From the NCBI GenBank assembly GCA_024278345.1, contig JAJRTK010000428.1, positions 1 to 8,158 on the forward strand: 8,158 bases of DNA, given 5' to 3'. How positions within the stretch are numbered: position 1 is the first letter of the stretch; each line of letters begins with the position of its first letter. Made by a program: the position numbers and the translations under genes. The notes under the pieces are model-generated. The model saw only the letters and a program-made list of their open reading frames with translations. It had not been told where the DNA came from and ran no database searches. Origin of the DNA: a bacterium (lineage in GTDB: Bacteria > CSSED10-310 > JAJRTK01). Of this stretch, positions 1-8,158 are shown in pieces.

Positions 1-178
1 AAACCCAACCCACGCCCTTGACGGAGCTCTCATCACGGATCGTCGCGGCGCCGCACACTCTTCTTTCACAGTTGGGCTGTTCCCTGCCCGGCTTTTGACA
101 CGGCGAGGTTCCCGAGTCCGCATGAGATTCACTTCCCCCGCGGCACCACCAGGTTGATGACACGAAAGATGGCGTTGA

Positions 179-194
179 TGGCTTAAAATTTGCT
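179..194 (+). promoter_or_regulatory. Putative sigma-54 (RpoN) -24/-12 promoter
   Basis: The bases TGGC-N7-TTGCT match the two conserved blocks of the sigma-54 consensus (TGGCACG-N4-TTGCW), with the invariant GG and GC at exactly the canonical spacing. The less conserved ACG of the -24 block reads TTA. Transcription would start near 205, giving a leader of about 120 bases before the ATG at 326. By simple base-frequency arithmetic, nine fixed positions would match by chance in roughly 0.5% of regions this size when both strands are read. A sigma-54 promoter needs an enhancer-binding activator. I see no obvious activator site in bases 1-170, but such sites are variable. It would drive both genes. 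Confidence 0.5.
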
Positions 195-316
195 AGCTTA
201 AAGCTAATTGGATTTTTTGGGTCCGAGCGGGTTGCCGAACAATAGCTGGATCAGATGATTGGAAACACCTAGAAAAAGAGCTTAAGAATGGACTGAATTC
301 TCACGCCAACTCTTTT

Positions 317-320
317 GGAG
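317..320 (+). promoter_or_regulatory. Shine-Dalgarno of the NHL gene
   Basis: GGAG lies 5 bases before the ATG at 326 and decides for that start over the in-frame ATG at 365, which has only a distant G-run. The GGAG sits in the loop of a small inverted repeat, CTCTT (310-314) and AAGAG (321-325). That stem is only five pairs and may not be significant. Confidence 0.6.
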
Positions 321-325
321 AAGAG

Positions 326-1738
326 ATGCCGGTCATTCCAGGGGTCCCCCGCGGGGCATCAGTCATGACGAGTCGGCGCAATGGCCACTCAAGCCAGAAG
401 GGCGCGGCTCTCTGTTTCCTGGTGACTCTCTGGTTCGCGGGTCATCCGCTGGCCGCTCCAGTGGTGGAGTATGAGAGCCTGGAACCCGTGACGGCGAATC
501 TCCGCGCTCCATGCGGTGTGGCTTTCGATTCTAGCGGCAATCTCTTGGTAACGGAATCGAGGCGCGGGCGAATCCTTGTCTATGACGCGAACCACGCCCC
601 CATAAGGACTATCGCCGGTCTCCATCGACCGGTGGCCATCGCCGTGGCTGCTTCAGGGGAGCTTCTGGTTGCCGATGCTGAAACCGGAAGCGTAGAAATC
701 TTCTCCCGATACATGAAACATTTGGGCCGGCTGGGAAGCGGGCTGGGTGAGTTTGGCAGGCCCGTGGGCGTCGCCGCAGGGCTCAACGGCAACATCTATG
801 TGGCTGACGGCGGCAAGAACGAAGTCTCTGTTTACGGCCCTGAACGGGTCCGCCGTTTTTGCTTCGAAAAGCCCGATGGCGGCTTTCGTTCCCTGTCGGC
901 ACTGGCCATCAATGAACAGCTTGGTGAAGTCGTCGTGGCCGACATGCCCACGCTGCAGACTGAGGCCGGCCCGGTAGCGGTCGCTCGGATCCAGACCTTC
1001 GACCTGGAAGGCCGGTTGAGGAGGAGTTTTTTTCTCTCTCCCCCGGAAAGCGGCTCGTGGGTTTACCGGCCCACCGGGCTGGCTGTGGACGGGCGAGGAA
1101 ACCTCTACATCGCCGATGCGCTCCAGCAAGTGGTCCACGTTCTGGACGGAAACGGCAAGGCACTTGGGATCATCCACGAGCCAAGGGCGCCGCTCCGGAG
1201 CCCCCTCGGTGTTGCCATGAGGTCCGACGGGCTTCTTTACGTCGCATCGATGAACGGAGCGGCGGTGCAAGTCTTCCAGGTGAGCATTTCCCCGCCCCTT
1301 AAGGTGACGCCTCTCTCCCTTTCCATTGTGGCATCCCATAGCGAATCTTCCATGCCGTGGCGAAGTGTGCGCCTTTGGAACCACGGCGTAACGAGGATCG
1401 GCTGGTCGATGCAAAATGTGCCGCCCTGGCTCGTCCCCGCCACCCGGTCTGGGTCTCTCCAAGGTTCGTCATGGGTGGATCTGGAGATCAGCATCGACCA
1501 CTGGATGCTCGATCTGGGTAGACATTCAGCTTCGGTAAAAGTCGAGTCGGCCTCCGGGGAGAGCGCCACCTTCAATGTTTACGTGGAGATTGTCGAGGGC
1601 AACCCGGTCCATCGCCTTGGCGACGAAACACCCGGTCTCCTCCTCACTCTGTCCATCCTGCTTGGCCTCTGGATCGTGCTCCGGCGCACCTCCGGAAGCC
1701 GGTCAAGCCCGGGCATCGAAGGGAGTTCGGGGACGTGA
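326..1738 (+). CDS. NHL-repeat beta-propeller protein with Ig/BACON-like domain and C-terminal membrane anchor
   Basis: A 470-residue exported protein. Residues 14-44 form a signal sequence (MTSRRNG basic start, hydrophobic AALCFLVTLWFAG, likely cleavage near PLAA). The start at 326 has a good SD; starting at M14 (365) would give a more ordinary signal length. Six NHL-type blades follow at about 59-97, 99-135, 143-178, 188-235, 247-283 and 290-320. They show the hallmark P-x-G-[VL]-A-[VF]-D then G-N-[IL]-[YL]-[VI]-[AT]-[DE], as in GNIYVAD (155-161) and GNLYIAD (258-264). Residues about 325-423 look like an Ig/BACON-like beta-sandwich (VTPLSLSI, then PPWLVPATRSGSL). Residues 436-452 are a transmembrane helix followed by RR, then a 16-residue polar tail. 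NHL propellers usually bind protein or other ligands rather than catalyse. NHL genes adjoin extracellular cytochrome genes in Geobacter, so a role in assembling or docking the cytochrome encoded next is inferred. Substrate and partner are unknown. Its stop overlaps the next frame by 4 bases. Confidence 0.85.
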   Translation: MPVIPGVPRGASVMTSRRNGHSSQKGAALCFLVTLWFAGHPLAAPVVEYESLEPVTANLRAPCGVAFDSSGNLLVTESRRGRILVYDANHAPIRTIAGLHRPVAIAVAASGELLVADAETGSVEIFSRYMKHLGRLGSGLGEFGRPVGVAAGLNGNIYVADGGKNEVSVYGPERVRRFCFEKPDGGFRSLSALAINEQLGEVVVADMPTLQTEAGPVAVARIQTFDLEGRLRRSFFLSPPESGSWVYRPTGLAVDGRGNLYIADALQQVVHVLDGNGKALGIIHEPRAPLRSPLGVAMRSDGLLYVASMNGAAVQVFQVSISPPLKVTPLSLSIVASHSESSMPWRSVRLWNHGVTRIGWSMQNVPPWLVPATRSGSLQGSSWVDLEISIDHWMLDLGRHSASVKVESASGESATFNVYVEIVEGNPVHRLGDETPGLLLTLSILLGLWIVLRRTSGSRSSPGIEGSSGT

Positions 1739-4700
1739 ATGAGAAAGCGATTTCCAAAGTTTTGGCCGTGAGAGTTTTTCAGGGTAGTGGACCCGTTTTT
1801 TGGGGAATGAGAGGCGAGTGGCGGCGGACGGAGGGGAACTCGCGCCGCAGGCGCGGGTCATGCCGCCGGGAGCGGACTTCAACACAAAGAGAAGCAAGCG
1901 GTTTTCAGCAAGTTTGTTCTGAAGGTGTCCCATGGACCCGGATTTTGATGCTGTTGGTTCTCCTGACTTCTCCCTCCGCGCTCCATGCCCAGAATCGCCA
2001 TTACCCCCACAATGACCTCGCTTCCATCAACTGTACCTCCTGCCACGACATCCACAATGGGCTTCCAAGCCTCCTGATCCCCCACACTTCGATCTATCCC
2101 GACGACACCCCCGCCAACGCTCTTTGCTGGAGCTGCCACAACGATCTGATAGCCCCCTTCCAGAACACCCACTCCAGTAGCAATACCAGCGCACAATATG
2201 GCTCCTGGTCCGTAGAGTGTCGAACCTGCCATGATCCGCACGTGCAGGATCAGTGGGCAGCTTATGGACCAGCCAGTCTGTTGGATTCCGGTAACTCCGA
2301 TGCCATCGATGCCTTCTCCCTGACCTCCCTTGGTGCGGGCTGGAGCCCAAATGAGTTCGCGGTACTCCTGGTCATCCCGAACCTGAATGCCACGACCCAG
2401 AGCTACAGGATTACGGGAAATACGGCTGATACCCTCACTGTGGCGGGTCCAATGGATCTAGGAAATATCACGGCGGGTGACCCATTCGGCATCGCGTATG
2501 GGAAACTCATCGAGGGGAGCATTCCCACGCCAAACAGCGGATCGAAGGAGAACCGGTTTTTTCGCCCCGTCGGGCCCAATAGCTTCGCGGACGGGGATGC
2601 GGTGTACGACGGTGTTTGCGAAGTCTGCCACACCCAGACGGTCTACCACCGGAACGACGATTCAGGAGGAAACCACACTCACAACGTGGGCGTGACCTGT
2701 ACGTCGTGCCACCAGCATATCAATGGGTTCATGGGGATGGGGTCGGGGGCTCACACGACGCATGTCACCGCTCAGTACGGGCCACGGCTGGACTGTGTGG
2801 ACTGCCATGGCGGCAACCAGCCGCCGATGTTGGCGGATGGAGTCGGCCTGGCTGCCACCACCGTTTGCGACAACTGCCACTCGGCGAACGGTGTCGCCAA
2901 TGCCAAGATCTATTGGCCGAATCCGGGGTCGTCCGAAGGGAGCGCTGGGAGTTGGGCTATTGTAGCCGGCCTGGAAAGCTTCTGCGGCAGCTGCCACGAT
3001 TCCGATCCGGGAAACACGGCGCAAGACGGTTCTGGGACCGATGCACCCAATGTCATGGGCGACAACGCCACCTTCGGTTTCTACCGGACGGGACACGGCC
3101 TTGCCGCCGGCAATTACGCCCGCCTCTCCTGGCAAGAGGCCGCGCAAGCGGGAAACCCGGCGGCGAGCAGGAACTGTGGCGACTGCCACCAACTGACGAG
3201 CCAGCATTTTAACAATGGTGCAAGTCGCCTGAAAACCGGATTTGAGAATGACGCGACCAACACCAATTGCATCAATTGTCATCTTCCCGGCACGGCCGAC
3301 GCGCCTCCCGATTTCTTCACGACCTCCGCCGATTTCGAGAATTCGGCTCACGATCTCACGAATCCCCTCACCGCGGCGCCGATGCTCTGCACGGATTGCC
3401 ACGACGTCCACGGTGCCGCTGGCGCGTTCACGGGCATGACCCTGGCGGATGGCGAGCAGCTTTGCTTCGGGTGCCACACCAACGGTCTCCTCCAGAATAA
3501 CGCCATCTCCGGGCCAGGGCTGGCGGACGACATCCAGCAAGCCTTCAGCTTTGCCGACAATGCAAAGCACACCCTTGGTGCCAGTTTCAAGATTGGTGCC
3601 GAGAACTACACGCTGGAATGCGTATCCTGCCACAATGTCCATATTGTAACGGGGAAATACTGGGCCGCCGATCTGGGGGAGAGCCCCGTCACCAGGTTCA
3701 GCACCTTGAGTGCCCCGAATCGGAATCTGGCCGTTTGGGGCGATGGCGCGGGCGAAAAAATGGATGACTACGGGGGTACCTACCGCACGCCCAACGGCGA
3801 TCCCTTCGACGGCTCGCAGCTACCGGACTACAACACGTTCTGCCTCGATTGCCACGAGCCCATGCCTGATCCCGGCGCCGAGGCCGGGGCCCATGGCCAG
3901 ATCCAGTTCGGCGGTGACCCCCACGGCCTCAATTCCGCCAACTCGCCCAACGGAGGAGGCACCTGTCCGGATCGGGGTACCTGTGGCAAGGCCAAGGGTT
4001 GGAACGGTGACGACTGCCTTGGCGATCAGGCCACCTGCTGGCCCGTGCTAACACGCGGAAAAGGCGACCAGCTCTGGTCCAGAGGCCCTTACAACCACGA
4101 GGAGAGGATCGCCGGATCCAATTTTGCGCTCTCCTGCACCGACTGCCACGAGGCTCATGGATCGAGCGTGCGCTCCGCAATTCGAACCAACCCCAACAAC
4201 GGCACTGGCACCACCACCTGGAACAACATGTGCAACAACTGCCATTATTACTACAGCGACTGGCATGCGGGGATGAGTTGCGGCAACGCGAGCTGCCACG
4301 TTTCGGACGGGTCGGATCGGATGGCCTACACCGGAACGGACTCTATCCATCGGATGGGAAACAGGTATGGGACAGGCGCAACCAGGACCTTCGACCCCAC
4401 CCTAGTGCTGGACATGCGTTTCGAAAACAACCTCAACGACTCCGGCACCTGGCGGATGCACGGCAAGTGGTACGACGCGGCGGCGGGGACTTTTACCGCA
4501 GGCAAGAGCGGCCAGGGAATCGTATTGAATGGCGATCAACTGGTCCAAGTGGGAACCAGGAACGCCAGTTGGTCCACGGACGAGAGCGCCCACGGGACCT
4601 GGAAGTACACGGAGCTGAAATATAACGGCACACTGGAGGCCTGGGTCAACCCGACGGATGACCCGGGAACCGAATTCAGCATCTTCACGAAGCACGTAGG

Positions 4701-7677
4701 CTACGGCAACGGAGGATACGCTTTCACGCTACGGGAGATCGGTGGCACTCTCAGAGCCTCCTTCAACTGCCAGATTGACGACAACGCCGGCAGCCAGGGC
4801 GGCGCAGCCGGTGTTCGCGGGGCCTACAGCTCGGTTTCGGTCCCGTTGGATGAATGGACCTATCTGGCGGCGACCTTCGACGCCAACGGTCCAGATCGCG
4901 ATCCCACCGATCCCACCGTCGGTCGGATCCGGATCTACGTCAACGGTGAAGACGTGACGACCAGCGACTCTTCCGGCAACTGGATGCAACCCGGCCCCAA
5001 CGAGACCTCCATCTTCGCCTACACGGAGAACAGCCCTTGGAACCAGGGGATCTGTTACTCTGGTACCTGGTGTGCGTCCGAGTTCTCCATTGGAGGTTTC
5101 ACCTGGCAGAACGGGTTCGTGGGCAGGATCGACGAAGCGAAGGTCTGGAATATTACGAAGGACGCCTCCTACTACGACTCTCAGGTTGCTCCCTTGATCG
5201 TGAGCGTCCAGGTGACACTGGGCGGATCGACGCTGATGGTGACCTTCTCCGAGGGAGTCTATTCGGAGACAGGTGCCACGGGCGACCTGATACCCGGGGA
5301 CTTTACCTTCACGGATTCCGCCGGGCTTACGATCAGCAGCGTCACCCACACGGCAGGCGACTCGACGGCGGCACTCACACTGAGCTCCCTGTTGGATTGC
5401 ACTGACATGGGAAGTGCTACCCTGGCGGCGAAAGATGGCGCGTCTATTTATGACAATGTAAACAGCGCCATGGGGACCGATCCCTCCTTACTGACATCGC
5501 TTTTCTGGATTGCCGGCGTGGAGACCGTCACTGGTTATGACCGGTTGTTTGTTGATTTCTCAGAGGCCGTCTGGTCCAGCCCGGGCCAAACAGGCACCCT
5601 AGTTCCGACCGATCTGGCGCTCACCGATGGAGATGGAAACGGAGCAAAAACTATTTTGAATGTGTCACACTCGGCGGGCGCATCCACCGCTGCCGTGACA
5701 TTGAGTGCTCCCGTGACGGCTTCTGACCTGGGAAGCGATGCGCTTTCAGCGGTCGTTTGTTCCATTTATGATGCCACTGACACGGCCATGGCGGAAGATC
5801 CAGTGACCGTGACGGCGTTACCCGGCACACCCTCAATCAGCTCGGTTCTTGGCGTTGCCGGCCACAATAAGCTGGCGGTCTGGTTCTCCGAACGGGTGTA
5901 CGCGAACCCTGACACGACGGGGGCTTTGCAGAGTGGTGATTTTCTTCTGTCCGCCTCGGGGCAGAGCATTATCGCCGTGGACCACGCGCCGGGCAGTGTC
6001 ACCGCCACCCTCATTCTGGACAGCCCAATTGTGGCTGGCGACATCGGGACCGCGACTCTTGCCGCCACCGGGGGCTCCATCTTCGACGAGACAGGCTACC
6101 CAGCTCCCTCGGACGAAATCGTGACATTGGCCAATGGCCTGGTCTCATCGATAGAAAGTGTCCAGGGGCTTGCCGGTAGCGACAAACTCAAGGTGACTTT
6201 CAAGTCGCAGGTCTATTCAAACGACGACGAGACCGGTCTGCTGATCCCCACGGATTTCCTTCTCACCGACACTGCCGGTGACAATCCAAGGAGCATTTCC
6301 GCTGTTTTTCACGGAGCGGGAAATCGAGTGGCGGTCATCACGATGAGCGCGGTTCTTCTTGCGGCGGATCTCGAAACCGACACGCTGGCGGCGGTCAGTA
6401 GCTCCATCTTTGGCCCCAGCGCCGGCAATTTTCCTCTTGGGACAGCCCCGGTGACAATTACCGCGCAGACTCCGCCCGCTATCGACCGGGTGGAAGGCGC
6501 GGCCGGTTACAACCAGCTAATCGTCGCCTTTGGTGAAGGCGTTTACACGAGCCCCAACCAATCAGGTGCTCTTGTTCCCGCTGACTTTACTGACAGCGAT
6601 CCGGCATGGACAATCACCAATGTCCAGCACGTAGCCGGGCAGTCCAATGCAATCTTGACATTAGATTCGCCACTGGCCGTAGGGGATATAGGTGTCGATA
6701 CAATTGCCGCCGTCAGCGGCGGAATCTACAATAGTATTGACAACCCGGTTGGACCGACTGCCGTGCCGATAGAAGGAAACGATTGCCCAACCTGGGGTAC
6801 GAGCTTTCCCATTGAGAACGAACCACTCAACAGCCCGACCACCGGGGACAACACGGGACTCCTTACCGGAACGCTCAGCAACCCGGCCTTTTCATTTCCA
6901 GCAGCGGACAACGATTGGTTCAATGGCGACGAGAATCAGGCTACCGTCATCGACATCAGCAACTCAGCCTGTCTCAGCTCAACCAGGGCGCTAACGATTG
7001 AAGCGCGAGTTTTTCCCACCGAGGTGGACAGAGGCGTTGGCGACAACACCTTCAACCGGATCTTCGAAAGAAGACGGAATATTTTCGTAACGATTCTGAA
7101 CACTGACTACCGGGGTGATGACATACCGGCACGGGCCAACAAGGCCAGTATCGAGGTGAAGGTTCGCGTTCCCAATGGGGCCGGTGTCCCGCCCAGGCAT
7201 ACCTGTCCCCATCCTCAGTGGCCGGCCGACCCTTATGTCGGGAACGACGTCAGGGCGCACCAGATTTCCTCCGACATCGATCTGTGGCCCATCGTGAACG
7301 GGCACTGGTATCAAATCAGGGTCGTCTTCAATTCCGACAAGGCGAATCTGGCCGCGTCCAATGGAACACCCGTGGATATCTTCATCGACGACCAAGGAGC
7401 GGACGGGCTGAACAGCCCCAATCCCACACCGGGAGATCCAAGCCTGAACCCGAGCTACGAGCAGTGGCCGGGCTATGCAAACGCCAGCAAGTCCATCAAC
7501 GAAAGCTCGAGCTGTCGGTGGGGCGCGTTGCCCGGGGACTTCATCGAATTCAGATCCGACAGCTCACACATTGGCTCCAACTGGGCCAATTCCGGCCAGC
7601 AGTTTGCCGGTCGGATCGACTGGGTCACCTGGAAGCCCGTGGCCGACTATGTGGGAGTAGACGACCCGCCAAACTAG
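1735..7677 (+). CDS. Giant exported multiheme c-type cytochrome (17 heme motifs) fused to LamG, five Ig-like repeats and a second LamG-like domain
   Basis: Frame of 1,980 codons; the true start is uncertain. Residues 68-85 form a signal peptide (TRILMLLVLL, then ALHA before Q86). The 67 residues before it are Arg-rich and unlikely to be translated. Heme-binding CXXCH motifs start at residues 100, 131, 162, 295, 322, 354, 378, 417, 481, 512, 552, 577, 629, 703, 801 and 833; CGNASCH at 849 is a CX4CH variant. Several are followed by xxH (CHDIH, CHDPH, CHDVH, CHNVH, CHEAH), the doubled-CXXCH pattern. Twenty-four further His at residues 89-872 allow bis-His ligation throughout. Residues about 886-1150 are a LamG/ConA-like jelly roll (LEAWVNP, EWTYLAATFD, IRIYVNG, FVGRIDEAKVWN). 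Residues 1154-1680 are five Ig-like repeats. Residues about 1684-1973 resemble a second LamG (LTIEARVFP, HWYQIRVVF, FAGRIDWVTW). No C-terminal anchor is visible. Inferred role: extracellular electron transfer on the cell surface or in the matrix. The GTG start has an SD (GAAGGGAG, 1718-1725) and overlaps the NHL stop, implying translational coupling. An upstream-frame SD/ATG is described separately. No close named homologue is claimed. Confidence 0.88.
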   Translation: MNEKAISKVLAVRVFQGSGPVFWGMRGEWRRTEGNSRRRRGSCRRERTSTQREASGFQQVCSEGVPWTRILMLLVLLTSPSALHAQNRHYPHNDLASINCTSCHDIHNGLPSLLIPHTSIYPDDTPANALCWSCHNDLIAPFQNTHSSSNTSAQYGSWSVECRTCHDPHVQDQWAAYGPASLLDSGNSDAIDAFSLTSLGAGWSPNEFAVLLVIPNLNATTQSYRITGNTADTLTVAGPMDLGNITAGDPFGIAYGKLIEGSIPTPNSGSKENRFFRPVGPNSFADGDAVYDGVCEVCHTQTVYHRNDDSGGNHTHNVGVTCTSCHQHINGFMGMGSGAHTTHVTAQYGPRLDCVDCHGGNQPPMLADGVGLAATTVCDNCHSANGVANAKIYWPNPGSSEGSAGSWAIVAGLESFCGSCHDSDPGNTAQDGSGTDAPNVMGDNATFGFYRTGHGLAAGNYARLSWQEAAQAGNPAASRNCGDCHQLTSQHFNNGASRLKTGFENDATNTNCINCHLPGTADAPPDFFTTSADFENSAHDLTNPLTAAPMLCTDCHDVHGAAGAFTGMTLADGEQLCFGCHTNGLLQNNAISGPGLADDIQQAFSFADNAKHTLGASFKIGAENYTLECVSCHNVHIVTGKYWAADLGESPVTRFSTLSAPNRNLAVWGDGAGEKMDDYGGTYRTPNGDPFDGSQLPDYNTFCLDCHEPMPDPGAEAGAHGQIQFGGDPHGLNSANSPNGGGTCPDRGTCGKAKGWNGDDCLGDQATCWPVLTRGKGDQLWSRGPYNHEERIAGSNFALSCTDCHEAHGSSVRSAIRTNPNNGTGTTTWNNMCNNCHYYYSDWHAGMSCGNASCHVSDGSDRMAYTGTDSIHRMGNRYGTGATRTFDPTLVLDMRFENNLNDSGTWRMHGKWYDAAAGTFTAGKSGQGIVLNGDQLVQVGTRNASWSTDESAHGTWKYTELKYNGTLEAWVNPTDDPGTEFSIFTKHVGYGNGGYAFTLREIGGTLRASFNCQIDDNAGSQGGAAGVRGAYSSVSVPLDEWTYLAATFDANGPDRDPTDPTVGRIRIYVNGEDVTTSDSSGNWMQPGPNETSIFAYTENSPWNQGICYSGTWCASEFSIGGFTWQNGFVGRIDEAKVWNITKDASYYDSQVAPLIVSVQVTLGGSTLMVTFSEGVYSETGATGDLIPGDFTFTDSAGLTISSVTHTAGDSTAALTLSSLLDCTDMGSATLAAKDGASIYDNVNSAMGTDPSLLTSLFWIAGVETVTGYDRLFVDFSEAVWSSPGQTGTLVPTDLALTDGDGNGAKTILNVSHSAGASTAAVTLSAPVTASDLGSDALSAVVCSIYDATDTAMAEDPVTVTALPGTPSISSVLGVAGHNKLAVWFSERVYANPDTTGALQSGDFLLSASGQSIIAVDHAPGSVTATLILDSPIVAGDIGTATLAATGGSIFDETGYPAPSDEIVTLANGLVSSIESVQGLAGSDKLKVTFKSQVYSNDDETGLLIPTDFLLTDTAGDNPRSISAVFHGAGNRVAVITMSAVLLAADLETDTLAAVSSSIFGPSAGNFPLGTAPVTITAQTPPAIDRVEGAAGYNQLIVAFGEGVYTSPNQSGALVPADFTDSDPAWTITNVQHVAGQSNAILTLDSPLAVGDIGVDTIAAVSGGIYNSIDNPVGPTAVPIEGNDCPTWGTSFPIENEPLNSPTTGDNTGLLTGTLSNPAFSFPAADNDWFNGDENQATVIDISNSACLSSTRALTIEARVFPTEVDRGVGDNTFNRIFERRRNIFVTILNTDYRGDDIPARANKASIEVKVRVPNGAGVPPRHTCPHPQWPADPYVGNDVRAHQISSDIDLWPIVNGHWYQIRVVFNSDKANLAASNGTPVDIFIDDQGADGLNSPNPTPGDPSLNPSYEQWPGYANASKSINESSSCRWGALPGDFIEFRSDSSHIGSNWANSGQQFAGRIDWVTWKPVADYVGVDDPPN
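1838..1858. repeat. GC-rich hairpin in the gene 1-gene 2 junction
   Basis: CGCGCC-GCA-GGCGCG forms a near-perfect stem that extends to nine pairs (one G-T wobble at 1840/1856) with the three-base loop GCA. No T-run follows, so it is not an intrinsic terminator. It lies in the part of the cytochrome frame upstream of the signal peptide, which argues that this stretch is a leader rather than coding. In style (short loop, GC-rich stem, GGGTC beside it) it resembles the hairpins at the right end of the window; a shared origin is only a guess. Confidence 0.5.
1921..1934 (+). promoter_or_regulatory. Shine-Dalgarno and ATG that probably mark the real cytochrome start, one base out of frame
   Basis: GAAGG (1921-1925) stands six bases before an ATG at 1932-1934, which is ideal spacing. 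Read as given, this ATG enters the wrong frame (MDPDFDAV). If one G of the GG at 1934-1935 is surplus, the reading becomes MTRILMLLVLLTSPSALHA, a textbook signal peptide continuing into the heme region. An inverted repeat TTCAG (1904-1908) with CTGAA (1919-1923) overlaps the SD and could mask it. Confidence 0.5.
5194..6774 (+). repeat. Five tandem Ig-like protein repeats within the cytochrome gene
   Basis: Residues about 1154-1257, 1258-1364, 1365-1468, 1469-1577 and 1578-1680 align to one plan. Each has a strand with L-x-V-x-F-[SG]-E-x-V-Y, then TG-x-L-x-x-x-DF and V-x-H-x-[AP]-G. These are followed by TA-x-LTL-x-x-[PL], D-[LIM]-[GE]-[ST/VD]-x-[AT]-[LI]-[AS]-A and [SG]-SI-[YF]. This resembles the bacterial Ig-like (Big_5/SbsA-type or SwmB-type) repeats of surface proteins. 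The copies have diverged strongly, so the duplication is old rather than recent. They probably form a stiff stalk between the two jelly-roll domains. Confidence 0.8.
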
Positions 7678-8073
7678 GTTTGGTTGGCCTGGCCTTGGGT
7701 CGGCGGCCACGTTCACGAAAAAGTCCCGGAATCCGCGGCCATCGGTCAGATCTCTTGACCAACGACGCCACCTGATCGCCCATGGACGGCGCGAGATCAG
7801 AAGAGTGCCCAGCCGTGTCAGGAAACAAACGCACGCTCCATCTTCGAGATCCCCATCTCCTTCAAACGCCGGCAGAGAATGATAGAGGAAATCCGAGGTT
7901 GAGGCAGGAGCGAAATCCTGCCGCGCTCCAGCCTTAGGGCAGTGGATCGAAAGCGGCGGCAATGGCGAGCAGCGGGTGGGGCGGGGAACTTGTGCCAAAG
8001 GCAGGTCAAATAAAGCAAAGGGGCCTCGGTCATGGTACCGGCCACCCGAAAAAAGCGCGCAGCGCACAAAGAT
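7678..8073. other. 3' non-coding region downstream of the cytochrome gene
   Basis: I see no convincing gene here. Open frames exist on the minus strand (for example 7564-8067), but they are low-complexity Arg/Pro-rich, overlap the cytochrome end and lack a plausible SD. No intrinsic terminator with a T-run is visible after the stop at 7675-7677. The only early pairing is a weak TGGCC (7685-7689)/GGCCA (7705-7709). One perfect hairpin at 7903-7922 is annotated separately. Confidence 0.5.
7903..7922. repeat. Perfect 7-bp hairpin
   Basis: GGCAGGA and TCCTGCC pair perfectly around the six-base loop GCGAAA. No T-run follows, so it is not a classical intrinsic terminator on the plus strand. It could be a 3' end stabiliser or a dispersed palindromic element. 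Confidence 0.45.
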
Positions 8074-8158
8074 GTGGGTCCAGGGAGCTGGCTCCCTGGC
8101 GTGGGTCTGGGAGCGGCGCTCCCAGCGGAGGTCCGGAGGCAGAGCCTCCGCCGGGTTC
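8074..8158. repeat. Tandem array of three leader-plus-hairpin modules, cut by the window end
   Basis: Three modules recur with a 26-27-base period. Each starts with a shared leader: GTGGGTC at 8074-8080, GTGGGTC at 8101-8107, and the variant GGAGGTC at 8127-8133. Each is followed by or merged with a different perfect stem-loop. Stem 1 is CCAGGGAGC/GCTCCCTGG (8080-8088 with 8091-8099). Stem 2 is CTGGGAGC/GCTCCCAG (8107-8114 with 8118-8125, loop GGC). Stem 3 is CGGAGGC/GCCTCCG (8134-8140 with 8144-8150, loop AGA). GCGGAGG (8125-8131) can alternatively pair with CCTCCGC (8145-8151). Stems differ in sequence but keep pairing, so structure seems conserved. The array probably continues past 8158. 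It resembles dispersed GC-rich palindromic repeats seen between genes in several bacterial groups; no named family is assigned. Confidence 0.65.

Follow-up and report, generated by a model that had tools for sequence, protein, structure and literature searches.

How do extracellular cytochromes stay at their contact site? The conserved family described here makes this question testable, as a chain of heme sites and an apparently lectin-like arm are joined in one polypeptide. The window (the whole stretch of DNA analysed, 8,158 bp) is a complete contig of a 6.06 Mb genome assembled in 550 contigs and 88% complete. It contains two genes oriented in the same direction. The first encodes an NHL-repeat protein and the second a cytochrome whose called start codon, GTG 1735, overlaps the NHL stop codon. 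The cytochrome ORF runs through a single intact frame of 1980 aa (positions 1735-7677), and only 480 bp of contig remain on its 3′ side. The features considered below are as follows, residues being numbered from the called start.

326..1738, + strand: NHL-repeat beta-propeller gene, 470 aa (Pfam NHL, E 1.3e-25)
1801..1906, + strand: dispersed repeat near the 5′ end of the called ORF, spanning about residues 23-58, with at least 39 further copies in the same genome at 80-97% identity
1948..1989, + strand: probable signal-peptide hydrophobic segment, MLLVLLTSPSALHA followed by Q, from direct reading; aligns with the signal peptides of homologues
2008..4350, + strand: 17-heme module (residues 92-872), 16 CXXCH and one CX4CH
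4390..5184, + strand: first LamG (Laminin_G_3) domain (residues 886-1150), PF13385 above cut-off
5185..5505, + strand: Ig-like repeat 1 (residues 1151-1257); homologue profile E 1.1e-30, match 1151-1251
5506..5820, + strand: Ig-like repeat 2 (residues 1258-1362); profile E 1.7e-28, match 1259-1360
5821..6144, + strand: Ig-like repeat 3 (residues 1363-1470); profile E 2.8e-27, match 1365-1463
6145..6465, + strand: Ig-like repeat 4 (residues 1471-1577); profile E 1.3e-30, match 1472-1578; model similar to Ig-like domains from the S-layer proteins SbsC and Sap
6466..6780, + strand: Ig-like repeat 5 (residues 1578-1682); profile E 3.6e-34, match 1578-1680
6781..7647, + strand: C-terminal predicted concanavalin-A-like (jelly-roll) domain (residues 1683-1971), conserved in 12 homologues; fold match

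The explanation we favor, at a probability of about 0.6, is that of a secreted electron-transfer cytochrome held by a lectin-like arm, with the NHL protein as a partner. The protein would be secreted or exposed at the cell surface, its N-terminal 17-heme chain carrying electrons between an outer-membrane conduit and an acceptor or donor on the outside. The C-terminal portion (LamG, five Ig spacers and the second ConA-like domain) would serve as a binding or retention arm that fixes the wire in place, its most likely target being an extracellular polysaccharide or glycoprotein of the producer's surface matrix, of a partner's, or of a mineral coating. The NHL propeller, with its C-terminal membrane helix, would act as the surface partner of the cytochrome. 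If this is true, the surface wires of some bacteria may also serve for attachment.

Gene start, contig integrity and neighboring genes

The start assigned to the cytochrome gene is doubtful. The stretch at about residues 17-60 of the called ORF recurs at some 25 further sites in the genome, many of them interrupted by internal stops. The underlying DNA, the GC-rich repeat at 1801-1906, separates the NHL gene from the cytochrome gene and has been absorbed into the called ORF. On this sequence evidence, the first 60 to 70 called residues represent an in-frame reading of dispersed repeat DNA, and the repeat itself is probably an untranslated leader, not protein. The hydrophobic segment begins at residue 72 (ATG 1948, preceded by TTG 1945), and the true start probably lies near residue 70, at one of these two codons. 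Thus, with residues 17-60 falling inside a dispersed repeat, the cytochrome is probably about 1,910 aa long, not 1,980. The segment does not have the usual basic residues, and an alternative translation start inside the repeat is possible.

The possibility that the C-terminal part belongs to a separate gene, joined to the first by an assembly error, could be excluded because homologues are collinear in single frames. Since the heme module, LamG, Ig and the C-terminal domain follow one another within a single frame in independent assemblies, a chimera is ruled out. A foreign contig in the genome bin is unlikely, since both dispersed repeats of the window are common to tens of other contigs of the same genome; the similar base composition of contig and genome also counts against it. 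The second of these repeats occupies positions 8030-8158, is 129 bases long and contains strong hairpins (fold z -3.0). At least 39 further copies, 99-100% identical, are scattered through the genome, very often at contig ends, and such a near-identical, high-copy repeat probably breaks the assembly.

Within the window, hence the whole contig, no conduit gene (porin or periplasmic cytochrome) accompanies the NHL and cytochrome genes. The NHL protein ends with a hydrophobic helix followed by Arg residues. NHL genes lie directly upstream of the cytochrome in the window and at two homologous loci (L010 and L063), their products sharing 31-39% identity (31-33% for the L010 and L063 genes), and NHL genes have been reported beside extracellular electron-transfer cytochromes (PMC10734462, PMC9769857, PMC12016550). 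The NHL gene is thus a probable partner gene of the cytochrome. An NHL or porin neighbor is missing at several homologous loci, and no cluster of porin and periplasmic cytochrome was seen beside the homologues. Further multiheme loci occur in the same genome. One (L035, contig C37, 1132-7912) encodes a 21-heme cytochrome, an NHL protein, a 609-aa probable outer-membrane barrel and a second NHL protein. The barrel protein has no Pfam match and was recognized solely by the character of its sequence; the cluster could conceivably supply the conduit partner of the window cytochrome. Another (L036, contig C40, 2-7799) is a second gene set with NHL-Ig, 4-heme and 7-heme products. Its 7-heme frame, 1,362 aa long, has an fn3-like stretch ahead of the hemes, placing beta domains on the N-terminal side.

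The heme module and its relatives

The sequence-only reading had proposed 17 heme sites spread over residues 100-855, less than half of the protein. A motif scan bore this out, with 16 CXXCH motifs and one CX4CH (CGNASCH at 849). The more than 1,000 further residues said to be devoid of heme are indeed so, no CXXCH being found in the last 1,125 residues of the cytochrome. Three Pfam families, Paired_CXXCH_1 (E 1e-17), Cytochrom_c3_2 and Cytochrome_C7, scored above cut-off in the module. PF09699 reached 64 bits against a gathering score of 20.6, which places the protein among doubled-CXXCH multiheme cytochromes; PF14537 reached 44.1 bits (gathering score 25) and PF14522 42.5 (24.8). When 11 complete members were aligned on the window protein's 17 heme columns, 13 columns were kept in 11/11, three in 10/11 and one in 7/11. 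Nearly all 11 members also share 16 to 17 further histidines, one apparently displaced by a single residue in the window protein. This is the number needed for bis-His ligation of 17 hemes and supports the idea that the hemes are probably ligated in this way; the 17 sites themselves are presumably loaded.

A sequence-profile search of the PDB with the heme module found no informative relative, only short CXXCH stretches aligning weakly with nitrite reductases, and the solved filament cytochromes gave no sequence match to the window protein. The protein does not belong to the OmcA/MtrC family by the NCBIfam models or PF22113, and has 17 sites against the ten hemes expected there. Nor is it a DmsE/MtrA-type decaheme protein, TIGR03508 scoring 51.4 bits against a curated cut-off of 192.2. 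An AlphaFold model of the module was unusable (pLDDT 29.5, no hemes, nine alignment rows). Electron transfer, already claimed from the family, is well supported by these family matches; secretion would likewise follow from the family. The predicted signal peptide counts for a secreted or surface protein, as does the C-terminal end, where direct reading revealed no apparent transmembrane segment, lipobox or sorting signal.

A scan of a genome-contig collection turned up relatives in four MAGs. Full-length ones occur as two copies in L010, which is gammaproteobacterial, as a tandem pair in the Nitrospiraceae MAG L011 (isolate SURF_66) and as a tandem array of three in L012, another MAG from Nitrospirae; the relative in the Desulfobulbus MAG L013 is partial. 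In a second search, a profile of the heme end and first LamG was run against sampled genomes. It matched 7/395 genomes of Nitrospirota, the phylum of L011, 6/395 of Desulfobacterota, the phylum of L013 (the LamG part in three only), and 1/369 of Gammaproteobacteria, the class of L010. Among 60 relatives, including seven other genomes of the source organism's phylum, no homologue was found outside the source genome itself. The distribution of the family is thus patchy across several phyla, subsurface Nitrospirota included. In a small tree of 13 rows with long branches, the window protein clusters (99/99) with both gammaproteobacterial copies and a single copy from Nitrospiraceae, away from most Nitrospirota. 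This grouping across phyla suggests gene transfer between them.

The union of heme module, jelly-roll, Ig and second jelly-roll in one polypeptide, as first read from the window, is repeated in those complete members that retain a tail. The same order, in single frames and with one Ig repeat, was found in Nitrospirota, Gammaproteobacteria and Desulfobacterota. Departures from it were also seen: L012c diverges after its Ig repeat, the L063 member is longer and includes a beta-helix region, and the L066 member has several LamG domains. The latter (G677, of the L013 phylum, 9634-19901) is an uninterrupted frame roughly 4,788 residues long, with Ig repeats, four or more LamG stretches and at least 15 CXXCH in the part examined. 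The Desulfobulbus member (L013, 3458-6856) retains the heme end as well as Ig and the C-terminal domain, is missing the first LamG and carries N-terminal TSP type 3 repeats.

Several relatives lie in tandem arrays of giant cytochromes, which have the heme N-module in common (31-41% identity) and vary in their tips:

L059, 4962-20000
L062, 6573-19001
L012, 1074-18034
L011, 475-10397

The C-terminal parts include Golvesin_C with LamG (L012a), Kelch (L012b), a right-handed beta-helix (L059, L062) and Big_5 (L062); that of the L059 paralogue has additional C4xC/CXXCH heme repeats. From sequence, it looks as if one conductor had taken many tips, and these arm-swapping paralogues are natural variants for comparison. 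A broader view, which we regard as tentative and rather doubtful, is that of a cross-phylum family, a "wire with a grip", in which tandem arrays combine a conserved heme conductor with interchangeable tips for target binding (LamG-Ig-LamG, beta-helix, Kelch, Golvesin), each wire being addressed to a different surface.

The same paralogues bear on the possibility that the arm specifically grips a partner cell or mineral, docking being what makes electrical contact. Target-specific tips would vary as these C-terminal modules do (beta-helix, Big_5, Golvesin, Kelch, LamG-Ig-LamG), and the five-fold Ig stalk of the window member, against one repeat in the others, points the same way. A parallel exists in the MHC-C cytochromes of ANME archaea, for whose pectin-lyase-like domain the authors propose partner recognition (PMC9012536). 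However, variable modules would fit differing own matrices too, and we consider such dedicated docking rather unlikely.

The non-heme arm

The Laminin_G_3 family (PF13385) matches residues 963-1087 of the window protein (E 1.9e-10, 41.5 bits against a gathering score of 27.6) and the first LamG of 13/13 members, with a mean column identity of 60% across phyla. A profile search of the PDB linked this domain weakly to one of the domains in arabinanase AbnA (5hon, E 1e-4). The C-terminal domain (residues 1683-1971) has no Pfam match in the window protein and a mean column identity of 52% across phyla; its profile link to the first LamG is weak (probability 14%). In the predicted model of the C-terminal region, itself weak (mean pLDDT 44.7), this domain matched ConA-like folds, namely CBM40, pentraxin, the TSP-1 N-domain and the LamG domain of AbnA, with modest Z values of 6-7.5 and an rmsd of about 4 A over 115-147 residues. 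Of the two jelly-rolls predicted from sequence, the second shows these modest fold matches in the low-confidence model, and the fold of the first, at 886-1150, was not confirmed there. The fold matches also included clostridial neurotoxin binding domains, which have only the jelly-roll fold in common with this domain and imply no kinship; a PDB profile match of the C-terminal domain to Der p 2 (E 0.4) was attributed to chance.

The Ig profile was built from the single Ig copies of ten homologues, and it recognized all five repeats of the window protein, each with E <1e-26. Five homologous repeats are, by this sequence comparison, certain. The proposed five-Ig stalk thus stands for the window member but not for the family, since the compared homologues have one repeat at that position. 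The five share 35-49% identity with one another and are about equally far from the homologues' single copies, which argues, on sequence divergence, that the expansion is old and not an assembly artefact.

Modeling of the Ig region gave S-layer proteins SbsC and Sap as the best Ig fold matches (Z about 9-10; 8-10 over the region), covering repeats 4-5 only and at modest pLDDT; one homologue showed a weak match to SWM_repeat. Such a resemblance would be expected if the arm were an assembly or surface-layer module whose Ig and jelly-roll domains packed against further copies of the same domains or against an envelope layer, setting the heme domain in a lattice with no external target. The missing membrane anchor would agree with this, as would the fusions of cytochrome and S-layer domains described for ANME archaea (PMC9012536). 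We think it unlikely nonetheless: the S-layer Ig is a very common Ig type, model confidence is modest, and Pfam found no SLH or other S-layer anchoring domain in the window protein. Moreover, a pair of ConA-like domains is more in keeping with ligand binding than with contacts in a lattice.

Least probable is a passive passenger acquired by domain shuffling, which would only extend the protein and have no binding role; LamG- and Ig-type modules are frequent in large secreted bacterial proteins and the Ig copy number varies from 1 to 5, but a passenger would not need the conservation of LamG1 and the C-terminal domain across phyla. Returning to the favored retention arm, binding and the identity of what is bound are plausible from fold only, and LamG/Ig modules can equally hold a protein on its own matrix or act as spacers or assembly domains. 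As the protein itself carries no anchor, we place retention on the producer's matrix at least level with partner docking.

Comparison with known systems

MtrC and OmcA are outer-surface decaheme cytochromes that mix heme and beta domains. The window protein resembles them as a predicted extracellular multiheme protein of this mixed build and differs in having 17 sites against 10 hemes, and in that its beta domains are LamG and Ig. With the nanowire cytochromes OmcS, OmcE and OmcZ it shares a multiheme character and predicted secretion; it departs from them in its larger number of hemes and its long non-heme arm, and gave no sequence match to the solved filament forms. Genes of the OmcE type can occur with NHL genes (PMC12016550). 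The PCC3 cytochromes and the Uet pathway likewise comprise large extracellular multiheme proteins, with NHL-repeat proteins in the Uet clusters (PMC10734462). The source genome has its 21-heme/NHL/putative beta-barrel/NHL cluster on another contig. Unlike PCC3/Uet genes, the window gene has no adjacent porin or periplasmic cytochrome before the contig ends, and the paper mentions neither LamG nor laminin (PMC10734462).

A likeness in design also exists with cytochrome types A, B and C of ANME archaea. As described in passages of PMC9012536, these are very large extracellular proteins fused to S-layer or pectin-lyase-like domains, for which the authors propose layer crossing or partner recognition. 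They share with the window protein the fusion of an extracellular cytochrome to non-heme surface domains, and the beta-helix tips of the bacterial paralogues recall the pectin-lyase-like domain of MHC-C. Likened here by description, they differ in being archaeal, in their other fused domains, in their 20-80 hemes and in the transmembrane helices of A and B; the passages concerned mention no LamG or Ig stalk (PMC9012536). A search limited to open-access full text returned no LamG-multiheme fusion. Cytochromes joined to non-heme surface modules being already known from ANME archaea (types A-C), the bacterial 17-heme module with its LamG-Ig-ConA arm is a variant of that design.
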